A DNA stretch of 64,000 nt from Lachnospiraceae bacterium (lineage in GTDB: Bacteria > Bacillota > Clostridia > Lachnospirales > Lachnospiraceae), in the NCBI GenBank assembly GCA_028689655.1, contig JAQVCT010000004.1, forward strand, positions 1-64,000, in the 5' to 3' direction. Shown here piece by piece: positions 1 through 64,000 of this stretch. The notes beneath the pieces were generated by a model. The model saw only the letters and a program-made list of their open reading frames with translations. It searched no databases and was not told the origin of the DNA. Position numbers and translations under genes: made by a program. How positions within the stretch are numbered: position 1 is the stretch's first letter; each line of letters begins with the position of its first letter.

Positions 1-472
1 TCATCTCATCATAGTCGATAAAGCCTTCATCGTTGACACCGTAAGGCACTACTTTGAACCATTTTCCAGACATATTTACCGGGCTTCCGTGTGTCAGATG
101 TCCGCCGTGATCCAGGTTCATGCCCATCAGCGTATCTCCAGGATTCAGAATAGCGAACTGCACTGCCATATTTGCCTGTGCTCCTGAATGTGGCTGTACA
201 TTTGCATAATCACATCCAAATAATTTCCTGGCTCTCTCTATTGCAAGGTTCTCCACAACATCAACACATTCACATCCGCCATAGTATCTTTTTCCCGGAT
301 ATCCCTCTGCATATTTATTGGTCAACGGACTTCCCATAGCTGCCATGACTGCTTTACTTACCCAGTTCTCAGATGCGATCAGCTCGATATGATTATTCTG
401 TCTTTTCTGCTCATTGTCGATTGCTTCCGCAATCTCTGGGTCAACTTTTTTCACTTCATCTAATGAATACAT
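1..472 (-). CDS. glyA: Serine hydroxymethyltransferase, N-terminal part (cut by window start)
   Basis: PLP enzyme that interconverts serine and glycine while loading tetrahydrofolate with a one-carbon unit; cytoplasmic. About 157 N-terminal residues are visible. They begin [18 protein letters not shown] and contain the family blocks [26 protein letters not shown] and [12 protein letters not shown]-like (here [16 protein letters not shown]). The reading frame is open to the window edge, so the PLP lysine and the C-terminal half lie outside. The start is an ATG at 470-472 with an AGGAGG ribosome site a few bases upstream. A good promoter sits about 55 bases upstream, so the gene appears to be transcribed on its own. 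Recognition is by family motifs and is firm. Confidence 0.95.
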
Positions 473-526
473 GATATTGCCTCCTCTTCCTATTTAAAGG
501 TTCTATAAATATCTGCTTTGTGGTTT

Positions 527-555
527 AGTATAAACAAGGTCATGAGGAAATGCAA
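527..555 (-). promoter_or_regulatory. Promoter of glyA
   Basis: On the minus strand a -35 TTGCAT (550-555) and a -10 TATACT (527-532) are separated by 17 bases, about 55 bases ahead of the glyA start. Called from consensus match only. Confidence 0.6.
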
Positions 556-683
556 GCACTTTCTTACTTTAGTGCGTCATAATATTCGTATTTACAGCAT
601 ATAGTATTCTTTATATACAAATTATAATATGTTCCAGTGCTTTTTCTTCATAAAGAATTAATAAAAAAATCATTGGAAAGACG

Positions 684-711
684 TTGCTTTTAAGCTCAAG
701 TGGGTTATAAT
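684..711 (+). promoter_or_regulatory. Promoter of the PAP2-like gene
   Basis: TTGCTT (684-689) and a perfect TATAAT (706-711) with 16-base spacing lie directly before the gene starting at 740-746. The rest of 473-683 is AT-rich and holds nothing else I can name. Confidence 0.6.
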
Positions 712-739
712 ATGACTTGATTACGAAGAAATCGAGGAA

Positions 740-1429
740 ATGGCTATGAAACAGTTCTACGCAAAATATAAACATGCAATCCCCTTGATCATGTATGCAT
801 TCCTGTACATGATCTGGTTCATGGCATTAGAGCAGCGCAATGTGCGCAATTATACTGTGATTCATATGAAAATAGACGACTACATTCCATTTTGTGAATT
901 GTTCGCAATTCCTTACTTTTTATGGTTCTTATATGTAGCAACTACGGTACTGTATCTTTTCTTTACCAACAAAAAAGAATATTATCAATTATGTATCTTC
1001 CTATTTACAGGAATGACGATCTTCCTCATCGTGTCCACCGTATTTCCCAATGGACAGCATCTGAGACCTGCCAGCTTTGCCAGAGATAATATTCTCACAC
1101 ATCTGGTGGCTTTCCTGTATCGCACGGATACCGCTACCAATATCTGCCCCAGCATCCATGTGTATAATGCACTGGCGGCACATATTGCCATATCAAAGTC
1201 CAACAGACTTGGCAGTCATAAAAATATTCAAAAAGGATCTGCCGTGTTAAGTTTCAGTATTATCCTTTCCACTGTATTTCTGAAACAGCACTCTATGTTC
1301 GACGTGATCACGGCCTGTGGCATGGCAATGATCGTATACGCATTCGTATACCTGGCAGACTACAGCACCCTCAGAGAACTTTCCTATCGGTACAAAGAGA
1401 AACACAGCCGTGACACTGCAAATTTGTAG
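740..1429 (+). CDS. PAP2-superfamily integral membrane protein
   Basis: Integral membrane protein of 229 residues with about six hydrophobic segments. Two PAP2 phosphatase signatures are visible in the second half: CPSIHVYNALAAHIA (the SxH motif, near residues 136-150) and KQHSMFDVITACG (the distal H...D motif, near 181-193). This arrangement resembles the PAP2_3 (inositolphosphotransferase-like) group rather than classical PgpB. It probably acts on a lipid phosphate or transfers a headgroup at the membrane; the substrate cannot be read from sequence. Two in-frame ATGs occur at 740 and 746. The second has better spacing to GAGGA at 734-738 and may be the true start. A bidirectional hairpin terminator follows the stop. 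Confidence 0.8.
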   Translation: MAMKQFYAKYKHAIPLIMYAFLYMIWFMALEQRNVRNYTVIHMKIDDYIPFCELFAIPYFLWFLYVATTVLYLFFTNKKEYYQLCIFLFTGMTIFLIVSTVFPNGQHLRPASFARDNILTHLVAFLYRTDTATNICPSIHVYNALAAHIAISKSNRLGSHKNIQKGSAVLSFSIILSTVFLKQHSMFDVITACGMAMIVYAFVYLADYSTLRELSYRYKEKHSRDTANL

Positions 1430-1453
1430 CCTTTCAGGGCTTTCCCATAAAAA

Positions 1454-1504
1454 ACCTCCCAGATAGATAGGATTATTCACCTTGTCTGTCCGAGAGGTAT
1501 TTTT
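1454..1504. terminator. Hairpin terminator between convergent genes
   Basis: The arms at 1454-1471 and 1480-1498 pair over about 16 of 18 positions, with a few G-U pairs, around an 8-base loop. A T-run follows on the plus strand and an A-run precedes it, so it can stop the PAP2-like gene from the left and the minus-strand gene from the right. Confidence 0.75.
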
Positions 1505-1578
1505 ATACTATTTTATAGAATCTTGTTGCTATTACTCATGCTGTCATGCAGTCTGTATCACTATGCTCTGGGCTATTA

Positions 1579-1812
1579 TCAGGATACCAGCAGTGCTTTC
1601 AGCAATGTCACCGCATCCTCTTTCTTCTCAGTCAGCACGCGAAGACCATTTGTCTTCTCTCCCACGCTTTCCAGATAGAATTTTCCTTCCCCCTCTCCTT
1701 TGAGATTGAGATAACTCTGATCCTTTAATTCTATCATCACCATTCCGTTGCACCGATTGACTGTACTCAAGAAATACTCCATATTTGGAACATAATGTAA
1801 GATAAGATTCAT
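1579..1812 (-). CDS. Small protein, possibly HPr-like
   Basis: A 77-residue protein with a good ribosome site (AGGGGG, 8 bases before the ATG) and the facing terminator at 1454-1504, so it is probably a real gene. I do not recognise it with certainty. The order of predicted elements is strand (LILHYV), helix (MEYFLSTVNRC), two strands (MVMIEL, YLNLKG), a strand (LRVLT) and a C-terminal helix (KEDAVTLLKALL). This resembles the degenerate HPr-like proteins common in Lachnospiraceae. No phosphorylatable HPr histidine motif (GxHARP) or Ser46 motif is present, so a phosphocarrier role is unlikely. Overlapping plus-strand frames show no family features. Confidence 0.55.
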   Translation of the reverse strand: MNLILHYVPNMEYFLSTVNRCNGMVMIELKDQSYLNLKGEGEGKFYLESVGEKTNGLRVLTEKKEDAVTLLKALLVS

Positions 1813-1891
1813 AACTGATACCCCCTTATATCATTAATTGTTGTTTACTTGTTTCTGTGCTCATTTCTTTCCTTATTTTTCTTCTGGATTC

Positions 1892-1920
1892 TTTACTTCT
1901 TTTCTTGTCTGTACTATAAT
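1892..1920 (+). promoter_or_regulatory. Promoter of the AraC-type regulator
   Basis: TTTACT (1892-1897), 17 bases, then TATAAT (1915-1920), about 78 bases before the ATG at 1998. Consensus match only. Confidence 0.5.
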
Positions 1921-1997
1921 TATATAATCAAAATAAGTGAAATGTTATAATAAATCAGCCAACAAACTATGACAAATCAATCAAAGTGGGGTAAATC

Positions 1998-2888
1998 ATG
2001 GCAGTAGATCGATGTAATGTACAAATTAACCGAATTCAAAAGGAATTAAAGGCGCACGGCACGTCCTCTTTCCCCGTGGGATTCTACTATGACTATCTGC
2101 CAGTGGATGCCGTTCCATGGCATTGGCACGAGCAACTGGAACTTGCCTATGTGAAAAAGGGCAGGCTCTGTATCGGTGTCAATTCAGACAAATTCACCGT
2201 CAAAGAAGGGGAATCTTATTTTATCAATAAAGAACAGCTCCACTCCTGCTGGTGTGAGGAGGGAGACAGCTGTACTATTTATTCCGCGGTGTTCAAAGCA
2301 GATCTTCTGGGAGCGGTGGATAGTGTCTTTTACCAGCGATATCTCCTGCCCCTTATGGAAAACAGCGAACTTCCCTGTTTTGTATTCAACGATCAGGAAA
2401 AATGGCAGCGTGAAGTGATTGAATTGAATAAGAAGTTCTGGACTTCCGCAGAAAATGAAGATTTTGGATTTGAATTTCAGATCAGGGAAAATCTGTCTAA
2501 GATCGTATTGATCATGATCCGGCACATGTCAAAACAACCGAAAGAATTGTCTGAGAAAGCAATGCGGACAGAACGCCGCATGAAATCTATGCTGACCTAC
2601 ATAGGCGAGCATTATGGAAATGAGATAAAGATCGAGGATATTGCGGAAAGTGCTGCCATCAGTGAAAGTGAATGTGTGCGCTGTTTCCGAGACAGTGTAG
2701 GCATCTCACCTATCAAATATGTGAAGCAATTTCGTATTCAAAATGCAGCCGATCTGCTGGTTCACACAGACCGACCCATCAATGATATCGCCGAACAGTG
2801 CGGATTTCAGGATATGAGTTACTTTACCAGAAGTTTCCGGGAGGCGAAAGGCATTACTCCCACTGAGTTCCGTAAAAGTGAAACGTAA
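1998..2888 (+). CDS. AraC-family transcriptional regulator with cupin sensor domain
   Basis: Cytoplasmic regulator of 296 residues. The N-terminal half is a cupin-like ligand domain: WHWHEQLELAYVKKGRLCIGVNSDKFTVKEG-type strands near residues 36-70, with HSCW near 80. The last 100 residues form the paired helix-turn-helix DNA-binding domain: IEDIAESAAISESECVRCFRD and INDIAEQCGFQDMSYFTRSFRE, ending in the TPTEFRK block. Such proteins usually sense a sugar or small carboxylate. The start has GGGG a few bases upstream. It converges on the Fe-S gene, with stop codons only two bases apart and no clear hairpin between them. Its targets are not evident. Confidence 0.88.
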   Translation: MAVDRCNVQINRIQKELKAHGTSSFPVGFYYDYLPVDAVPWHWHEQLELAYVKKGRLCIGVNSDKFTVKEGESYFINKEQLHSCWCEEGDSCTIYSAVFKADLLGAVDSVFYQRYLLPLMENSELPCFVFNDQEKWQREVIELNKKFWTSAENEDFGFEFQIRENLSKIVLIMIRHMSKQPKELSEKAMRTERRMKSMLTYIGEHYGNEIKIEDIAESAAISESECVRCFRDSVGISPIKYVKQFRIQNAADLLVHTDRPINDIAEQCGFQDMSYFTRSFREAKGITPTEFRKSET

Positions 2889-2890
2889 AT

Positions 2891-3595
2891 TCATCTGGAA
2901 TCCTTGATCCTGCATATCCCCTGTGTCATGGTTCCCATGGGGCAAAAGCTGCACCATGTCCGGGGTCTGTATAATACCATGACCACAAGTCCGATGAGGG
3001 TGGACGTGAGCATCAGACTGTATAATCCAAAGCTGAACTGGGCGATCCAGTCCGGAGTCATTCCTGATGTGTAAGTCCATCCCCATGGGACGCGGATCGT
3101 CCAGAATAATTTGATTGCTTCCCGCAGCCCTGTGGCTCCAGCCGCCACCAGATAGGTCTGGTAGATCATATTGCCGAACATCGTCATGAAAAATGCCAGA
3201 AATCCATACCGGAACCCTTTGGAAGAGATCCATCCGGGTGCTTTCTTTCCCCGGGAACATTTACAGTCATTTCCCAGCTTGCGGAACAACTGACCACGGC
3301 CACAATAGCGGTTGCAGAAGTTCTTATTTCCAGAAAATATGGCAAAGACCAGGGGTATCAGGAAATCGATCATACCAAGCCAGGCAAATAAAATATTAAA
3401 AAATCCCAGGGCAAAGTACACGATGGACCAGATCCATAAATATGTATACCACTTCCTTTTTTCCCGTTTGTTTATTTTCTGTTTGTTTATTTTTGTTTTT
3501 TCTATTTCTGATTTTAATTCTATTTCTGATTTTAATTCTAATTTGACTTCTGATTCGATTTTTGATTCTATTTTTGATTCCATTTTTTCTTTCAT
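2891..3595 (-). CDS. Membrane 4Fe-4S protein of the NapH/CcoG-like type
   Basis: Membrane electron-transfer protein with about four hydrophobic segments. A cysteine cluster FCNRYCGRGQLF...CKC lies mid-protein and a second CSFCPMG...C lies near the C-terminus, the layout of polyferredoxin-type proteins related to NapH, NosR and CcoG. The start is placed at 3595: its ATG overlaps the stop of the upstream ferredoxin as ATGA and has AAGGGA in front. This gives 234 residues, six fewer than the longest frame. Residues about 5-45 are a strange charged low-complexity run rich in ESKIES and KSEIE. It probably passes electrons between the coupled ferredoxin and a membrane partner that is not in this window. 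Confidence 0.75.
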   Translation of the reverse strand: MKEKMESKIESKIESEVKLELKSEIELKSEIEKTKINKQKINKREKRKWYTYLWIWSIVYFALGFFNILFAWLGMIDFLIPLVFAIFSGNKNFCNRYCGRGQLFRKLGNDCKCSRGKKAPGWISSKGFRYGFLAFFMTMFGNMIYQTYLVAAGATGLREAIKLFWTIRVPWGWTYTSGMTPDWIAQFSFGLYSLMLTSTLIGLVVMVLYRPRTWCSFCPMGTMTQGICRIKDSR

Positions 3596-3855
3596 CCGAT
3601 TCCCTTCTGGCAAAGTTCAGAGGAATGTCCTCTCCCCGTATCCTGTCCGCCTTTGGTACTGCATCCATCCCTGTCAATCAGTGTGATACAGCCTGCCGGG
3701 CAACATCTCTCGCATAATCCGCATCCCACACATAACGTATCATCCACCTTCGCATAACACCCTTTTTGTATGCTGACCGCCTTTCGGGGACAGACGTAAG
3801 CACATTCCCCACAGGCAACACATTGATTGGGATTCACACTGGCATATCGTTTCAT
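3592..3855 (-). CDS. 2[4Fe-4S] ferredoxin
   Basis: Small cytoplasmic electron carrier of 87 residues. It has two complete cluster motifs: CVACGECAYVCP (near residues 13-24) and CVGCGLCERCCP (near 42-53), each CxxCxxC...CP. The ATG at 3855 has AAGGAGG seven bases upstream. The stop overlaps the start of the membrane Fe-S gene as ATGA, so the two are translationally coupled and likely form one redox unit. The tail of about 25 residues past the second cluster is cysteine-poor and unusual. Confidence 0.9.
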   Translation of the reverse strand: MKRYASVNPNQCVACGECAYVCPRKAVSIQKGCYAKVDDTLCVGCGLCERCCPAGCITLIDRDGCSTKGGQDTGRGHSSELCQKGIG

Positions 3856-3886
3856 ATTATTCCTCCTTGATTACTGAATAATGTCA

Positions 3887-4351
3887 CTAACCTTCTCTGT
3901 CTATCATTTCCACTTTATTTTTCCTACCCATTAATTCATAATAATTTCTCCAGTCCTCCATTGACTGAAGGGGTATCATTTCGCCATTGACTTTACTATA
4001 TTCTGCGATTTGCTCCGGCAGCAGTGAACAATCGTATTCATTTCCATCCTTTACGATTACGAACCCAGCCATTACGTCTACCTCTACATCATCTATGGTG
4101 AACTCCAGAAAATGTCTTGTCCGATATTGTTTATCAGGATTGGGCGGTGCTAATATTCCCATTGGGGAAAGTAATTCTTTCAATCGATAAACATCATACT
4201 CATATACCATAATATCAATATCGTGAAAAGAGTCCGTTTTCCCTTTCAAATATAGCAACAGAGAACCGCCTATCGCCCATATAATATTCTTTTCATTTAA
4301 TACATGTGCAATATCTGACAGTACTGTCAGCTTCTTATCCAATTCCTGCAT
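3887..4351 (-). CDS. Minimal nucleotidyltransferase-fold protein
   Basis: A 154-residue protein with the nucleotidyltransferase signature: IGGSLLLYL (GGS, near residues 28-36) followed by HDIDIMV (DxD, near 44-50). A third acidic patch is at DDVEVDVMAG. These are the residues that bind metal and nucleotide in the polymerase-beta-like superfamily, as in small antitoxin-type and aminoglycoside-type nucleotidyltransferases. No HEPN toxin partner is beside it, so a toxin-antitoxin role has no support here. The ribosome site GAAAGGAAAA precedes the ATG. It stands alone between the ferredoxin and addA. Confidence 0.72.
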   Translation of the reverse strand: MQELDKKLTVLSDIAHVLNEKNIIWAIGGSLLLYLKGKTDSFHDIDIMVYEYDVYRLKELLSPMGILAPPNPDKQYRTRHFLEFTIDDVEVDVMAGFVIVKDGNEYDCSLLPEQIAEYSKVNGEMIPLQSMEDWRNYYELMGRKNKVEMIDREG

Positions 4352-4447
4352 CTATTTTCCTTTCTGTTTTGGTAACTAACAAAATTTGGTAACAACAGTA
4401 ACTCTCTATAAGATGTTCCCTTTATATTTGGAATCAGCTTCCTGTGG

Positions 4448-7400
4448 TTACACCTCACAGCCCAGGGCGAAGGAGTAGATGATCTTCTCCTTGACAGGCA
4501 TATCCAGGAGCCGTGACAGGGCTTTGGCATAGTAGTCCAGTTGCTTTCTGTAGCGGTTCCAGAGTTCCTCCCCATGCTCCACTTTATCGGTCTTATAGTC
4601 CGCCACTACCAGTTTGCCATCTTCCACAAAATACACGTCGATGATTCCCTGGACCAGGATCATCTCCTCCGCTGGAAATTCTGTCTCAATCTCATTGGCC
4701 GGCACACCCAGGACGAAAGGCTGCTCCCGATACAGGAGATTTTTCTCACACGCTTCCTTCATGCGTGCCGCCATGTCGGACTGCAGGAACTGCTGTATTT
4801 TTTCCAGGCGTACTGCATCGGCATATTCCTGACTCAATCGTCCCTCCTGTACCAGTCCCTCCATCTGGGAACGAATCTCCGCCTCATTGGAGACGTGAAC
4901 GATATCCAGCAGTTCCAGTACTCTATGGTATGCACTGCCACGGGTGGTTCCTGATATTTCCTCTTTCTCCTGCATGAACTTTGGAATATACGGTACCACC
5001 TCCGGTTCCTCGTACAAAAGTTTTCCATATTCCTGCTGTACTGATGGCTCTGACTGTCCCATCTTTTTCAGCTCTGATACGGTGGTCTTGGTGTAGAGAT
5101 GCGCCAGGATCTTATGGGGATATTCATAGGAAAACTTCTCATTGATTTTCTGCAGCAATTTCTGAACAGACGCTTCCTTTTGCCCAGCATGTAACAACTT
5201 CTGCTTCAGCAGCTCCTTCCCGATGGACTCTGCCACTTTTCCCTGTACCATGGTCTCCTGATTCCACACCGTTATCTGCATGTCAGGTCCCTTCTCATAC
5301 AGATTATTTCTCGTATTGGGCTGTAATTCACAGCTTTCCAGTAAGGGCGCACAGGAACGGTGACGAATCAATGCCGACAGCAGGAGATCCATATAACTGT
5401 TCATACCCAAAATACTGCTATAGGGCAATGTGCATTCCCCCCGTTTCAGTAATTGAGAAACAGATGTTATTTTTTTCTGTAAGTCATCGACTGTTCCGGT
5501 CAATATTAACTTTTCCTTTGCACGAGTGAGTGCCACATAGAGGACTCTGAGTTCCTCTCCGATATTATCCTGCTGCAATTTCCTGGCTATGGCATTTTTA
5601 CGAAGCGTTGGTGTCTTATAGCGCTGCTCCGGATTGATATAATCTGTTCCAATTCCATAGTCCAAGTCCATCACCAGAGATTTTCTGGCATCCTGCATAT
5701 TGAACCGTTTGCTGAGCCCGGATACAAAACAGATGGGAAATTCCAGTCCCTTGCTCTTATGAATGCTCATGATGCGAACCACATCCGCATTCTCATCCTG
5801 GATATTTGCCTCGCCCATATCCACATCATATTTCTGCATTTGCTCTATATAGCGGATAAAATGAAAAAGTCCATGATAGCTGGTAGCCTCGAACTGAATG
5901 GCTTTTTCCAGGAGCTGATCCAGATTCGCCTTGCGCTGTTCTCCCCCGGGCAGGGCACTCATGTAGTAATAGAATCCCACTTCCTCCATAAATTGATGTA
6001 GCAGTTCATGGATGGGCGTGTAGGGAATCCGCTCTCGATATTTCTCCAGAACCTCCAGAAAATCCTGTATCTTCTCCACCAGTGGAGATTCCGTCCCCTC
6101 TTCCCTATACTGCAATAAGCCATCATAGAAAAGTCCCTTCCTGTACAGGACACGAATCTTCGCAAATTCTTCCTCCGTGAACTGAAATACCTCTGAGCGC
6201 AGGACAGCGCACAGTGGAATATCCTGCAGCGGATTATCCAGAATCCGGATAAAATTCAACACAGTCTGAATCTCAATGGAAGTGAAATATCCTGTCTTGG
6301 ATGCCGTGTAGCTGGGAATTCCCTGCTCCATCAAGGTTCGTTTGAACACATCATCCCATCCCGCATTGCTGCGTAACAGGATTACGATATCTTTGTAAGT
6401 TGCCGGGCGCAGTGCACCTGACTCCTTGTCCGTCACAGGGAAATGTCCCACAAACGACTTAATCTTCCGGGCAATTGCCATGGCTTCCAGTTCCTTGGGA
6501 TCGATTGTTTCTTCCTTTTGGTCCTTCTCTATCAATATGACTTCTGTGTCATTATTCCAGAATTTGCTGTCATATACAGTTGACTCCTGTGTCTTTTCAC
6601 GAAGATCCTCATATTCTGCACCCAGATACAAAGCGGCATCCTTGTCATAGATGACGCCACCGATAGTTTCCATCATGATCTGGTAGAAGATGTAGTTGAC
6701 ACTTTCTATGACCTCTTTTCGGCTTCGGAAGTTCTGCTTCAGGTCGATTCGCACAGCCTTCTCTGCTTCCTGATTCAACCCCTGGTGCTTATCTTCCTCT
6801 ACACCTTGTATGTTTACTCCGTGAATGGAGGGATAGCGATAATACTTCTCCATGAAGATTTCCGGGCGGGCAAGGCGGAATTTGTAGATACTCTGCTTTA
6901 CATCCCCCACCATGAAACGGTTGTAGACACCCTGGGACTCCCTGGAAATACTCTGCAACAGATATTCCTGCACCAGGTTGCTGTCCTGATATTCATCGAT
7001 GAGAATTTCCTCAAAATATGCCTGATATTCCCGTGCTGTCTTTGTAGGACGGATGCCTTTCCTTGAAAATACATCTGCATTCTGATTCTCGCTACTATCT
7101 GTACGGATAGCCCCGTTCTGTTCTGTCTCTTCCACATCCTCCAGCAATATCTTCAATGCGAAATGTTCCATATCCCCAAAATCGATCATATTCTTATCCC
7201 GTTTGGCTGCTGCCAGTTTCTCCATGAACTGAATGGTAAGATCGATCATCATCTCCACTGCCGGGGCGGATGCCTGGATATCTGCCAGACATTGCTCCGG
7301 TGATATCCAGAAATAGCTGTCTCTGATTTTTTGAAGGTTTGCCTTACTCTCATTGCGGATTAACTTTACCAGTTCTCTTTTTTCCACAGAGACTGAATCA

Positions 7401-8242
7401 TCTTTCTTGCCCGGCAGACGGTCAAAGGTCAGGCTTTGGAAAAATGCATAGTTGGGCGTGGCATTCCTTAGCATCTCCTGCTCCCGCTCCAGCAATGGGC
7501 TGTACATATAGGGACCATCCGGCTCCTGGCAGATCTGCAATGCCATCTGTAGCTGCTCCACACTGTCCTGGAGCAGCTGTTTGACCTGTCTGAGTATGTC
7601 CTGCATCCAGGGTGAATGCTGCAAATCCTCTAACGTCTCCGGGGCATACTCTTTCTTACATTGCAGCAGCCATTTTTCCGGGAAGGGATAACTCATGGCG
7701 AACTGATAGAGCTGCAGGATGTGTTCCTCCAGATTTTTCTCCCTGCCATTGGTGCTATAACACTCCACGCATTGATAGAATTGCGCATCCTTCTCCGCGA
7801 ATCGTTCCTCCAGCAATTCTGCCAACACATCTTTTCGAAGTAACTGTAACTCTGCTTCATCCGCCACGCGAAATCCTGGGTCCAGACCGATATTATTAAA
7901 ATTATTGCGGATCACAAAGAGACAGAAGCTGTCGATGGTAGTGATCTGAGCGTTGTGAATCAAGGTCATCTGCCGCTGCAAATGCTCATCCTCCGGAGAT
8001 TCCTCCATTTTTCTGGACAGGGCATCACTGATACGCTCTCTCATCTCCGATGCCGCTGCACTGGTGAAGGTAACGATCAACAGACGGTCTATGTCCACTT
8101 TTTTATCAGGGTCTGTGACCAGCTGTACGATTCGTTCCACCAGCACTGCTGTCTTACCGGAACCGGCCGCTGCCGCCACCAGTATATTCTTATCTCTCGT
8201 GGTAATTACTTTCTCCTGGTCTTCCGTAAAATGAATTGCCAT
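4448..8242 (-). CDS. addA: ATP-dependent helicase-nuclease subunit A
   Basis: Large subunit of the AddAB enzyme, which unwinds and resects double-strand breaks for recombination; 1264 residues, usual for the family. UvrD-type motifs in order: Walker A AAAGSGKT (24-31), DEYQDSN (motif II), VGDVKQSIYKFR (motif III), MSIHKSKGLEFP (motif V) and VLYVALTRAKEKL (motif VI). The C-terminal RecB-family nuclease motif is GIIDVYF...VVADYKTDK, about residues 1199-1219. Its start overlaps the addB stop as TAATG, so the subunits are translationally coupled. No terminator stands out downstream. Confidence 0.96.
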   Translation of the reverse strand: MAIHFTEDQEKVITTRDKNILVAAAAGSGKTAVLVERIVQLVTDPDKKVDIDRLLIVTFTSAAASEMRERISDALSRKMEESPEDEHLQRQMTLIHNAQITTIDSFCLFVIRNNFNNIGLDPGFRVADEAELQLLRKDVLAELLEERFAEKDAQFYQCVECYSTNGREKNLEEHILQLYQFAMSYPFPEKWLLQCKKEYAPETLEDLQHSPWMQDILRQVKQLLQDSVEQLQMALQICQEPDGPYMYSPLLEREQEMLRNATPNYAFFQSLTFDRLPGKKDDSVSVEKRELVKLIRNESKANLQKIRDSYFWISPEQCLADIQASAPAVEMMIDLTIQFMEKLAAAKRDKNMIDFGDMEHFALKILLEDVEETEQNGAIRTDSSENQNADVFSRKGIRPTKTAREYQAYFEEILIDEYQDSNLVQEYLLQSISRESQGVYNRFMVGDVKQSIYKFRLARPEIFMEKYYRYPSIHGVNIQGVEEDKHQGLNQEAEKAVRIDLKQNFRSRKEVIESVNYIFYQIMMETIGGVIYDKDAALYLGAEYEDLREKTQESTVYDSKFWNNDTEVILIEKDQKEETIDPKELEAMAIARKIKSFVGHFPVTDKESGALRPATYKDIVILLRSNAGWDDVFKRTLMEQGIPSYTASKTGYFTSIEIQTVLNFIRILDNPLQDIPLCAVLRSEVFQFTEEEFAKIRVLYRKGLFYDGLLQYREEGTESPLVEKIQDFLEVLEKYRERIPYTPIHELLHQFMEEVGFYYYMSALPGGEQRKANLDQLLEKAIQFEATSYHGLFHFIRYIEQMQKYDVDMGEANIQDENADVVRIMSIHKSKGLEFPICFVSGLSKRFNMQDARKSLVMDLDYGIGTDYINPEQRYKTPTLRKNAIARKLQQDNIGEELRVLYVALTRAKEKLILTGTVDDLQKKITSVSQLLKRGECTLPYSSILGMNSYMDLLLSALIRHRSCAPLLESCELQPNTRNNLYEKGPDMQITVWNQETMVQGKVAESIGKELLKQKLLHAGQKEASVQKLLQKINEKFSYEYPHKILAHLYTKTTVSELKKMGQSEPSVQQEYGKLLYEEPEVVPYIPKFMQEKEEISGTTRGSAYHRVLELLDIVHVSNEAEIRSQMEGLVQEGRLSQEYADAVRLEKIQQFLQSDMAARMKEACEKNLLYREQPFVLGVPANEIETEFPAEEMILVQGIIDVYFVEDGKLVVADYKTDKVEHGEELWNRYRKQLDYYAKALSRLLDMPVKEKIIYSFALGCEV

Positions 8243-11200
8243 TACTGATCACCTCCCATATTCTCCTCTGTCCACGCCTCTTTCTGTCCCTTTTGCTCCA
8301 GTTCCTGCTTGATCCTGGTGAGTACCTCGTCCTTTTTTACATCCTCCAGCTTGCGATGGCGGAAGCCTTTGATCTTCTCATCGTACCCGCAGATTCCTGC
8401 ATAGGCACAGTACGTACAGGAGTTTTCCACACCCCGCTCATAGGGATCAACAGCGATATCTCCCGACAGGATCTGGCTTCCCAGATGTTTGATCTTATAG
8501 TTTACATAATTCGATACCGTTTTCAGATCTTCACTGCCAAGTACCGAGGATGCCGCCGTAAAACTGCCATCTTTTCTGTACTCCACGGGAATGACATCGG
8601 ATTTCGTCACCCGGCTGGTATCCAGTTTTCCCGGCACATCATATTCCCCATTGATCACACCTCTGGTGCGCAGTTCCTGTATCAACTGTTGATTCAGCTC
8701 CTCCGGTGTTATCTTTTCCCCTGTGCGCTCTATCATCGGATCGGACACATGATAGTACAGCACCGCCGCGGGCACGACCTCTTTGTCCTTATGATTCCTG
8801 GCTGTGAGTTCCATGGCTGCATTGAGATATACCACCAACTGTAGCTGCAGCCCATAATACAGCGCCACCAGGTCAAAAGATTTATTGCCGGACTTGTAGT
8901 CAATGACCTTCACATAGACATGCTCCTCATCCTCGTAGGTATCCACCCTGTCTATACGTCCGTGAAGACGCATCTTCTCATCAGCAGATAACGCGATGTT
9001 GACGCTCTCCAGATCCTCCATCATGGAAAAAGACAACTCAAACTGCTTGGGCTGAAATAGTCCCTTTTTCAACTGATATTGCAGGGTCTTCACCGTCCGT
9101 AACAGGATGCGCCGCATTCTCGTAATCATATATTCATTCCGTGCGGAACTGAACAGGATGGTATCCCCGTATTCCTGCACATACTGATCCAGGGCTTCCA
9201 TCACGTACTGAACCCCGATCTCTTCCGGGAAATCGAACCAACTGTAGGCGGAAGCTTCCAGCTTTGTGGCAAAGTGCTCCAGCACTCCATGGAATATATT
9301 TCCCATATCCACATTCTCAAAGGTAAATTCTTTACGCTCTGCCAGCTGTAAGCCATACTGCAGGAAATGTGCATAGGCACATGCCGCATATTTTTCCAGA
9401 CGGCTGACACTGTTTTCCAGGGTCTTCCCATATAATGCGTTGGCAACTGCCTTGCTGATGGGATTGCTCTCGTATTGGTAAAAAGCGGCGGCACATAGAC
9501 TCTTCATCAGTCCCTGATAATCCGGCTGCTTCTGGTACCAGTGAAACAATGTAAACAATTCCTGTCTATCCTTCTGGATATTGAAGGCATAATTACGCAG
9601 GTGCTCCACCAGATAATCCAGGCCCTCCCGCGGGGTAACGATCTCCTCCAGGCTGGTGGTTCCAGGCACTTTTTGTATGGAAAGCTCCGGAAACAAACGC
9701 TGTATTGTAGGAATCAGATATGCCTTGCGAATGGATTTTCCCTGACCGTTCACGTCCACGTAGGACAGGATCAGTTGATCTGTGGGCTTCGTCATATTCA
9801 TATAGAGGTATAGTCTCTGGGTGAACATCTGCTGACGTGGCGTCGCCGCCAGTTCGAACTGTGCATCGTTCAAAAATTCTCTGTCGATGTCCGAGATGAT
9901 CCCCCCCGTGCCACCGCTTTTCGGAATATTTCCGTCATTGATCCCTATGAAAAATAAGGTCTTGATCTGCCGAAGTCTGGTTCGCTCAATATCACCTGCC
10001 ACCACCTGATCTACCGTCTGTGGAATGGTTCCCACCTGAATCTCTCCAAAGCCTGCGTCCAGAATCTGGAAAAATTCTTTCAGGTTCATCTCCTCCTGCC
10101 CCAGCAGCTCCAGAATCTGATTCAGCAGTTCACATACTAAGCGATAGATCTGTGCATACTCTCTGGCACGCTCCAGATCCCCCTCCTGCTGGAATCTGCT
10201 CTGAAGCCTGGCAAGTTTTTGCTGGAGATTCCCTGACACCATGAACGCATATAGTTGCCGTACGATATGATCCGCGGTAGACTTTCTCCCTCCGATTTCC
10301 AGCAGTGGGGCGAAAAGATCCATGATCTGCTCCCGCTCCCCATTGAGCACTTCCAACTGCTCCGAAAAGGCATCCCCCATCTCAGCCGTTTTTCTGGTCC
10401 AGAGTCCCGTCCACTTTTTCTTTCCCCTGATACCCATAGTGATACAGTAATTTTCCATACGGTCTATCTGTAACTCCGGCAGATCTGCAAATCCACTCCG
10501 CAGGAAATGGAACATGGATTCATAGGAAAAGTTCTGCAGCACCGCATTGATCCCACTTCGGATATATTCGATAAAGGGATTCAATATGATACCATTGGTC
10601 TGATCCACGAAAACAGGGATCTCGAACTTCTCGAATTCATTTTCTATATAATGGGTATATCCCGGTAAATCCCCTGTGACCACCGCCATGTCCTGGTACT
10701 TGTAGCCCTTTGTGCGTATCAGTTCATGAATCTGTCTGCACACGAACTGCACTTCCGCCTGCGGGTCAGACAATTCATAGATTTGTATTGCAGGTTTTGT
10801 TGCAGTTTGTGTTGCTGGTTCTTTGCAGGTCCTTCCTTTGCAACTTTCTTCTATGCAATTCCTGTCTTCGCTATTCTTGTTTTCGCTGTTCTTCTCTTCG
10901 CAATTTTTCTCTTTGCTATTCTTCTCTTTGCTATTCTTCTCTTCGCGATTCTTTTCTTCGCTATTCTTCTCTTTGTAATTCTTCTCTTTGTAATTCTCCG
11001 GTATGGCTCTGCTGTTGTTATTTGTTTCAGATTCTGTTATTTTCTCTGTACTCAAACGATATTGTGCTGACTCATAGCGGAACAGATGATGCTCCAGAAA
11101 TGCCAGCATCCCATTTCCTTCATATCGCTTTACGGGATATTCACTCAAGATCACATCTTCCCCTCTGGGGACTCCCGCCTGCTCTGCCAACTGGGTGAGA

Positions 11201-11967
11201 TCATGTACCGTTTTCTTCGTCAGATGGAAGAGCTTCTGCTCTCCGTCCGGTTGATAAGGATCTTCTCTTCCGTCAATAACGCATGTTATTATAATATCTT
11301 CTGCAAGGCTCATCAGCTCCTGAATCAGTTGATTTTGAATGGGGGTGAATCCTGTGAACCCATCAAATACCATGACGCTGCCCTTAATGATCTGCGATTT
11401 ATGAAGTACTTTTTTCAAGCGGGTCAATGACTCCTCCGTGGTGATAAACTGGTCTTTTATGTAAGATTTGAACCCATCGAACAGCACTTTCAAGTCCTTT
11501 AATTTATATTGTAATGCGCTTCTCTGACTGGCACAGTCAATCATTTTTTCCAGTTCTTCCCCGTCGATTCCATACTGCATGAATTCTGAGAGGGAGGACT
11601 TTACCTCATGAATGAACCCCAGCTTTTTCAGATTACTGCCGATGACCTGCAGCTCCGGTTCAAGGTCTGCCGCCACCTTTCGGAGAATCAGACTTTTCCC
11701 TGTATCGTCCAGAACCGGCGTATCATTTCCCCCTACTTCCTCAAAGATACGATGGGACAATCTGCCAAAGCTTAACACATCGATATTCATGATTCCCTGC
11801 TTCGGATGCATGGACACGATATCCTTCTGGGTCTGCATGGTAAATTGATCCGGCACGATCACCAGATAATTCCTTTCCCTGTTCTCCTGTGACCATTGGA
11901 TCACATCCTCATATAATCTCCGACTCTTTCCCGAACCTGATCCACCTATGTAAAATCGTAAACTCAT
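8242..11967 (-). CDS. addB: ATP-dependent helicase-nuclease subunit B
   Basis: Partner of AddA; 1241 residues. Walker A IGGSGSGKS is at 7-15. The C-terminal nuclease motif DYKSGNKSFDL and the iron-sulfur cysteines are present: one in YAACAYAHF and three in CTYCAYAGIC (1184, 1187, 1193), matching the AddB 4Fe-4S nuclease domain. The odd part is about residues 322-370, a run of five-residue KEKNS-like repeats encoded by 15-base DNA repeats; it is almost certainly an unstructured insertion. The reading frame is intact across it. addB is first in the addB-addA pair. An AT-rich leader with a possible TATAAT lies upstream. Confidence 0.95.
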   Translation of the reverse strand: MSLRFYIGGSGSGKSRRLYEDVIQWSQENRERNYLVIVPDQFTMQTQKDIVSMHPKQGIMNIDVLSFGRLSHRIFEEVGGNDTPVLDDTGKSLILRKVAADLEPELQVIGSNLKKLGFIHEVKSSLSEFMQYGIDGEELEKMIDCASQRSALQYKLKDLKVLFDGFKSYIKDQFITTEESLTRLKKVLHKSQIIKGSVMVFDGFTGFTPIQNQLIQELMSLAEDIIITCVIDGREDPYQPDGEQKLFHLTKKTVHDLTQLAEQAGVPRGEDVILSEYPVKRYEGNGMLAFLEHHLFRYESAQYRLSTEKITESETNNNSRAIPENYKEKNYKEKNSEEKNREEKNSKEKNSKEKNCEEKNSENKNSEDRNCIEESCKGRTCKEPATQTATKPAIQIYELSDPQAEVQFVCRQIHELIRTKGYKYQDMAVVTGDLPGYTHYIENEFEKFEIPVFVDQTNGIILNPFIEYIRSGINAVLQNFSYESMFHFLRSGFADLPELQIDRMENYCITMGIRGKKKWTGLWTRKTAEMGDAFSEQLEVLNGEREQIMDLFAPLLEIGGRKSTADHIVRQLYAFMVSGNLQQKLARLQSRFQQEGDLERAREYAQIYRLVCELLNQILELLGQEEMNLKEFFQILDAGFGEIQVGTIPQTVDQVVAGDIERTRLRQIKTLFFIGINDGNIPKSGGTGGIISDIDREFLNDAQFELAATPRQQMFTQRLYLYMNMTKPTDQLILSYVDVNGQGKSIRKAYLIPTIQRLFPELSIQKVPGTTSLEEIVTPREGLDYLVEHLRNYAFNIQKDRQELFTLFHWYQKQPDYQGLMKSLCAAAFYQYESNPISKAVANALYGKTLENSVSRLEKYAACAYAHFLQYGLQLAERKEFTFENVDMGNIFHGVLEHFATKLEASAYSWFDFPEEIGVQYVMEALDQYVQEYGDTILFSSARNEYMITRMRRILLRTVKTLQYQLKKGLFQPKQFELSFSMMEDLESVNIALSADEKMRLHGRIDRVDTYEDEEHVYVKVIDYKSGNKSFDLVALYYGLQLQLVVYLNAAMELTARNHKDKEVVPAAVLYYHVSDPMIERTGEKITPEELNQQLIQELRTRGVINGEYDVPGKLDTSRVTKSDVIPVEYRKDGSFTAASSVLGSEDLKTVSNYVNYKIKHLGSQILSGDIAVDPYERGVENSCTYCAYAGICGYDEKIKGFRHRKLEDVKKDEVLTRIKQELEQKGQKEAWTEENMGGDQ
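10857..11000 (-). repeat. 15-bp tandem repeat inside addB
   Basis: About nine to ten imperfect copies of a 15-base unit, read on the plus strand as ATTCTTCTCTTTGCT with variants TTCGCT, TTCGCG and TTTGTA. Because 15 is a multiple of three the repeats stay in frame and encode the NSKEK/NSEEK run in AddB. Confidence 0.9.
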
Positions 11968-12118
11968 AACCTGATTTCCTTTTCCCTCTTATCATTTTCT
12001 GTTTCCAATATTGCAATGTTTAAAATATTATATTTAGATTTAATTTTATGTAGTTAACCGGTTTAAATATCTATTGTTATTTATAGCAGCTGCCTTTACC
12101 TATCAGATAAAAGCCCTC

Positions 12119-12182
12119 TGGTACGTAGTCTTTATGATACAGAACCTTTGTGATATAGAGCCTTTGTGATACAGAGCCTTTG
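12119..12182. repeat. Four copies of a 16-bp tandem repeat
   Basis: Four adjacent 16-mers start at 12119, 12135, 12151 and 12167; the last three read TGATACAGAACCTTTG with one or two changes. Sixteen is not a multiple of three and no convincing gene spans them. They lie in the 428-base space 11968-12395 between addB and trpA, which otherwise holds only AT-rich sequence and the hairpin at 12323. Confidence 0.85.
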
Positions 12183-12322
12183 ACATGTAGTATACCACCC
12201 TCACTGTCTTCTTGTCATTAACAGCACTGTAATCTGTTTTGTATTTTCTATTTATTATGAAAAAGTTCGTATATATTCTATTAATCATCCATTCCTTTAC
12301 AAAGGTATCAAAGATTTTCTTA

Positions 12323-12379
12323 GAAAGAGAACTCCTTTTTCCAGACATTTATCCTGCCCAGCAAAAGGAGTTCTCTTTC
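12323..12379. terminator. Long-stem hairpin after trpA
   Basis: A perfect 17-bp inverted repeat: arms at 12323-12339 (GAAAGAGAACTCCTTTT) and 12363-12379, with a 23-base spacer. It begins 17 bases after the trpA stop and probably ends the trp transcript. The T-tract on the minus strand is weak and the loop is long, so efficiency is uncertain. Confidence 0.55.
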
Positions 12380-12395
12380 ATCTGTTTTATCCAAA

Positions 12396-13190
12396 CTATG
12401 CCTGCTCCACAGCCTCTTTCATCTCTTTCACGAACGCACCTACATGCTTTGGCGCATCCGTGCCATATTCTCCGATCATCTTCACGATGGCAGAGCCAAC
12501 GATCACACCATCGGCACTGGCCGCCATCTTTTTCGCCTGCTCCGGATTGGAAATACCGAATCCAATGGCACATGGGATCTGGGGATTCACGGATTTTACC
12601 AAGTCAACCATCTCGCCCACGTTGGTGGTGATACTCTGTCTCATCCCCGTCACCCCCAGCGATGATACGCAGTACACAAACCCCTCCGCTTCCCTGGCGA
12701 TCATCCTGATCCTGCTGTGGGAAGTGGGTGCGATGAGGCTGATAAGATCCAGCCCATGACTGCGAAATACACTGGCAAATTCTTGTTTTTCCTCATAGGG
12801 AACGTCCGGTAAGATCAGACCATCCATACCGATCTCCTCAGCCCTTTTGGCAAATTTTTCGATGCCATAGGAGAAAATCACATTGGCATAGGTCATAAAC
12901 ACAAATGGCGTGGCAATCTCTTTTCGTAACTCCCTTACCATGTCAAATATCTTGTCCGTGGTGGTGCCTGCCTGCAGGGCACGAAGACTTGCATCCTGTA
13001 TCACCGGTCCCTCCGCTGTTGGATCTGAAAAGGGAATGCCAAGTTCAATGAGATCTGCTCCGTTTTCAGCCATTTCCCTGATCACCTCCCGGGTGGTGTC
13101 CAGATTGGGATCACCGCAGGTAATGAAAGGAATAAATGCTTTTCCATGTTCAAATGCTTTTCTTATTTTATTCATCGACATCTCACTCAT
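12396..13190 (-). CDS. trpA: Tryptophan synthase alpha chain
   Basis: Splits indole-3-glycerol phosphate to indole and glyceraldehyde phosphate and passes indole to TrpB through the enzyme tunnel. 264 residues, typical length. Family blocks seen: [22 protein letters not shown] (catalytic Glu in the first part, catalytic Asp in PFSDP), [12 protein letters not shown] and [12 protein letters not shown]. It overlaps the end of trpB by eight bases and is the last gene of the trp operon, just before the hairpin at 12323-12379. Confidence 0.97.
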
Positions 13191-14373
13191 TGATATTTTC
13201 CCCCCGGTATCTTGCGATTGCTGCGCAGTCTTTGTCTCCTCGTCCTGATATATTGATGACGATGATCTGGTCTTTTTCCATAACAGGTGCTATTTTCTTC
13301 GCATAGGCTATGGCATGTGCTGACTCAATAGCTGGGATGATGCCCTCCATCCTGCTGAGATACTCAAATGCATCCACTGCCTCGTCATCGGTAACAGGCA
13401 CATATTCTGCACGGCCTGTATCGTGCAGCCATGCGTGTTCCGGTCCGATACCCGGATAGTCCAGGCCCGCAGAGATAGAGTACACTGGTGCGATCTGACC
13501 ATATTTGTCCTGACAGAAATAGGATTTCATACCATGGAAGATTCCTAATTTTCCTGTGGCGATGGTAGCCGCGGTCTCAAAAGTATCAACGCCCCGCCCC
13601 GCTGCCTCGCAGCCTATGAGACGAACATCCTTATCCTCTATAAAATGATAAAATGCACCGATGGCATTACTTCCACCCCCCACACAGGCGATCACTGCAT
13701 CGGGAAGCTTTCCTTCTTTTTCCAGTATCTGCGCTTTGATCTCCTCCGAGATGACCGCTTGAAAATCTCTTACAATGGTAGGAAATGGATGAGGCCCCAT
13801 GACAGAACCCAGGCAGTAATGGGTGTCACTGATACGATTCGTCCACTCGCGCATTGCCTCGGATACGGCATCTTTCAAAGTGGCGGTTCCTGTGGTCACC
13901 GGCACGACCTCTGCCCCTAAGAGCTTCATGCGATACACATTCAGGGCCTGTCTCCTGGTGTCCTCTTCCCCCATATAGACCACGCACTCCATATCCAGGA
14001 GTGCCGCTGCAGTTGCAGTTGCCACGCCGTGCTGACCTGCGCCCGTCTCTGCGATCAGTCTGGTCTTGCCCATCTTTTTTGCCAGCAATGCCTGTCCTAA
14101 TACGTTGTTGATCTTATGAGCTCCCGTGTGATTCAGGTCTTCACGCTTTAGATAGATCTTGGCTCCTCCCAGATCTCTGGTCATCTTCTCTGCAAAATAA
14201 AGTCTGCTGGGTCTTCCCGCATATTCATTTAATAACATCTGTAATTCTTTGTTAAATTCCTCATCTGCCTTATAGTGATTGTATGCCTGCTCCAATTCCA
14301 GCAGGGCATTCATCAGGGTCTCTGGAATATATTGTCCACCATGTATCCCAAATCTTCCATTTTCATTCGTCAT
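13183..14373 (-). CDS. trpB: Tryptophan synthase beta chain
   Basis: PLP enzyme joining indole and serine to give tryptophan. The PLP lysine block [13 protein letters not shown] is near residue 85, followed by [17 protein letters not shown], and the phosphate-binding loop is VGGGSNAIG. The start is placed at 14373 rather than at the ATG 18 bases earlier: the 14373 ATG overlaps the trpF stop as ATGA and has AAGGAAAG in front, giving 396 residues ([20 protein letters not shown]), a normal TrpB N-terminus. It overlaps trpA by eight bases. Confidence 0.97.
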
Positions 14374-15005
14374 TTTCTCTTTCCTTTCCACGTTTGGTCT
14401 TCTATTTCTGATTTTCTCACTGCCGTCACGAAGGCTTTCATCTTATCAAAATCCTTCACTCCATCCCGCTCCACACGGGAGCTCACATCCACGGCGTAGG
14501 GATGGAGCTGTCTAATGGCATTGCCAACATTACTGTCATCCAATCCCCCTGCCAGGAAAAAGGGACGATCCACCGCGTTGACCATAGACCAGTCAAAACT
14601 CTGTCCGGTGCCTTTTCCGTTGTCCAACAGGATCATGTCTGCCCTGGATTCACATACAAGTGTAATATCTGACTCGTCCCCTATCTGAAAAGCCTGAATG
14701 ACCGGCACTGTTACTCTGGTCTTCAAAGAACTGACATACTCGTCAGTTTCATTCCCGTGGAGCTGTACTGCGTCTACAATCCCTCTCTGTACGATTGTAA
14801 CAATCTCATCAGGATCTGCATCCACGAACACCCCCACCGCATTGATTCTGTTATCCAGTTCTTTTTTCAGGCTTTCTGCCACATCCCTGGAAATAAACCG
14901 TTTACTCTTTTCTGCAAATACAAACCCAATGTAATCCGGCAGAAGGACATTGACTCCTGGAATATCTTCTTTTCTTGTTAATCCACATATTTTAATTTTT
15001 GTCAT
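14370..15005 (-). CDS. trpF: Phosphoribosylanthranilate isomerase
   Basis: Third step of tryptophan synthesis, an Amadori rearrangement in a TIM barrel. 211 residues. Seen: [11 protein letters not shown] (catalytic Cys), a [12 protein letters not shown] strand, [12 protein letters not shown], and [12 protein letters not shown] followed by [15 protein letters not shown] (phosphate binding and catalytic Asp). The stop overlaps the trpB start (ATGA). Upstream, a 230-base tract of purine-rich repeats separates it from trpC. It is a separate gene, not fused to trpC as in enteric bacteria. Confidence 0.97.
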
Positions 15006-15039
15006 CCTGATCCTTATCCTTGAACTTCATTCTCTGTAT

Positions 15040-15180
15040 TTTCTTTATTTTCTTTCTCTTCTTTCTCTGTATTTCCTTTATTCCCTACATTTTCTTTATT
15101 CCCTGTATTTTCTTTATTCCCTGTATTTTTTTAATTCTCTATATTTTCTTTATTCCCTGTATTCTTACTTCATATTTCTT
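15040..15180. repeat. 18-bp tandem repeat tract between trpC and trpF
   Basis: At least three near-perfect copies of ATTTTCTTTATTCCCTGT (plus strand) and several decayed ones. In the mRNA sense the tract is purine-rich and would encode NTGNKE-like units, but stop codons interrupt it and no start is plausible. Nothing else is seen in 15006-15235. Confidence 0.85.
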
Positions 15181-15235
15181 TTATTGTAATGCTCCTTCAC
15201 TAATGCAAAATCTCGTTTCATACATCCGCTTTCTA

Positions 15236-16027
15236 CTATTTTACATTTCCTCGCAATTGATCCAGCATGGCTTTCTTATCCTTCGCCCGCATCAGTGTCT
15301 CTCCCACCAATACAGCATTTACACCGTAGGAGTGAAGCTTCTCCACATCCTCTGCTGTGCGGATACCGCTCTCTGCTACGAACAATATATGGTTTGGTAC
15401 CAGACTTCGCAGCCGTTCACTGTTGCGGATATCCACTGTAAAATCTTTCAGATTTCGATTGTTCACTCCTATGATGCGCGCTCCAGCCTGGATGGCAGAT
15501 GCGATATCCTCCTCATCGTGAGCTTCCACCAGTGCCGATAAACCAAGGGAATCACATAGTCCTATATATCTTCCCAGCGTTTTCGTATCCAGCAGCGAAC
15601 AGATCAGCAGTACCGCGGAGGCTCCCAGAGTCTTTGCCTCGTAGATCATGTATTCATGCACGGTAAAATCTTTCCTGAGACAGGGGATTCGCACCTGCGC
15701 CTGAATCTCCTGTAAATATTTATTCTGCCCCAGAAACCACTGTGGCTCTGTCAGTACAGAAATGCAGGCTGCACCAGCCGCCTCATATTCCTTTGCAATC
15801 TGTATATAGGGAAAGTCCTCAGCTATGAGACCCTTGGAGGGAGATGCCTTTTTGCACTCACAGATAAAAGAGATTTCCGGGGTTGACAGTGCTTTTTCAA
15901 AAGGAAACTCTTTCGTGCACTCCATTTTCATGACTCTCTGCTTCATCTCTTCCAGTGGAATCTGTTTCATGGATTCTGCAACCCTTTTTTTCGTATTCTC
16001 CGCTATGGTATCTAAGATGTTTCCCAT
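15236..16027 (-). CDS. trpC: Indole-3-glycerol phosphate synthase
   Basis: Fourth step of the pathway, closing the indole ring. Blocks seen: FICECKKASPSKGLI (catalytic Lys), SVLTEPQWFLG, CLRKDFTVHEYMIYEAKTLGASAVLLI (catalytic Lys), IGVNNRNLKDFTVD, and ESGIRTAEDV at the phosphate site. The start is placed at 16027 (MGNILDTIAENTKKRV), which has AAAGGTG eight bases upstream and gives 263 residues. An ATG 33 bases earlier would add a lysine- and asparagine-rich tail coming from the neighbouring repeat tract. Confidence 0.96.
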   Translation of the reverse strand: MGNILDTIAENTKKRVAESMKQIPLEEMKQRVMKMECTKEFPFEKALSTPEISFICECKKASPSKGLIAEDFPYIQIAKEYEAAGAACISVLTEPQWFLGQNKYLQEIQAQVRIPCLRKDFTVHEYMIYEAKTLGASAVLLICSLLDTKTLGRYIGLCDSLGLSALVEAHDEEDIASAIQAGARIIGVNNRNLKDFTVDIRNSERLRSLVPNHILFVAESGIRTAEDVEKLHSYGVNAVLVGETLMRAKDKKAMLDQLRGNVK

Positions 16028-16039
16028 CTGCTGTTCACC

Positions 16040-16215
16040 TTTCTCATTTCCATTTTTCATTTCTTATTTTTCATTTCTTATTTTTTATTTTTTATTTTTT
16101 ATTTCTTATTTCTTATTTCTTATTTCTATTTATGTTTACTACTTTTATCTTACTGTTCTTATCTTACTTTTTTTATATTACCGTTTTTATTTTACCGTTT
16201 TAATCTTTCCGTTTT
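16040..16215. repeat. Low-complexity AT tract between trpC and trpD
   Basis: Near-perfect runs of short units such as TTTCTTA and TTTTTTA on the plus strand (AAATAAG/AAATAAA in the mRNA) fill almost all of the 208-base gap. No hairpin terminator or promoter of good quality is visible inside. Confidence 0.8.
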
Positions 16216-16235
16216 ATTGAAAAAACCAGAACAAA

Positions 16236-17252
16236 TTATGCATTGGATTCCTGAATAAATGTTTCCAATGTGTGCATCGCTGCACCGGAATCGATCTGCT
16301 CTCCTGCCAGTGTGATGCCTGCCTCTATAGAATCTGCTTTCCCCGCGATATACAGTGCTGCCCCTGCATTCATCAATACGGCATCTCTCTTAGATCCCTT
16401 CTCGCCCTGTAATATCTTTCTCGTGATTTTCGCATTTTCATCAGGTGTCCCGCCTTTCAGATCTTCTTTGGTGCAACGTTTCAAGCCGAACTGCTCCGGT
16501 GTGATCTCATAGGTTTCATAACTACCGTTATTTATCTCACAGACAATGGTGGGCGCACTCATAGAAATCTCATCCAGCTTATCCTTGCCATACACTACCA
16601 TACCTCTCTTCACGCCCAGGCTGTACAATACTCTGGCAAGAGGTTCCACCAATGCTTCATCATAGACCCCCAGGAGCTGCATACTGGGAGAAGCCGGATT
16701 GGTCAGGGGCCCCAGGATATTAAATACGGTACGGATACCCAGCTCTTTTCTGATGGCACCTACATATTTCATAGATGTATGATACTTCTGGGCAAAGAAA
16801 AAGCACATGCCCACATTATTTAAGAGGGAAATACATTGGTCTGGATCTTGCTGAATGTTCACACCCAGGGCTTCCAGACAATCGGCTGTTCCACACTGGG
16901 AGGATGCCGCTCTGTTACCATGTTTCGATACCTTTACCCCAGCGGATGCTATGACCAGTGCTGCTGTGGTGGAGATATTAAAACTCTGTGCACTGTCACC
17001 GCCTGTACCTACGATTTCCAGCAGTTCCATATCATGGCTCACCTTTATTGCATGTTCTCTCATGGCTGTGGCACAGCCGGATATCTCATCAATGGTTTCC
17101 ATTTTTGCACTTTTTGTAGAAAGTGCTGCAAGAAAAGCTGCATTTTGCACCTGGGAAGTTTCTCCGCTCATGATCTCATTGATCACACCGTATGCTTCCT
17201 CGTATGTAAGGTCTTTTTTGTCTACAATCTTCATAATGGCTTCTTTTATCAT
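16236..17252 (-). CDS. trpD: Anthranilate phosphoribosyltransferase
   Basis: Second step: anthranilate plus PRPP. Signatures [20 protein letters not shown] (PRPP-binding loop), [22 protein letters not shown] and GPLTNPASP are all present. Two in-frame ATGs at 17258 and 17252 follow AGGAGG; the second has the better eight-base spacing and is preferred (338 residues). trpD is a stand-alone gene here, not fused to trpG. About 120 bases separate it from trpG, unlike the overlaps elsewhere in the operon; that gap carries the hairpin-rich segment noted separately. Confidence 0.96.
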
Positions 17253-17289
17253 TTTCATTTCCTCCTGTTTTTGAACATCAGCCCATTTT

Positions 17290-17405
17290 AAATTTGTCCT
17301 GCTTTCATAATCCCAAAAATATTCGAAATCCGCCCTAATCGGGCTACTTTCTCATGTTTTACGGGTCCCAAATTCATACTTTTTCGTGCGAGCACGAAAC
17401 GCATG
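17290..17405. repeat. Hairpin-rich segment overlapping the trpG 3' end, possible dispersed repeat
   Basis: Two small stem-loops: GCCC/GGGC near 17333-17345, and a perfect TTTCGTGC / GCACGAAA pair near 17384-17401. The second lies inside the last codons of trpG and encodes its odd C-terminal tail. The segment looks inserted relative to the tight packing of the rest of the operon. Repeat status is a guess, since only one copy is in this window. Confidence 0.4.
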
Positions 17406-17997
17406 ACCTTTTGACCCTGGTATCATCACAGTATTTAGATAAAAAATTTTCCAGAATCTGTTTCCCATCCGGCGTCATAATGGATTCCGGATGAAACTGA
17501 ACCCCATAGATGGGATATATACTGTGCTGTATCGCCATGATCTCACCATCCTCCGCTCTTGCTGTTACCTTGAGACATTCCGGAAGTGTATCTTCCACAA
17601 CCGCCAGGGAATGATATCTTGCCACCTTCATCTCCTCCTCACACCCTGTAAACAGTGGGGAGTCCCTGTCCACTGTTGCAATCGATTGTTTTCCATGCAT
17701 CATTTTCTTCGCATAGGATACTGTCGCCCCAAAAGCAATACAGATTGCCTGATGTCCCAGGCACACACCCAGAATCGGTATCTTTATCCCAAGCTTCTGT
17801 ACTACCTGTACACAAATGCCTGCATCCTCCGGCTTTCCAGGACCCGGTGAGATCACAATAGCATCCAGATGAAGTGCTTCCAGTTCCTCCACCGTCATGG
17901 CATCATTTCGGATCACCTTCATATCCTGCACCATAGCCCCCATCATCTGATATAGGTTATAGGAAAAACTGTCATAATTATCAATCAGTATAATCAT
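17374..17997 (-). CDS. trpG: Anthranilate synthase component II (glutamine amidotransferase)
   Basis: Supplies ammonia from glutamine to TrpE. 207 residues. Class I amidotransferase motifs: NYDSFSYNLYQ at the N-terminus, SPGPGKPEDAGI, the nucleophile block GVCLGHQAIC (Cys near residue 79), and the catalytic His-Glu in GVQFHPESIMT. The start overlaps the trpE stop as ATGA. The normal domain ends at about ILENFLSKYC. The following tail of roughly 17 residues (DDTRVKRSCVSCSHEKV) is encoded by a hairpin segment and is not typical of the family. Confidence 0.96.
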   Translation of the reverse strand: MIILIDNYDSFSYNLYQMMGAMVQDMKVIRNDAMTVEELEALHLDAIVISPGPGKPEDAGICVQVVQKLGIKIPILGVCLGHQAICIAFGATVSYAKKMMHGKQSIATVDRDSPLFTGCEEEMKVARYHSLAVVEDTLPECLKVTARAEDGEIMAIQHSIYPIYGVQFHPESIMTPDGKQILENFLSKYCDDTRVKRSCVSCSHEKV

Positions 17998-19460
17998 AGG
18001 GATTCCTCCTGTGCTCTCTGCAATGCATTCACCACCGCTGCTGCTTTATGAATGCATTCCTGATACTCTTTTTCCGGAACAGAATCTGCTACGATACCCG
18101 CCCCGCTTCGTATGAATACCTTTCCGTTTTTCTTATACGCGATACGGATGGCGATGCAGGTATCCATATTCCCGGTAAAGTCCAGATAACCGATGGCTCC
18201 TCCGTAAATTCCTCTTTTATTATTTTCCAGATCATTGATCAGTTGACATGCCTTGATCTTCGGTGCCCCCGACAAAGTTCCTGCTGGAAGGATGGCATCA
18301 ATGGCCTGTAGGGCATCCTTATCCTCAGCAATCTCCCCCCGCACGGTGGAACCAATATGCATTACATGGGAGAATCGCTCTATGCAGTGATATTTTTCCA
18401 CTTCCACGGTGCCGAACTTGCTGATCTTACCGATGTCATTTCTCCCCAGATCTACCAGCATATTGTGTTCTGCCAGTTCCTTTTCATCCTGTAGCAGTTC
18501 CTGTTCTAACCGGAGATCTTCCTCTTTTGTCTTGCCCCTGGGTCTCGTCCCTGCCAGGGGAAATGTATGCAGGATGTCATCCTCCAGCTTTACCAATGTC
18601 TCCGGTGACGCACCTGCCACCTCCATATCTGACCCTGAAAAATAGAACATATAGGGGGAAGGATTCAGCGTCCGTAGTACTCTGTAGGTTCCGAGAAGTG
18701 ATCCCTGGAACTCTGCCTCCAGCCGATTGGATAACACGATCTGGAAGATATCACCCTCCTTGATATGTTCTTTGGCTTTTCGGATCATCTCACAATATTC
18801 TGCTTCCTGGAAAAGTGGCTTCATTTCCGTCAGAAGCTTTCCGGGCTCCTTTTCCTTTTGCTTTCCATTTCTGATCAATTCTGCCATGTTGGCAAGCTCT
18901 ACTGCCGCTTTATTGTACTCAGCCTCCACGTCCTCCAATGGAATATTGACCATGAGGATCATCTTCTGCTTAAAATTGTCAAAGGCAATGACCTTGTCAA
19001 ACAGCATCAGATCCACATCGTTGAACCCTTCTGTATCCTGGGCATCCAGTCGCAGGGAAGGCTCTGAATATTTCAGATAATCATAGGAAAAATATCCTAC
19101 CAGACCTCCTGTAAATGGTGGCATTCCCTGGATTCTGACACTTTTATGTTCCTCTATGACCTGCTTGATGTAAGATCCCGGATCATTTGTCTGAAATGTG
19201 AGGGAACCTACCTTCAAGGTTCCATTGACACATGTAATCTTCAGCTTTGGGTCATATCCCAGAAACGTATATCTTCCCCACTGCTCATGGTGGGATATGG
19301 ATTCCAGCATATAGCAGTGACCGGATACATTCTGCAGTGTCCGAAGCACCTCGATGGGTGTCTTGATGTCAGACAGGATTTCCGTGCAGACCGGAACGGT
19401 CTTGTAACATTTTAATTTCGCAATTTCTTTTATCCTGGTAAGTTCGGGTGTAATTTTCAT
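17994..19460 (-). CDS. trpE: Anthranilate synthase component I
   Basis: First committed step: chorismate to anthranilate. 488 residues. The N-terminal part includes YMLESISHHEQWGRYTFLGYDP, carrying the LLES-like tryptophan feedback site. The chorismate-binding domain contains GDIFQIVLSNR, PSPYMFYF, ASPETLVK, PLAGTRPRG, LVDLGRNDIGK, PAGTLSGAPKIKA and GIYGGAIGYLDF. It is the first gene of trpEGDCFBA and lies directly downstream of the T-box leader. The stop overlaps trpG as ATGA, suggesting equimolar translation of the two subunits. Confidence 0.97.
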   Translation of the reverse strand: MKITPELTRIKEIAKLKCYKTVPVCTEILSDIKTPIEVLRTLQNVSGHCYMLESISHHEQWGRYTFLGYDPKLKITCVNGTLKVGSLTFQTNDPGSYIKQVIEEHKSVRIQGMPPFTGGLVGYFSYDYLKYSEPSLRLDAQDTEGFNDVDLMLFDKVIAFDNFKQKMILMVNIPLEDVEAEYNKAAVELANMAELIRNGKQKEKEPGKLLTEMKPLFQEAEYCEMIRKAKEHIKEGDIFQIVLSNRLEAEFQGSLLGTYRVLRTLNPSPYMFYFSGSDMEVAGASPETLVKLEDDILHTFPLAGTRPRGKTKEEDLRLEQELLQDEKELAEHNMLVDLGRNDIGKISKFGTVEVEKYHCIERFSHVMHIGSTVRGEIAEDKDALQAIDAILPAGTLSGAPKIKACQLINDLENNKRGIYGGAIGYLDFTGNMDTCIAIRIAYKKNGKVFIRSGAGIVADSVPEKEYQECIHKAAAVVNALQRAQEESL

Positions 19461-19516
19461 GGTGTCCTCCTATTTGATGGTTTGTTCTGCTATAAATGAC
19501 CGACTCTTTCTTCCAC

Positions 19517-19838
19517 AAAAAAACGTCCTTGACAGAACAATCTCATGTTCTGTCAAGGACGAATTAAATTTCATCTCCGCGGTGCCACCTTGATTTATGA
19601 CTTGCGTCATACGCTTAGCAGGATACCAACATATCCCCGGCAACTGACGTATGCCTGCACGTTACAGAATACTCGGAACAAGTAACATATATTACAATCT
19701 ATTACTCTTGATTCCTTTGGCTGTACCCTCTGTGGTCCATTTGATGACTAGTATTTCACCTGACTCTCACCTGCTCAGGCTCTCTGTAGAAGCATGATCA
19801 CCGTTATCTCCACTTCATCGGTTTAAACTATTAACTTG
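19517..19838 (-). promoter_or_regulatory. T-box leader (tRNA-Trp sensing riboswitch) of the trp operon
   Basis: On the minus strand the leader contains the conserved T-box GGTGGCACCGCGGAGA (near 19575-19591), an AGAGAG/GGTGAGAGTCAGG stem I region, and a specifier-like context AATGGACC with TGG at 19737-19739 (Trp). The intrinsic terminator has arms at 19525-19539 and 19546-19560 and is followed by seven T. By the known mechanism, uncharged tRNA-Trp pairs with the specifier and the T-box and prevents the terminator, switching on trpE onward when tryptophan is scarce. Confidence 0.93.
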
Positions 19839-19844
19839 ATATTG

Positions 19845-19873
19845 ATTTTATCACTTCACTTTTGAAATGTAAA
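19845..19873 (-). promoter_or_regulatory. Promoter of the trp operon
   Basis: TTTACA (19868-19873), 17 bases, TAAAAT (19845-19850) on the minus strand, immediately before the T-box leader. It overlaps the last codons of the PadR gene. No hairpin separates padR from this promoter, so some readthrough from padR is possible. Confidence 0.55.
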
Positions 19874-20414
19874 GACTATTTTTATTTTTTTCTGGTTCCT
19901 CTTCCAATGACTCTATCCATTTTTCCAACGCATCTGTCAATGCATATTGCTGATATAATACAGCTTTTCCCAGTTCAGAGATCTCAGAGAGTTCCTCCTT
20001 CGCTGCGATATTTTCCTCCAGCTCTTTTTTCATCGCTTTGATATTCTTCTCTATATTAGAGATGCATAGCTTCCGTTGTTCTGCCGGAAGGCTCATAATA
20101 TTTACCACCACTGCGTTAAAATCCAGGTACATATGAATCGGCTTTGACGATATCTGGAGCATCAGCATCTCAAATTCTTGTTTTCCTGCTTCCGTCAGGG
20201 AATACACGGTCTTCTCCGCAAAGCTTCCCTCCTTTATGGGCTTTCCTTCCACCAATCCTTTTTTCTCCAACTGGAGCACCTTCTTATAGATAGATGGGGT
20301 GCTTATCTTCACCCACTTGGATATCTTTCGATACTCTACCAGCTTTTGGATGTCATATGCGCTCAAACTTTCCTTTCGTAGCATACCCAAAACAATTAAA
20401 TCAATCGTTGCCAT
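19851..20414 (-). CDS. PadR-family transcriptional regulator
   Basis: 187 residues. The N-terminal winged helix-turn-helix is typical of PadR: LIVLGMLRKESLSAYDIQKLVE (residues 5-26), then PSIYKKVLQLEKKGLVEG and KTVYSLTEAGKQEFE. The C-terminal half is helical (PadR C-terminal dimerisation domain). PadR proteins commonly repress exporters and respond to the exported compound. Two AT-rich palindromes lie upstream, one on the padR promoter, so self-repression is likely. Being immediately downstream of a MATE gene on the same strand suggests control of that exporter. Confidence 0.88.
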   Translation of the reverse strand: MATIDLIVLGMLRKESLSAYDIQKLVEYRKISKWVKISTPSIYKKVLQLEKKGLVEGKPIKEGSFAEKTVYSLTEAGKQEFEMLMLQISSKPIHMYLDFNAVVVNIMSLPAEQRKLCISNIEKNIKAMKKELEENIAAKEELSEISELGKAVLYQQYALTDALEKWIESLEEEPEKNKNSLYISKVK

Positions 20415-20440
20415 ATTTTTTACCTTTCTCTTGACATGTA

Positions 20441-20515
20441 CTATAAATTATAGCAGTATGTAAATCGTTCTTTTTACTATATTTTATAGTAACTTTATTT
20501 TATACCAATTGTCAA
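20441..20515 (-). promoter_or_regulatory. padR promoter with two palindromic operators
   Basis: On the minus strand, -35 TTGACA (20510-20515) and -10 TACTAT (20486-20491) are spaced by 18. The -10 lies inside a perfect palindrome TTACTATA-TTT-TATAGTAA (20474-20492). A second palindrome, CTATAA-A-TTATAG (20441-20453), sits about 33 bases closer to the gene. The shared core ACTATA suggests one regulator, probably PadR itself. Confidence 0.65.
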
Positions 20516-20542
20516 TTAAAAAGAAGAAATCTCTACCAATCT

Positions 20543-21883
20543 CTACCTGGTAATGTTCGTCAGCCACTTCTTACTCCTGTACCGCATGAGGCTGAAAGGA
20601 ATCTTGATGAGTTCATCAGAAAGCAGGAATAAATACACTACTTTCACGGGCAGATGGAACACAAAAGCCGCCAGGAATCCCAGGAGGATAGATCCACCCC
20701 ACATACTGCAGGCATCCAGGATCAGACCGAACCTTGTGTCGCCGCCTGAGCGCAGGATTCCCACGATAATGACCGTGTTCACTGCCTGTCCCACCGCATA
20801 GTAGGACATTACGAACAGGAATGTCCTCATGTAGTCTGCGGTCTGCCCTGTAAAATGTAATCCCATAATGATATAAGGTCTCGCCAGGAGGATCAGCCCT
20901 CCGCCAATAAGTCCAAAGAGCAACGCCAGGCGAACAAAGCGTTTGCCATATTCCTCCGCCACAGCTTCCTTTTTCTCACCGATGGCTTTTCCCAGCATGA
21001 TCGCCGTGGCATTACCGATGCCGAACACCACCACCATGGACAACTGTCTGGTCACCTGCACCACGGAATTGGCTGCCACGGCACTGCTGCCCAGATGTCC
21101 AATGATGGCGGCGTTAGCGGAATAGCCCAGTCCCCATATCATCTCATTCATGATGACCGGACCGCTGTATTTAAAAAAGTCTTTCCTGAGAATGGGGTCC
21201 TGTTTCCAGATGTAAGTAAAGCGCACCTGCACTTCACGATTTATTTTCAGGGCATAGAACACCATGATGGCAAGCTCCAGCAGTCTGGCACACAGCGTAC
21301 CGATCGCCGCACCCTGGATACCCATGGCCGGGAAACCCAACAGACCGAAGATCAGTATGGCATTGGCCACCACATTCAATAACAGAGAGGAGGCATATAT
21401 CACCGTGGAGATCACCACCCGCTCAATACTTCTGATGAGGTTCAGATATACCATAGTCACCGCAACGACTGGATAAGTCAATGCAATAATTCTCAGATAT
21501 TTCGCGCCCTCATGGATTACCTCCGGTTCATTGGAGAAGATATGCATGATGGGTTCCGGGATGATCAGGGTAACGACGGTGAAGAGCAGACTCACCAGAA
21601 CTGCGATCCGCATGGCGATTCCGATAATCTTCTCTATGGTTACCGTGTCCTTCTTCCCCCAATATTGGGCAATCAATACACATGCACCCGATGTGGTGCC
21701 AAAGAGGATCAGATTCAATATAAAGAATACCTGCCCTCCCAGGGAAGCTCCGGATAATACCGTCTCCCCCACACGTCCCAGCATGATGACATCCGCCGCC
21801 ATAACTCCCACATTAATGAGATTCTGGAGTGCCATAGGAATCACCAGGGATATTACTTTTCTATAAAATTCTCTATCTTTCAT
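20543..21883 (-). CDS. MATE-family cation/multidrug exporter
   Basis: Integral membrane antiporter of 446 residues with about 12 hydrophobic segments in two homologous halves. It begins FYRKVISLVIPMALQNLINVGVMAADVIMLGRVG, typical of MATE proteins, and the second half repeats the pattern at SGPVIMNEMIWGLGYSANAAIIGHLGSSA. It exports an amphipathic cation or metabolite using a Na+ or H+ gradient; the substrate is unknown. The start overlaps the uraA stop as ATGA, with GGAGG inside the end of uraA, so the two are coupled despite unrelated roles. The PadR gene follows. Confidence 0.9.
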   Translation of the reverse strand: MKDREFYRKVISLVIPMALQNLINVGVMAADVIMLGRVGETVLSGASLGGQVFFILNLILFGTTSGACVLIAQYWGKKDTVTIEKIIGIAMRIAVLVSLLFTVVTLIIPEPIMHIFSNEPEVIHEGAKYLRIIALTYPVVAVTMVYLNLIRSIERVVISTVIYASSLLLNVVANAILIFGLLGFPAMGIQGAAIGTLCARLLELAIMVFYALKINREVQVRFTYIWKQDPILRKDFFKYSGPVIMNEMIWGLGYSANAAIIGHLGSSAVAANSVVQVTRQLSMVVVFGIGNATAIMLGKAIGEKKEAVAEEYGKRFVRLALLFGLIGGGLILLARPYIIMGLHFTGQTADYMRTFLFVMSYYAVGQAVNTVIIVGILRSGGDTRFGLILDACSMWGGSILLGFLAAFVFHLPVKVVYLFLLSDELIKIPFSLMRYRSKKWLTNITR

Positions 21884-23160
21884 TTATCCTCCAATACACT
21901 GTCGTCTGCCACAGGCAGTACGGCTGCCAGGAATATCCCTATCATAGCTGCAAGTGCCAGACCTGAAATGGTAACTGCACCGTAAACCGGGATACTGTCG
22001 CATCCAATACCTACCACGAAAATGATGGCCGCAATCATAAGATTCCTGCTGTTTCCAAAGTTCAGTCTGGAATTTACCAGTATACGAACACCTACTGCTG
22101 AGATCATACCATATAATACGATACTGATCGCTCCGGTGACTGGTCCCGGAATACTGGAGATAAATCCACCAAATTTCCCAAAGACACCTAAAATAATGGC
22201 AAATACAGCTGCTACACGAATGACACTGGGGTCATAAACTTTTGTGACAGCAAGTACACCTGTATTTTCACCGTATGTCGTATTTGCCGGTCCTCCTAAA
22301 AGTCCTGCGAATGCGGTAGCTACGCCATCCCCCAGAATAGTTCTGTGAATACCAGGGTCTACCATGAAGTTCTTACCCACCACTGCACCATTGGTGGTAA
22401 TATCACCTACGTGCTCGATAAGGGTCACTAACGCAATGGGAGCGATGGCAATAATGGCATCCATTTTAAATACTGGGATAGTCAATAACTGTGCCAGGAT
22501 ATCCTGATCCATAAAGGAAAGGAAATGTGCTTCCCGCACGGATGTAAAATCACAGAAGCCCATGGGAAGACATACCAGATAGCCTACGATAATGGCAAAA
22601 AGGATGGGCATTAAATTAAATATTCCCTTTGCGAATACAGAGATCAGAATCACCGTAGCTAAAATAACAGTCGTTACACATATGGCTTTCAGACTAAATT
22701 CTCCATTGTAATAGAAAGCACTGTTAATGGCAGAACCGCTGAGGCGTAATCCAATGACAATAATAATAGGTCCTGTCACGATTGGCGGCAGGAGCTTATT
22801 TACTTTCTCATAACCAAAGATCTTAATTAATAAGGAAAATACTGCGTATACGAGACCCGCTATGATCAGTGCGCCCTTCACTTCCGCCAGTTTTTCCAGG
22901 AAATCAGGATCTCCCATGCGTGAATCTCCAATGATGGCTATAATCCCACCCATAAAAGCAAAGCTGGAGCCCAGGAATACCGGCACTTTCTTTTTGGTAA
23001 TCCAGTGGAAAAGTAAGGTACCCACTCCTGCGCAAAAAAGTGTAATACTGGTATTTAATCCCGTCAATGCAGGAACTAATACAGTGGCACCGAACATTGC
23101 CAGTGTGTGCTGGATTCCCAGGATCAGTTTTTGTCTCTTTGTTCTTTGTTGTTCACTCAC
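21880..23160 (-). CDS. uraA: Uracil permease (NCS2 nucleobase:proton symporter)
   Basis: Membrane importer of 426 residues with about 14 hydrophobic segments. Family features: GIQHTLAMFGATVLVPALTGLNTSITLFCAGVGTLLFHWIT at the N-terminus, a LIEHVGDITTNGAVVGKNFM block (the conserved Glu/His of the transport site), and TTYGENTGVLAVTKVYDP. This NTTYGEN(T/I)G motif is characteristic of UraA-type uracil carriers. The start codon is GTG at 23158-23160, preceded by GGAGG. A promoter and a terminator-like hairpin lie just upstream, suggesting attenuation. The stop is coupled to the MATE gene. Confidence 0.9.
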   Translation of the reverse strand: MSEQQRTKRQKLILGIQHTLAMFGATVLVPALTGLNTSITLFCAGVGTLLFHWITKKKVPVFLGSSFAFMGGIIAIIGDSRMGDPDFLEKLAEVKGALIIAGLVYAVFSLLIKIFGYEKVNKLLPPIVTGPIIIVIGLRLSGSAINSAFYYNGEFSLKAICVTTVILATVILISVFAKGIFNLMPILFAIIVGYLVCLPMGFCDFTSVREAHFLSFMDQDILAQLLTIPVFKMDAIIAIAPIALVTLIEHVGDITTNGAVVGKNFMVDPGIHRTILGDGVATAFAGLLGGPANTTYGENTGVLAVTKVYDPSVIRVAAVFAIILGVFGKFGGFISSIPGPVTGAISIVLYGMISAVGVRILVNSRLNFGNSRNLMIAAIIFVVGIGCDSIPVYGAVTISGLALAAMIGIFLAAVLPVADDSVLEDK

Positions 23161-23201
23161 GTTTTTTCCTCCGTCCTATGATCTGTTCTGTTGTTTTTTC
23201 T

Positions 23202-23269
23202 CTCAAAAAAAGACATTGATGAGCACCAATGTCTTTCTTTAATATAGCAAATATTTCCTATCTGTGCAA
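23202..23269 (-). promoter_or_regulatory. Promoter merged with an intrinsic terminator ahead of uraA
   Basis: On the minus strand, -35 TTGCAC (23264-23269) and -10 TATATT (23241-23246) with 17-base spacing are followed at once by a 10-bp hairpin (arms 23227-23236 and 23209-23218, loop 8) and seven T. The predicted transcript would begin in the hairpin's first arm. The hairpin also lies 50 bases after the Rpn gene and may simply end that transcript. Confidence 0.6.
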
Positions 23270-23286
23270 TCCTAATATTGCTTATA

Positions 23287-24234
23287 TTAATTCTGCCAGT
23301 ATTTTTCAACCTTCTCTGTTGCTTCACTGATAGGAATTGCATATTGTTCTACTATTTCAGCAATAATATCTTTCATTGGCACTCTGAATTTTTTGCACGT
23401 TTTAACTAACGCATGTATGCCTTCTTCTCTTACTTCTTCTTTCATTTCCTCTATTGCCTGACACATATCATATACACCTTCCTCTCCTGTTTCTTTTCTT
23501 CGTTGTATCAAATCCTCTTGCCCTATCATGACGCTGATGGTATCGAACGTCTCTCTATCCATTCTTTCAAACCGTTCCTCATTGGCTCTCATATACGATG
23601 TAAAATCATCTCTGTTTTTACTATGTTTCATCGCTCCTATCACTTCCCGCATACCTGTATGCAGCTGGTTCTCATCGATATCATCTAAGGTGATAAGATT
23701 CATCTTATAATTAGGAATTAAATGTCTATATTCCTCTCCAATTCCCTTTAAGTCTAACATATCATGCAAATCTGTACAACCATCATAGATTTTGTTTCCA
23801 TGGTAAAATACAAAAGTAATAGTAGGTATTAATCTATCTGTACGATAAAGTCCTGATAAAAATTCTTCTGATGACTTTTTTTGTTTATTTTTCTTATTCC
23901 TCGCAGTCAACTCCTTAATTTGTCTGGTATATTCCAGTGCATCATACAGTGCACTCCGCACTGGCATGGCATAATGAATCCTGTCTTGATTCTCCAACCC
24001 GATAATTACAAATTGGGTTCCTTTCCTATACTTTTTCAAGATATCCCTTCTACGCTCCATATAGTGGGACCTCTGATCTCTTTCTCTGATATTCTGTGTA
24101 TTCACAGATTCATAGTCTGTAAGATCCTTCGCCTTAACTTCCTCCTTTCCTCCAAAACCAGCGATATTCACAAACTCTGCGAATCGTTCCGATGCGGACA
24201 AATAACTGCACATAGCATTATTCTGTTTTCCCAA
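23287..24234 (-). CDS. Rpn-type recombination-promoting nuclease / PD-(D/E)XK transposase-like protein
   Basis: 315 residues, cytoplasmic. The N-terminal part has the layout of the Rpn (PDDEXK_2, formerly transposase_31) family: SERFAEFVNIAGFGGKEEVKAKDL, then KGTQFVIIGLENQDRIHYAMPVRSALYDALEYTRQI, then TITFVFYHG. The nuclease acidic residues fall in the second block (IIGLENQ). Such proteins are abundant and multi-copy in Lachnospiraceae. They are linked to RecA-independent recombination in E. coli, but their normal role is unclear. The C-terminal third is charged and helical, with FRVPMKDIIAEIVEQYAI resembling the usual short tail motif. It has no operon partner. Confidence 0.8.
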   Translation of the reverse strand: MGKQNNAMCSYLSASERFAEFVNIAGFGGKEEVKAKDLTDYESVNTQNIRERDQRSHYMERRRDILKKYRKGTQFVIIGLENQDRIHYAMPVRSALYDALEYTRQIKELTARNKKNKQKKSSEEFLSGLYRTDRLIPTITFVFYHGNKIYDGCTDLHDMLDLKGIGEEYRHLIPNYKMNLITLDDIDENQLHTGMREVIGAMKHSKNRDDFTSYMRANEERFERMDRETFDTISVMIGQEDLIQRRKETGEEGVYDMCQAIEEMKEEVREEGIHALVKTCKKFRVPMKDIIAEIVEQYAIPISEATEKVEKYWQN

Positions 24235-24707
24235 ATACTGTTCCTCCTACGTAGTTTATCTTTAAAATTGGAAAATGCGAGCGAATGCTCTTTGACTATG
24301 GAAGATTATGATGATCTTCCTGTTAGATATTCCAAATCTGTGTTAGATACTTACTAAAATATCATAAATATCTATGTAGAGCAAGAGAAAATTTCTTTTA
24401 CTTCATCTGTCCAGAAAATCGAAGTTTTCAGACTTATTTATGCAAATTATTTTTACCTTTCATAGCTGTCTTTTTTCTTCCGTCATATTAATTATATCTA
24501 AATATAATTAATCAGCATATTATCTGTTCCCAATTTCATTTGTGAGAACAGGAACAGACACTATGCCTTTCTTCTCTAATTCAATATATAAATTCAGTTC
24601 CTAACGAATATGCAATTTCCTGATTACTTATATGCACCATTGTTTTCCACATACGCTTTTTCTTTATTATGTACCCTCGTTTATAAGTTCTATTTCCCCC
24701 TGTCCTC
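24235..24707. other. Intergenic region, no feature recognised
   Basis: 473 bases, AT-rich, between the Rpn-type gene and the small membrane protein gene. I see no convincing gene, RNA or repeat here. Short open frames on the plus strand run into the neighbouring gene in antisense. Confidence 0.5.
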
Positions 24708-25076
24708 TTATTTTATCCCTTTACAGACAGGAATCAGCATCAGCAGCACAGCGATTCCCACCACGCCCACGATAATTCCGGTTACCAGTTGTGCCCATAC
24801 CATCGTCATACACATACCGATACCCAGGCAAAGTGTTCCTATGATAGCCACGATAGTAGCAGCCACTGCCTTTACTGTGATCCTGATGGGTTCTTTATGT
24901 TCCATTCTTCTCCAGACGAACACTGTGACCAGCGCAATCACCATACCAAAGCATCCCATGATGATACCTGGGCGAAATGCATTCCATTCAGGAAGCGTCG
25001 CCATACACATTCCCAATGCAAAAAATACACCACTGACACTTCCCATTATCAACGCTACAAAATTACTTTTTTTCAT
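24708..25076 (-). CDS. Four-helix membrane protein with internal duplication
   Basis: 122 residues, almost entirely four hydrophobic helices. The first and second helix pairs resemble each other: both carry GMCM followed by a spacer, GII.G..G and a hydrophobic run (LGMCMATLPEW...GIIMGCFGMVIALV and IGMCMTMVWAQ...GIIVGVVGIAVLL), so the protein looks like a duplicated two-helix hairpin. There is no catalytic motif and I do not recognise the family. The ribosome site AAGGAGAG precedes the ATG. It lies 21 bases downstream of the 11-residue-repeat protein and is surely co-transcribed, which suggests a shared job at the membrane. Confidence 0.7.
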   Translation of the reverse strand: MKKSNFVALIMGSVSGVFFALGMCMATLPEWNAFRPGIIMGCFGMVIALVTVFVWRRMEHKEPIRITVKAVAATIVAIIGTLCLGIGMCMTMVWAQLVTGIIVGVVGIAVLLMLIPVCKGIK

Positions 25077-25097
25077 CTTAATCTCTCTCCTTTACCT

Positions 25098-25358
25098 CTA
25101 TGCTTTTTCTGCTTTTTCTGATTTTTTTCTTTCCGCTGTCTTCTCCTGTTCCAGCCGTTTTCTGGCTTTCTCCACTGATTCCCCATCTTTTGTCAGGTAA
25201 TTATCCACGAAAGCATCTGCGACTTTATTGTATCCATCTACTGCCGTCTCCTGGATTTTCTGATAACCACCTACTACTGTCTCCTCCACCTTCCTGTAAC
25301 CACCTACGACTGTCTCTGCGATTTTTCTGTTTAATGCCACTACTTTTGATTTTGCCAT
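25098..25358 (-). CDS. Amphipathic 11-residue-repeat protein
   Basis: About 86 residues from the ATG at 25358 (MAKSKVVALN), chosen because AGGAGG lies a short way upstream; a longer frame would add 21 unlikely residues. Residues about 13-56 hold four consecutive 11-residue units: AETVVGGYRKV, EETVVGGYQKI, QETAVDGYNKV and ADAFVDNYLTK. Eleven-residue periodicity with Val/Tyr on one face and Lys/Glu on the other is the pattern of lipid-surface helices such as alpha-synuclein, perilipins and LEA proteins. The C-terminus is a highly charged lysine/glutamate helix. There is no signal peptide. It is co-transcribed with the four-helix membrane protein. Function unknown; membrane-surface binding is inferred. 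Confidence 0.7.
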   Translation of the reverse strand: MAKSKVVALNRKIAETVVGGYRKVEETVVGGYQKIQETAVDGYNKVADAFVDNYLTKDGESVEKARKRLEQEKTAERKKSEKAEKA

Positions 25359-25543
25359 TTGTTTCTTCCTCCTTCTGTGATTTTCTGATTCCAATTCCCT
25401 GTTCTCAAGTTTCCTGACCACGAGCTAATAACAGATGTTTCTCTGTCTCAACTAACTCTGTCCCCAGGATACCTTCCTCATATTTGCGTTTTGTTTTCGT
25501 TTTGTTTCGGCTATATTAATTAGGAATAAAGTCAGAAAAACAA

Positions 25544-25566
25544 CGGTCTTGAATTTTTCAAGACCG
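25544..25566 (-). terminator. Terminator after the PAP2 gene
   Basis: An 8-bp stem (CGGTCTTG / CAAGACCG) with a 7-base loop, then TTGTTTTT on the minus strand, 16 bases past the PAP2 stop codon. Confidence 0.85.
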
Positions 25567-25581
25567 CTGCAAAATACAATT

Positions 25582-26124
25582 CTATGGAAGAACTTTGTTT
25601 CTATTATAGAACATCATTCTCACAAATACAGCGATTGCAATCCCTGTCACTACCCCTGCCAGCACATCCGACGGATAATGAATCCCGATATACAATCTGG
25701 AAATTCCCATAAGACCCGCCAGGATCATAGCTGGTATTCCATATTTTCCGGGCAGTTCCTGGTAGAAAATAAATGCTGCAGCAAAAGAACTGCCTGTATG
25801 CCCCGAGGGAAAGGAAAAGTCCTTCGCCCTGTTCACTAACAAATGCAAGTTCGTTATGACCTCATAGGGCCTGACACGCTCCACGATATTTTTCAAGATC
25901 AGATTATTGATGAGAAATGACCCTGCTAGTGCCATCATGGACATCATTCCTATTTTTCTGGTCTTCCTATTGAGCAAAAGTACCACTGACAGTATGATCC
26001 AGACAGCACCACCATTCCCCAGCTTTGTGATAACTATAAAGATTGGATCTAAAAACGGTGTCCGCACCACATCTTGAATCCATAATAATAAATTCATATC
26101 CAGATCCAGTAAAAAATCCATCAT
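25582..26124 (-). CDS. PAP2-family lipid phosphatase
   Basis: Membrane phosphatase, probably removing phosphate from undecaprenyl pyrophosphate or a phosphatidate. All three catalytic motifs are present: KNIVERVRP (KxxxxxxRP), FPSGHTGSS (PSGH) and SRLYIGIHYPSDVLAG (SRxxxxxHxxxD). Five to six hydrophobic segments are seen. The start is placed at 26124 (MMDFLLDLDMN...), nine bases after AGGAGG, giving 180 residues; a longer frame would add 25 residues made of ribosome-site sequence. The ribosome site lies in an inverted repeat (26127-26163) that may limit translation. A terminator follows. Confidence 0.9.
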   Translation of the reverse strand: MMDFLLDLDMNLLLWIQDVVRTPFLDPIFIVITKLGNGGAVWIILSVVLLLNRKTRKIGMMSMMALAGSFLINNLILKNIVERVRPYEVITNLHLLVNRAKDFSFPSGHTGSSFAAAFIFYQELPGKYGIPAMILAGLMGISRLYIGIHYPSDVLAGVVTGIAIAVFVRMMFYNRNKVLP

Positions 26125-26126
26125 AA

Positions 26127-26163
26127 AAGCGTACCTCCTTCGTATAGTATATAAGGTACGCTT
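26127..26163 (-). promoter_or_regulatory. Inverted repeat enclosing the PAP2 ribosome binding site
   Basis: Perfect 10-bp arms AAGCGTACCT (26127-26136) and AGGTACGCTT (26154-26163) with a 17-base loop. In the mRNA the downstream arm contains the end of the Shine-Dalgarno AAGGAGGT, three bases before the start. Folding would partly hide it. The sequence is direct; the regulatory role is inferred. Confidence 0.55.
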
Positions 26164-26210
26164 CATTTCTAAACTTGTATAGACATATATTCTAAACATT
26201 CTCTAAACTC

Positions 26211-26290
26211 TTCGATTCATGGAGGCTTAATCACCAGGCGCTCATCCGATTCTTCTCTAACACAAGACAGAACTCCCCATGCCTTGTATT
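26211..26290. repeat. Degenerate partial copy of the palindromic element
   Basis: Positions 26222-26250 are identical over 29 bases to 34963-34991 near the left end of the long palindrome. The next 35 or so bases remain recognisably similar (AACACA.GACAG.AC...ATGCC). There is no opposing arm, so this is a fragment. It lies just after the MerR stop codon. Confidence 0.8.
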
Positions 26291-26303
26291 ATCAATCATC
26301 CTG

Positions 26304-27143
26304 CTAAGCACCTGATGACTTAGCTTCCCGGATGGGTATCTCTATCTTCGTAATATAGTTCTCCATGGTATCGATCACCATCTCATTAATTCCTGTCTCA
26401 TAGGAATACCCTGACAGTTCTATATGGTTCTGCTCTGCATATTGCAATAGTTCTTCATATCGGTATGGTAACCTGTCCCAGCTTCCCTTGCAGAATGCCT
26501 GTAGATATTTTCCTCCCGGCTGTATATGCACACCTTTCTTATTTTGTGCATTGGGAAGCTGTATAAATAAAAGGGAATAGTCGTGAAATTCCCGGGCATA
26601 CAGACTTTTCACGGAGATCATGGAGCCATAGGTCTCCTGATACATAAGGGGAAGATGATACTCTCTGGTCTGCCTGATGACTGCCTCCACATCTTCCTCA
26701 AAGGATTTCTCCGGTGTGGTCTGTACGGTGGCCAGGTAGTGTGGCTCTTTCTCTATCACGCTGATCCTGGAGGGATCAAGACTTAGCAGTTCCCTCATAT
26801 TGGTATGACGATCGCACAGCTTTTCCCGAATTGCCCTGAGGTTCTCAATATTCTCATCCAATTCTACGATTTTTTCCCGCAACAGACTTTCCATACTTTC
26901 CGTGGAGCGATGCCTCATAAAGTCCTGTATATCACTGACGGATACCTTCATCTCCCGAAGCAGCAGGATCGTCTCCAGCTCTGTACTTTGATAGTAGCTA
27001 TAGAATCGATATCCATTTTCTTTGTGGATCATTGCAGGTTTGAATAACCCGATCTCATCATAGAACATAAGGGTCTTTTTATTGATTCCATACATCGCGG
27101 CAAACTGCCCGATGGTAAACAACGTATTTTTTTCTTTTGACAT
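26304..27143 (-). CDS. MerR-family regulator with GyrI-like effector domain
   Basis: 279 residues from the ATG at 27143 (MSKEKNTLFTIGQFAAMYGINKKTL); an open frame extends 46 residues further but lacks a ribosome site and crosses the promoter. The N-terminal winged helix LFTIGQFAAMYGINKKTLMFYDEIGLFKPA and ENGYRFYSYYQSTELE are standard MerR. Then comes a coiled-coil helix (residues 80-115) and a C-terminal GyrI-like small-molecule domain, as in BmrR-type drug sensors. The promoter carries an 11-bp direct repeat next to the -10, likely an autoregulatory operator. A divergent GNAT acetyltransferase starts 130 bases away and is the obvious target. Confidence 0.87.
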   Translation of the reverse strand: MSKEKNTLFTIGQFAAMYGINKKTLMFYDEIGLFKPAMIHKENGYRFYSYYQSTELETILLLREMKVSVSDIQDFMRHRSTESMESLLREKIVELDENIENLRAIREKLCDRHTNMRELLSLDPSRISVIEKEPHYLATVQTTPEKSFEEDVEAVIRQTREYHLPLMYQETYGSMISVKSLYAREFHDYSLLFIQLPNAQNKKGVHIQPGGKYLQAFCKGSWDRLPYRYEELLQYAEQNHIELSGYSYETGINEMVIDTMENYITKIEIPIREAKSSGA

Positions 27144-27159
27144 TTTCAAAATCCTCTTG

Positions 27160-27211
27160 ACTGTACTGTTACTGTACGGTTTATTATACTCTATATTACA
27201 GAGGACCTCAA
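27160..27211 (-). promoter_or_regulatory. merR promoter with direct-repeat operator
   Basis: On the minus strand, TTGAGG (27206-27211), 17 bases, TATAAT (27183-27188). Downstream, over the likely start point, are two adjacent 11-mers on the plus strand: ACTGTACTGTT (27160-27170) and ACTGTACGGTT (27171-27181), which differ by one base. Confidence 0.6.
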
Positions 27212-27274
27212 TATAAACCACAAGGAAGCGCCGGTAACCTTGCCACATAATGAATGAAAGAAGCATAAAATAAA

Positions 27275-27913
27275 ATGTCAAATAAAATGAACGAAACCAT
27301 TATTTTCAGAGAATATCAAAAAGCTGATCACTTTGCATTAGCCGAAATTATACGAAAGACCTGGCACTATGACCAGTTATGTTCACTCAAAACAGCCAGA
27401 AAACTGGCAGCTTCCTATCTGGATCACTGTCTGACAGATCAGACTTTTACCCAGGTCGCGGTGGCTGACGGTATCCCAGTGGGCATCATCATGGGGAAAA
27501 ATAATCAAACCCACAAATGTCCACTTCGGCTGCAGCTCAGACTGATGCGATCCACATTTGCGCTGTTCTGCTCCAGGGAAGGACGGGAAATTTCCAGAAT
27601 GTTCTCCCGCGTTGAAAAGATCGATGCAGACCTCTTAAAGAGCAGTCCTTTGGAGTATCAGGGGGAGGTAGCATTTTTCGCCATCAACGCCCAGTACCGT
27701 GGCATGGGACTGGGCGGAAAACTGTTTCAGGCTTTACAGGACTATATGAGGCAGGAAAATATCCATACCTTTTTCCTCTTCACAGATACCACCTGCAATT
27801 ATCCCTTCTATGAGCATCAGGGAATGGTACGCCGGGGAGAACACTCCCACAACTTTGAAGTGCAGGGTCCATTGGGAAAACAGACCCTGTTCATCTACGA
27901 TTATCAGATGTGA
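27275..27913 (+). CDS. GNAT-family N-acetyltransferase
   Basis: 212 residues. It begins with the GNAT opening strand IIFREYQKADHFALAEII. The acetyl-CoA motif A is FFAINAQYRGMGLGGKLFQALQDYMRQ (QYRGMGLGGKL = Q/RxxGxG/A), followed by the FFLFTDTTCNYPFYEHQGMVRRGE motif B. It acetylates an amine on a small molecule or protein; the substrate is unknown. The ATG at 27275 has no strong ribosome site, and the ATG at 27287 is an alternative. It is divergent from the MerR regulator. The last codons (IYDYQM and stop) resemble, over 22 bases, the sequence at the left border of the long palindrome at 34937. Confidence 0.85.
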   Translation: MSNKMNETIIFREYQKADHFALAEIIRKTWHYDQLCSLKTARKLAASYLDHCLTDQTFTQVAVADGIPVGIIMGKNNQTHKCPLRLQLRLMRSTFALFCSREGREISRMFSRVEKIDADLLKSSPLEYQGEVAFFAINAQYRGMGLGGKLFQALQDYMRQENIHTFFLFTDTTCNYPFYEHQGMVRRGEHSHNFEVQGPLGKQTLFIYDYQM

Positions 27914-27937
27914 TATCGTACTAAATAAAGCACACTG

Positions 27938-28765
27938 CTACCCCTTCACAGCTCCCGCAACGAGACTCTCCTGTACCTGATTGCTAAGCAGGAAGTAGAT
28001 TAGTATGGTAGGTAACGTAGCGATTACCATACCTGCACCGATCAGTCCCCAGTCTGTGGAGTATTGTCCCGCAAAGGACATGATGCCCACCGGCAGGGTT
28101 CTGAATTTATCACTGTCCACCAGGGTATTGGCAAACATCAATTCATTCCAGGTGTTCAGAAATGTGAATATGGATGCAGTCGCCAGCGCCGGTTTGATGA
28201 TGGGTATGATAATGCTGGCAAAGCAGCGGAACACACCACAGCCGTCAATATAGGCTGCCTCCTCCATCTCCTTTGGAATTCCCTTATAAAAGCCTGTGAG
28301 AATCATAATGCTCATGGGAATCGCAAACACGGTATAGGGTATCATCAGTCCCAAATAACCACCCTTCAGTCCCAATTTATCCAGCACCTGGAACAGTGGC
28401 AGCAATGCCGCCTGGGTGGGAATCATGATTCCCAGGGTAAAGATACCAAATACCAGTGCGCGAAATTTCCAATGCATTCTGGTGAGGGCATATCCCGCCA
28501 TGGCTGACAGCAGTCCTGTCATCACCACCGTCACCAGGGAATACAGTACCGAGTTCATAAAGTAGCGGAAAATTCCTCCTGTGGTAAATGCTTCTATATA
28601 ATTATCCCATCTCCACTCCTGTGGCAATCCGATGACATTGGCTCCAAAGATCTCAATATTGCTTTTCAGTGAAAATGTTACCAGCCAGTACAGGGGAAAT
28701 AATTGTGTCAATGCTATGAGTACTAATATCAGATATAATATACTTCGTTTTACTTTTTTCGTCAT
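27938..28765 (-). CDS. Carbohydrate ABC transporter permease, MalG type (module 2)
   Basis: Inner permease subunit of a sugar importer, 275 residues, six transmembrane segments. The EAA loop that contacts the ATPase is EEAAYIDGCGVFRCFASIIIPIIKPALAT (near residues 185-213). The C-terminus LLSNQVQESLVAGAVKG is typical of MalG-type proteins. Last gene of module 2. No ATPase gene is nearby; this class of importer usually borrows a shared MsiK-like ATPase. Confidence 0.92.
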   Translation of the reverse strand: MTKKVKRSILYLILVLIALTQLFPLYWLVTFSLKSNIEIFGANVIGLPQEWRWDNYIEAFTTGGIFRYFMNSVLYSLVTVVMTGLLSAMAGYALTRMHWKFRALVFGIFTLGIMIPTQAALLPLFQVLDKLGLKGGYLGLMIPYTVFAIPMSIMILTGFYKGIPKEMEEAAYIDGCGVFRCFASIIIPIIKPALATASIFTFLNTWNELMFANTLVDSDKFRTLPVGIMSFAGQYSTDWGLIGAGMVIATLPTILIYFLLSNQVQESLVAGAVKG

Positions 28766-28792
28766 ATGATCTCCCGTTCCGTCCTTTCTTCT

Positions 28793-28828
28793 ATCTTATC
28801 TATTTATATGGCTTATCTATTTATATGG
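28793..28828. repeat. 17-bp direct duplication between the permease genes
   Basis: CTTATCTATTTATATGG occurs twice in tandem, directly at the stop codon of the upstream permease gene. Confidence 0.85.
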
Positions 28829-29714
28829 CAGATGCATTTTCCTCTGCTCTCTTAAATAATTTGCTGATGACAAGACTCAGTACCAGACACTCCAATACAA
28901 TGAAAAATGCCTGTGCACTGCCATATCCATAGAGACCTTTTCGGAACAGATTATTATACATCAAGGTTCCCGGCACATCACTGGCGTGATTGGGTCCGCC
29001 GTTGGTCATTACATAGATCAGGTCAAAGGCACGCAGGGAACCTGTCAGGGCGAACACCATACAGGTCTTGATTACAGGTGCCAGCAGCGGAATCGTGATC
29101 TTAATAGAAGTCTGCCAGTTGGTGGCACCGTCGATCTTTGCCGCCTCATAGTAATCCGTGGAGATGGATTTGATCCCCGCATAGAAGATCAGCATATGAT
29201 ATCCGATATACTGCCAGATGCTGGGTACCACCGTGCTGAGAAAAGCCGTGGATGGATTGGACAGCCAGGAATATTCAAAATCCTTCATGCCCAAAAAACG
29301 AATAAAAATATTTAAAAGTCCATATTCACTGTGGAATATTTTCATCCATAACTGACCGATGACCATGCTGGAGATTACCACCGGGATAAAGTAAATGGTA
29401 CGAAATGCCTTTTCCCCCTTCACTCCTCTGGAAAGAATCATTGCCAATGCCAGTGAAACAGGCAGCTGAATAAATATGGAAGCCCCCACCAGAATAAATG
29501 AATTTCTCAGTGCCCTTGGAAAATATCTGTCCGTTGTAAATAATTCTATATAATTGTCGAGACCCAGAAAGTCCATCTTTCCGATACCGTCATAATCAAA
29601 TAAGCTATATACACCTGTGGTGATCAAAGGTGCGATTCCAAATAAAAGAAATAGCAACAACGCCGGTAATACAAATACCGCTATGTATTTCTTCTTTCCT
29701 AACATTCTTTCCAT
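28821..29714 (-). CDS. Carbohydrate ABC transporter permease, MalF type (module 2)
   Basis: 297 residues, six membrane segments, with the EAA loop YYEAAKIDGATNWQTSIKITIPLLAPVIKT near residues 193-222. It pairs with the MalG-type permease downstream. The start codon is 29714, with an alternative ATG nine bases in. The upstream gap of 140 bases contains a hairpin terminator and a 15-bp tandem repeat, so permease levels are probably lower than those of the binding protein. Confidence 0.92.
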   Translation of the reverse strand: MERMLGKKKYIAVFVLPALLLFLLFGIAPLITTGVYSLFDYDGIGKMDFLGLDNYIELFTTDRYFPRALRNSFILVGASIFIQLPVSLALAMILSRGVKGEKAFRTIYFIPVVISSMVIGQLWMKIFHSEYGLLNIFIRFLGMKDFEYSWLSNPSTAFLSTVVPSIWQYIGYHMLIFYAGIKSISTDYYEAAKIDGATNWQTSIKITIPLLAPVIKTCMVFALTGSLRAFDLIYVMTNGGPNHASDVPGTLMYNNLFRKGLYGYGSAQAFFIVLECLVLSLVISKLFKRAEENASAI

Positions 29715-29734
29715 ACGAGAACCAGCCTTTCTTA

Positions 29735-29772
29735 TCCTATTATCTCTTATCTTATTATCTCTTATCTATTCA
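29735..29772. repeat. 15-bp tandem repeat upstream of the permease gene
   Basis: Three near-copies of CTTATCTTATTATCT, the last incomplete, in the gap between binding-protein and permease genes. Confidence 0.8.
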
Positions 29773-29816
29773 TATTGAGCAGGAAACTCTGCCCACTGAT
29801 TGCCTGTATTCATAGA

Positions 29817-29846
29817 AGAAGGGTACCACAGCCGTGATACCCTTCT
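29817..29846 (-). terminator. Intercistronic hairpin after the binding-protein gene
   Basis: A 13-bp stem (AGAAGGGTATCAC / GTGGTACCCTTCT, one G-U pair) with a 4-base loop on the minus strand, 9 bases after the stop codon. Such hairpins between binding-protein and permease genes usually allow partial readthrough or protect the 5' message. Confidence 0.75.
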
Positions 29847-29854
29847 CTTTCAGC

Positions 29855-31210
29855 CTATTGGTTAATTGCCGCTTCGTGCTCTTCCATGAAGCTTTCCGTA
29901 TCTGCATTTGGTGCAAATAAGGTCTGTGCCTGCTCATTATGTATGGTAGCCGGTTCTGAATCAAGGGAAGTATCCCATGCGAGAACGCCTTCTTTTCCTT
30001 CTCCCAGTAAATCTTTGATCTGGATAAACAATGGATTCAAGTTGCTCTCATCTGCTTCTGTGGTCCAACCGCTGAATCCTGAACCTGTCTCATAAGCTGC
30101 TACGCCCATTTTCTCATTGATGTAGATTGCAAATTTTGCCGCTTCTTCCGGATATTTCGTGTTCTTATTTACCCAGAAGGATTCTACGAAACCGCCACAG
30201 TAATCAGATTCATTTCCTTTGCCCGTGATCATTGGAATCTTACATGCCACGACTTTGGATGGATCAATAGTGGCTGTATCATCGGTATATACCTGATTAG
30301 CGAACCAGCTTCCCATTAATCTCATGGCTGCTGTTCCACTGATAAATGCGGAGTTGGCATCATCGTTTCCGGATTCCAGAGGATTCTTGCCAAATGCTCC
30401 TGCATTATATAACTCTGCGACTTTATCTGCGGCAGCCTTGTAGCCGTCTCCGCCGAACTCTGTTTCTCCTGCCAGCATCTTGTTCACATCGGCGGCTCCC
30501 ATCTCTCGAAGTGCCAGTGCCTGATAGATAAATGCTGCATTCCATCCGTCCTTTGCGCCTGCTGCCATAGGTGTCACACCGTCAAGGGTGGATAATTTCT
30601 TACATGCATCCAGTAACTCATCATAGGTCGTTGGGATCTTTGCTCCCGCCTTGTCGAACAGATCCTGATTGCAGAACAGTGTCATATACCATGAAAAAGA
30701 AGGTACGGAATATAATTTCCCATCATAGGTAAATGCGCTGGTGGAACCTTCCAGGATTCTTCCCTTCACATCATCCGTGAGATAATCATCCAGTGGCAGA
30801 AGCTTATCTGCGTTCACAAGTTTTCTCGCCATGCCTGCACCCCAATAATAAAATACATCAATTCCGCTGGCATCCCCAGCAAACTCTGCTGAGATCTTTG
30901 TCTTATAGGCCTCTGTATCCAGTGTCTCTGAGTTGATCACCACGTTTGGATTTTCTGCCATATAATCTTCTACTGCTTTTTCATAGATTGCTTTCAATTC
31001 ATTGGTATCATTAGACCACTGGTGCCATACATTCAGGGTAACTTTGTCCCCGCCTGCCGCATCCGCGGTCTCCGCTGCTTCTGTACCGTCTGTGGATGCC
31101 GTGGTATCTGTGGCTGGCACATCTGCGCTCTTACTTCCGCATCCTGTCATGGACATTACCATTGCCGCACATAGAATTGCGGATATTGCTTTCTTCATCG
31201 TTCTTCTCAT
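29855..31210 (-). CDS. Extracellular sugar-binding lipoprotein of ABC importer (module 2)
   Basis: 451 residues. Signal peptide MRRTMKKAISAILCAAMVMSMTGC with a lipobox MTGC, so the mature protein is anchored to the outer face of the membrane, followed by an Asp/Ser/Thr-rich linker (residues 25-55). The rest is a family 1 solute-binding fold (VTLNVWHQWSNDTNELKAIYEKAVEDY; AMRLMGSWFANQV; PEEAAKFAIYINE). The sugar is unknown. AAGGGAAGG precedes the ATG. An inverted repeat 140 bases upstream also resembles a motif ahead of the cognate sensor kinase gene, suggesting control by the adjacent response regulator. Confidence 0.93.
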   Translation of the reverse strand: MRRTMKKAISAILCAAMVMSMTGCGSKSADVPATDTTASTDGTEAAETADAAGGDKVTLNVWHQWSNDTNELKAIYEKAVEDYMAENPNVVINSETLDTEAYKTKISAEFAGDASGIDVFYYWGAGMARKLVNADKLLPLDDYLTDDVKGRILEGSTSAFTYDGKLYSVPSFSWYMTLFCNQDLFDKAGAKIPTTYDELLDACKKLSTLDGVTPMAAGAKDGWNAAFIYQALALREMGAADVNKMLAGETEFGGDGYKAAADKVAELYNAGAFGKNPLESGNDDANSAFISGTAAMRLMGSWFANQVYTDDTATIDPSKVVACKIPMITGKGNESDYCGGFVESFWVNKNTKYPEEAAKFAIYINEKMGVAAYETGSGFSGWTTEADESNLNPLFIQIKDLLGEGKEGVLAWDTSLDSEPATIHNEQAQTLFAPNADTESFMEEHEAAINQ

Positions 31211-31340
31211 AAATAATCCTTCCCTTTTCCTATTTTCTATTACTATTTCCTATTGCTATTTCCTATTGCTTTCACAAAGCTGCTTTGCTGTTATTAAAAG
31301 TATATGAAATATTCTCCCTTTACTCAATTTAATATTTTGC

Positions 31341-31389
31341 CGGAAAAGGTAAAAATCTTTACGTGGAAATATTTTACCGTAAAGATTTT
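31341..31389. promoter_or_regulatory. Inverted repeat between response regulator and binding-protein genes
   Basis: Perfect 12-bp arms AAAATCTTTACG (31352-31363) and CGTAAAGATTTT (31378-31389), spacer 14. It starts 13 bases after the response-regulator stop and ends in TTTT on the minus strand, so it may be a weak terminator. The left part (31341-31363) also matches a motif at 34914-34936, so it may instead be a regulator site. Confidence 0.55.
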
Positions 31390-31401
31390 CACTTCAAGAT
31401 T

Positions 31402-33051
31402 TTATGTAATTTCCCGATTCTTATATTCCTTGATGGTAACGCCCATCTGCTTCTTAAAACAGATACTAAAATAATGTGGATCTTTGATGCCAACATACTC
31501 CGATATCTCGTAAGCTTTCATATCTGTGGTATTTAGTAATTCGATACTCTGCTCAATACGGTTTCTAGTGATATATTCAATGAGGCTCTCCCCTGTTTCC
31601 TGCTTAAAGCTGCGGCTGAGATAGCTTTCATTCACATAGAGCTCTCCCGCCACCGTTTTCAGGCTGAGTTCGCAGTCATGGAGATGTTCGTCAATGTATT
31701 TTTTCGCACTTTCGATGAGACTGTTCCCTTTTTTCGCACGAATACTATCTGCATATTCCATGATCCTGCCCAGAACCTTTTTCAGGTATTCTTCCAACTC
31801 ATCCACGCTGTCAATGTGGATGATGCGCTCGTACAGATCCTCCTCCACCACCTCTTCCATACTCCTGCCATGCTTGGACAGGATGGTGGACGCCTTGGAT
31901 ATCATGTCCATTCCCATCAATCTGATATAGGATCTGTCCACGATCCTCTGTCCTCTGATAAAGTTGCAATATCGGCTAATCTCTTCCTCCACCCGATTCC
32001 GCACGCCACTCTCCACATAGAAGATAAAGTCCTTCCAGCGAATATCGAATTTCTCCTGCCCCGTTGCCTTTGCCTTCTCATATTCCTCATAGGTGATGCA
32101 TCTGTTCCGTCCCAGGATCACGCTGGCTGCCACCGCCTTCTCCGTCTGCCTGTATGCCCTGGAGATTCCCGGGAATCCCTCCTGTCTGGAGCTGATTCCA
32201 ATCTCCGCCGTTATCCCATACTCCTCCTTTAGCATCTGCCGGATGTGTTCTCCGTATTCGCACACGGTCTCCAACGTCTCCTCCCTGAAATAGAAGATCA
32301 GATTTTCCATGTAGTGTACGAAGGAAATATCTGCCTGAAATAATTGCAGGACCCGCCTGTATATCACATGTATATCATATAGGATGGCATCATGAATTCC
32401 ATTTCCCTGGACTCTGTTTTCCTGTGTTCCATTTTCCCATAGTTTGCTTCCATGAATTCTGTTCTCCTGGGATCTGCCCTTCTCGATCTTCACATTCATA
32501 CAGATGCAGTGGGTAGCGATGCCATCCAGATTATAGACCTTCAGCTTGCGAAGTGCCTCTTCCTCCTCAATACGATTCTCCACCAGTCTCTGCAGAAAGC
32601 TCTCCAGAATAATATACTGCGTCTCCTGCTCCTTTTCTTTCAAACTGTCGTACTCTCTCCGGTGTCCCTTTTGTTCCTCGATCTCCTTTTTGATCTTCCT
32701 TGCCATGTCCTGTATCTCATCGATATTGATAGGCTTTAGCAGAAAATCTTCCACACCGATACGCAGTGCCTTTCTGGCATATTCAAATTCCCGATAGCCC
32801 GTCACCATGACGATCTTACTCTGAGGATCTCTCTTTTTAATTTCCTCCGCTAATTGTACACCGTCCATGTAAGGCATATTAATATCCGTAATAATCAGTT
32901 CCGGAGACTTCATCTGGTAAAATTCTAACGCTTCCTCTCCGTTTCCTGCTTCCCCCACGATCTCAAAGCCTTCCCTCTCCCAGTCCAGTGCCTTCAATAT
33001 GAGCACCCGCTCCAGCTTCTCATCATCCACAATCAATACTCGAATTCCCAT
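31402..33051 (-). CDS. YesN-type response regulator, AraC output (module 2)
   Basis: 549 residues. The receiver domain occupies 1-120: VLIVDDEK, phosphoacceptor Asp in IITDINMPYMDG (near residue 55), VTGYREFEYARKA and the Lys in LLKPI. A long central region follows, then a C-terminal AraC helix-turn-helix pair (ELSLKTVAGELYVNESYLSRSFKQETG and AYEISEYVGIKDPHYFSICFKKQMG). Around residues 195-222 is a low-complexity patch (SQENRIHGSKLWENGTQENRVQG) that looks like an in-frame repeat insertion. The gene abuts the sensor kinase gene with no gap. It probably activates the downstream importer. Confidence 0.93.
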   Translation of the reverse strand: MGIRVLIVDDEKLERVLILKALDWEREGFEIVGEAGNGEEALEFYQMKSPELIITDINMPYMDGVQLAEEIKKRDPQSKIVMVTGYREFEYARKALRIGVEDFLLKPINIDEIQDMARKIKKEIEEQKGHRREYDSLKEKEQETQYIILESFLQRLVENRIEEEEALRKLKVYNLDGIATHCICMNVKIEKGRSQENRIHGSKLWENGTQENRVQGNGIHDAILYDIHVIYRRVLQLFQADISFVHYMENLIFYFREETLETVCEYGEHIRQMLKEEYGITAEIGISSRQEGFPGISRAYRQTEKAVAASVILGRNRCITYEEYEKAKATGQEKFDIRWKDFIFYVESGVRNRVEEEISRYCNFIRGQRIVDRSYIRLMGMDMISKASTILSKHGRSMEEVVEEDLYERIIHIDSVDELEEYLKKVLGRIMEYADSIRAKKGNSLIESAKKYIDEHLHDCELSLKTVAGELYVNESYLSRSFKQETGESLIEYITRNRIEQSIELLNTTDMKAYEISEYVGIKDPHYFSICFKKQMGVTIKEYKNREIT

Positions 33052-34830
33052 CTATACCATCCCCCCGTCCAGAATCTTCGTGCGAATGGTAATCTCTGTT
33101 CCGCACCCGATCTCACTGGTAATGGTGATGGGTGTGGTGATTCCATAGAAAAGAGAGATTCTCTGAATCGCACTATAGAGTCCGAATCCAGACTTAGACA
33201 TCCTGTTTCTTCCTCCCAATATATCTGCCACCTGTTCCTCCGTCATGCCCACGCCATCATCGGTCACGATGAAGATCATCTCGTCCTCATCCTGATACCC
33301 CTTTATGGCGATAGTGCCCATGCCATCTCTGTTGCGGATTCCATGGTGTACCGCATTTTCCACGATTGGCTGCAGGATCAGTTTCAGAATCTTCTGTCTC
33401 TGGATCTGTTCCTCCACATCGACCTCCAGATGAATCCCATCGTTGTAGCGCACGTTCAATATGGTTACATAACTTCTGATACAGTCCATCTCATCCGCCA
33501 CTGTCACCAGTTCCCTGCCACTGCTCAGACTGTTCCGGTAGAACATCCCCAGTGCCTGGGTCATTTTAAAGCAATTATCATTATCTCCCAGCAGTGCCAG
33601 TGCCGACACCGCATCCAGCGTATTATAGAGGAAATGGGGATTTATCTGCGCACGGAGCAGATCCAGCTCATTTTTCGCAATGGTCTTCTCCTCCCCCTTT
33701 ATCTTTTCAATCAGTTGTTCTATGGCATGTATCATGGCATTAAAGCCTTTTTTCAGATCATTGATCTCATTGGCATTCCCCTCCGTGATGGGAATCTCCC
33801 TGAACTGCTCCTGCTCCGCAAAGCCCATGTATTCCTGTAAGTTAGACAGGGGTTTGAAGATGAGCTTCATCAAAGTAACAGAACACACGAATACCACCAG
33901 GATATTTAACAGGATGATCAATGCGATGAGAGACTTCTGATAGTTTCCCATGACTTTTCTGCTGTTGGTGGGCATCATTCCCACCAGGCTCCAGTCCTGG
34001 ATTCCCATCTCCTGTTTCACCACGATAGTCTTCTCCTCCTCATAGGTCATTGTCTTATATCCCGACCCTGCAATCTCATTTTGCAGTAAGAGCTGATCCA
34101 ATTCCGGATTCGTCTCTGCGGGAGGGATGATGTAGTGATTCCTGGAATCCACGATGCAGTACTGGCTGTCATACTCTTCCCCCACTGCGTCAAAATACTC
34201 TAAAAATGTAGATTCATCAATGCTGATGAGCAGGGTGGCAAGGGGCGAATAGTCATTCTGGTCACTGATCATCCGCGCCAGAATAATACAGTTCTTATTT
34301 TTCCTGGTGGGATAACGAAGCACACCATCCGTTCCGTGACTGAATACGATTCCACCGTCATGCTCCTTCGCCTCCAGGTACCAGGGAGCTGTCTGTATCT
34401 TCTCATTGTCCACCAGAATGGGGGACTGTTTGGTGGCAGAATAGGAATTATAATATTTATCGAAGATAAATACATTTTCCATGTAATCACCGGACAGGAG
34501 CATATTCACCAGACTCTTCCTGATGGTCTGCTGAATCACCGGATCGATATTCCTGTCATTCACTCTGCCCAGAGAGTCCTGCACGTTCTTATCAAAATAG
34601 ATCAAATCGGAAAATTGAGAGACGTTCTCGAAAATAAAGTCCATGTTACCTTTCAGGGCACTTGCCGTCTGCATGGCAACCGTACCAACCTCCTGCTCCG
34701 TATAGCGTTGGTTGATAATGGCAAATACTCCATAGGAAAGTAATATGGACAATATTAGAATTGATATATAGATGACGATGATCTTCGTCCTGATCTTCAT
34801 GTTGCAGATTATTTTCTTTACCTTGTTCAT
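33052..34830 (-). CDS. YesM-type sensor histidine kinase (module 2)
   Basis: 592 residues from the ATG at 34830 (MNKVKKIICNMKIRTKI), chosen because GGTGGGG lies just upstream; a longer frame reaches 34938 without a ribosome site. Order: first membrane segment (IIVIYISILILSILLSYGVF), extracellular Cache-like sensor region, second membrane segment (LIALIILLNILVVFVCSV), HAMP, the kinase histidine in AQINPHFLYNTLDA (His_kinase family), and the ATPase boxes PIVENAVHHGI and DDGVGM...GFGLYSAIQR. It senses an extracellular sugar or a ligand-loaded binding protein and phosphorylates the adjacent regulator. Confidence 0.93.
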   Translation of the reverse strand: MNKVKKIICNMKIRTKIIVIYISILILSILLSYGVFAIINQRYTEQEVGTVAMQTASALKGNMDFIFENVSQFSDLIYFDKNVQDSLGRVNDRNIDPVIQQTIRKSLVNMLLSGDYMENVFIFDKYYNSYSATKQSPILVDNEKIQTAPWYLEAKEHDGGIVFSHGTDGVLRYPTRKNKNCIILARMISDQNDYSPLATLLISIDESTFLEYFDAVGEEYDSQYCIVDSRNHYIIPPAETNPELDQLLLQNEIAGSGYKTMTYEEEKTIVVKQEMGIQDWSLVGMMPTNSRKVMGNYQKSLIALIILLNILVVFVCSVTLMKLIFKPLSNLQEYMGFAEQEQFREIPITEGNANEINDLKKGFNAMIHAIEQLIEKIKGEEKTIAKNELDLLRAQINPHFLYNTLDAVSALALLGDNDNCFKMTQALGMFYRNSLSSGRELVTVADEMDCIRSYVTILNVRYNDGIHLEVDVEEQIQRQKILKLILQPIVENAVHHGIRNRDGMGTIAIKGYQDEDEMIFIVTDDGVGMTEEQVADILGGRNRMSKSGFGLYSAIQRISLFYGITTPITITSEIGCGTEITIRTKILDGGMV

Positions 34831-34913
34831 CCAGTTCCCCACCTGACTTAGCCTTCTGCTTTCACACATCCAGTATATCGCGTATTTTCTTTCCATGGAA
34901 CCTATTATTTTGT

Positions 34914-34936
34914 GGGAAAAGGGTAATATTTTTACC
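34914..34936. promoter_or_regulatory. Candidate regulator site before the sensor kinase gene
   Basis: GGGAAAAGGGTAATATTTTTACC contains the inverted pair GGTAA / TTACC and resembles 31341-31363 (GGAAAAGG.TAA...TTTAC) ahead of the binding-protein gene. It lies 84-106 bases upstream of the kinase start. Confidence 0.35.
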
Positions 34937-34947
34937 ATCTATGATTA

Positions 34948-35460
34948 TCAAATGTGATTCGAGAGGCTTAATCACCAGGCGCTCATCCGATCATGCGCAA
35001 CACAGGACAGGACGATCTATGCCCCACGGTTCACAGACAATTCAAAATTATTCATAAGCTTCCCGATTTTATAAATTGGGAATATTGTACCGATTTTCAT
35101 ACTGTTTGAGTATTTTCCCTTAGGGGATTACCATTCCTGTTTGAGGCTTTGACTGGATTTCAGCATGGGGTAGGGGGTGCCACAGGAACGCAGCCTAGGC
35201 AAATACGCAACCGCCGCGAATTACCTGTGGCACCCCCTACCCCATGCTGAAATCCAATCTAAGTTATGGCAGGAATGGAATAATCTCCTTAGGGAAAATG
35301 GGAGTTTATGAAATCGGTACAAAAGCCTGTTCCCAATTTATAAAATTGATGGAAGCTCTTTGAATGATTTTGTGTCTGTGAACCGTGGGGCATGGATCGT
35401 CCTGTCCTGGCACATAATCGGATGAGGGTCTGGTGACGAAACCTTCCGAATCACATTTGA
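34948..35460. repeat. 513-bp imperfect palindrome
   Basis: Left arm 34948-35186 (239 bases) and right arm 35224-35460 (237 bases) are inverted copies, roughly four-fifths identical by eye along their whole length. The inner 33 bp (35154-35186 with 35224-35256) pair perfectly. The loop is 37 bases with an 8-bp self-palindrome GCCTAGGC. Both outer ends read TCAAATGTGATTCG inward. The right end includes the last codons and stop (HQM) of the response-regulator gene. I see no open frame, transposase or known RNA family in it. A degenerate fragment is at 26222. Confidence 0.92.
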
Positions 35461-36881
35461 TGAATCTTGCGGTACTCTGTGGGGGAGACTCCGCTGATGG
35501 ACTTGAATGTCTTCATGAAATGTTTCTCATTCTCATAGCCGATCTTCCTGCTGATCTCCTGTATCCTGTCGTCGGTGTGTTCCAGCAGGCGCTTGGCTTC
35601 CTGGATGCGGATATTTTTCAGATAATTGACGAAATTGACCCCTGTATATTCCTTGAACACGATGGAAAACAGGGAATAATTCATGGAAACATGGTTGGAC
35701 ACCGTGGCCATATTCAGGTCTGTGGCATAGTGGCTCTTGATGTAGGTGATGGCCTGGTAGACCTTCTCCTGGTTGCGATCCACCTCCATATGCTCTTTCA
35801 GGAGTCGTTTCATCTGGGCGAACTGCTGATCCTCATATGTGATCCATGCATCCAGATTGAGGAACTCCAGCGGTTCCCGTCTCTGTCTCACGATCTCCGG
35901 ATAATTATCCTCCAGTCTGTCCCAGATATCATGGATGAGCTGTAAGATTGCCTGGGGTTCATATCTGCCGTGCTGTCCCTGAAAATAGAGATTGTGAAGC
36001 TCTTTTCCTGCCTGCTCCAGCTGTTCCGTGGGAAACTGGCGGGCAAACTTCTCAGCGAACTGTTCTGGCAGTTCCAGTTTCTCCTGGGTCGTTCCCCATT
36101 CCTTTTTCCCCCAGAGGAACATCTGGCCGCGCAGTCGCTGGAGTTCTTCCAGCCCTGTACGCATCTCCTCCAGGGAATGATGGATCTCACTTCCCGTCAC
36201 AAATCCGATCTGCCTCTCTTCCATGAGCTCTGTGAGTTGCTCCAGGGATTCCATGCCTTTATCCGTGGGAAAAAGGATCACGGACTGATGCCTTTCCCCT
36301 TCCAGAATCAGTTCCCGGGGCAGGAGCTCTGCCAGACTTCCGGCATCACAGCCTGCCATCGCCATACGGTAATCCTCCGTGCCCAGATCCTCCCTCACGG
36401 CTTCGGTAAGGGCTTCTTCCTCCGCTTTTCCCAGCTCTTTGCCTTCCAGCAGCATGGTCAGATGGTGAAAGAGAATCTTTCTTCCATTTTCTTCCCGTTT
36501 CTGCTCCTGCTCTATATTTTTCTCCATTTTCTGCAGGACTTCCTGAATACGCTCCCGCTTCACAGGCTTTAACACGTAATCGATCACGCCGTTTTTCAGC
36601 ATTTCCACTGCATAGTTAAAGTCATCATAACCACTGATCACCGCCGTCTGTGGGATATGTCTGCATTCCTGCATGGCATCCACCAGCGCTATTCCATCCA
36701 TCTTCGGCATCTTGATATCGGTGAACATAGCATCGACTTTCCGCTGTCGAATCAGCTCCAGTGCCTCCAGACCATTGCGGCACTCCAGGATCTCACCGAT
36801 GGGGATGCCCGTTCTTCTTGCCATGGCTGCGATGCCCTGGCGAATCATCTTTTCATCTTCTACGATCAACAATGTCTGCAT
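35451..36881 (-). CDS. YesN-type response regulator, AraC output (module 1)
   Basis: 476 residues. Receiver domain: LLIVEDEKMIRQGIAAMARR, phosphoacceptor Asp in AMFTDIKMPKMDG (near residue 54), ISGYDDFNYA and YVLKPVKR. The central linker is about 250 residues. The C-terminal AraC domain covers LNMATVSNHVSMNYSLFSIVFKEYTGVNFVNYLK and IQEISRKIGYENEKHFMKTFKSISGVSPTEYRK. It begins one base after the sensor kinase gene. The last three codons and the stop are shared with the end of the long palindrome. Presumed target: importer module 1 and the beta-glucoside enzymes upstream. Confidence 0.93.
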   Translation of the reverse strand: MQTLLIVEDEKMIRQGIAAMARRTGIPIGEILECRNGLEALELIRQRKVDAMFTDIKMPKMDGIALVDAMQECRHIPQTAVISGYDDFNYAVEMLKNGVIDYVLKPVKRERIQEVLQKMEKNIEQEQKREENGRKILFHHLTMLLEGKELGKAEEEALTEAVREDLGTEDYRMAMAGCDAGSLAELLPRELILEGERHQSVILFPTDKGMESLEQLTELMEERQIGFVTGSEIHHSLEEMRTGLEELQRLRGQMFLWGKKEWGTTQEKLELPEQFAEKFARQFPTEQLEQAGKELHNLYFQGQHGRYEPQAILQLIHDIWDRLEDNYPEIVRQRREPLEFLNLDAWITYEDQQFAQMKRLLKEHMEVDRNQEKVYQAITYIKSHYATDLNMATVSNHVSMNYSLFSIVFKEYTGVNFVNYLKNIRIQEAKRLLEHTDDRIQEISRKIGYENEKHFMKTFKSISGVSPTEYRKIHQM

Positions 36882-36882
36882 A

Positions 36883-38682
36883 TTATACGCTCCTGTTCCA
36901 CACTTTTTCCTCTGTCACCGGAAGATGTACACTGATCTTGGTGTAACACCCTTCCCTGGAGGCTACGGTAATTCCATACTCTTCTCCAAAACATAGCTGG
37001 ATCCGATCCTGAACATTTTTCAGTCCGATGCCGTTTCCACTGCCGCCGCTGACCTCGATTTCTCCCTTGATCTTATGCATCAGCACTTCCACCTGCTGGT
37101 CATCCATCCCGATACCGGAGTCTGTGATCTCTATGGTGTAATCCTTCCTGCCCATCATGGCCTTGATGTAGATGGTGGCATCCTCCGAAAGTTCCTCGAT
37201 GCCATGGCAGATGGCATTCTCTATGATGGGCTGCAGAGACATCTTTGGAATCTGCTGACTGTAGATTTCCTCCGGCATGTTCACCGAGAGATGTATCTCA
37301 AAGTCATACCGCAGGTTCATAAGCTGGATATAGTTGCGGATATATTCCACTTCCTGTCCCACCGTCACATTGCTCTTCGTCCATTTCATGCCATAGCGGA
37401 GCAGTTCCCCCAGTGCTGTGATAGCATCTGAGATATCGTAGCGTTCATCGATCTCTGCCATCATCTTGATGGATTCCAGCACGTTATAGATGAAATGTGC
37501 ATTGATCTGATTCTGCAGTGCCTTGATCTCCGAATTTTTTACCAGGGTCTCCCTCTGAATGCCCTCACTCATCAATTCTTTGATCTGGTCCATCATCTTA
37601 TTCATCTGACCGCCCAGTTCACTCATCTCATCCTCACCGTCATCATTGAAATGAATGTCAAGATTACCCGCCTGCACCTCATGGGTCTCCTCCAGAATCA
37701 GATAGAATCTCTGCAGGATCCTGCCCACCAGATGATTGATCAGAATCGCCATGAGTACTGACAGTACCGCCAGCAGGATCACAAAGATCGTTCCGATCCC
37801 ATTCAGGACTGCGAGATTGCCGGTAATGTCCTTTACCAGGATCAGTTCACTATCCAGTTCACTGATATACATATGTGCCGCTACGATATCTCTGCCCGCA
37901 CATTTCCTGCTGAAGGTCACCGCCGCCTTTTCATTCTGATAGTCCTTTGAAATCTGTTTTGCTATTTTTTCCACATTCTCTTCCGGCATACTTGCAAAAT
38001 GCATGGTACCGTCATGCTCGATGAGACAGCCCCATCCATCATTCATGGCGGCATACATTTCTGGAAACATATTTTCCATGGTCATGGATGCTTCCACTGT
38101 GCCAATGCGCTGTTTTTCCCTGTTGAATACAGGTGTCATCAGGCCCACCAACTGTCGTCTGTTTTCTCCTTCACTGACAGAGAAGATCTTGTCCTGATAT
38201 CCGATCTTCCATCCTTCCGGATAGTCAGACCAGATCTGTTTCTCCATACGGGACTTCTGATACAGAATGGGCATCATCTCCTGCACGCGGTCATTACTTC
38301 CATAAACACGGACACCGTACAGTGACGCATTATTATTCACCAGTCGTTCCAGAGATGCCACATCTGTATTCTTAAATGAGAGGATCTCATCAATGGTGAA
38401 CTTCTCCCCGTCATGAGCTTTTTCCAGAAACGCGAGCAGATTCTCATCCTTCTGGAAAAACTGTGTGACCATATTGATTGCTTTTAGATTGTTCTCCACT
38501 TCCTCCTGGCTGCGTTCCATATTATATTCCATCTGACTGATGTTATCGTTTACCACGCTTCGCTTAAATAAGAGCAGGAGAATAGCGGAGAGGCAGATGA
38601 TGGGCACCATGACCAGTATGCCTATGGATATGGTAAATTTATGATTCAATTTTAATCGGGAAAACCACTTTTTTATTTTCAT
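36883..38682 (-). CDS. YesM-type sensor histidine kinase (module 1)
   Basis: 599 residues. First membrane segment FTISIGILVMVPIICLSAILLLLF, extracellular sensor domain of about 240 residues, second segment GIGTIFVILLAVLSVLMAILI, then HAMP. The kinase histidine lies in NQINAHFIYNVLESIKM, and the ATP-binding boxes are PIIENAICHGI and DSGIGM...GNGIGLKNVQDRI. Upstream, a 170-base gap with three small hairpins separates it from a binding-protein gene. The binding protein directly before it could be its signalling partner. Confidence 0.93.
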   Translation of the reverse strand: MKIKKWFSRLKLNHKFTISIGILVMVPIICLSAILLLLFKRSVVNDNISQMEYNMERSQEEVENNLKAINMVTQFFQKDENLLAFLEKAHDGEKFTIDEILSFKNTDVASLERLVNNNASLYGVRVYGSNDRVQEMMPILYQKSRMEKQIWSDYPEGWKIGYQDKIFSVSEGENRRQLVGLMTPVFNREKQRIGTVEASMTMENMFPEMYAAMNDGWGCLIEHDGTMHFASMPEENVEKIAKQISKDYQNEKAAVTFSRKCAGRDIVAAHMYISELDSELILVKDITGNLAVLNGIGTIFVILLAVLSVLMAILINHLVGRILQRFYLILEETHEVQAGNLDIHFNDDGEDEMSELGGQMNKMMDQIKELMSEGIQRETLVKNSEIKALQNQINAHFIYNVLESIKMMAEIDERYDISDAITALGELLRYGMKWTKSNVTVGQEVEYIRNYIQLMNLRYDFEIHLSVNMPEEIYSQQIPKMSLQPIIENAICHGIEELSEDATIYIKAMMGRKDYTIEITDSGIGMDDQQVEVLMHKIKGEIEVSGGSGNGIGLKNVQDRIQLCFGEEYGITVASREGCYTKISVHLPVTEEKVWNRSV

Positions 38683-38703
38683 ACGATTTCCTTTGCTCTA
38701 GAA

Positions 38704-38815
38704 CAAAGTGTCTTCGACACTCTTATGTTACCACTACTTTAATGACACTTTGGGCGGATCTTAGCAGTATCATTTATGATGCTGCCAATAGGAAATTTCG
38801 AAGGAATTTCCTATT
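38704..38815. other. Cluster of three hairpins between binding-protein and kinase genes
   Basis: (1) CAAAGTGTC 38704-38712 can pair with GACACTTTG 38744-38752, or locally with 38716-38721. (2) GCAGTATCAT 38764-38773 pairs with ATGATGCTGC 38776-38785. (3) AATAGGAAATT 38787-38797 pairs perfectly with AATTTCCTATT 38805-38815. None has a T-run on the minus strand, so RNA processing or attenuation is more likely than simple termination. Confidence 0.55.
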
Positions 38816-38852
38816 AAATCAAATATCCTGATTCATCCTAATTCGTCCAAAT

Positions 38853-40442
38853 TTACCTCATATCCAGTTTTTCCTTCGCCCGTTTCATGTTCTCCGTTTT
38901 CTCAGCCTGTACTTTCGAAAAGCCCATTTTCTCCCTCTGCACGACTGCCTCAGATACGATGCGATCGAACTCCTCATCGCTGTCCGCCAGCAGCAGGGAG
39001 GGCAGAGTCTCGCCCCAAAGCTGGTTCAGTTCATCATACATGGCGCTGTCTTTGATCTTCTGTGTGGGCTGGTAATCATACTGTCCTGCATACGCAGCGT
39101 AAGGCCAGGACCACTCCTTCAACTGAGACACATAGTCCGGCGTCTCCTGGGGATATTTTAAAGGCATGGTGAGATCCTGGAACATCCAGTAGCAATAATC
39201 CGCTCCGTACTTCTCATCATATGCTTTGCGGTCTGTGTTCAACAGTTCCTGCACCTCCGGGTTCAACACCACCTTGCCGTCCACCACTTCATAAGTGACG
39301 CCCTCCGTGCCCAGATAGGTCTCCATCTGTCCTTTCTCACTGATGAGATACTCCACAAATTTAATTGCTTTTTCCGGATCTTTACATTTTCTGGAGATCA
39401 GAGTCACCGTCCATCCATTCATGCCATTCACAGACAGTCTGGGATCCTCCCCCCTGGAATTTCCCGGGCCATCTACAGCTATATAGATCCGTTCCGGATT
39501 CTCTGCTGCCAGACTCTTCTGCTGATCCAGAATATCCGTATACTGGTACATCATGCAGAAATAACGTCCCTGTCCGATCTTCTCGTCCATCTGGGTACGC
39601 GTATCCACGAAAATATCCGGTGCCAGATAGCCTTCCTCTCCCAATCTGCGGAAGAATTTCAGCCAGGACAGATATTCCGGATCTGTATATCGGTCATAGA
39701 TCTCCCCATCCTTCTCCATGGGTACCGCCAGGAAATCCATGAGATATTTATCAAAAGAGACACACCCCATGTTGTCAAATACATGAGCGCCTATGGGAAT
39801 CAGTGGTCTGCCATCCACCTGCGGATACAGCTCCACCGCCTTTTTCACTGCGGCTTCAAATCCCTCCTGGGTGGACATATCCGGGCTGCCAATAGCCTCG
39901 TAGATATCCTTCCGTACCAGGAATGTCTCATTGGATGAGATGTTATGGTAAGTCTCCAGATCCTGCGGGGTGTAGAAGGAGTTGGGGTAGCAGTACACAT
40001 TTCCATCCTCGTTGGTATACCATTTCAACGCTTTTTCGTCCGCCACTTCCCAGAATTGAGAATCATATTTGCCTGCCAGTTCGTTATAGGCATAGACCAT
40101 GTTCTTGTCGATCATTTCCTGTACCTGTGGCTCCCAGCAGCCCAATGTGATCAGATCCGGCAGGGCATTGGCATTGATGAGGGCGTCCAGTTTCTCACTC
40201 TCATTTCCGGAAGGAGATGAAAAGCGGACGGAAACATCTGTCTGATCAGTGATGGCTTTGGACACCAGATTCTCTCCCCAGTTTCCATGAAACCAGGAAA
40301 AATTTACATACCAGTCCAGCGTCGTCGACTCATTCTGCTCTGCGTCCGTCTTCTGTTCTCCCATATTCAGCCATACACACGCTGCCACCGCCAGTGTGCC
40401 TACTATAACAGCAGTTATGACAACGACTTTTTCCAGTTTCAT
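38853..40442 (-). CDS. Extracellular solute-binding lipoprotein, LplA/YtcQ-like (second binding protein of module 1)
   Basis: 529 residues. Signal anchor KVVVITAVIVGTLAVAAC with lipobox VAAC near residue 22, then an acidic linker. The body is a large type-I solute-binding fold: KLDALINANALPDLITLGCW, NGWTVTLISRKCKDPEKAIKFVEYLISEKGQ and TPDYVSQLKEWSWPYAAYAGQYDYQPT. These larger proteins usually pair with LplB/LplC permeases. Here it is separated from the permeases by a hairpin and lies directly before the sensor kinase, so it may serve sensing as much as transport. Confidence 0.88.
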   Translation of the reverse strand: MKLEKVVVITAVIVGTLAVAACVWLNMGEQKTDAEQNESTTLDWYVNFSWFHGNWGENLVSKAITDQTDVSVRFSSPSGNESEKLDALINANALPDLITLGCWEPQVQEMIDKNMVYAYNELAGKYDSQFWEVADEKALKWYTNEDGNVYCYPNSFYTPQDLETYHNISSNETFLVRKDIYEAIGSPDMSTQEGFEAAVKKAVELYPQVDGRPLIPIGAHVFDNMGCVSFDKYLMDFLAVPMEKDGEIYDRYTDPEYLSWLKFFRRLGEEGYLAPDIFVDTRTQMDEKIGQGRYFCMMYQYTDILDQQKSLAAENPERIYIAVDGPGNSRGEDPRLSVNGMNGWTVTLISRKCKDPEKAIKFVEYLISEKGQMETYLGTEGVTYEVVDGKVVLNPEVQELLNTDRKAYDEKYGADYCYWMFQDLTMPLKYPQETPDYVSQLKEWSWPYAAYAGQYDYQPTQKIKDSAMYDELNQLWGETLPSLLLADSDEEFDRIVSEAVVQREKMGFSKVQAEKTENMKRAKEKLDMR

Positions 40443-40510
40443 AATGACCTCCCTGCTCTTTCCTTTGACTGCTCATTGTTTTCATAAATAGTAACATAAA
40501 AATACGTCAA

Positions 40511-40535
40511 GAGACAGTGCATTTTACACTGTCTC
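40511..40535 (-). terminator. Hairpin after importer module 1
   Basis: A perfect 9-bp stem GAGACAGTG / CACTGTCTC with a 7-base loop, lying between the permease stop (40671) and the next start (40442). On the minus strand it is followed by TTGACGTATTTTT: a weak T-run or the start of a new promoter. The rest of 40443-40670 holds short pyrimidine repeats (TTATTTCTTTCCTG, plus strand). Confidence 0.6.
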
Positions 40536-40670
40536 CCACTACTATTACCTATTCCTGTTTTATCTGCTGTCTATCATTTCCTTATTACGAATTTCCTTAT
40601 CATCTATTACTTTTTACCTATTATTTCTTACCTGTTATTTCTTTCCTGTTATTTCTTTCCTGCTGTTGCC

Positions 40671-41498
40671 TTACTCTTTCACGCCGCCAGCGGTAATGCC
40701 TCCTATAATATAGCGGGACAGGAACGCAAATGCGATGAGGATCGGTATGACGGAGATGGCAACTGCCAGGTAAATAGCACCCTGGTTACTTACGATATCC
40801 TGTGATGCATTCATGGATGCCACCATGACCGGAAGGGTGAACTTGCTTGGTGTGGTGAGCAATACCATGGGCAGCAGGTAGTTATTCCAGGAACCGATAA
40901 AGGCACCGATGGACATGGTGGCGATTCCGGGACTCATGATGGGAAGTACGATCCTGTGGAAAATATAAAACTCTCCTGCACCATCAATACGTGCCGCCTC
41001 CAGCAGAGCTGGGGAAAGTGTTGCCTTGAGGAACTGACGCAGGAAAAAGATCGTAGCCGGACTTGCGATTGCCGGGATAATCAGTGGAATATAGCTGTCC
41101 ACCAGTCCCAGCGCATTTACCAGATCATAGAATCCCAGCAGTCCCAACTGTGTGGGAATCATCATGAAAATAATGATTCCTGTAAAAATAATATTTTTAC
41201 CTTTGAATTTATAGACAGCCAGGCCATAAGCTGCCAATGCAGAAAAGTACGCCGTCAATGCGGTACTGGTCACTGCCACCAGCAAACTGTTTCCCAATCC
41301 GCGGAACAGATTGAAATAGCCAGATACCGTCTCCCAGTTATCTGCAACTGCATCACCGGGAATCAGGGTAAAGCCGGTCATAATCTCATTTCCGGTACGG
41401 GTGGCATTGATGATCATCATCAGGAACGGAAAGAGGCAAAGCATCGACAGCAGGATCAATGCAGCATGCAATACTGTCTTTTTAATATTTCGTGTCAT
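40671..41498 (-). CDS. Carbohydrate ABC transporter permease, MalG type (module 1)
   Basis: 275 residues, six membrane segments. The EAA loop LLEAARIDGAGEFYIFHRIVLPIMSPGIAT lies near residues 184-213, and the C-terminus is SRYIIGGITAGGVKE. It follows the MalF-type permease with three bases between. It probably imports the oligosaccharide cleaved by the neighbouring phosphorylase and GH3 enzyme; this link is from gene order. Confidence 0.93.
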   Translation of the reverse strand: MTRNIKKTVLHAALILLSMLCLFPFLMMIINATRTGNEIMTGFTLIPGDAVADNWETVSGYFNLFRGLGNSLLVAVTSTALTAYFSALAAYGLAVYKFKGKNIIFTGIIIFMMIPTQLGLLGFYDLVNALGLVDSYIPLIIPAIASPATIFFLRQFLKATLSPALLEAARIDGAGEFYIFHRIVLPIMSPGIATMSIGAFIGSWNNYLLPMVLLTTPSKFTLPVMVASMNASQDIVSNQGAIYLAVAISVIPILIAFAFLSRYIIGGITAGGVKE

Positions 41499-41501
41499 CT
41501 T

Positions 41502-42401
41502 CTAATCCTCCTTCTTCCCATACATGACTTTATATTCGATGGCAGATACGATACCGATGATGAAGAACAGCAGGTATGCAATGGCACCGGCATATCCTAC
41601 ATTATTGTATTTAAATGCGGAATTATACAGATACAGCACCACGGTATTCAACGCATTGGAAGGAGCACCTGCACCGTCTGTGATCAGGAACGGAATATCA
41701 AAGAGCTGTAGTCCCCCGATCAGTGATGTGATCGCCACATAGAGCAGGATCGGTTTCAACAGTGGAATGATGATGGAACCAAAGGTTCTCCATCTTCCCG
41801 CGCCGTCTATGGCCGCCGCTTCGAAATAGTCCCTGGAAATACCCTGCACCCCGGCCATCAGCATGATGAAGGAGTTGCCGAACCACATCCAGGCACCGAT
41901 CACAGCCACCACGAGCTGCGCCGTTCCAGGCTGACCCAGCCAGTTAATACCACTTTTGATGATACCAGCTTTGATCAGAATCTGATTCAGACTTCCGAAC
42001 TGCCAGTCTAACAGTACCTTGAAGAGAAAAGCCACACTGGTCGCTGCGATGAGATTGGGCAGGTAGAACAGTGCACGATAGACGGAAAGTCCTCTCATCT
42101 TATATTTGATATCCGAAAAGACAATGGTCAGTAAAAAGGCAAGTCCCAACTGGAGTACGATGTTGATCCCCCAGATCTTTGCCGTATTTCCCAGTGCTGT
42201 CCAGAATATGGGATCTGTGACCACACGTTTGTAATTGTCAAATCCTATAAAGGTCGGTGCGCCATACCCCTTATACTGGGTAAAACTCAGATAAAGGGTA
42301 CGAATGACCGGATAGGCACTGAATATTAAAAATACAATCAGAAATGGAGCCACGAACACATAGCCCATATGATTCATATCTTTTTTCTTCTTTCCCGTCA
42401 T
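41502..42401 (-). CDS. Carbohydrate ABC transporter permease, MalF type (module 1)
   Basis: 299 residues, six membrane segments. The EAA loop YFEAAAIDGAGRWRTFGSIIIPLLKPILLY is near residues 190-219. AGGAAGG precedes the ATG. It sits between the binding protein (13 bases) and the MalG-type permease (3 bases). Confidence 0.93.
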   Translation of the reverse strand: MTGKKKKDMNHMGYVFVAPFLIVFLIFSAYPVIRTLYLSFTQYKGYGAPTFIGFDNYKRVVTDPIFWTALGNTAKIWGINIVLQLGLAFLLTIVFSDIKYKMRGLSVYRALFYLPNLIAATSVAFLFKVLLDWQFGSLNQILIKAGIIKSGINWLGQPGTAQLVVAVIGAWMWFGNSFIMLMAGVQGISRDYFEAAAIDGAGRWRTFGSIIIPLLKPILLYVAITSLIGGLQLFDIPFLITDGAGAPSNALNTVVLYLYNSAFKYNNVGYAGAIAYLLFFIIGIVSAIEYKVMYGKKED

Positions 42402-42414
42402 AATATATTCCTTC

Positions 42415-43743
42415 CTACTCAGACAGTTCTGGATAAGCTGATTTTGCTTTGTCGTAGAACTCTTTCATTGCTTCCTCTTTTGTCTTTTCACCTTTTTGAA
42501 CGCTTTCGATGGCTGCACCATAGAACACCTTCAACTGATCGTCATATCTGGTAACGGTAGTGTAATCGATCTTCTGTGCTTCCTCGTAGAAGAACTGGTA
42601 AGTCTTCTGATTGCCGTAAGCTTCGTTTTCTTTATCCTTGTACTCTTCCAACACAGATTTCATGGATACGATATCACCCTTGGAGGTCTCTGCCCACCAT
42701 TTGGAAGTCTCTTCCGTTAATGTTACATATTTCACAAAGTCCCATGCCTGTGCTTTATTTTTGCTGTATGCACTGATTCCCACGAATGTACCACCACCAA
42801 AATAGGATGTGGGACCTGCACATACGCCATAGTTACCAGCGTTGTCTTTTGCATTATCACGGATGGTCAGAGATCCCCATGATGGCAATGCGTATGCAAA
42901 TACCTGTGTCTGCTCTGCGTTGGCATCCACTTCATCAAGCTCCTGCCACTCTGCATTCATAGGGATAGGGCCTGCCATGGAAGAGAACCATGCAGCGGAC
43001 CATTCCGGTGCAAATGCAACTAACTTATTCTGATACAGATCTATTGCGGTATCCATATATTCTTTTTTCTCATCGGAGATGTTGATCTTGCCATCTACCA
43101 CCCATGGATCAGTGATGGCGAACCAGCGAAGGCTTCCTGTATCGGAGAAGATACGGTATCCTTTGTCACGCACTTCCTGTGCAGTCTGTTTAATCGTGGC
43201 ATAATCTTTGAATTTCTCACCGATGACTGCCGGATCATCTGTTCCGTATACATCCTGTGCAAGATCACGGCGATAGTAGATACCACCTGGTGTTGCCTGG
43301 TAGCTGATGGCACGGACATTGCCCTCTGCATCCTGACCAGCTTTCCATACATAGTCAACCAGTTTGTCACTGTATTCATCTGCATTGTATGGATCTGCAC
43401 TGAGGTTCTCAAAATAGCCTGCATCCTCAAAATCCGGAAGCATCTGTGGCTCACCCACGATAATATCAGGTGTTGCTGCTTTTCCACGCAGTGCAGCGGA
43501 AAGCTTTGTGGTGTAATCTGCAGGGGGGATGATCACGGTCTCGATCTGTACATCTTTATTTGTCTCCATGTAATGTTTTGCAAAATTTTCCAAATCCTCT
43601 GACAGTGTCCAGATCACTAATTTTCCAGAATTACTGTCTGCTGCTGCGCTGTCTGTCGCGCTCTCCGCTTTGTTGCCACATCCCACCATGGACAGCACCA
43701 TGATCCCTGCCAGTGCCATGCTCATTATCTTTTTCATTTTCAT
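42415..43743 (-). CDS. Extracellular sugar-binding lipoprotein of ABC importer (module 1)
   Basis: 442 residues from the ATG at 43743 (MKMKKIMSMALAGIMVLSMVGC), nine bases after AGGAGG; an earlier in-frame ATG would add 16 basic residues. The lipobox is SMVGC. The fold is a family 1 binding protein: GKLVIWTLSEDLENFAKHYMETNKDVQIETV, PDIIVGEPQMLPDFEDAGYFENL and AYSKNKAQAWDFVKYVTLTEETSKWW. It lies immediately after the GH3 and phosphorylase genes, so beta-gluco-oligosaccharides are the likely ligand. Confidence 0.93.
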   Translation of the reverse strand: MKMKKIMSMALAGIMVLSMVGCGNKAESATDSAAADSNSGKLVIWTLSEDLENFAKHYMETNKDVQIETVIIPPADYTTKLSAALRGKAATPDIIVGEPQMLPDFEDAGYFENLSADPYNADEYSDKLVDYVWKAGQDAEGNVRAISYQATPGGIYYRRDLAQDVYGTDDPAVIGEKFKDYATIKQTAQEVRDKGYRIFSDTGSLRWFAITDPWVVDGKINISDEKKEYMDTAIDLYQNKLVAFAPEWSAAWFSSMAGPIPMNAEWQELDEVDANAEQTQVFAYALPSWGSLTIRDNAKDNAGNYGVCAGPTSYFGGGTFVGISAYSKNKAQAWDFVKYVTLTEETSKWWAETSKGDIVSMKSVLEEYKDKENEAYGNQKTYQFFYEEAQKIDYTTVTRYDDQLKVFYGAAIESVQKGEKTKEEAMKEFYDKAKSAYPELSE

Positions 43744-43820
43744 TCCTGTAATCCTCCTTGAATTTTTCTTACATTTTCTAACTGTAGACACAGTATAGCT
43801 GAATCATCCTCTCGAAAAAA

Positions 43821-46721
43821 TTACTCAAATTTTAAAGAGGTATCATTTTTTATTTTCTGAAACTCCAGTGTGCGGATCTCCAATCCACTCTGCAAAGTCT
43901 GTACGGTCAACTCATAGCTTCCCGCTTCCAGTTCCACTTTCTGTAATTTCTGTGTGATCCACTTTCCATCTGTTCCGTTGGTCTGTATCGTGGTGAGCAC
44001 TTTGCCATTCAGTGACAGGCGGCTGGTGGACTGGGACAGGTTGGTAAGCTTTGATGAGATGTGAACCACGATGATGTACACACCCGGTTCCGTCACCTGG
44101 AACCCTGTGCAGATCTTTTCACCGATTTTTAATGTGATGCCTTTTCCGCTATTTTCATAATCCCTGCTGTCCTGGTTCTTTTTTCCTTGTACATCTTCCT
44201 TATTGTTTTTGTTCCCTTTGCTCTCTATGTCAGCTTTATTGTTTTCAGAATTTTCATTATCTTCCATCTCTGCTTTCATAGCGGGGAAGAATTCTGCCTG
44301 CTCATCATCTTCCAATGCTCTCCATATCACAGGTGCATGCAGGATGAAACGACAGATATTTTCAGCACTCCGCTGTAATTCTCCTATGGTCAGTCTGCCC
44401 TGTGTAAGTGCCTCCAGGGTATTGTCCTCGTTGGAATTGATCTCCGCACCGTTGTTATTCACGACCATGTAGATATCGTTCTGAGAACGAATCATGTCAC
44501 GGGTATCTTTGTCCGACTCTGGGCCGCCCTCAGATACCTCATTCATCTTCGCCCACCAGTCCGTCATGACCATGCCCTGATAGCCCCACTCTCCCCTGAG
44601 AATGGTGGTGTTGAGATCATAATTGGATGCTGCCCAGTGCCCGTTGATGGGATTATAGGCGGTCATGAGAGACATGGTGGCTCCAGACTTCACCGCCATC
44701 TCAAATCCTTTCAGATAGATCTCACGCAACGCTCGCTCTGAGCAGACCGCATCGATCTTATGACGGTTGCTTTCCTGTCCATTGCAGGCATAGTGTTTGA
44801 TGGTGCCCTGGGCACCGCCCGCCTGTAATCCCGTCATCACAGCGGCTGCCATACTTCCCGTAAGGTATGGATCCTCGGAATAGTACTCAAAGTTGCGTCC
44901 ATTCAGCGGATGTCTGTGAATATTGGCTCCCGGTCCCAGCAGTGCATCCACCTGGTGATCGCACATGAGTGTTCCCTCACAGGTGTACAGTGCCCGTACC
45001 AGCGATTTATTCCAGGTGGCGGACAGCATGGTCCCGATAGGAAGCTGTACGGACTCCGCCTCCATGCGAAGACCGGAGGGTCCATCCGCGCAGCAGGCCA
45101 GGGGGATTCCATATCCATAGAGACTGTCACTGACCCCGCCAAACGCTGCTGCCGTGCCTTTGGTCACCTTTGGATGACTCATGCCCTCGCCACGAACGAT
45201 CATGGCAAGCTCCTCCACAGAAAGCTGGGCAATAAAATCAGTAAGATCTGCCTGCTCGTCACGCACCTGCTGTAATGTGATGCCCTGATTTCCCGTAATG
45301 GGACTTTCCTTTGGCAGACGCGCTGCAATTCGTTCTCCGGTCTGTACTGTTTTCACGGGCGTGGCGGTCTTTGCCCTCTCATAGGTTCCGTCTGCTTTTC
45401 TTCCACCTGTGGTCAGTCGATCAAAAGAAATCTCCGGCGCAGCGGCTTCCTCCAACTGTTCCAGCACAAGTGTCTCCGGTATCTCCAGACTTTCCTCTGC
45501 CAGCAATACCGCATTTCTCACATTGGTACCCATATAAAACTTGCAGATGCCTGACTCCAGTACATAACAGGAACGGTGCCCGGTGCAGCCACTGTCATCA
45601 TAGGATGCCAGTTCCCGAAGAGGAATGGAAAGGGTCAGTATCTCCGATTCTCCCGGCAGCAGATTCCCTGTCTTTCCGAATGCGCCCAATTGTCGCGCGG
45701 GCTGTCCCAGCTTGCCCTGAGGCAGTTCGTAATAGATCTGTACCACTTCTTTTCCCGCATATTGCTTTCCTGTATTGGTGACACGAATCGTAAACTGACA
45801 GTTGGATGCCACATATTCTGCACATGCCCCATCTCTGTTTCCCTCTGGAATTTCACACTGACCTTCCAGAAGTTCCAATTGAAAACGGGTGTAGGACAGA
45901 CCATAGCCGAAGGGATACTGCACCTGCTCTCTGGCAAAGGTCTCAAAATACCGATAGCCCACATAGATATCTTCCTCATAGATATTATGAAGTTCATTTC
46001 CAAAGTTCATATCTGACGGATAGTCTTCCACATGCCATGCGATGGTGTCCGGAAGTTTTCCACAGGGCGTGCAGGTTCCCGCCAGGATATCCCCCACTGC
46101 CAGTCCGCCTTCCATACCACCCTGCCAGATGTACAGGACTGCCTGAATGTGCTCTTTTCCGGGGATCTCCACAAACCAGCTCATATCCATACTGTTGGAT
46201 ACGTTCAACAGTACCGCCACCCTTGTGTGCGCTTTCAGAATCCGCTCCAGATTCTCTCTTTCCCGGGTGGTGAGATAATAACAGCCCTCCTCTTTTCGGT
46301 TGTCCTGATCTTCCCCGGCGGTGCGTCCGATGACGTACAGAGCCTTCTCCGTCTGCCCTGCTGCCTTACGCACCAGTTCCTCCGACAGTGGCATATCCTG
46401 CTGATACCAGGGCTCTGCTGCCCACCCACCACCGCCATTATCAAAGGGATGTACTGCGATCCATTTCTCATAAATATCCACTAATTCCTCGCAGACAGGG
46501 ATCTGATTCTCCCGTAATCCGTCCATAATGTTACTGGTATAGGGCACATTCACTGCACCGCCCGATCCCGTGCCACTGCGGTAATACTCCAACTGCGGAC
46601 GTCCATATACCGCCACCCGCTCTGTTCTCTGCAAGGGCAGCATTCCGTTCTTATTTTCCAACAGTACGATTCCCTCCGTCGCCGCCTGTCGATTGATTTT
46701 CTGAAACTGTTCCTGATTCAT
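43821..46721 (-). CDS. Glycoside hydrolase family 3 beta-glucosidase, reversed domain order
   Basis: 966 residues, no signal peptide, so intracellular. The GH3 C-terminal domain comes first (ATEGIVLLENKNGMLPL at residues 14-30), then a fibronectin III-like domain (RVTNTGKQYAGKEVVQIYY), then the catalytic (alpha/beta)8-type domain: LACCADGPSGLR, NIHRHPLNGRNFEYYSEDPYLTG, TIKHYACNGQESNRH and the nucleophile Asp in MVMTDWW (residue 721). This inverted order is known from some GH3 enzymes, for example Butyrivibrio BglA. After about residue 815 there is a low-complexity Asn/Lys/Glu linker and a beta-rich C-terminal domain. Likely role: releasing glucose from imported beta-glucosides. Confidence 0.93.
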   Translation of the reverse strand: MNQEQFQKINRQAATEGIVLLENKNGMLPLQRTERVAVYGRPQLEYYRSGTGSGGAVNVPYTSNIMDGLRENQIPVCEELVDIYEKWIAVHPFDNGGGGWAAEPWYQQDMPLSEELVRKAAGQTEKALYVIGRTAGEDQDNRKEEGCYYLTTRERENLERILKAHTRVAVLLNVSNSMDMSWFVEIPGKEHIQAVLYIWQGGMEGGLAVGDILAGTCTPCGKLPDTIAWHVEDYPSDMNFGNELHNIYEEDIYVGYRYFETFAREQVQYPFGYGLSYTRFQLELLEGQCEIPEGNRDGACAEYVASNCQFTIRVTNTGKQYAGKEVVQIYYELPQGKLGQPARQLGAFGKTGNLLPGESEILTLSIPLRELASYDDSGCTGHRSCYVLESGICKFYMGTNVRNAVLLAEESLEIPETLVLEQLEEAAAPEISFDRLTTGGRKADGTYERAKTATPVKTVQTGERIAARLPKESPITGNQGITLQQVRDEQADLTDFIAQLSVEELAMIVRGEGMSHPKVTKGTAAAFGGVSDSLYGYGIPLACCADGPSGLRMEAESVQLPIGTMLSATWNKSLVRALYTCEGTLMCDHQVDALLGPGANIHRHPLNGRNFEYYSEDPYLTGSMAAAVMTGLQAGGAQGTIKHYACNGQESNRHKIDAVCSERALREIYLKGFEMAVKSGATMSLMTAYNPINGHWAASNYDLNTTILRGEWGYQGMVMTDWWAKMNEVSEGGPESDKDTRDMIRSQNDIYMVVNNNGAEINSNEDNTLEALTQGRLTIGELQRSAENICRFILHAPVIWRALEDDEQAEFFPAMKAEMEDNENSENNKADIESKGNKNNKEDVQGKKNQDSRDYENSGKGITLKIGEKICTGFQVTEPGVYIIVVHISSKLTNLSQSTSRLSLNGKVLTTIQTNGTDGKWITQKLQKVELEAGSYELTVQTLQSGLEIRTLEFQKIKNDTSLKFE

Positions 46722-46786
46722 ATTTTTTATCCTCGTATGATATCGTTATAATATTGTTCCTGATTTTCTTTGTTGCGTGATAGGAT

Positions 46787-49453
46787 CTACAGCACAGCTC
46801 TGATCACGTGTTCCGTATTTTTGTCCAATGCCAGCAGATATGCTCTGTGGATCTGGTTGCCGCCTGTGCTGTATCGCACTTCATCCACATAGATCTCCTC
46901 CACCTCATAGTCCCCCAGTTCCTTGTGATGGAGATTCTGATAGATGACACGACATTTTTGATCTGCAAAATGTACCGTGATTTCGGCAATTCCCCCCTCA
47001 TCGAACTGCTCTTTCATGAGCTGTGGTGCCAGTACCAGATTGCCCTCCGCTCCACGCACACCAAACATCTGTGTCGTCACGGTGAGTACCAGCCAGCTTC
47101 CGGCACCGGTGAGGTAGTGATACATTCCTTTGCCACGCTGGTTGAAATATTCCGGGATGCCCGGATATATACCGGAGCGCTCAAAATCCATGGACTGATT
47201 TTCCAGGCTTTTCAGCACCTTGTAACCCTCTCTTGCAAATCCTCTGCTGTACAATGCGTAGGCATACATCACTGCCATATGACAGAATACCGCTCCATTC
47301 TCCTTGTGCCCATAGGCGAAGCCAAAGGCTCTTCCCATATTCAGCTTCAACTCATGGAAATTGGTATTCAGGCGATAACCGCCCACCTTCTCCTCATAGA
47401 GATAATGATCCACGCTCCTGGCGATCCACTCGATCTGATCGTCCGCTGCCGTTCCTGACATGATGGAAAATACCTGGCTGGTGAGCATCATTCTCACATG
47501 TCCACCCTGGATACCATGCTCCACCTGCTGACCATCATTGTCATAATAGCCGTTGAACCAAAGTTCTCCCGCGGCACCTTCCACCACTTCTGCGGTGCGG
47601 ATATGCTCATGGATCCATGCCGACATACCCCGGAGGATCTCACAGCACTCCGTGATCTCCATCTCCACCTTCCGCTTTGCAGGCTCCAGGCAGGACTTAT
47701 AATACGCTGCCAGTACATGCTGCTTTTTCTCCGTGTCCTCATAGTCTGCCACATCACTTCGCATCAATGTCACCAGTTCCTCTGACAATGTGATGGTCTT
47801 CTGTCCCTGTCTCTCCAGGGCGGACAGCATCTGGGCGATCAGTACATAATTACCACTGTAAGCTGCTGTAAAAGCCACACTTTCTCCCTTATCCTTCGCC
47901 ATATCCAGAGCGTCATTCCAGTCTGCTCCCCGCAGCTTCATATTGTTATGGGCACCGGTATCGAAGAACTGGGTCATATTCTGCACCAGCATATGCTCCA
48001 GCACCGTACCCTCATATGGATTCCCCGCGCCATCATCCAGCCAGTTATCTGATCGCAGTCTCCCATCCGTACGCTGCTCCCCTCTGGCTGTGATGCCATC
48101 ACAGAAATAAGGTGCTCGCTCCAGCAGCAGATCGTAATCTCCTGTCTGATTCAGATAGAATCCCGTGGTGAGCACCGGCCAGTAGCCATGATCCATCCAG
48201 ATACGCACGATGGCATTTCTGTCTGCCTTGAACTCCCCAGGTCTGGAACCGATAATGGTGGCGTTGCTTCCGTCGATGCGCACACCGGAGTAGAAATTCA
48301 CCAGATCCTCTCGAATTTCCTCCGGACTTGTGAGGATCAATGCCAGACAGTCCTGCCACAGATCTCTCCAGCCCCGTCCTCCGCGGCCATAGTCGTGATG
48401 AGGCAGAAAAGAACAGCCGTAGATCCTCCGTAACAGGGGCTGGATACCAACCCATTCCATCCATACATCAAAGGATTTCTCCCGGGTCATGCAATGAACC
48501 GGTGTACGGTCATCCCACCACGCTTCCAGTTTATCAAAAGCTTCCGCCACAGATTCTTTCTCCAGATACGCCATGCCCTCTCTGTCATAGGACAGTAACA
48601 CCAGAAAACTTTGTGTTTCCCCCACTTGCAGTTCTGTCTTCCTGAAACAGATACCGCCCATGGCTTCATAGCCTTCCAGTTCCACGCCAGCCTTTACCAC
48701 AGGTACTTCCTCACCGAACACTGCCTCCGGCCAATACAAAGTACCACCCTCCCCGTTGAAATCCTGTTGGATGGGATAGAAGCCTTCCGGTGCCTCTCCC
48801 TTTACACCACTTCCATACACCCCGTAAACGCGATGGTTCTCCTGATGACCTCTCTCGTCAAAGGACAGTGCCGGTATGACTTCCACTCCATGCTCTGTGG
48901 TGCGGATACGGTTCAGCAGAGACGTCACATGCCTGTGATCTCTGAGATTATCTGCACTTCTGGCATAGATGGGGATTGCTGCCACAGGCTGTACCGTGAG
49001 ATTTTTCGTACCTTTATTCTGCATAGTCACCTGCATGATCTCCACGCGCTCCGTGGTGGGCGGACAGAAATTCAGCACACTGACCTCCAGCCCGGTCTTC
49101 TCCTGCATACGGGTCATTTTCTGCCAGACTCTGCCAATCTCCAGGGTCATTTCCTCCGCCTCCGGTGTGAAGCGTTTTCCCTGCTGTCCCGCCGAGGTTC
49201 CCCACACCGACCATGGAAGCTCTCCCTCCACCTTGCACCAGATATTGCGGTTCCGCATGCTCTCATGAAGATCCTCACAGCTGGTGGGTTCCAGCAGGAA
49301 TTCATTCTGTCCAAGCTTACTATCACCGTGTCCATCCGGTGTGATGCAATCCATAATACCACTCTCGTTGGTAAGAGGCAGATAGAGGTAGTTCTGTCTG
49401 TCCGCGTCCTGTAATGTAAAGGTTCCTTTATTTCCATTCAATAAAAAATGCAT
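46787..49453 (-). CDS. GH94-type glycoside phosphorylase (beta-glucan oligosaccharide phosphorylase)
   Basis: About 888 residues from the ATG at 49453 (MHFLLNGNKGTFTLQDADRQNYLYLPLTN), with AAAGGAGG upstream; a longer frame would read through the inverted repeat. Intracellular. GH94 features: an N-terminal beta-sandwich, then the (alpha/alpha)6 barrel with HHDYGRGGRGWRDLWQDCLALIL, VRIDGSNATIIGSRPGEF and the general-acid block LRGADWNDALDM (Asp near 514). It cleaves a beta-glucosidic bond with phosphate, giving a sugar 1-phosphate and saving ATP. Cellobiose, laminaribiose or longer beta-1,3 substrates are all possible. An inverted repeat masks its ribosome site and start. Confidence 0.83.
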   Translation of the reverse strand: MHFLLNGNKGTFTLQDADRQNYLYLPLTNESGIMDCITPDGHGDSKLGQNEFLLEPTSCEDLHESMRNRNIWCKVEGELPWSVWGTSAGQQGKRFTPEAEEMTLEIGRVWQKMTRMQEKTGLEVSVLNFCPPTTERVEIMQVTMQNKGTKNLTVQPVAAIPIYARSADNLRDHRHVTSLLNRIRTTEHGVEVIPALSFDERGHQENHRVYGVYGSGVKGEAPEGFYPIQQDFNGEGGTLYWPEAVFGEEVPVVKAGVELEGYEAMGGICFRKTELQVGETQSFLVLLSYDREGMAYLEKESVAEAFDKLEAWWDDRTPVHCMTREKSFDVWMEWVGIQPLLRRIYGCSFLPHHDYGRGGRGWRDLWQDCLALILTSPEEIREDLVNFYSGVRIDGSNATIIGSRPGEFKADRNAIVRIWMDHGYWPVLTTGFYLNQTGDYDLLLERAPYFCDGITARGEQRTDGRLRSDNWLDDGAGNPYEGTVLEHMLVQNMTQFFDTGAHNNMKLRGADWNDALDMAKDKGESVAFTAAYSGNYVLIAQMLSALERQGQKTITLSEELVTLMRSDVADYEDTEKKQHVLAAYYKSCLEPAKRKVEMEITECCEILRGMSAWIHEHIRTAEVVEGAAGELWFNGYYDNDGQQVEHGIQGGHVRMMLTSQVFSIMSGTAADDQIEWIARSVDHYLYEEKVGGYRLNTNFHELKLNMGRAFGFAYGHKENGAVFCHMAVMYAYALYSRGFAREGYKVLKSLENQSMDFERSGIYPGIPEYFNQRGKGMYHYLTGAGSWLVLTVTTQMFGVRGAEGNLVLAPQLMKEQFDEGGIAEITVHFADQKCRVIYQNLHHKELGDYEVEEIYVDEVRYSTGGNQIHRAYLLALDKNTEHVIRAVL

Positions 49454-49516
49454 ACTATAATACCTCCTTTTTCCATTTATTATAGAAAACTCAAAGGAGG
49501 TATTATAAGTATGCAT
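49448..49516 (-). promoter_or_regulatory. Inverted repeat covering Shine-Dalgarno and start codon of the phosphorylase gene
   Basis: Arms 49448-49470 and 49493-49516 are inverted copies of 23-24 bases with a single one-base indel; the spacer is 22 bases. In the mRNA the downstream arm contains AAAGGAGG and the ATG (49451-49453), and the upstream arm contains the exact anti-sequence CCTCCTTT. A full pairing would block initiation in any message that reads in from the VOC gene. A TATAAT-like box in the spacer could start a message lacking the upstream arm. Confidence 0.75.
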
Positions 49517-49538
49517 ATTTATAAAGAAGTATCTTTTT

Positions 49539-49934
49539 TTATTTCACGTATTGGCTGAACTCGATTTTCTCCATATTCGGACCTTCGATGGTGAAAAATC
49601 TCACACCTTTTGTCCAGAAGGGCAGAAAATGAATGGTATCCCCTGTTGTGTTCAATCCGTTTTCCACGATGTACTGATACACTTCCTCGATATCTTTCAC
49701 ATCAATAGCCACGTGATCGATGGCGCCTGCACTCATCTTTGCGGCTTTATTTTCATAAGTCTCCACCACCAGTGTCTGAAGTTTCAGGAATGCGACTTTC
49801 TCTCCCGCCTCCTCATTCACTGTCTGCAGTGCTGTCTCAAATCCAAGCTTATGATAGAACTCTATTGTCTTATCCATATCATTTGTAGGAATTCCAATAT
49901 GCTGGATTCCTGTTGCATAATCCTTTACATTCAT
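49539..49934 (-). CDS. VOC-superfamily protein (glyoxalase/dioxygenase-like)
   Basis: 131 residues with two beta-alpha-beta-beta-beta modules: IQHIGIPTNDMDKTIEFYHKLGFETA and IDHVAIDVKDIEEVYQYIVENGL. Metal ligands typical of the fold are His in HIGIP, Glu near VVETYEN, His in DHVAID and the C-terminal Glu in NMEKIEFSQ. It starts two bases after the kinase stop. The role may be an isomerase or a detoxifying enzyme for a sugar metabolite; I cannot assign the reaction. Confidence 0.85.
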   Translation of the reverse strand: MNVKDYATGIQHIGIPTNDMDKTIEFYHKLGFETALQTVNEEAGEKVAFLKLQTLVVETYENKAAKMSAGAIDHVAIDVKDIEEVYQYIVENGLNTTGDTIHFLPFWTKGVRFFTIEGPNMEKIEFSQYVK

Positions 49935-49935
49935 C

Positions 49936-51153
49936 TTATCTTACCAACCTTTCTTCCACCTGTGACAATCCTGGCATCGCCGGGATTGCGCCTTTTCCTT
50001 CCACGCAGAGGCTTGCCACTGCATTGCCAAAGCGGGCGTATTCTTCCAGTTCTATTAAGCCGATATTCTCCAGTTGCCCGCCTGATTTGTTCATCATATA
50101 CAGAAAACCGCCCCAGAAGGAGTCTCCTGCACCATTGGTATCCGCCACGTGACTTGTAAATCCGGCGACTCTTCGTCCACCTTCCTTACAGTACACATAA
50201 GCACCTGCATCCCCCAGGGTCACTGCCACAATCTTCACACCCTGATTATATAATGCTCTTGCTGCATCCTCGGGAGATTCATATCCTGTGAGCAGCACGG
50301 TCTCTTCATCGGAGATCTTCATCAGATCCACAAAAGGAATCATACTGCGCATATGGTGAATGGCCGTCTTTTCGCTTTCCCAGAGGGATGCTCTGTAGTT
50401 GGGATCATAGGATATGATACTGCCCTTCGTCCGTGCTCTTTTCACTGCATAAAATGTGGTATCACGGCTTGGCTGATCCGTGAGGGACAGGGAACCCACA
50501 TGGAAAATATTGGTCTTATCCAGAATGTCCACATCGATCTCTTCCTTTTGCATCTTCGTATCTGCACCTGGTTTTCTGGCAAAGGAAAAGGTACGCTCAC
50601 CTGTTTCCGACACATTGACAAACGCAAGGGTGGTAAAGTAACGTGAATCCAGAACCATCCCTTTGGTATCCACATTCTCTTTCTCCAATACAGCGCGTAA
50701 AAATGCGCCATGCATATCGTCTCCGGCTTTTCCAAGGAATGCCGTGTGTGCACCTAATCTGCTGGCTGCCACAGCCACATTGGCCGGAGCGCCGCCTGGA
50801 TTCTGGGCAAAAAGGGTCTGCCCTTCCACGTTGGTACCCTGCCAGGTAAAGTCAATGAGAATCTCGCCAAATACAGTAATATCATAAATGGAACGGCATA
50901 CAGAGTCATTGGCATCCACCAGTAATTCCAGCTCCATGAGTTTCTCCAATATCCTGTCGCATTCTTCCCCATTATCTGTGTGAATATGTAATTCTCCAGT
51001 CTGAAATTCCGGCATGCTGAGCACGCCCAGCATAGACTTGGCATTGACCACATATCTGCCACTGCACAATTCTACATCATAAGGAATCTTCTCTGCGACA
51101 CTCACTATTTTTCTGGCATTCTGCATGGTTCCCAAGATTACTTTTGCTATCAT
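49936..51153 (-). CDS. PfkB-family sugar kinase fused to an N-terminal HPr-like domain
   Basis: 405 residues. Residues 1-82 align with HPr. The region of the catalytic histidine reads GTMQNARK, so His15 is absent. The regulatory-serine region NAKSMLGVLSM is well kept (Ser40, equivalent to HPr Ser46). Residues 90-405 are a ribokinase/PfkB kinase: GGAPANVAVAASRLGA, GKAGDDMHGAFL, YDPNYRASLW and the catalytic ADTNGAGDSFWGGF. It phosphorylates a ketose or sugar acid. The HPr domain resembles Crh in lacking the His but keeping the Ser, so HprK control of the kinase is plausible. Neighbours GntP and a zinc dehydrogenase suggest gluconate- or polyol-derived substrates. Confidence 0.87.
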   Translation of the reverse strand: MIAKVILGTMQNARKIVSVAEKIPYDVELCSGRYVVNAKSMLGVLSMPEFQTGELHIHTDNGEECDRILEKLMELELLVDANDSVCRSIYDITVFGEILIDFTWQGTNVEGQTLFAQNPGGAPANVAVAASRLGAHTAFLGKAGDDMHGAFLRAVLEKENVDTKGMVLDSRYFTTLAFVNVSETGERTFSFARKPGADTKMQKEEIDVDILDKTNIFHVGSLSLTDQPSRDTTFYAVKRARTKGSIISYDPNYRASLWESEKTAIHHMRSMIPFVDLMKISDEETVLLTGYESPEDAARALYNQGVKIVAVTLGDAGAYVYCKEGGRRVAGFTSHVADTNGAGDSFWGGFLYMMNKSGGQLENIGLIELEEYARFGNAVASLCVEGKGAIPAMPGLSQVEERLVR

Positions 51154-51201
51154 ATTTTTCTCCTATTTATAATGCCACCGATGTACATCGGCAGGTCATT
51201 T

Positions 51202-52560
51202 TCATGCAAACAGACTGATGATGATGGCACATACAAGTCCGGTGATACCTACGATGGTCTCCATCATGGTCCAGGATTTCAGGGTCGTCTTCTCATCGAT
51301 CTCCAGCAATGAGTTCACCAGCCAGAAACCGGAATCATTCACATGGCTGAATGCGGTTGCTCCACCGTTGATGGCACAGACCATGGCTGCCAGATAGACG
51401 GGGGAAAGTCCTGCCACTGCGGGCATGGATGCCATGATGCCTGCTGCCATGGTCATGGCTACCACCGCTGCACCCACGGAAGCACGTATCAGTGCTGCGA
51501 TGAGAAACGCTACCAGGATCAATGGAAGTCCGCTTTTCTCCAGGGCCGGTCCGATGATCTCGCCCATACCACAGTCCTGCAATACCCAGCGGATAATACC
51601 GCCTCCGGTGATGACCAGCAGAATCTGTCCCGTGGGGCGCAGGGAGCGATCCAGTATCTTTTTCAACTGTTCTCCATTGTAGCCCTGCTTTTTCCCCAGG
51701 AAATACATGGCGAAGAGAACTGCTATGATCAATGCTACAAAGGGTGTTCCCAGGAACAGCAACAGGGGACGTATGGGTGTCAATGCCGGTATATACTCGG
51801 AGATGGTGCTGCATAAGATCAATACCAATGGTACCAGGATAATACAGAGAACTGTAGAGAATTTGGGCAGACTGCCCTCCTCTTCCTGCTGTACTTCCTG
51901 ACTGTTTGCCGGAAGTCCTGTATGGATTCTCTTTCCGATAAATTTGGACCACAGGATCCCTGCGAAAAAGAGGGAGAGAATACCTACCGGAACACCCACC
52001 GCGATCATGACACCCAGATCTACCCCTAACATATTGGCTACCAGAACGGAACCCGCTGAGGGAGGTATGAACGCGAATCCTGTTGCAAGTCCAGCCAATA
52101 ATGGAATCACATAATATAAGGTAGATTTCTTTGTTTTCTTGGCTAACCCAAATGCCAGAGGGATCAGAATGACTACACCTGCCTCGAAAAATACAGTGGT
52201 GCCCACCACCAGACCTGTGATGCCAAGGGCGGCTCCTGCTTTTTTCTCACCGAACTTATTGACCAGGGTCTGGGCAACGCACTGGGCGCCGCCGGACACC
52301 TCCAGGATTCCGCCAAAGAGAGATCCCAGTCCGATCAAAAGTACGATTCCCTGCAATGTCTCACCAGCACCTTTTTCCACAGTGGATACCAGTGTGGGAA
52401 CAGGCATTCCAGCTCCCAGTCCGATGAAAAGCGCAGAGATCAGCAGAGACAGTACTGGATGAATCTTAAATTTAATAATAAGTAACAATAATAGTAATAT
52501 GCCTACTGCTGCTGCAATCAATAATCTAGCTGGATCAGCTGCAAATACCTGTCCCGTCAT
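51202..52560 (-). CDS. GntP-family gluconate/sugar-acid:proton symporter
   Basis: 452 residues with about 12-13 hydrophobic segments. Family blocks: FKIHPVLSLLISALFIGLGAGMP, IVLLIGLGSLFGGILEVSGGAQ, FIPPSAGSVLVANMLGVDLG and GGATAFSHVNDSGFWLV (the conserved HxNDSGFW of GntP). It imports gluconate or a related aldonate or ketoaldonate. It is in one operon with the zinc dehydrogenase upstream (about 21 bases) and the fused kinase downstream, which together would take up, oxidise and phosphorylate the acid. Confidence 0.9.
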   Translation of the reverse strand: MTGQVFAADPARLLIAAAVGILLLLLLIIKFKIHPVLSLLISALFIGLGAGMPVPTLVSTVEKGAGETLQGIVLLIGLGSLFGGILEVSGGAQCVAQTLVNKFGEKKAGAALGITGLVVGTTVFFEAGVVILIPLAFGLAKKTKKSTLYYVIPLLAGLATGFAFIPPSAGSVLVANMLGVDLGVMIAVGVPVGILSLFFAGILWSKFIGKRIHTGLPANSQEVQQEEEGSLPKFSTVLCIILVPLVLILCSTISEYIPALTPIRPLLLFLGTPFVALIIAVLFAMYFLGKKQGYNGEQLKKILDRSLRPTGQILLVITGGGIIRWVLQDCGMGEIIGPALEKSGLPLILVAFLIAALIRASVGAAVVAMTMAAGIMASMPAVAGLSPVYLAAMVCAINGGATAFSHVNDSGFWLVNSLLEIDEKTTLKSWTMMETIVGITGLVCAIIISLFA

Positions 52561-52581
52561 TTTCCTGGTTCTCCTTTTCTC

Positions 52582-53607
52582 TTATTTCTCAGGTGAGATG
52601 ATATACTTACCGTTTGCACGAAGTTCCGGTTTGCTCAGTACGCCTTCCAGTTCCTCAAGACCTACCACATCATATACCATGCTGCTCACGTCAAGTCTGC
52701 CGGAATCAATGAGGTCTAATGCTCTCTTCTGGGTATATGGATTGATGAAGGATGCTTTTAATTCCAATTCTTTCTGGAAGATCTGGAACGGTTTTACAGA
52801 GATCATATCATCCGGCTTTGTGAGACCGAACATCATGACAACTGCTTTATTTCCTGCGATATCGATTGCCTGCTCGATAGTGGAGGTACGCCCTACACAT
52901 TCGATTACAGTGTTGATCCATGTCATGCCTTCTTCTTTCAGACGCGCTTTTACATCCTCATGGATTGGATCGATACAGATATCTGCGCCCAGTTTCTTGC
53001 CAACTTCTCTCTTGCTTTCCACCGGCTCAAGAAGTGCTACCTTTGTAGCTCCTGCAAGTCTTGCAAGCTGTAACATCAAAAGTCCGATCATACCGCCGCC
53101 GATTACCACCACCTGATGTCCCGGCTGGATCTCGCACATATCCATACCGTGCAAGCAGCAGGCAACTGGTTCTGTCATAGCACCCTGCTCAAAAGTGGTG
53201 TTTGCGCCAAGTTTGTAGACCTGTCTCTCATTCACTGCACAGTACTCTGCGAATCCACCATTTACAGTGGTGCCGTATCCGATCATGTGCTCACAGTAAT
53301 GTGCCACACCGTTTCTACACGGCTCGCATGCTCCACAGTAGCAGTTCGGGTCGATACATACTCTGTCGCCCACTTTATAATTGGTTACTTCTGCGCCGAC
53401 CTCTGCAATAACACCTGCAAATTCATGTCCCAGAATGGTAGGTGGTGTTACTTCTGCGGCACCTTTGTCTCCTTCATAGATATGTACATCTGTTCCACAT
53501 ACACCGCAGGCTTTTACTTTGATCAGGATATCCTTTGATCCTACCTTTGGCATCTCGTGCTCTTCCACTCTTAAATCATGTTTTCCGTAAAATACTGTGC
53601 TTCTCAT
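52582..53607 (-). CDS. Zinc-dependent medium-chain dehydrogenase (sorbitol/idonate dehydrogenase-like)
   Basis: 341 residues from the ATG at 53607 (MRSTVFYGKHDLRVEEHEMP); GGAGG seven bases upstream fixes this start. Catalytic zinc ligands: Cys in KACGVCGTDVH and His-Glu in GHEFAGVIAEVG. Structural zinc: CYCGACEPCRNGVAHYC. The Rossmann nucleotide loop VVIGGGMIGLLMLQLARLAGA precedes an acidic residue (LLEPVESK), suggesting NAD. It oxidises a secondary alcohol of a polyol or sugar acid. First gene of the operon, next to a divergent ROK repressor. Confidence 0.9.
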   Translation of the reverse strand: MRSTVFYGKHDLRVEEHEMPKVGSKDILIKVKACGVCGTDVHIYEGDKGAAEVTPPTILGHEFAGVIAEVGAEVTNYKVGDRVCIDPNCYCGACEPCRNGVAHYCEHMIGYGTTVNGGFAEYCAVNERQVYKLGANTTFEQGAMTEPVACCLHGMDMCEIQPGHQVVVIGGGMIGLLMLQLARLAGATKVALLEPVESKREVGKKLGADICIDPIHEDVKARLKEEGMTWINTVIECVGRTSTIEQAIDIAGNKAVVMMFGLTKPDDMISVKPFQIFQKELELKASFINPYTQKRALDLIDSGRLDVSSMVYDVVGLEELEGVLSKPELRANGKYIISPEK

Positions 53608-53720
53608 CTTTGTTTCCTCCATGTTTTCTTGAACATTGATTGGTTTCGTTTTTGGTTTTTGGTTTTTTACTTCTGTTTTCTTTTGCTTTTGACTTATGCT
53701 TATATGTAAGTTGTAAGTTA

Positions 53721-53749
53721 AGTATATATCCAGTTTGATAATAGTTCAA
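53721..53749 (-). promoter_or_regulatory. Promoter of the dehydrogenase operon
   Basis: On the minus strand TTGAAC (53744-53749), 17 bases, TATACT (53721-53726), about 115 bases before the dehydrogenase start. The 285-base divergent region 53608-53892 is very AT-rich; no clean ROK palindrome stands out. Confidence 0.6.
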
Positions 53750-53812
53750 TTGACTAATAATACAATAATATCATTCATTTTTTGTGTATTTTTCACAATT
53801 TATATCACTTTA

Positions 53813-53841
53813 TTGATTTTTCTAATACTTTGTATTAATAT
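53813..53841 (+). promoter_or_regulatory. Promoter of the ROK repressor gene
   Basis: TTGATT (53813-53818), 17 bases, TAATAT (53836-53841), about 50 bases before the ATG at 53893. Consensus match only. Confidence 0.5.
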
Positions 53842-53892
53842 AAAAGTATATTTAAGTTATGTTTGGAAGGAATGGAAAGGAGAACGAACCCT

Positions 53893-55032
53893 ATGAACGA
53901 GAAAGGTGTTACTACGATTACCTTAAAGCAAATCAACAAAGAAAAAGTCTATCATTATATATATCGTCAAAAACAGACTTCGAAATTTCAGATCGTCCAT
54001 GATCTGCAGATGGGTCTGTCCACGGTGAGTCAGAATCTCACTGTTTTGGAGAAAGAGGGATTGATCAAAAGAAGTGGCTATTTTGAATCCACCGGTGGCA
54101 GAAAAGCCCAGATCATTCAGATCGTGTCTGATCTGAAGATCTCCATCGGTGTTGGTATCTTAAAAAATATGTTTCATATGGTAGCTGTAGATCTATATGG
54201 TGAGACCATCGCCATGGATACGATCTCTCTTCCCTATTACAATTCGCCCGACTATTATACCCAGGTGGCTGACAGCATCCAGCAGTTCATCGCTGACAAT
54301 CAGTTCTCACCGGAAAAAATATTGGGCATCTCTATCGCCACACAGGGCATCATCTCTCTGGATGGCTCTGCTGTGACTTACGGTGTCATCATGGATAATA
54401 CGGGCATGAATATCTCTGATTTTTCCTCCCGCCTTCCCTATGCCTGCCGTCTGGAGCACGATTCCAAAGCGGCTGCCTGCCTGGAACTGTGGAATCACCC
54501 CACGGTCACCAGTGCCACCATCTTCCTGCTGAACCGCAATCTGGGCGGTGCTGTCATCACAGATCACAGCATTCACCAGGGCATCACCATGCACAGCGGT
54601 TCCCTGGAGCACATCTGTATCAATCCGGATGGCCCTCTGTGTTACTGTGGCAGCCGGGGATGTCTGGAAACCTACTGCGCCGCCAATGCTCTGGAAGCCG
54701 CTGCCAGAATGTCCGTAAAGGAATTTTTCCCACTTCTGCGGGAGGGAAAAGATAATGCGTTGATACAGATATGGAAAGATTACCTGAACCATCTCGCTTT
54801 CGCCATGAAAAATATGAATATGATCATCGACAGCCCCATCATTATCAGCGGGTATCTCGCCCCCTATTTTATGGATGAAGACCTGGACTATCTCCTGGAC
54901 TCCATGAATGCTTCCACACCATTTTCCTTTGCCAGAGAGAACCTGTTCGTGGGAACCCATGGGCAGTACGCCCCTGCCATCGGTGCCGCACTCTACTATA
55001 TAGATGCATTTGTAAATCAATCTACTATATAA
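53893..55032 (+). CDS. ROK-family transcriptional repressor
   Basis: 379 residues from the ATG at 53893, ten bases after AGGAG; a TTG 30 bases earlier is in frame but weaker. The N-terminal winged helix-turn-helix (TSKFQIVHDLQMGLSTVSQNLTVLEKEGLIKRSG, about residues 27-60) is of the XylR/NagC type. It is followed by the ROK sugar-kinase-like domain with GISIATQGIIS, LEHDSKAAACLE and the zinc-binding block GSLEHICINPDGPLCYCGSRGCLETYC. It probably represses the divergent dehydrogenase-GntP-kinase operon until a sugar or sugar acid binds. Its 3' end overlaps the convergent AraC gene by 16 bases. Confidence 0.9.
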   Translation: MNEKGVTTITLKQINKEKVYHYIYRQKQTSKFQIVHDLQMGLSTVSQNLTVLEKEGLIKRSGYFESTGGRKAQIIQIVSDLKISIGVGILKNMFHMVAVDLYGETIAMDTISLPYYNSPDYYTQVADSIQQFIADNQFSPEKILGISIATQGIISLDGSAVTYGVIMDNTGMNISDFSSRLPYACRLEHDSKAAACLELWNHPTVTSATIFLLNRNLGGAVITDHSIHQGITMHSGSLEHICINPDGPLCYCGSRGCLETYCAANALEAAARMSVKEFFPLLREGKDNALIQIWKDYLNHLAFAMKNMNMIIDSPIIISGYLAPYFMDEDLDYLLDSMNASTPFSFARENLFVGTHGQYAPAIGAALYYIDAFVNQSTI

Positions 55033-55910
55033 TCATACTTTTTATACTGTAATGGCGTACATCCAAACACGGTTTTAAATGACGTGATATAATTGCTGGT
55101 CTGGCGGAATCCGCATAGCATGGCTGCCTCTGTGACCGTGTGACCCGCCTGGAGCAGTTCCGTACTCCTCCGTATCCGATACACTTTCAGAAATTGATAG
55201 GGTGTGGTATGCAGGCACTCCTGAAAAGTACGGCAGCATTCTCCCACGCTCACATGAGCCACCGTGGCAAGTTCAGATAACTGTAGTTCCTCCCCATAGT
55301 GCTCATAGAGATAGGCAAGCATGACCTGCATCCGCTGTTGGCGCGGCACATTTACAGGCTGTACGATATTCCGTTCTTCCAAGGTATGATTTTCCAGAAT
55401 CAGCAGCCAGATCCGTACCAGCAGCACGGAGATTGCATATGCTCTGTTGGGAATCATCCGCGCCTGGAATAATGTCGTCATCTCATCCAAAAGCTGCAGG
55501 GCAGATTCCTTCCATGATTCATCCCGACGCAGCAATAATACGGGACGTTTTCCCATGACCGCATAAGGCAGGACATCCTCCGTCTCCATCCGGCTTCCCG
55601 GGAAAAAACTCAGTAATCGATATGGAAAATTGATACTAACGTATTCTCCCTCCATGGAAAGTTCTGTAACTGCATGAATCATCCCTGATCCAACCAGCAC
55701 TGCCTCCCCCTCACGTAACCGATACTCCCCCGCATTGACCTGGAGCACTGCGGTTCCCTTTCGAATCATGGTGAACTGCAATTCTTCATGCCAGTGATAA
55801 TCACATAATCCCCGCCCCCTTGGGAACATACCACTGTGGCTGACGCGATACATCTCTACTGGAAAAGAGAGGTCTTTATATTGATTAATCTCGTGTAATT
55901 CTTTTTCCAT
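55017..55910 (-). CDS. AraC-family transcriptional regulator with cupin domain
   Basis: 297 residues from the ATG at 55910 (MEKELHEINQYKDL), which has AGGAGG nine bases upstream; an open frame continues 19 residues into a repeat tract but lacks a ribosome site. The N-terminal cupin includes DYHWHEELQFTMIRKGTAVLQVNAGEYRLREGEAVLVGSGMIHAV (sugar-sensing type). The C-terminal helix-turn-helix pair is LQLSELATVAHVSVGECCRTFQECL and VTEAAMLCGFRQTSNYITSFKTVFG. The divergent MATE gene starts 190 bases away. Its stop overlaps the ROK gene convergently. Confidence 0.9.
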   Translation of the reverse strand: MEKELHEINQYKDLSFPVEMYRVSHSGMFPRGRGLCDYHWHEELQFTMIRKGTAVLQVNAGEYRLREGEAVLVGSGMIHAVTELSMEGEYVSINFPYRLLSFFPGSRMETEDVLPYAVMGKRPVLLLRRDESWKESALQLLDEMTTLFQARMIPNRAYAISVLLVRIWLLILENHTLEERNIVQPVNVPRQQRMQVMLAYLYEHYGEELQLSELATVAHVSVGECCRTFQECLHTTPYQFLKVYRIRRSTELLQAGHTVTEAAMLCGFRQTSNYITSFKTVFGCTPLQYKKYDYIVD

Positions 55911-55916
55911 ACCATT

Positions 55917-56010
55917 CCACCTCCTATATTCCATATTCATAATCACATGTTTATATTCCATGTTCATAATCTCATATTCATAGTCATATATTCATATGTC
56001 ATGTTCATAA
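55917..56010. repeat. Irregular tandem repeats before the AraC gene
   Basis: Repeated blocks of ATATTCATAATC / ATATTCCATGTTCATAAT fill about 90 bases just upstream of the AraC ribosome site. On the minus strand they produce the duplicated MNMEY string in the overlong frame. Confidence 0.75.
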
Positions 56011-56011
56011 T

Positions 56012-56040
56012 TTGATATTTTCTGTTAAGGATAGTATACA
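56012..56040 (+). promoter_or_regulatory. Promoter of the second MATE gene
   Basis: TTGATA (56012-56017), 17 bases, TATACA (56035-56040), about 58 bases before the MATE start. Downstream, GATTTACT and AGTAAAATC (about 56053-56081) form an imperfect inverted repeat that could bind a regulator. Confidence 0.5.
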
Positions 56041-56097
56041 ATATGCCTTTTAGATTTACTATACTATTTCCAGTAAAATCTAACGGAGGTATCACTT

Positions 56098-57459
56098 ATG
56101 AAAACAGATATGAAGGAACGGTTCACCACCATTTCAATTTCGAGATTGGTTCTACAGCTTGGCATTCCTGCCATGTTCGCGCAATTTTTTAATATTTTGT
56201 ACAGTATCACAGACCGGATATTCGTAGGTCATATTACAGGCGTCAGTGAACTTGCTCTGGCAAGCGTAGGGGTATGTGCTCCTGCCCTGACGGCAGTTGG
56301 CGCTTTTGCCTCCCTGATCGGCATCGGCGGTGCGTCCGTCATGAGTTTTTCCATAGGGCGCGGAGAGCAGAAAACAGCAGAGCAGACCATCGGTACCAGT
56401 CTTGTTCTGCTGCTCTTCGTCTCGCTATTTCTCACCGTGATCCTGTATCTCACCAGAAAACCACTTTTGTATCGTCTCGGTTGCAGTGATGCCATGTATC
56501 CCTACGCCGTTGCCTATTTTGAGACCTACGTGCTGGGCACTGTTGCGGCACTATGCGGTGTGGGCATGAATCAATTTATCCTGGCACAGGGCTTCGCCAG
56601 ACAGGGGATGTTTTCCGTCATGGTGGGCGCTATCATGAATACCATTCTTGATCCTCTTTTGATTTTCGGGCTGCATCTTGGCATCCGCGGTGCGGCTATT
56701 GCCACGGTAATTTCCCAGTTCTGTGTTATGGCGTATGTGCTCTTTTTCCTGTTATATGGGAAACATGGGCTGGCTCTCCGCATGGATGGTCTACACCCGG
56801 ATCTCATAAAGAGAGTCCTCACCATCGGTTGTCTGCCCTTTTTCATCATGCTGTTCGACAATCTGCTAATGATCCTGCTCAATGGTGCTTTGCGAAAATA
56901 CGGAGCTTCCATGGGAGACCGGTATATCTCCTGTGCTGCGGTGGTACAAAGCTTCATGATCCTGGCTTTCTATCCGGCACAGGGCATTACCACCGGCTGT
57001 GGAACGCTGTACAGCTATCATTACGGTGCAGGCAATTACCGGAAGATCCTGCAGGTCTTCCGGTCTGTTCTCCTTCTCTGTGGAGGCTATATGGCACTTC
57101 TGCTCCTGGCATCCCAGACTGTTCCCGAGATCTATGCCCGCCTTTTTGTCCAGGACGTCCATACGATTCCCCTGGCTGCCGCCTGTATCCGCAAATATGC
57201 TGCGGGACTTTTGGGTGTTGCCATACAATATGCTCTGGTGGACGGACTGACCACCATGGGACAGATGCGGTATGCCATGCCAATCTCCTTTCTCCGAAAA
57301 GGACTTTATGTCTTGTGTGTCCTGACACTGCCGCTGTTCTTCCCCGTCGAGGAACTATTCTGGTCGGCAACGATCTCCGACTGCGTGGGTGCGGTGGTCA
57401 CACTGTTGTGTTTTCTGTTTTTCATTCTGCCAAAATTGAAAAAGGAAATGGTACAATGA
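56098..57459 (+). CDS. MATE-family exporter
   Basis: 453 residues, 12 hydrophobic segments. The N-terminal block reads RLVLQLGIPAMFAQFFNILYSITDRIFVGHITG, followed by LIGIGGASVMSFSIGRGEQKTAEQ. The second half has the same layout (CLPFFIMLFDNLLMILLNGAL), as expected for MATE. GGAGG precedes the ATG. It exports an unknown organic cation or metabolite by Na+ or H+ antiport. The divergent AraC regulator may control it. The stop codon sits inside a hairpin terminator shared with the converging ATPase gene. Confidence 0.9.
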   Translation: MKTDMKERFTTISISRLVLQLGIPAMFAQFFNILYSITDRIFVGHITGVSELALASVGVCAPALTAVGAFASLIGIGGASVMSFSIGRGEQKTAEQTIGTSLVLLLFVSLFLTVILYLTRKPLLYRLGCSDAMYPYAVAYFETYVLGTVAALCGVGMNQFILAQGFARQGMFSVMVGAIMNTILDPLLIFGLHLGIRGAAIATVISQFCVMAYVLFFLLYGKHGLALRMDGLHPDLIKRVLTIGCLPFFIMLFDNLLMILLNGALRKYGASMGDRYISCAAVVQSFMILAFYPAQGITTGCGTLYSYHYGAGNYRKILQVFRSVLLLCGGYMALLLLASQTVPEIYARLFVQDVHTIPLAAACIRKYAAGLLGVAIQYALVDGLTTMGQMRYAMPISFLRKGLYVLCVLTLPLFFPVEELFWSATISDCVGAVVTLLCFLFFILPKLKKEMVQ

Positions 57460-57473
57460 CCACTTCCTTTTTC
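57438..57473. terminator. Bidirectional terminator between MATE and ATPase genes
   Basis: Stem GAAAAAGGAAATGGT (57438-57452) with ACCACTTCCTTTTTC (57459-57473), one mismatch, 6-base loop, ending in T-rich sequence in both directions. It overlaps the MATE stop codon. Confidence 0.8.
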
Positions 57474-57476
57474 ATA

Positions 57477-58685
57477 CTAATACGCATCACTCAATAGAAA
57501 ATCAGCAATATGCATGGTTTTTATTCCCTCGTAATTGCCACCGGCAAATTCATCTGTTGTAAGTACATACTTCGGATAATTGTCTGATATTTCCAACAGG
57601 CGTCCATATTCTCTCTCTTCCGTTTCCCTCCGTTCCATCTTCTTGGTCACCTGAATATATAGCTTTTCTCCAAGCTTTACAGCAAGGAAATCTATTTCAT
57701 AATTTTCCAGCTTTCCTACAGAGACCTCATATCCTCTTCTGACAAGTTCCAGATATACGATATTTTCCAGCATGGCATCCGCACTGTTGTCGGAATACCC
57801 CAACACACTATATCTAAGTGCCGGATCTGACAGGTAAAATTTCTCCTGAGTCTTGAGAAGTTCTTTTCCTTTTATATCATACCGGGAACACCTGTGCAGA
57901 ATATATGCTCTTTCCAGCTTCTGCAAATATCCATACACGGTCTCATTGTCTATCTGTCGATTTTCACTTTTCAGATATTTGGAAATGGATGCTGCCGAAA
58001 AAGTGTTTCCTACATTGTCAAACACATATTTTATCACTCGTTCCAACTGATCAATTTTCTTTATTTGATTTCTCTTTACGATGTCTGTAAATATGGTGGA
58101 ATTGTAAATATCTTTTACAATTAAATAGGCTTCCTCCATGGTATACTCACGCAGATGAATTGCCGGAAATCCACCAAATTGCACGTAACGCACCAATTCC
58201 GTTCTAACATCTGAAACTGTCGTATATTTTTCTCTAAAAATAAGATACTCCCCAAAAGAAAGTGGAAAAATCTGAAAGCTGATATATCGTCCTGTGAGAT
58301 ACGTAGATATTTCAGAAGACATCATTCTGGAGTTCGATCCCGTGACATAGATATCTGTATCAAAGTCTGTCATCAATGTATTGACAACCTTTTCCCAGCC
58401 TTCTATCTCCTGAATCTCATCCAAAAACAAATATTTCTTTTCTTTTTTGTGTAATCTTTCTTTCAGATCCTGATATAATTCTTTTGCAGTCAGATCCATA
58501 TATTCCATAGAATCAAAATTATAGCTGAGTATTTGTTTTTCATGAATGCCTTTCCTTTTCAATTCTTCCTGTATCATTTTCATGATCGTTGATTTTCCAC
58601 AACGTCTGACACCTGTTAAGACCTTCACAAAGGGGGTATCTGTATATTTCATGATTTTATCTATATAAATGCTTCGTTTGATCAT
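57477..58685 (-). CDS. AAA-family ATPase with DUF4143 domain
   Basis: 402 residues. N-terminal AAA_14 domain: Walker A TGVRRCGKST (near residues 25-34), Walker B YLFLDEIQEIEGWE, sensor region VTGSNSRMMSSEISTYLTGRY. C-terminal DUF4143 domain with a PD-(D/E)XK-like pattern ENYEIDFLAVKLGEKLYIQVTKKM. These proteins are common, often multi-copy, in gut Clostridia and Bacteroidetes; their biological role is not established. GGAGGTGAT precedes the ATG. It is an isolated gene, with a 45-bp palindrome just upstream. Confidence 0.88.
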   Translation of the reverse strand: MIKRSIYIDKIMKYTDTPFVKVLTGVRRCGKSTIMKMIQEELKRKGIHEKQILSYNFDSMEYMDLTAKELYQDLKERLHKKEKKYLFLDEIQEIEGWEKVVNTLMTDFDTDIYVTGSNSRMMSSEISTYLTGRYISFQIFPLSFGEYLIFREKYTTVSDVRTELVRYVQFGGFPAIHLREYTMEEAYLIVKDIYNSTIFTDIVKRNQIKKIDQLERVIKYVFDNVGNTFSAASISKYLKSENRQIDNETVYGYLQKLERAYILHRCSRYDIKGKELLKTQEKFYLSDPALRYSVLGYSDNSADAMLENIVYLELVRRGYEVSVGKLENYEIDFLAVKLGEKLYIQVTKKMERRETEEREYGRLLEISDNYPKYVLTTDEFAGGNYEGIKTMHIADFLLSDAY

Positions 58686-58727
58686 TGTATCACCTCCACA
58701 TTATATAATTTACCGCATTTCATAATT

Positions 58728-58772
58728 ATATACAATAGTTTTGCGGTTTCAAACCGCAAAACTATTGTATAT
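58728..58772. repeat. 45-bp perfect palindrome upstream of the DUF4143 ATPase gene
   Basis: Arms 58728-58749 and 58751-58772 are perfect inverted copies of 22 bases around one C. The inner part is GTTTTGCGGTTT / AAACCGCAAAAC. It starts 43 bases before the ATPase start and 20 bases after the UvrA-like stop. It could end the UvrA transcript or act as an operator. Confidence 0.85.
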
Positions 58773-58792
58773 TTATCATTGAGTCGATTATA

Positions 58793-61342
58793 CTACCAGT
58801 TCTTCAAATATTTTCCTGTTATACTCTGTGGATCATGGGCGATATGGTCAGGGATACCCGCTGCGACGATGCGTCCACCATCACTGCCTCCACCCGGACC
58901 CATATCTATGACATAATCCCCATTGCTGATCACATCCAGATCATGTTCTATGACGATTACGGTAGCCCCATTCTCCACCAGACGATCAAAAACAGCCAAT
59001 AATGTGCGCACATCCAAGGGATGCAGTCCAATGGTCGGTTCATCAAATACAAAAACTGCATCCTCCTGCTGTTTGCCCATTTCAGATGCCAATTTTAAAC
59101 GCTGGGCCTCTCCACCGGACAGGCTCGGTGTCTCCTCTCCCAGGGTAAGGTACCCCAATCCAAGATCCTGTAAGATCTGCAGACGCTGATGCACTGTTTT
59201 CATATCTTCACTTGCATGCAATGCATGTTTCACATCCATATCCATCATCTCCGGTAAAGAATATTCCTGTTTTTCCTTATTGATACGCTTGATTCCATAT
59301 GCCTCTTTCGCATATCTCGATCCTCGGCATTCCGGACACACGATCTCCACGTCCGGCAGAAACTGCACATCCAGACTGATGGTTCCTGTCCCATCACAGA
59401 CCGGGCAGCGCAGCTTACCCGTATTGTAGGAGAAATCTCCCGCCTTATAATTCAGCTCTTTTGCCTTTGGCGTTCTCCCATAAATCTTGCGCAGTTCATC
59501 ATGTACATTTGCGTAAGTAGCTACCGTAGAACGAACATTAATTCCGATTGGCGTTGCATCGATCAATTTGATCTGACTGATTCCATCTGCCGTAATATTT
59601 TTCACATGTTCCGGTACTTTTCTTCCATCCACCATAGCTTCCAAGGCAGGAATGAGGCTTTCCAGAATCATGGTGGTTTTTCCCGAGCCTGAGACACCGG
59701 TAATCACCGTCAGCCTCCCCTTTGGAATATCAATTTCCAATGGTTTCACTGTATGAATCTCATCTGTAGACATGTGTATCCTGCCATTCCGGAACACTTC
59801 CTCCGCTGGGATTCTCTCTCTCACGAGATGATTTTCCCTTCCTGACAGAAATGGTCCAATCTTAGAAGCACTGTTTTCCTCCATATCGGAAACACTTCCC
59901 TCCGCGATTACCTGCCCTCCGTCCGCTCCCGCTTCCGGTCCCATTTCCACGATCCAGTCTGCCTCTGACAAAATCTGTGAATCGTGATCCACCAGCACTA
60001 CAGAGTTGCCATCTGCGATCAGATCATGCATCACCCCCGTCAGACCAACAATGTTCGATGGATGAAGACCAATAGACGGTTCATCGAGAACGTATAATAC
60101 CCCCGTCGTCCGGTTTCGCACTGCACGGGCAAGCTGCATACGCTGTCGCTCCCCGGTAGAAAGTGTTGATGCCCCACGGTCAAGGGTAAGATACCCCAGC
60201 CCAAGATCCATCAGTCGTTTTGCTGCCATATGAAAGGAGTCACAGATGGAATCCGCCATGGACTTCATATCCTCCGGCATGGAATCCGGTATCTTCGCGA
60301 CCCACATATCCAGCTGGCTCAGCGTCATCTCACAGGCCTCATCCAAAGATATCCCACATATTTTCGGCATTCTCGCAGCTTTTGAGAGCCGCGTCCCACC
60401 ACAGTCCGGGCAGATATCCTGCCGCAGAAATTTGGATACACGCTTCATCCCCTTTTCATCCTTTACCTTTGCCAGGGAATTTTCCACTGTGTAATTGGCA
60501 TTGTAGTAAGTAAAATCCAGTTCTGCTGCCTGATTACTGTTCTTTGCCTTATAGAATATATGCTTTTTCTCTGCCGGACCGTGGAAAACAATCTCCCGCT
60601 CCTCCTCTGTGAGAGAATGAAAAGGCACATCTGTACGAACCCCCATCGCCCGGCAGACATCTGTCATCAATGACCACATCAATGTATTCCATGGGGCGAC
60701 CGCACCTTCATCAATGGTCAGGGATTCATCCGGCACAAGGGTTGTCTGATCCACGATCTGAACCGTACCGGTTCCTCCACAAGTCCGACATGCCCCCTGA
60801 CTGTTAAATGCCAGCTCCTCCGCACCAGGTCCATAGAAATGCGCTTCACACTCCGGGCAGACCAGCTCATGTCCTGCCGCAACAGCCACACTTGGATTCA
60901 GATAATGCCCGTTGGGACAGCAATGACTGGCAAGTCTGGAATACATCAAGCGCAGACTGTTGAGGAGCTCCGTACCTGTTCCAAAAGTGCTTCTCACTCC
61001 CGGAACTCCCGGTCTCTGATGCAGGGCAAGTGCCGCCGGCACATACAATACTTCATCTACCTGAGCCTTCGGTGCCTGAGTCATACGTCTTCTGGTATAG
61101 GCAGAGAGTGAATCCAGATATCGTCTGGAGCCCTCTGCATATAGAACCCCCAGTGCAAGAGAAGATTTTCCGGATCCTGACACTCCTGCTATCCCTACGA
61201 TTTTATGCAGAGGAATGTCCACATTTATATTTTTCAGGTTATGTACCCTGGCATTCCTTATTTTAATTGCTTTGATTTCATTACTTTCCTTACCTGCATT
61301 TGATATCTGCGTTTCGGACGCTCTCCTGTACTTCCTCTCCAT
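58793..61342 (-). CDS. UvrA-like ABC ATPase (class II excinuclease A paralogue)
   Basis: 849 residues, about 90 fewer than housekeeping UvrA. Two ABC cassettes: Walker A GVSGSGKSSLA with signature LSTGERQRMQLARA and Walker B VLYVLDEPSIGLHP; then GVSGSGKTTMI with LSGGEAQRLKLAS and VFVFDEPTIGLHP. Zinc modules: CCPNGH...CPEC, CPDCGG and CPVCDGTG...CPECRGSRY. The region that binds UvrB is short, as in UvrA2/DrrC-like proteins linked to tolerance of DNA-binding drugs rather than core repair. AGGAGAATAAGCAG precedes the ATG. Single gene; no uvrB or uvrC nearby. Confidence 0.88.
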   Translation of the reverse strand: MERKYRRASETQISNAGKESNEIKAIKIRNARVHNLKNINVDIPLHKIVGIAGVSGSGKSSLALGVLYAEGSRRYLDSLSAYTRRRMTQAPKAQVDEVLYVPAALALHQRPGVPGVRSTFGTGTELLNSLRLMYSRLASHCCPNGHYLNPSVAVAAGHELVCPECEAHFYGPGAEELAFNSQGACRTCGGTGTVQIVDQTTLVPDESLTIDEGAVAPWNTLMWSLMTDVCRAMGVRTDVPFHSLTEEEREIVFHGPAEKKHIFYKAKNSNQAAELDFTYYNANYTVENSLAKVKDEKGMKRVSKFLRQDICPDCGGTRLSKAARMPKICGISLDEACEMTLSQLDMWVAKIPDSMPEDMKSMADSICDSFHMAAKRLMDLGLGYLTLDRGASTLSTGERQRMQLARAVRNRTTGVLYVLDEPSIGLHPSNIVGLTGVMHDLIADGNSVVLVDHDSQILSEADWIVEMGPEAGADGGQVIAEGSVSDMEENSASKIGPFLSGRENHLVRERIPAEEVFRNGRIHMSTDEIHTVKPLEIDIPKGRLTVITGVSGSGKTTMILESLIPALEAMVDGRKVPEHVKNITADGISQIKLIDATPIGINVRSTVATYANVHDELRKIYGRTPKAKELNYKAGDFSYNTGKLRCPVCDGTGTISLDVQFLPDVEIVCPECRGSRYAKEAYGIKRINKEKQEYSLPEMMDMDVKHALHASEDMKTVHQRLQILQDLGLGYLTLGEETPSLSGGEAQRLKLASEMGKQQEDAVFVFDEPTIGLHPLDVRTLLAVFDRLVENGATVIVIEHDLDVISNGDYVIDMGPGGGSDGGRIVAAGIPDHIAHDPQSITGKYLKNW

Positions 61343-61493
61343 CTGCTTATTCTCCTAGCGTATTTAAATGTTTTTAATATGACTTTTATATCATTGTACA
61401 TCCATAACCTGAATTTTAACATCACAATTATTACATTATTTTAAGCTTATTTTAAGATGGTAGATCCCCACAGAAAAAACTATGAAACAATGA

Positions 61494-61529
61494 AAAGAGC
61501 AGCCACCCAGTTAAAGGGAGCCACTCTTT
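61494..61529 (-). terminator. Hairpin terminator after the GPH symporter gene
   Basis: On the minus strand AAGAGTGGCTCCC pairs with GGGTGGCTGCTCTT, including several G-U pairs, loop of about 7, then TTTTCATTG. It lies about 38 bases after the symporter stop. The remainder of 61343-61567 is the AT-rich uvrA-like leader. Confidence 0.6.
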
Positions 61530-61567
61530 CCATCTGTGCGATTACTCTGATGCCTGATTACGTCATC

Positions 61568-62920
61568 CTATGCAACTACTTCTGCCGTGCACATGGTCTC
61601 TGTCATTCTTCTCTCCTCCAGCTCATCGGTCATCTCATCGCGAAGGTCATCCAGTCGGTAGAAGCATGTGAGGATTATGATGGCAATACACAACACCACC
61701 GGAATCCAAATAAAACAGATTTCTATGTAGGAGAGTGCCTTGGCACTCTGTACGGCATTGGCAACATAGCCTCCCTTTTTCAGGAATATCCCGATCACAA
61801 AGCTGGTAAGTCCCATGCCTCCTTTCACGAAAAATCCCTGTAAGGCAGCGATCAGACCGGATACACTTGCCTTTTTCTGATACTCGGAGTAATCAATAAC
61901 ATCCGGCTGCATGGCAAATGTCAGATCAAAGATGCCATAGATGCCAAGACCCGTGATGATCAGTCCCAGCAACAGACAGAACGTGGAATTTTTACCGCCA
62001 TAGATCACCAGATCTCCCATAATGTACAATGCCACCGAGAAGAACATGAGATTTTTCTTACTGAATCGCTTTGCCAGTAAGGGAAGTATCAATAACATTG
62101 GCAGACCTGAGAGAATGCCCAGCACCCCCACCAGAGACAGCCATTCCGTCTTACCCAGATTGTACTTAAAGTAGTAAATTACGGTGGTGCTTCTCACTAC
62201 ATAGAGGGAAAAATAAAATAGATTCAATAAAAACAGAATCCATGCCTGCCCTGTGAGACCTTTAAAATCTTCTTTGAGGGAGGAATGTTCTTTTCGCACT
62301 GTGAGAGGTACCACCTCTTTCGTGCTGGCAAAGGTCACGAAAAAGATAAGCATCGCCACGACTCCATAGATGGTCATAGTGAGAAGATATCCTCTCGCTT
62401 CGTTACCCTGTCCCAGAAACCTTACCAGCGGTGCTGTGATGGACATTACAATTGCTGTGCCTGCCATGGCGCAGATCATTCTGGTGGATACCAGTACATT
62501 TCTCTCATGTACGTCCGAGGTAAGTCTCGGCACGATGGTATTCAATGGGATATTCACCACTGTATATGCCGTGCAGAGCAGACAGTATGTGACATAAGCC
62601 CACACCATTTTCCCACCTGTGCTGATATCGGGAATAAAGAAAGTCATGAAGGTAAATAGCGCAAAGGGTACTGCGCCAAAGAGAAAATAAGGTCTTCCCT
62701 GCCCCCATTTCGTGTGGGTCCGATCCACGATCAATCCCATTCCCGTGTCAGTAATTGCATCTATAAATTTTGTGATCAGCATCATCGTGCCAGCCGCTGC
62801 TGCGGTAATTCCAAATACGTCCGTATAAAATACCATAAGGTAGGATGCCATGGTGCTGAACACAAGGTTGCACCCCAGATCCCCAATTCCATATCCAATT
62901 CTTTTGCCCCATTTACCCAT
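61568..62920 (-). CDS. GPH-family glycoside/pentoside/hexuronide symporter
   Basis: About 450 residues from the ATG at 62920 (MGKWGKRIGYGIGDLGCNL); a TTG 15 bases upstream is also in frame. Twelve hydrophobic segments. MelB-type motifs: GYGIGDLGCNLVFSTMASYLMVFYTDVFGI, the cation site region ITKFIDAITDTGMGLIVDRTHTKWGQGRPY, and VNIPLNTIVPRLTSD. It imports a glycoside or hexuronide with Na+ or H+. It follows the FGGY kinase by eight bases and is evidently in one operon, so the kinase probably phosphorylates the sugar it imports. Confidence 0.92.
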   Translation of the reverse strand: MGKWGKRIGYGIGDLGCNLVFSTMASYLMVFYTDVFGITAAAAGTMMLITKFIDAITDTGMGLIVDRTHTKWGQGRPYFLFGAVPFALFTFMTFFIPDISTGGKMVWAYVTYCLLCTAYTVVNIPLNTIVPRLTSDVHERNVLVSTRMICAMAGTAIVMSITAPLVRFLGQGNEARGYLLTMTIYGVVAMLIFFVTFASTKEVVPLTVRKEHSSLKEDFKGLTGQAWILFLLNLFYFSLYVVRSTTVIYYFKYNLGKTEWLSLVGVLGILSGLPMLLILPLLAKRFSKKNLMFFSVALYIMGDLVIYGGKNSTFCLLLGLIITGLGIYGIFDLTFAMQPDVIDYSEYQKKASVSGLIAALQGFFVKGGMGLTSFVIGIFLKKGGYVANAVQSAKALSYIEICFIWIPVVLCIAIIILTCFYRLDDLRDEMTDELEERRMTETMCTAEVVA

Positions 62921-62928
62921 ATCTCTAC

Positions 62929-64000
62929 CTACCAATTCATTTGATTAATTGCTGCCTTCTCCACAGCAAGTCCCATTTTATAGCGTTCCATGAAGGTCTG
63001 GAATCCTGCGATCTCTTCCTTCTGCGGTATGATCGTCTCTCCGGATAATCCGGCGAAGATTCGATTTTCCAGATATTCTTCCAGTTTTTCCTGTTCTCTT
63101 CTATCCATCATATAGGCCGCCAATAGTGCAATGCCCCACGCACCGCCCTCGCTGGCAGTATCCATGACTGTGACAGGTGCCTCCACCGCCGCTGCCAGAT
63201 ATCTCTGACCCACGCCCTTGGTCTTGAAAAATCCTCCGTGTCCTGTGATCCTGTGAACCTTGACCTGTTCCTCTTTCATCAATATATCCAGCCCCAGTTT
63301 CACTGCCCCCAGGGAGGTATAGAGATGCACTTTCATGAAATTCGCCAGGTCAAATCTGCTGTCCGGCATCCGCAGAAATGCCAGTCTGCCCTCGTTGATC
63401 ATGGTAATATTCTCACCGGAATAATATCCGTAGGACAGCAGTCCGCCACAGTCCTGCTCACCCTGTAAGGAATGGGTGTACAATTTCTGAAAGAGTTCCC
63501 CCTGATCCGTCTGAATCCCCATGAGTTTGGCGAACTCCCCAAACAAGTTCACCCAGGCGTTCAGATCAGAGGTTCCATTATTGGCATGTGACATGGCGCA
63601 TGGGAATCCTGTGGGTGTGGTGACCATATCGATCTCCCGATGAAGTACTTCTAATTGGTGCTCCAGCACGATCATGGCAAATGTGCTGGTTCCCGCGGAT
63701 ACATTTCCTGTTCCAGGTGCCACAGAATTCGTGGCAGTCATACCTGTGCCTGCATCTCCTTCCGGCGGACACAGGGGAATCCCTGGCTGAAGTGCGCCCG
63801 TCTCATCCAGAAAGGCTGCACCCTCCTCCGTCAATCGTCCTGCAATATTTCCTGCCACCAGTACCTTGGGGAAAAGTTCCTCTGTCCGCCAGGAAAAACC
63901 ATATTTGCTGATCAATGCATTGAATTGATCCATCATGAACTGGTCATAGTCATGAATGGTGGAATCAATAGGGAACATCCCCGCCGCATCTCCAATGCCA
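62929..64000 (-). CDS. FGGY-family carbohydrate kinase, C-terminal part (cut by window end)
   Basis: Some 356 residues are visible and the frame is open to the window edge ([13 protein letters not shown] reads in from outside), so the N-terminal ATPase half is missing. The C-terminal FGGY domain shows [94 protein letters not shown] and the family signature region around GGFFKTKG. It resembles L-xylulose/L-ribulose-type kinases, but the substrate is uncertain. It is co-transcribed with the GPH symporter. Confidence 0.88.

Follow-up and report, generated by a model that had tools for sequence, protein, structure and literature searches.

ERIC and the other enterobacterial repeats, YPAL/RU-2 among them, are non-coding imperfect palindromes of ~100-170 bp that are mostly intergenic (PMC2229807, PMC10969869). 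ERIC, YPAL and RU-2 can sit at the 3' ends of genes and are transcribed into hairpins (PMC2229807, PMC10969869). The Correia/NEMIS elements of Neisseria occur in short and long forms that have a common sequence and a variable interior, and their RNA hairpins are cut by RNase III (PMC2229807, PMC10969869). At gene ends, hairpin repeats of the ERIC, NEMIS/Correia and MITE-like kinds can, by way of RNase III or RNase E, alter the stability of mRNA (PMC2229807, PMC10969869). In this report, we describe a palindrome of 524 bp in a 64,000-nucleotide stretch of a Lachnospiraceae genome (hereafter, the window). We consider it fairly likely that this palindrome is an old, decayed, non-coding foldback repeat of the MITE/ERIC type, the longest copy in a hairpin family of few members, lodged at the 3' end of a response-regulator gene.

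The palindrome and its locus

The palindrome extends from 34943 to 35466, with arms of ~244 bases each. Its left arm (34943-35186, plus strand) pairs with its right arm (35224-35466, minus strand) across a loop of 37 bases (35187-35223). The initial annotation had placed the inverted repeat at 34948-35460; the repeat is indeed there, but it is slightly longer than was proposed. The accompanying description of arms inverted over their full length was accurate, as they can be aligned throughout and are identical in 203 of 232 ungapped columns (87.5%, or 77% when the 23 gap columns are counted). The perfect 33-bp inner stem and the 37-base loop were also found as described, and the stem plus loop (35154-35256) had no second copy. 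The arms have drifted apart through substitutions and small indels; the claim that the changes are mostly transitions holds only marginally, given 16 transitions and 13 transversions among the 29 differing positions, with several indels besides.

As an inverted self-alignment, the palindrome scores 412, versus a mean of 16 and a maximum of 40 for 200 dinucleotide shuffles. The runner-up among tight local palindromes scores 85, in a scan that took in ~748 kb of the 3.4-Mb genome, partly stretches picked for holding matches. A distant inverted pair that flanks a gene on contig C8 scores 123 as an inverted repeat, and a low-scoring palindromic signal of 278 bp in contig C14 comes from tandem units of a different hairpin repeat.

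The gap between two operons on the minus strand is almost entirely taken up by the palindrome. The last gene of the upstream operon (35451-36881, minus strand) encodes an AraC-type response regulator with Pfam Response_reg and HTH_18 matches; the first gene of the downstream operon (33052-34938, minus strand) encodes a sensor histidine kinase (dCache_1, His_kinase and HATPase_c), whose start codon, by eye, is probably near 34830 and preceded by a GGTGGGG ribosome-binding site. This gene layout and the Pfam matches agree with the earlier placement of the element between two minus-strand sensor/importer operons. As extended here, the right end of the palindrome reaches into the response-regulator gene's final codons (its stop is at 35451-35453), such that the outermost 16 bases of the right arm overlap the 3' end of that reading frame. 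The statement that the element contains no gene was upheld, in that no Pfam family scored above its curated cut-off in the stop-free frames tested; on the same result, we rejected the notion of an insertion-sequence remnant. A congeneric species has an orthologous operon, with a regulator that is 40% identical, that lacks such a palindrome at its end and is followed by other genes.

It had been noted that a palindrome this long is normally unstable in bacteria. The palindromes at greater risk are those whose arms are longer and more alike and whose spacer is shorter or lacking altogether (review, PMC7999016). The host genome encodes SbcD and an adjoining SbcC-like protein (contig C46), yet the 37-base loop and the mismatched arms lower the risk of instability and fit with the persistence of the palindrome. 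The concern was therefore overstated: in a genome with genes for SbcC- and SbcD-like proteins, a foldback palindrome of ~0.5 kb can survive until its arms have diverged by ~12%.

Other hairpins were encountered along the way. A repeat of 84 bp (GAACATCAGCCCAT...AAATTTGC...GCAAATGGGCTGACGCT) forms four tandem units at C14:77039-77372 and is dispersed elsewhere; its locations include C14:77008-77375 (locus L111, 17008-17375) and C14:84838-85005, as well as loci L090, L092, L116-L118, L120 and L121. The C14 array matches no Rfam family at the gathering score. A short end piece of this repeat matches window positions 17272-17296, at the edge of a match to the Clostridiales-1 RNA (RF01699; window 17272-17425, minus strand; 67.3 bits versus a gathering score of 48). 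At C8:141142-142263 (locus L079, 17142-18263), a gene that by eye resembles those for SAM-dependent methyltransferases has hairpin units of ~72 bp on both flanks: one flank carries a tandem run of three, the opposite flank a single inverted unit. Another genome of the same family (G360:C65; locus L106, 1774-1991) has an imperfect palindrome of 218 bp with 66% arm identity and, by eye, an unrelated sequence; long foldbacks of this sort may not be rare in this bacterial family. An alphaproteobacterial MAG (locus L042, 7077-7314) also holds an imperfect palindrome, of 238 bp and 74% identity.

Related copies within and beyond the genome

When the palindrome was used to query its own genome, one other place was found, at window positions 26222-26273 (87% identity over 52 bp, E = 1.6e-9). 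The outer ~60 bases of the palindrome occur there as a short element (26222-26323) at the 3' end of a MerR-type gene, the last codons and stop of which come from the right end of this small copy. The left family end of the palindrome (GAGGCTTAATCACCAGGCGCTCATCCGAT...GACAGGACGATCTATGCCCC; 34963-35020, plus strand) is common to the dispersed copies and comprises both the match to 26222-26273 and a match (34967-35020) to R1, a sequence profile made from the family's arms. The right family end (35390-35447, minus strand) is diverged; R1 matches it at 35390-35441 on the minus strand with E = 1.8e-6, a sequence that is itself part of the model.

An 18-base end pattern, CACCAGGCGCTCATCCGA, has 10 matches in the genome with up to three mismatches, and its reversed control has none. 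Three of these are inside the window, two make up a single hairpin (C15:3523-3594), one is part of another hairpin (C70:52269-52371) and one is a half site (C70:40991-41030). The remaining three we took as chance matches, their context having been read by eye as coding-like sequence. In the C15 and C70 hairpins, three arms outscore all 2000 shuffles in comparisons with the 26222 copy; R1, made from these arms, finds the same set again by construction. Hairpins of ~70-100 bp with the ends of the palindrome are thus present on contigs C15 and C70, and there are partial copies elsewhere; an inner piece is seen again at C69:164317-164340. A further hairpin, at C8:175699-175766, resembles these at its ends, but its match is marginal (shuffle p 0.01-0.02) and we did not accept it as a member. 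The firm copies therefore number only ~4 (the 524-bp palindrome, 26222, C15 and C70), the rest being weak or partial.

Most of the copies lie at or just past the 3' ends of genes, and some supply or overlap stop codons. Both at 26222 and at the palindrome locus, the final codons and the stop of the gene come from the element or overlap it. The initial annotation had called for a search for a homologous element elsewhere, and the outcome was divided: the ends turn up again elsewhere in this genome, but no further copy of the ~350-bp interior was found there. The right ends disagree between copies (26222 versus the palindrome, shuffle p 0.27). Possible target-site duplications, judged by eye with ends undefined, are CTTA at 26222, CTA at C15 and AGTT at the doubtful C8 hairpin; in the flanks of the palindrome, whose exact ends are likewise not defined, none was seen by eye. 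The end pattern and R1 turned up no further copies of the ends in the 94%-complete genome, and no transposase-bearing relative was found in these end searches.

DNA and end-profile searches of 60 relatives and 397 genomes of the bacterial family gave no clear homologue. The weak DNA matches in the other family genomes are short; none of nine that we checked resembles the element, and the best of them (locus L099) is a short palindrome in its own right. Eight marginal matches to the end model in other genomes were read by eye, and none forms a paired hairpin. Phages and plasmids yielded nothing by blastn with the palindrome, nor did plasmids with the 26222 copy, nor did viral contigs scanned with four patterns. 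GTDB contigs gave 16 single matches to the end pattern, about the number expected by chance; they fall in Streptomyces, Caulobacter and acidobacterial MAGs, for example, and none is in a record named clostridial. Within the genomes sampled, the hairpin family is apparently confined to one species.

Probable origin of the palindrome and possible fate of its transcript

The ends of the palindrome bear on how it arose. Positions 34963-34991 are identical to 26222-26250 over all 29 bases (GAGGCTTAATCACCAGGCGCTCATCCGAT), whereas within the same 29 bases the palindrome's own two arms differ at 6 positions. The left end therefore matches the 26222 copy better than it matches its partner arm, which implies that the arms had already diverged by the time of the last copying (or conversion) of the ends. 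This order of events favors a dispersed element over a single late or purely local inverted duplication. Such a duplication would have come about if snap-back or template-switch replication had made an inverted copy of the response-regulator gene's 3' end together with the ~240 bp that follow it, with the arms drifting thereafter; the seed was perhaps a small hairpin repeat already in place. Past the family end, another ~20 bases or so are palindromic and reach the closing codons of the response-regulator reading frame, GATT(C)ATCAAATGTGATTCG; simple insertion does not predict this. This feature, the poor agreement of the right ends and the single-copy interior together lead us to retain local duplication as a rather unlikely but serious alternative, and the absence of the palindrome from the ~400 family genomes searched is in keeping with it. 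The 29-base identity, with 6 of the 29 differing from the partner arm, indicates that the ends do not stem from one late event, an argument that fails if gene conversion replaced one end. That a read or contig was joined to its own reverse complement during assembly is highly improbable: the genome is a draft in 70 contigs, but 29 positions and several indels distinguish the two arms, and different intact operons lie on either flank.

The initial annotation had offered a MITE-like element, an insulator processed by RNase III and a new structured RNA as candidates. The MITE-like option is the best supported of these, since both ends of the palindrome are present as dispersed copies in the same genome. 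Like a MITE, the element has terminal inverted repeats, is short (524 bp) and non-coding, and has dispersed copies; the copies are few and the interior is unrepeated. We propose that an element whose family ends carry RTCACCRGGCGCTCATCCGA...CTAACACAAGRCAGGACG spread its copies through transposition or some comparable copying mechanism, that one of these took up its place at the response-regulator gene's 3' end, and that this copy then decayed through substitutions and small indels. More tentatively, RNA that reads through from the upstream operon would fold into a long hairpin (predicted at ~-330 kcal/mol), which could pause the polymerase or be cut by RNase III; pausing or cleavage might in turn keep the leader of the downstream operon apart from the 3' end of the upstream one.

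It is a stronger claim that a giant minus-strand hairpin has been selected as a regulatory RNA or insulator that undergoes RNase III processing or stops transcription between the operons, and we deem this improbable. The palindrome does fill nearly the whole gap, with no intrinsic terminator (a G+C-rich stem followed by a T-run) in 34700-35700, and its predicted fold is very stable. Each strand is predicted to form one long hairpin (-338.7 kcal/mol for plus and -328.4 kcal/mol for minus), as expected of any such palindrome. The same lack of a T-run or terminator-like site argues against a hairpin that stops transcription. Only 6 arm differences preserve pairing through G-U on the transcribed minus strand versus 10 on the plus strand; with no minus-strand excess, nothing points to selection for a minus-strand RNA. 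Nor is the perfect inner run of 33 bp surprising, as ~0.3 runs of such length are expected at 87.5% identity. The earlier remark that the element matches no RNA family was correct, as no Rfam 15 family reaches its gathering score for the palindrome; the hairpins draw only sub-threshold matches to miRNA precursors, as any long hairpin does. Homologues for an analysis of covariation were not found and, given the G-U counts as well, the suggestion of a new structured RNA gained no support. We likewise doubt that the host has adopted a giant dsRNA hairpin, recruited from a hairpin repeat, to insulate the two sensor/importer operons by RNase III processing. If the palindrome processes or insulates transcripts, the locus would offer a clean natural system for testing long dsRNA hairpins that lie between operons. 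This palindrome, with dispersed ends and no coding content, in a family whose copies mostly lie at gene 3' ends, is probably a minor relic resembling mobile DNA rather than a proven new RNA.

Comparison with known hairpin repeats

The decayed foldback repeat that we favor has points of contact with each of the systems introduced above. ERIC is present in tens to hundreds of copies, whereas the family described here has ~4 firm copies, one of them 524 bp long, a comparison made by description only. With bacterial MITEs, the family shares terminal inverted repeats, a lack of detectable coding capacity and dispersed copies. Unlike MITEs in general, the palindrome has no autonomous parent that we could find and no clear target-site duplication, and its arms are paired over nearly their full length. 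NEMIS elements are abundant and have 24-bp terminal repeats and a target-site duplication, in contrast to the element described here, whose inner palindromic part is much longer and which shows no clear duplication of its target. Still, like NEMIS, the family includes both short and long forms, which have sequence in common and an interior that varies. Such elements have been described mostly in Proteobacteria, Neisseria and pneumococcus; the present work adds to them a small family of hairpin repeats in what appears to be a clostridial lineage.
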